5,187 bases of DNA from Bacillota bacterium (GTDB lineage Bacteria; Bacillota_A; Clostridia; Lachnospirales; Lachnospiraceae): NCBI GenBank assembly GCA_023443925.1, contig JAEZSL010000159.1:1-5187 (forward strand). The letters run 5' to 3'. The translations under genes were made by a program, and so were the position numbers. Below, one piece after another: positions 1 through 5,187 of the stretch. The notes beneath the pieces are model-generated. The model was given only the letters and a program-made list of their open reading frames with translations, did not search any database and was not told where the DNA came from. How positions within the stretch are numbered: position 1 is the stretch's first letter; every line of letters starts with the position of its first letter.

Positions 1-124
1 TCGGAATAGTGGTTTCCTAATTACCGGAATGTAGGGTTCCTTACCGGAACAGTGGCTCTGTCACACCGGAAGGGTGGCTCTCAAAGTCCGGACAGGTGGC
101 TCAAAGAGCCCCAGAATACTCACA
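1..124 (+). mobile_element. Probable terminus of an IS21-like insertion sequence (tandem ~22-bp repeats)
   Basis: Units beginning CCGGAA or a close variant start at about 1, 24, 44, 66, 88 and 110. The spacings are 20-23 bp, close to two helical turns, and several units continue as GTGGCTC. The last unit is degenerate (CCCAGAATACTCACA) and ends in CACA at 124, so the reverse complement starts with TGTG, as expected for a TGT...ACA-type element end. IS21-family elements carry multiple terminal repeats that bind the IstA transposase, and from memory CCGGAATxGTGGCTC arrays are common at such ends in Firmicutes. The istA/istB genes would lie left of the window and are not seen. The exact boundary at 124 is an inference, because the opposite end and the target duplication are not visible. 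Confidence 0.55.
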
Positions 125-166
125 TAAAAGAATCAGTAAAAACAGAAATTATTGAGAAAGCCTTAT

Positions 167-171
167 AGGAG
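167..171 (+). promoter_or_regulatory. Ribosome binding site selecting the TTG start at 180
   Basis: AGGAG lies 8 nt before TTG 180-182. Two ATG codons in between (172 and 175) are in other frames and would make unrelated or short peptides. This spacing therefore supports the TTG as the true start of the zinc-ribbon/HEPN gene. Confidence 0.7.
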
Positions 172-179
172 ATGATGAA

Positions 180-986
180 TTGGGATATGTATTTATTTGC
201 AAGGAATGTGGAAATATTCAGAAGTATGATGAAAAGCAGGGGACTTGGGAATTAAAATGTAAGGTATGTAATGTTCCGATGGATTGGTTAAATAGTTTTC
301 CCCCTCTTAGCGCTTTGGATTTTATAAATACTTCAAGGGATTTATTCGAACAATCTAAAAATTGTGACAAAGATAATTTAGAATATCAACATGAGTTTAT
401 TAGGAAAGATGTAAAATATAATATTGATAAGACAACATTGGATAAGTATAATAATCAATATGAAAAAATGCTCGAAAGATTTCCTGATAACGATGATACT
501 CTTTGGTCAGAGATTGATGATGCTTTTGAAGAAGAACTATGTAAGATAATGGATAAGGAACAAGCTATAGCTATTTTTTCAGCGTTAAGAGTATCTAATA
601 AAAATTATTTTAGAAAGCCGTATATTGTAATAGTTGCGTCATTGATTGAACAATTATTTAACGATTATTTTAGAACAGTAATTTGTAATAATCTTTTGGA
701 ATATGGAAGTAAAGTTTTTATAGAAAAATATAATACTGCCGGAATACAATCTGCGATAGATATAGTTGAGTCGTTTCTAGATGAGAGTTTATATGCAAAA
801 ATGGATAAGTATTCCAAGGGATTTGGTGACAAATGGGCTAGTTTGAGAAGTTTAAGAAATAGCATAATACATAGTAATAATAAATATATAACAAAGATTA
901 AAGTTTCACGAATTAACAAGTTGATTGATGAAAGTTTTGTTGTATTTTCTAATTTGAAAAGTGAAATATACAAACAAAAAAACTGA
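180..986 (+). CDS. Zinc-ribbon plus HEPN-domain protein (putative RNase, defence-like)
   Basis: This 268-aa protein has no specific family that I recognise, but two parts are readable. Residues 8-30 hold a zinc ribbon with CKEC and CKVC knuckles (C8, C11, C27, C30). The C-terminal half is helical. A helix at about 145-168 (around LIEQLFNDYF) is followed by SLRSLRNSIIH at 221-231, in which R226-N227-x3-H231 fits the R-x4-6-H motif of HEPN nucleases, including the polar residue after the arginine. HEPN proteins are typically RNA-cleaving toxins or defence effectors; the zinc ribbon could bind nucleic acid or a partner. The start is TTG with AGGAG 8 nt upstream. The gene begins 55 bp inside the IS21-like end, so the insertion may have removed an upstream partner or promoter. 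No adjacent same-strand partner is visible. The HEPN call is fairly secure by motif; RNase activity and a defence role are inferred. Confidence 0.8.
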   Translation: MGYVFICKECGNIQKYDEKQGTWELKCKVCNVPMDWLNSFPPLSALDFINTSRDLFEQSKNCDKDNLEYQHEFIRKDVKYNIDKTTLDKYNNQYEKMLERFPDNDDTLWSEIDDAFEEELCKIMDKEQAIAIFSALRVSNKNYFRKPYIVIVASLIEQLFNDYFRTVICNNLLEYGSKVFIEKYNTAGIQSAIDIVESFLDESLYAKMDKYSKGFGDKWASLRSLRNSIIHSNNKYITKIKVSRINKLIDESFVVFSNLKSEIYKQKN

Positions 987-1047
987 TGAGGGATAAAAAA
1001 AGAGTTAAGATAATTTTATTATAGCATTGGGAACAAGGAATATAAGA

Positions 1048-1060
1048 GTAAATCGTTACC
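1048..1060 (+). repeat. Short palindromic motif upstream of repeat A (GTAAATCGTTACC)
   Basis: This 13-bp motif contains the inverted arms GTAA and TTAC. A near-identical motif, differing at one base, lies at 3953-3965 upstream of repeat C, and a looser version (TAAACATTTAC) lies at about 2799-2809 before repeat B. It could be a recombinase arm site, a weak hairpin, or coincidence in AT-rich DNA. Confidence 0.3.
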
Positions 1061-1085
1061 CCATTATTTGAAAAAGTGGATGAAT

Positions 1086-1131
1086 GTTGAAACTGTTTGC
1101 CTGCTGGAGCAGAAAGCCCAGTAATTCAAAG
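1086..1131 (+). repeat. Repeat A: rlmD 3'-end-like sequence, putative attachment site
   Basis: Read in frame from 1086 this gives VETVCLLEQKAQ and then TAA (1122-1124). It matches repeat C (4028-4073) at 40 of 46 positions, and the core TTGAAAC(C/T)GTTTG is also present in repeat B. HVETV followed by a few hydrophobic residues is the usual C-terminal ending of RlmD/RumA-type 23S rRNA uracil-C5-methyltransferases, and the 3' end of that gene is a known integration site for streptococcal integrative elements. No methyltransferase coding sequence precedes it here, so it is a detached gene end. The att role is an inference. Confidence 0.55.
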
Positions 1132-1141
1132 TTTCTGGTTT

Positions 1142-1249
1142 TTAGAAAGAAAATGGACATGTGTTTTTGAAGATATCAAATAGTTCAAGGAAACTGATTT
1201 TACCCCAGAAGTAGGAATTCTGGAAAAAGACGATGTACTTTTAGCATAA
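1142..1249 (+). pseudogene. Decayed coding remnant of unknown origin
   Basis: One frame reads as protein-like sequence, LERKWTCVFEDIK, then a TAG stop at 1181-1183, then FKETDFTPEVGILEKDDVLLA and a TAA at 1247-1249. The acidic, well-mixed composition after the internal stop suggests a former gene rather than random intergenic DNA. No start codon with an RBS is evident and I do not recognise the family. It sits between repeat A and the DUF6429-like gene. Chance readability over about 35 codons cannot be excluded. Confidence 0.3.
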
Positions 1250-1257
1250 AGAAAAAA

Positions 1258-1273
1258 TTTCGCAAAAGCGAAA
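1258..1273 (+). other. Small hairpin just before the DUF6429-like gene
   Basis: TTTCGC pairs with GCGAAA around an AAAA loop (6-bp stem, 4-nt loop). It abuts the AAGAAGGG ribosome binding region (about 1272-1279), so it could influence initiation at 1286. No T-run follows, so it is unlikely to be an intrinsic terminator. Confidence 0.35.
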
Positions 1274-1285
1274 GAAGGGTTGAAA

Positions 1286-1564
1286 ATGAAGAAAACTTCA
1301 GCAGAGGATGCGGTAAAAGAACTGACACTGGCGTTAATGTATCTGACTAGATTCAGTAAGAAGGATAGATTTTATTCTTCTGAAAATAATGCTTGGAAGG
1401 GATATGCGTTTAGAGCATTGGATGAACTGGAAGAAGAGGGATATATCAATCAGGGCAGTCATCGTTCCAAGTCTGTTCACATTCATGATAAAGGTGTGGA
1501 ACAGGCCAGAGTACTGCTTGAGAAATATGGGATAGCAGAGTGGGAAAAAATAAAAGATTTGTAG
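1286..1564 (+). CDS. DUF6429-like small protein
   Basis: This is a 92-aa protein when started at ATG 1286, which is 6 nt after AAGGG (1275-1279). An in-frame TTG at 1280 directly abuts the same RBS and is a poorer start. The sequence matches my memory of the DUF6429 family: an N-terminal AVKELTLALMYLTRF helix, the central signature AWKGYAFRALDELEEEGYI, then a strand and helix with SKSVHIHDKGVEQARVLL. The order helix, tryptophan-containing turn, recognition-like helix and beta-hairpin is that of a small winged-helix fold, which would suggest DNA binding, but the family function is unknown. The gene ends 31 nt before the ATG of the HEPN/Toprim-associated gene on the same strand, so the two may be co-transcribed; whether they work together is unknown. 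It appears intact. Confidence 0.8.
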   Translation: MKKTSAEDAVKELTLALMYLTRFSKKDRFYSSENNAWKGYAFRALDELEEEGYINQGSHRSKSVHIHDKGVEQARVLLEKYGIAEWEKIKDL

Positions 1565-1595
1565 ATTGTTTTGAAAGGATAATTAAGGAGATGTG

Positions 1596-1667
1596 ATGGG
1601 GGCTTAATCAGAATTTTATATAGGAAAATATAATTTATTTACATCTAAATACACCTATATAGATGAA
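1596..1667 (+). pseudogene. Severed N-terminus of the HEPN/Toprim-associated gene (TAA at codon 4)
   Basis: ATG 1596 has AAGGAG (1585-1590) 5 nt upstream, the best start signal in this part of the window. It reads M-G-A, then TAA at 1605-1607, and then continues in the same frame as SEFYIGKYNLFTSKYTYI and DELMSVF straight into the open frame that reaches 2750. The pattern MGxxxEFYIGKYxxFxSKxxxxxxLMxxF is what I expect at the N-terminus of HEPN/Toprim-associated proteins, so these codons were once translated. The stop could come from a single change of a TAT or TAC tyrosine codon. The rest of the frame shows no further damage, so the mutation is either recent, a sequencing error, or tolerated by reinitiation. 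Confidence 0.75.
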
Positions 1668-2750
1668 TTGATGTCAGTATTTTTAGATAGTAATTTATGT
1701 AATGACGTTCATGAAGAAGAATACTTTTGCCGGTTTGATATGTCTGTTTTAAATTATAAATATAGGTTGGACTTGATGGGATATACCTTAAAAAGAGCGA
1801 AAAGAGAATTTAGTCACTTCTTTGATTATGATAAGTATTTTGAAGATCTAGAGGAAAAATATAAACCTGATATAAGGAAAGTTGATTTTGATTTTTTTGT
1901 AAGTAAATTAAATGAATTTTTAGATAATAGGGAAGAAAATATTGGCGAATCAGAATTGCTTAAGCATATGTTTGATAATGATTGGCCAACTAATAATATA
2001 TTAGGATTTCCAATATCCGATATCAGATTAATTGTCCGTATAATTGCAGAGTTTTGTGATAATGAAGATATAGTTACGTATGATATGACGGATTTAATTA
2101 ATTCTGGTTACTTTATTGAAGGTTTTGATTTTCTGAAATCTGCAAAAAACAATTTAAAAATGATTGGAAAACTATACGATAAAATCATAATTATAACCGA
2201 AGGGAAGGCTGATATTGGAATATTAAGAAAAGCATTTGAATTAAAGTATCAAGAAGAAAAAGAGTTTTTTGAATTTTTTGATTATAGTATTCAACGTTTA
2301 CCTGGAAGCACTTCAGAAGTTTTAAAATTAGTAAAAACATTTGCTACTGTAGGTATCAAAAATAGGACTATAGTATTGTTTGACAATGATACTGCAGGAA
2401 GAGCAGAATTTGAACGTTTTAAGTCTTTAAATATTCCGGATAATATCAGAGGGACTTGCTATCCGAATCTGGAGATTGGAAATAACTATCCTACTATTAA
2501 GGAAGATATATTACATTATGAAGATATTAATGGAAGGGCTGTTAGCATAGAATTATTTTTGGGTGATTCAATCTTGAAGAGGAGGGGCTGCTATTTACCA
2601 ATTGAATGGAAAAATAATAATCAAGGTGTGATTTGTGAGAAAGAAAGTGTGAAAAAGCAGTTTTATAAGATGTGTAAAGAAAATCCAGAAAATATTGACT
2701 GGAAGGATATTGATAAGATATTTCAAATTTTAATAAATGTATTTGTTTGA
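1668..2750 (+). CDS. HEPN/Toprim-associated protein, N-terminally truncated by a nonsense codon
   Basis: This is the open part of the frame: 360 aa from TTG 1668, or 359 aa from ATG 1671. Neither start has a convincing RBS. The intact ancestral product from ATG 1596 would be about 384 aa. The N-terminal half (about 1-165) is charged and helical and corresponds to the HEPN/Toprim N-terminal region. A Toprim domain follows at about 171-300: strand KIIIITEGKAD carries the catalytic-type glutamate E178, RTIVLFDNDTAG carries the D239-N240-D241 pair, and GRAVSIELFLG (289-299) follows. Toprim domains coordinate Mg2+ and cut or process nucleic acid; related proteins occur in defence islands. The metal-binding residues are all present, so the catalytic part is intact even though the start is lost. 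It follows the DUF6429-like gene on the same strand and is followed by repeat B. Family assignment is strong; target and partner are unknown. Confidence 0.8.
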   Translation: MMSVFLDSNLCNDVHEEEYFCRFDMSVLNYKYRLDLMGYTLKRAKREFSHFFDYDKYFEDLEEKYKPDIRKVDFDFFVSKLNEFLDNREENIGESELLKHMFDNDWPTNNILGFPISDIRLIVRIIAEFCDNEDIVTYDMTDLINSGYFIEGFDFLKSAKNNLKMIGKLYDKIIIITEGKADIGILRKAFELKYQEEKEFFEFFDYSIQRLPGSTSEVLKLVKTFATVGIKNRTIVLFDNDTAGRAEFERFKSLNIPDNIRGTCYPNLEIGNNYPTIKEDILHYEDINGRAVSIELFLGDSILKRRGCYLPIEWKNNNQGVICEKESVKKQFYKMCKENPENIDWKDIDKIFQILINVFV

Positions 2751-2813
2751 ATTGAATGCAGAGAAGGCACTCTTCCCTTAAAAAGGTTAGAGTTAGTATA
2801 AACATTTACTTAT

Positions 2814-2870
2814 GGAACTTTGAAACCGTTTGTCTTCTGTAACGAAAAAATGCTAAATCAAAGGATTATG
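2814..2870 (+). repeat. Repeat B: rlmD 3'-end-like sequence, putative attachment site
   Basis: This copy shares GGAAC(T/A)TTGAAACCGTTTGT with repeat C at 19 of 20 positions (2814-2833 against 4023-4042), and TAAATCAAAGGATT exactly (2854-2867 against 4064-4077) at nearly the same offset. In frame from 2819 it reads FETVCLL and then TAA. The sequence between the two conserved blocks has diverged from A and C. It lies between the Toprim gene and the next cargo gene. Interpretation as an att remnant is inferred. Confidence 0.55.
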
Positions 2871-2943
2871 ATTTAGCAGTAAAAATAGAGCGTGTTTGTT
2901 CGAGTAGAATTACATATGCTTTTTAATATCAATCATGTTAGAT

Positions 2944-2948
2944 AGGAG
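2944..2948 (+). promoter_or_regulatory. Ribosome binding site of the 329-aa gene
   Basis: AGGAG lies 9 nt before ATG 2958 and supports that start. I could not identify a convincing -35/-10 pair in the AT-rich stretch between repeat B and this site. Confidence 0.65.
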
Positions 2949-2957
2949 AATTTTATA

Positions 2958-3947
2958 ATGGATTTTTTGACAAGTACTATACTTTCAGGTATAATTTATG
3001 ATCTTATTAAAGAGGGGATGAAGCTAAGCATCAATAATGTGTTTGCATCATATGATGTACATAAAATGGATTATAACATATGTGAAGAATTCATTGAAAA
3101 GATTAATGCGATAGAAGATAAAAATGACAAAGTTGAATATGCAAATGAATTATTAAATAAAGAAAACAAATATACTACGTTGTTTGAACAACAAATGTAT
3201 CCAACTAATTTTTCTAAAAGATTGGATTATGTCCTCGCTCTTATGAACAATTGTGGTTATTTGGAAGATAAAATAAACGTAGAAAGATTAGGTGAATACC
3301 TAGGATTCAAATCTGTAAATGATTTGAAGCAATATTATTTAAAAGATATTGAGCCTGATTATGTATTTATTGAAAATATAGCTAATAAAATGGGTATTAA
3401 TGTTGATTGGATGAAGTATGGACAAGGAGAGCCCTTTGCCTCATCTTTAAGACGTATTTACAATGCAACTGATATACTGAAAGAAGAGGAATTTGACAAT
3501 ATTAGCGAATTTATCTTTGTAATGGATGATGGCAAGTACAGAAGAAATCTTGGTATAATTATAAGAATAGATAAATTTAAGTACAGTTATTATCCAAGAA
3601 CTTTTGTATTTCATGCTGATGTAGGGGCAGGAGGGGCATCAGAGTTATTTACTGTTTATAAGTTTTTAAAAGAATTAAATAGAAATAATAAGATGCCATC
3701 AGGTATTTATAAAGTGACTGAAGAAGAACTTATAAATTTCTTTTCTGGTAAAGTATATCCTGGATCTATAAAGAAGTATAAACACAATGAATGTAATTTT
3801 TTATTAGATGATTTTATAGACTTATATAGATCTGAAAAACACAAAGAAGAGTATAAAAACATGTATGGAGAAACGTTCATAGATTGCCAAGATATTATTA
3901 AAAATAAATTAGACCAGAATCATAATGATATAAAGTCTGGTAACTAG
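2958..3947 (+). CDS. Uncharacterised protein with N-terminal hydrophobic helix and repressor-like HTH
   Basis: This 329-aa protein has no recognised family as a whole. Residues 1-20 (MDFLTSTILSGIIYDLIKEG) form a hydrophobic or amphipathic helix of a type I associate with several uncharacterised bacterial proteins; it may dock to a membrane or to a partner. Residues about 105-160 look like a phage CI/XRE-type helix-turn-helix: VERLGEYLGFKSVNDLKQYY, then IEPDYVFIENIANKMGINVD, then WMKYGQGEPF, which echoes the WLxxGxGxPF end of that domain. Residues about 170-329 are an unassigned mixed alpha/beta region with no catalytic motif that I can name. The start is ATG with AGGAG 9 nt upstream. It is the only gene between repeats B and C, so it would form a one-gene cargo unit. 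It could be a regulator, or a defence protein using the HTH as a sensor or scaffold; the sequence does not decide. Confidence 0.85.
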   Translation: MDFLTSTILSGIIYDLIKEGMKLSINNVFASYDVHKMDYNICEEFIEKINAIEDKNDKVEYANELLNKENKYTTLFEQQMYPTNFSKRLDYVLALMNNCGYLEDKINVERLGEYLGFKSVNDLKQYYLKDIEPDYVFIENIANKMGINVDWMKYGQGEPFASSLRRIYNATDILKEEEFDNISEFIFVMDDGKYRRNLGIIIRIDKFKYSYYPRTFVFHADVGAGGASELFTVYKFLKELNRNNKMPSGIYKVTEEELINFFSGKVYPGSIKKYKHNECNFLLDDFIDLYRSEKHKEEYKNMYGETFIDCQDIIKNKLDQNHNDIKSGN

Positions 3948-3949
3948 GT

Positions 3950-3967
3950 GGGGTAAATCTTTACCTC
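3950..3967 (+). terminator. Weak hairpin just after the 329-aa gene
   Basis: GGGGTAAA can pair with TTTACCTC, including one G-T pair. With a realistic loop this leaves about 7 bp. It begins 3 nt after the TAG stop and is followed by TTCT rather than a clear T-run, so termination would be weak. It includes the GTAAATCTTTACC motif also found near repeat A, which offers another explanation. Confidence 0.35.
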
Positions 3968-4022
3968 TTCTAGTAAAAACAGCATCGTAGTTTTGCCATG
4001 TAATATAAAACTTCTGTCAAAA

Positions 4023-4080
4023 GGAACATTGAAACCGTTTGTTTGCTGGAGAAGAAAGCCCAGTAAATCAAAGGATTCCG
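4023..4080 (+). repeat. Repeat C: best-preserved rlmD 3'-end-like sequence, putative attachment site
   Basis: In frame from 4028 it reads IETVCLLEKKAQ with TAA at 4064-4066, the closest of the three copies to a methyltransferase C-terminus. It matches A over 46 bp (six differences) and B over the GGAAC..TTGAAACCGTTTGT block and the TAAATCAAAGGATT block. The following CCGGCATTTCGAGGGTGT and the T-rich stretch to about 4120 could be the worn-down terminator of the original gene. The upstream bases are not methyltransferase coding sequence, so the gene body is absent. The att role is inferred. Confidence 0.6.
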
Positions 4081-4194
4081 GCATTTCGAGGGTGTTATGT
4101 AGCTGTGTTTTTATGTTTTGTTGATTGAAATATGTTTCCGGTTACCGTGGTGGGGGATGGAAAATGAACGTTTTGACAAAAGGTTTTGATTCTG
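4081..4194. other. Intergenic stretch between repeat C and the IS66 remnant
   Basis: No gene is supported here. It contains T-rich sequence (about 4105-4125) and a G-rich patch (GTGGTGGGGGATGG, about 4148-4161). The last 25 bases (from about 4170) may already be very degraded IS66 coding sequence, since one frame there (KVLILSNKYLG across the boundary) resembles the usual approach to the conserved C-terminal block. Confidence 0.4.
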
Positions 4195-4590
4195 TCAAAT
4201 AAGTATTTAGGTCTTGTAGCTGAAAGCTAAATCGGAATTTGTAGATAAATCTACCTTGAAGATGGGAGAATTCCACTTTCTATCAATCTTTGTGAAGCAA
4301 ATATTTAGCCATTTGCAACTACAAGACGTGCCTGGCTGTTTGCAGATACTCCAAAGGGGGTCAGGGCTAACGCTGTCTTGTAAACGCTGTTGGAAAGTGC
4401 CAGAGCCAATCATCTGGATGTGTATGAATATTTGAAATGTCTTCTTGAAGAGATGCCAAACAACAATCATCTCTAACACCCAGAACTTCTGAATCAATAT
4501 CTTCCATGGTCAAAGGAACTGCCTGACAGATGCCGGCTTACATTAAAACATAAAAAATGCTTCAAAAATGATGCCTTCAGCTTAGCATAA
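4195..4590 (+). pseudogene. tnpC: IS66-family transposase (TnpC) C-terminal remnant
   Basis: One continuous frame keeps the C-terminal signatures of IS66 transposases: YLEDGRIPLSINLCEANI, then PFATTRRAWLFADTPKG, then LLESARANHLDVYEYLKCLL and LPWSKELPDRCR, ending at TAA 4588-4590. The frame is broken by stops at 4228-4230, 4246-4248, 4306-4308, 4381-4383 and 4474-4476, and the DDE catalytic region upstream is missing. Intact TnpC proteins are about 500 aa, so only roughly the last quarter survives and it cannot be active. The frame has suffered substitutions rather than frameshifts. The element was probably inserted near the island boundary and then eroded; it is not obviously linked to the cargo genes. 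Confidence 0.88.
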
Positions 4591-4627
4591 ATAATGTAAA
4601 CTAAATAGTACGCTATTTTTTGAAGCA
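4558..4627. repeat. 11-bp perfect inverted repeat flanking the end of the IS66 remnant
   Basis: TGCTTCAAAAA (4558-4568) and TTTTTGAAGCA (4617-4627) are perfect reverse complements separated by 48 nt. The left arm lies inside the degraded tnpC tail. It may be a large stem-loop in the element's 3' end or a remnant of a terminal structure. Confidence 0.45.
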
Positions 4628-4668
4628 CTTATTAGGAATCCTTATAGATATTGGATTTTTTGAAAAAT

Positions 4669-4682
4669 AAGTTCCGGGACTT
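4669..4682. repeat. Near-perfect 14-bp palindrome (AAGTTCCGGGACTT)
   Basis: Twelve of fourteen positions match the reverse complement. It is GC-rich against an AT-rich background and sits 12 bp before a strong hairpin. It could be an operator-like site or part of an element end; there is no nearby promoter to decide. Confidence 0.35.
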
Positions 4683-4693
4683 TGTCTATAATC

Positions 4694-4726
4694 TAAGGTC
4701 TCCTACAAGAAAAATAGGAGACCTTA
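4694..4726. terminator. Strong 12-bp hairpin between converging units
   Basis: TAAGGTCTCCTA (4694-4705) pairs perfectly with TAGGAGACCTTA (4715-4726) around a 9-nt A-rich loop. It lies between the plus-strand IS66 remnant and the minus-strand membrane-protein gene, where a bidirectional terminator would be expected. No U-tract directly follows the stem on either strand, so it may instead be a repeat element or an RNA-stability structure. Confidence 0.5.
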
Positions 4727-4795
4727 AGGTAATAATTATTAATTTTTTATCGCTTGAATCTTACGGCTGTTAATACCATACCTGCATATACTGTT

Positions 4796-5187
4796 TCAGT
4801 TAGAACTCTTATATCTTTTCCATTCCAACAAACTATTCAAAAATGAGCTAAGAAATAAGGTGAAACATATAAGTGTTTCTGGTTGAGCAAAAATATAGGT
4901 AATAAGCTTTCTGGATATAATTAGTAAATATACTACAACTACTAGGGTTGCCACCCCATCTACAACTACTCTATGAATCGAGTAAACTTCCAGCCTAATA
5001 TGTTGGCGAAAAAAAAGTAAAAGTCCTAAACTACAAGGAAAGAGCAGTCTCATTACCATAATTGGGTATAGATAAGTATAATATTGTCGATTAAGTTGAG
5101 TATAATATTTTATTAATTCAATACCACCAATCAATATAATCAGGCATGCTAATGTAAACAAAAAGAAGAGAAGTGTATTCTTTTTCA
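4796..5187 (-). CDS. Small multi-pass membrane protein, 5'-partial
   Basis: The minus-strand frame is open to the window edge and stops at TGA 4796-4798. An internal TTG at 5159-5161 could start a 121-aa product. However, the frame continues upstream as KKNTLLFFL, and the two bases before it are TG, so an ATG may lie one base beyond the window, giving about 130 aa and a typical MKKNTLLFF-type membrane N-terminus. About four hydrophobic segments are visible: the N-terminal one (LLFFLFTLACLIILIGG), one around YPIMVMRLLFPCSLGLLLFF, one around VVDGVATLVVVVYLLII and one around ICFTLFLSSFLNSLL. The positively charged end WKRYKSSN would probably be cytoplasmic. I do not recognise a family. It converges on the island genes and may belong to the neighbouring region. 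Confidence 0.65.
   Translation of the reverse strand, partial: KKNTLLFFLFTLACLIILIGGIELIKYYTQLNRQYYTYLYPIMVMRLLFPCSLGLLLFFRQHIRLEVYSIHRVVVDGVATLVVVVYLLIISRKLITYIFAQPETLICFTLFLSSFLNSLLEWKRYKSSN

Follow-up and report, generated by a model that had tools for sequence, protein, structure and literature searches.

Small, often defence-like gene units between copies of an rlmD-end-like repeat in a Lachnospiraceae contig

Genes and repeat copies in the window

The window, that is, the whole stretch of 5,187 nucleotides that was analysed, forms part of a chromosomal array of small units with one or two genes each, often defence-like, which lie between copies of the end of rlmD, a ribosomal-RNA methylase gene. 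The following features were found.

180..986, + strand: 268-aa ORF, cargo of the unit that precedes copy A; Pfam scan without a match above cut-off
1082..1162, + strand: copy A, attachment site of the rlmD-3'-end type with type-1 left arm (AAAGCCCAGTAATTCAAAG); model score 49.4 bits
1280..1564, + strand: DUF6429 gene, 93-94 aa, opening the 1.7-kb unit; PF20008, E 2.8e-25
1668..2750, + strand: HEPN/Toprim gene, 360 aa, defence-like cargo; PF18871, E 5.7e-10
2814..2880, + strand: copy B, degenerate rlmD-end site; model score 28.0 bits
2958..3947, + strand: 329-aa gene with a HetE-N domain, lone cargo of the 1.2-kb unit; PF20701, E 4.3e-15
3946..4107, + strand: copy C, alpha right arm (GGGGTAAA..TTACC..GTTTTGCCATGTAATATAAAA), core and type-1 left arm; model score 84.0 bits on 3986-4107, and alignment
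~4309..4590, + strand: frame-broken C-terminal remnant of an IS66 transposase, past copy C in the third unit; DDE_Tnp_IS66_C on 4384-4473, E 8.3e-8

The core TTGAAAC(C/T)GTTTG starts at positions 1087, 2820 and 4029, with core-to-core spacings of 1733 bp (A to B) and 1209 bp (B to C), and copies A, B and C translate to NVETVCLLEQKAQ, NFETVCLL and NIETVCLLEKKAQ, respectively, each followed by a stop. The scoring model was trained on 25 repeat copies, all from outside the window; the best of 200 dinucleotide shuffles reached 5.0 bits and the next-best match in the window 2.4 bits. The three cores, their in-frame reading as (V/I/F)ETVCLL plus stop and the segments of about 1.7 and 1.2 kb claimed in the original prediction are thus confirmed, and its 40 matches in 46 positions between A and C are consistent with the 86% identity found over 50 positions. 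The repeat extends farther than first described, with arms beyond the core.

An upstream arm is conserved at copy C (from about 3946) and a downstream arm in copies A and C, the downstream arm of copy B being degenerate. In the alignment the right arms of A and B have diverged, and therefore these two junctions may be inactive. The region of copy A is homologous, from about 1084 through the DUF6429 gene, to L001 5799-6263 (74% over 471 columns), where a DUF6429 relative takes the equivalent position behind a repeat; that of copy C is 69% identical to L005 7450-7695 over 252 columns. The 268-aa ORF has a weak, N-terminal zinc-ribbon-like match and nothing else, and the left end of its unit lies at the window edge or beyond. 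The HEPN/Toprim gene has a weak GajA match in PADLOC (E 1.1e-4).

No recombinase was found among the five window ORFs scanned, in line with the predicted lack of an integrase between the copies; the third unit continues beyond the window. The window units, whose ends are rlmD 3'-end copies as judged from the rlmD ends of relatives, are therefore not classed as autonomous elements targeted to rlmD/rumA. With flanking att sites and neither integrase nor transfer genes in these five ORFs, they have the make-up of CIMEs or accreted units. Two fragments taken by eye for serine recombinases in relatives (L001 7298-7648 and L005 11093-11326) were dropped because tblastn with nine island recombinases found neither at E 1e-3. 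There was no matching family in Rfam and nothing matching the window in the plasmid collection, and an exact 23-mer from copy C was absent from the genome contig collection searched. The IS66 remnant is an addition to the features first described. The repeats were also considered as ends or internal parts of IS66, a reading prompted by some DUF6429 relatives named 'transposase', which was rejected because rlmD genes end in the repeat and because it recurs where the neighbouring units have unrelated cargo.

Origin and placement of the repeat

The end of rlmD is an insertion site for phages and other mobile elements. The proposed likeness to the C-terminus of RlmD/RumA is borne out in relatives: in Lacrimispora and Anaerosacchariphilus (two hosts) the rlmD gene ends in this repeat, and the target gene belongs to the rlmD family (TIGR00479). 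In seven of 12 further family regions the rlmD 3' end matches the repeat at the first copy; the other five have no rlmD within the stretch fetched. Two whole genomes together gave seven R1 matches better than 1e-5, from 150 scored per genome of about 1,600-1,800 first-look candidates, and each of the seven was either the end of rlmD itself or lay up to 53 kb downstream of it.

A survey of 25 genomes of one genus, which has three classes (I, II and III) of rlmD-like paralogs, gave 47 copies other than the genes' own ends. Of these, 38 follow an rlmD paralog on the same strand at a distance of at most 70 kb, a placement with a chance of about 2% per copy, so that about one of 47 would be expected. 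The other nine lie farther than 70 kb from any rlmD, both strands checked, and in this survey no copy was upstream of rlmD or on the opposite strand within 70 kb. On these comparisons the three window repeats are best explained as attachment sites that originated from the rlmD (rumA) 3' end, an origin seen in relatives, whose layout the window's own host presumably shares.

Units, arms and exchange of cargo

Among the units listed between copies, 39 of 48 measure up to 4 kb, and one of these 39 has similarity to a recombinase (98 aa, G013_III 2040-4365); a second integrase-like fragment, of 76 aa, lies in F156 12714-19463. The units of the seven family members compared (F031, F051, F149, F156, F165, F188 and F173) have common ends, of about 185 bp on one side and 33-144 bp on the other, without common cargo, except for F031 and F173, which have a whole 2.03-kb unit in common at 94% in different surroundings. 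Five unrelated cargoes stand between the same arms (F031, F051, F156, F165 and F188). The same cargo was sought between such repeats elsewhere and is found at different rlmD paralogs: the left arm with a glyoxalase-like gene recurs in arrays that follow rlmD of all three classes, and a segment with a DinG-like gene belongs to a class III array in G007 and to a class II array in G023. Content between copies differs from genome to genome. In G023 two cores enclose a 4,265-bp block that holds two units, and in G008, of another species, the flanks join cleanly at one core, the breakpoint falling inside the core with the switch in TCAACACATGTTGA. Thus neither of the observations named beforehand as contrary to a nested attachment-site array, an rlmD end unlike the repeats or copies fixed in position, was made in relatives. 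Common arms together with exchange of cargo suggest, at the level of sequence, that the units are discrete.

The units could instead be leftovers of prophages or ICEs (CIMEs) that decayed through internal deletion and were never mobile as small units, a possibility of some weight, though less likely than not. The two integrase-like fragments, a terminase gene downstream of the F188 array, the IS66 remnant in the window and the resemblance of unit arms to prophage arms all fit such decay, and CIME formation by this route is documented (PMC5704250). However, the five unrelated cargoes meet an identical left-arm limit and right arm, one whole unit occurs in two surroundings, and identical cargo lies at different rlmD paralogs; many independent deletions ending at the same limits would be less economical. 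Homologous recombination or gene conversion among the three classes of paralogs, as opposed to site-specific integration, would also multiply copies. This is very improbable, since the inner copies displayed consist of the last rlmD codons with non-rlmD arms and lack upstream rlmD coding sequence, and since genus copies within 70 kb are confined to the downstream side and same strand. Least probable of all is that the repeats are promoters, leaders or other regulatory elements with an incidental likeness to rlmD: in the window a gene starts 193 bp after the beginning of copy A and another 138 bp after that of copy B, the right arm includes a TATAAAA-like box and a start codon can come from the left arm (as with the MAKGYFFAKE leader of F051, F156 and F165), but rlmD genes finish in the repeat, copies cluster downstream of rlmD, the unit indel breaks at the core and Rfam has no match.

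A prophage with matching arms, and known systems

In Lacrimispora xylanisolvens an rlmD-integrated prophage (G002 5839-52163) carries genes for terminase, portal, protease, capsid, tape measure, amidase and paired phrog_95 serine integrases, followed by MkoA/MkoB-like (Mokosh-like) genes. Its head, tail, lysis and integrase genes, enclosed by rlmD-type att sites, give it the composition of a temperate phage. Its right arm is the alpha arm also seen in the units; its left arm is of type 2, a type other than that of the window copies. In L167 a type-1 left arm lies beside a phage of this kind (seven of its 10 tested ORFs have matches in the G002 prophage), and no single element with both an integrase gene and a type-1 left arm was seen. 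Recombinases encoded elsewhere, which the original prediction proposed to look for outside the window, do occur in such islands of relatives, and those scanned are of the phrog_95/PF07508 serine type. Related integrases gave 32 matches, eight of them on the same strand within 70 kb downstream of rlmD and 17 within 120 kb, figures tallied by hand with the 120-kb limit picked after the data were seen.

Since unit arms match temperate-phage arms, phage integrases come first among the candidate enzymes, an addition to the nested array formed by insertion at the rlmD end that was originally proposed and is supported in relatives. Our preferred explanation, with a probability of about 0.78, is that the window repeats derive from rlmD and separate serially accreted, cassette-like units without integrases, on which helper serine integrases most likely act. 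In a typical unit, one to three cargo genes would be preceded by a left arm of about 150-185 bp and followed by a right arm, both arms being conserved. Co-resident elements whose arms are related, the G002 prophage being one example, would supply serine integrases that most likely recombine the sites at the codons for H/N-V-E, whereby the RlmD tail would be exchanged and units inserted, stacked or removed. On this account units would move singly, and not as blocks or leftovers. Serine integrases are usually directional, and therefore stacking at attL/attR-like sites falls outside this account. A bolder version is tentative, and we rather doubt it: an integron-like cassette system run by phage-type serine integrases, in which elements enter at the 3' end of rlmD, standard-ended cassettes of 0.5-3.5 kb move singly in trans and the integrase-supplying phage is itself an array member. 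If true, defence arrays would be built by the elements defended against.

Integron arrays likewise hold units of a single gene, varied in cargo, each separated from the next by one recombination site. Their integrase is of the tyrosine type and their attC sites are folded, whereas here the candidates are serine integrases and rlmD-type sites, and the five window proteins have no IntI-type domain. The closest precedents are the Dehalococcoides ssrA islands, SCC/ECC at rlmH and CIMEs. The ssrA islands stand in tandem within 100 kb downstream of a conserved gene, whose 3' end is repeated directly at their boundaries, as here; they have a CcrB-like serine recombinase, and 15 without an integration module were proposed as cis-mobilizable (PMC3146451). 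Their target is ssrA (tmRNA) and they carry rdhA and other genes (PMC3146451), whereas here the target is rlmD with its three paralog classes, most listed units are small with common arms, and a prophage has such arms. SCCmec and ECC use serine recombinases at the 3' end of the methylase gene rlmH, with att repeats of about 50 bp and variable cargo; ECC elements span 21-78 kb with ccrAB, and 16 of 32 had more than one attR site (PMC6222049). A methylase-gene 3' end as target and variable cargo are in common, but the gene differs, being of the rlmD family here and not rlmH. Streptococcus ICEs and IMEs in rumA have the same target gene and exchange the C-terminal tail of the methylase by a single serine integrase, with direct repeats of 2-21 bp, of which one end lies within the integrase gene, and with conjugation or mobilization modules (PMC4701971, PMC5704250), whereas units here are mostly of one to three genes, integrase-less and in tandem. 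CIMEs, defined by loss of integration and transfer genes, are likewise att-flanked, integrase-less and stacked in tandem (PMC5704250); here common arms and exchange of cargo suggest discrete units. In open-licence PMC literature, searched by title and start of abstract with the terms used, no description of rlmD-bounded arrays of small cassettes was found.

If our explanation is right, a place behind rlmD paralogs and the mark of arm and core would locate small unknown genes, for defence and other functions, in Lachnospiraceae; 19 of 40 hand-picked cargo proteins are without a Pfam match at E 0.001. It would also provide a testable case in which cassettes that lack an integrase use attachment sites of the phage type, a pair of serine integrases being at hand. 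A right-arm 17-mer was found in eight viral stretches, of which six are chance-like and two (L165 and L166) fit the model.

Repeats and genes in the window

The three repeats of the original prediction were the first family in a repeat search of the window and were confirmed by a profile built from 25 non-window copies, which scored 84.0, 49.4 and 28.0 bits at them (maximum over 200 shuffles, 5.0). All three read in frame as ..ETVCLL.., as had been proposed, and the conserved context around them extends beyond what was first described. Pfam also bore out the predicted DUF6429 and HEPN/Toprim genes among five ORFs tested; a HetE-N gene is present as well, and no recombinase was detected among the five. 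The features of the window are:

1-120: several spaced ACCGGAA..GTGGCTC-like copies, reminiscent of the terminal repeats that IS21-like elements carry in multiple copies
1082-1162 (+): repeat copy A
2814-2880 (+): repeat copy B
3946-4107 (+): repeat copy C, with a broken IS66 transposase end behind it
4694-4726: inverted repeat TAAGGTCTCCTA/TAGGAGACCTTA, its 12-bp arms without mismatch around a 9-nt loop, found by repeat search and terminator-like by eye
4796-5185 (-): open frame of 129 aa running past the window edge, membrane-protein-like by eye and without a Pfam match

Association of the repeats with rlmD

The likeness to an rlmD (rumA) end was upheld in relatives, using DNA around relatives of the window DUF6429 gene. 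In Anaerosacchariphilus (L001), homology to the window begins at copy A and extends through DUF6429, the gene that opens an att-bounded unit in both; Lacrimispora xylanisolvens (L005) also has repeat copies. Both stretches carry, upstream and in the same orientation, a gene of the rlmD family (TIGR00479), whose final codons in the two hosts are the repeat (...NVETVCLLSRKP* and ...HVETVCLMERKAQ*). Databases name three DUF6429 relatives (P0006, P0011, P0013) "transposase", a label that may stem from the IS66 neighbourhood.

A model of six repeat copies, one from the window, was run on the whole genomes of these two hosts, and among the 150 first-look candidates scored in each it gave seven matches below 1e-5, all at rlmD loci or up to 53 kb downstream; the second rlmD-like gene of genome G001 matched weakly (E 0.0057). 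The rlmD-like paralogs of the genus fall into three classes (I, II and III). Across 25 genomes of the genus there were 67 matches at E <=0.01, spread over 23 genomes: 20 are rlmD's own end, 38 lie on the same strand up to 70 kb downstream of a paralog, a placement expected by chance for about 2% per copy (assuming three paralogs and a 5-Mb genome; copies within one array are not independent), and nine are neither. No rlmD was found within 70 kb of these nine on either strand.

Copies outside the 70-kb range
G005, contig C119 (32.5 kb): two copies; contig without a listed rlmD
G003, contig C12: one copy; contig without a listed rlmD
G020: one copy, 85 kb downstream of rlmD
G015: one copy, 154 kb from rlmD, downstream
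G014, contig C45: three copies, same strand; distance downstream from a class II paralog 163-172 kb, the interval holding a related integrase pair
G023, contig C2: one copy, 838 kb from rlmD

In a wider survey of 200 family genomes under stricter filters, 29 matched at 1e-5. Seven of the 12 regions fetched hold an rlmD of class I, II or III, its end being the first copy; rlmD was not seen within the stretch fetched in the other five.

Small units with standard ends and mixed cargo

We listed 48 units, each lying between two adjacent copies; the window supplies two of them, and some copy positions were set by hand. Thirty-nine are no longer than 4 kb (median 1.63 kb, minimum 0.47 kb), and integrase similarity was seen in one of these, as a 98-aa fragment. 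Seven family members, F031, F051, F149, F156, F165, F188 (behind rlmD) and F173, have units with common ends, comprising about 185 bp on the left (83-93% identical) and 33-144 bp on the right (85-96%). Five unrelated cargoes occupy the units of F031, F051, F156, F165 and F188, that of F149 has no clear gene, and an entire unit is common to F031 and F173 (94% over 2,036 bp). The cargo ORFs of F051, F156 and F165 start with a leader derived from the left arm, MAKGYFFAKE/A. In the alignments, left arms carry AAAGCCCARTAAATCAAAGG and right arms TTTCGCCATGTAGTATAAAA or close variants; a second left-arm type, CTTGATTTTATGCGG, is likewise common, and additional arm types exist.

Judged by sequence matches in a hand-picked sample, the cargo is often defence-like, yet mixed. 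Of 40 proteins, 21 gave Pfam matches at E 0.001, some of which fall short of Pfam's own cut-off, including restriction types (Mrr, HNH, type I methylase, GIY-YIG, YhcG) and SMEK, FRG, glyoxalase, acetyltransferase, 2-hydroxyacid dehydrogenase and regulators. With PADLOC, six of 10 scanned proteins matched at 1e-4, three being MkoA/MkoB-like genes of a prophage.

Cargo is found in different contexts. A shared left arm with a glyoxalase-like gene occurs in arrays that follow class I (G003), class II (G023) and class III (G021, G010) paralogs, the sequences diverging past that gene. A DinG-like gene segment (97% identity across 2.1 kb) is common to G007, where it follows rlmD III, and G023, where it belongs to the class II array; the left arms are not alike. 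G007, G008, G022 and G023 have in common at least 2.9 kb of a class II island leading to one core, past which G022 and G023 carry the glyoxalase unit and G007 and G008 other content. Both flanks join at this core in G008, while G023 has 4,265 bp, two units, between two cores; the switch point is within TCAACACATGTTGA, the RlmD codons for H-V-E. Among 40 rlmD ends compared, C-terminal tails are very variable past H/N-V-E, even inside one genus, which is what tail exchange on insertion would produce, and many RlmD copies look as if re-tailed in this way.

Candidate integrases and proposed mode of accretion

The best reading is that serine integrases would mediate the accretion at rlmD of small units without an integrase, each insertion exchanging the RlmD tail at the H/N-V-E codons. 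Likely candidate actors are a pair of serine integrases that overlap each other (428 and 474 aa, phrog_95), encoded in a 46-kb unit that adjoins rlmD III in L. xylanisolvens (G002). This prophage encodes terminase, portal, head protease, major head protein, tape measure and amidase, has a left arm of the second type, and ends in the order serine integrases, MkoA/MkoB-like genes and the alpha right arm, the kind also found at copy C. The Mokosh-like stretch (L041:7677-12120), between the integrases and the right arm, is a putative defence slot in this terminal part of the prophage.

Within the genus, G020 was the only other genome found to have close relatives of the integrase pair (81%, 92%), again behind rlmD III, with one stop inside the matched stretch of the 81% relative. 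By hand tally, eight of 32 related integrase matches follow a class II or III rlmD downstream on the same strand at a distance of up to 70 kb, and 17 of 32 at up to 120 kb, a limit picked post hoc; 11 of the remaining 15 belong to contigs that have no rlmD listed. A separate element family (G010_III, G023_II, G024_II) has a 417-423-aa serine integrase that follows an rlmD-type core at about 140-160 bp, a different left arm, and the tails ..EVVVLLQR*, ..ESIVLLQR* and ..ESIILLQRKNS*.

A type-1 left-arm 20-mer, from the arm kind of window copies A and C, is present in three viral-contig stretches. In L167 it adjoins phage genes, seven of 10 tested matching the G002 prophage (43-78%), DNA polymerase and exonuclease among them, and in L168 a cassette starting with MAKGYFFAKE lies behind tail and endolysin genes; thus the arms of the small units are also found on rlmD-type phages. 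Serine integrases are commonly directional, so the stacking of units is not trivial. That units move singly is possible but rather doubtful, and they may be leftovers carried along with a neighbouring element.

Accretion by serine integrases at rlmD would have precedents. Published work describes Streptococcus elements alike in rlmD/rumA target and serine integrase class (PMC4701971, PMC5704250), islands at the Dehalococcoides ssrA like the present arrays in tandem layout, gene-end repeats and partial lack of integrase (PMC3146451), and similar SCC/ECC at rlmH (PMC6222049). A search of titles and abstract starts in open-licence PMC retrieved no small-unit arrays with standard ends at rlmD. Since target, enzyme class and tandem gene-end-bounded islands are known, these arrays, apparently new, are a variant and not a wholly new kind.

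Finally, cargo proteins similar by eye are encoded at L041:13557-14516 (L. xylanisolvens) and L150:8297-9412 (another family member), the latter with a SEC-C motif; their neighbours are DUF6429 and a DUF6602 gene, respectively.
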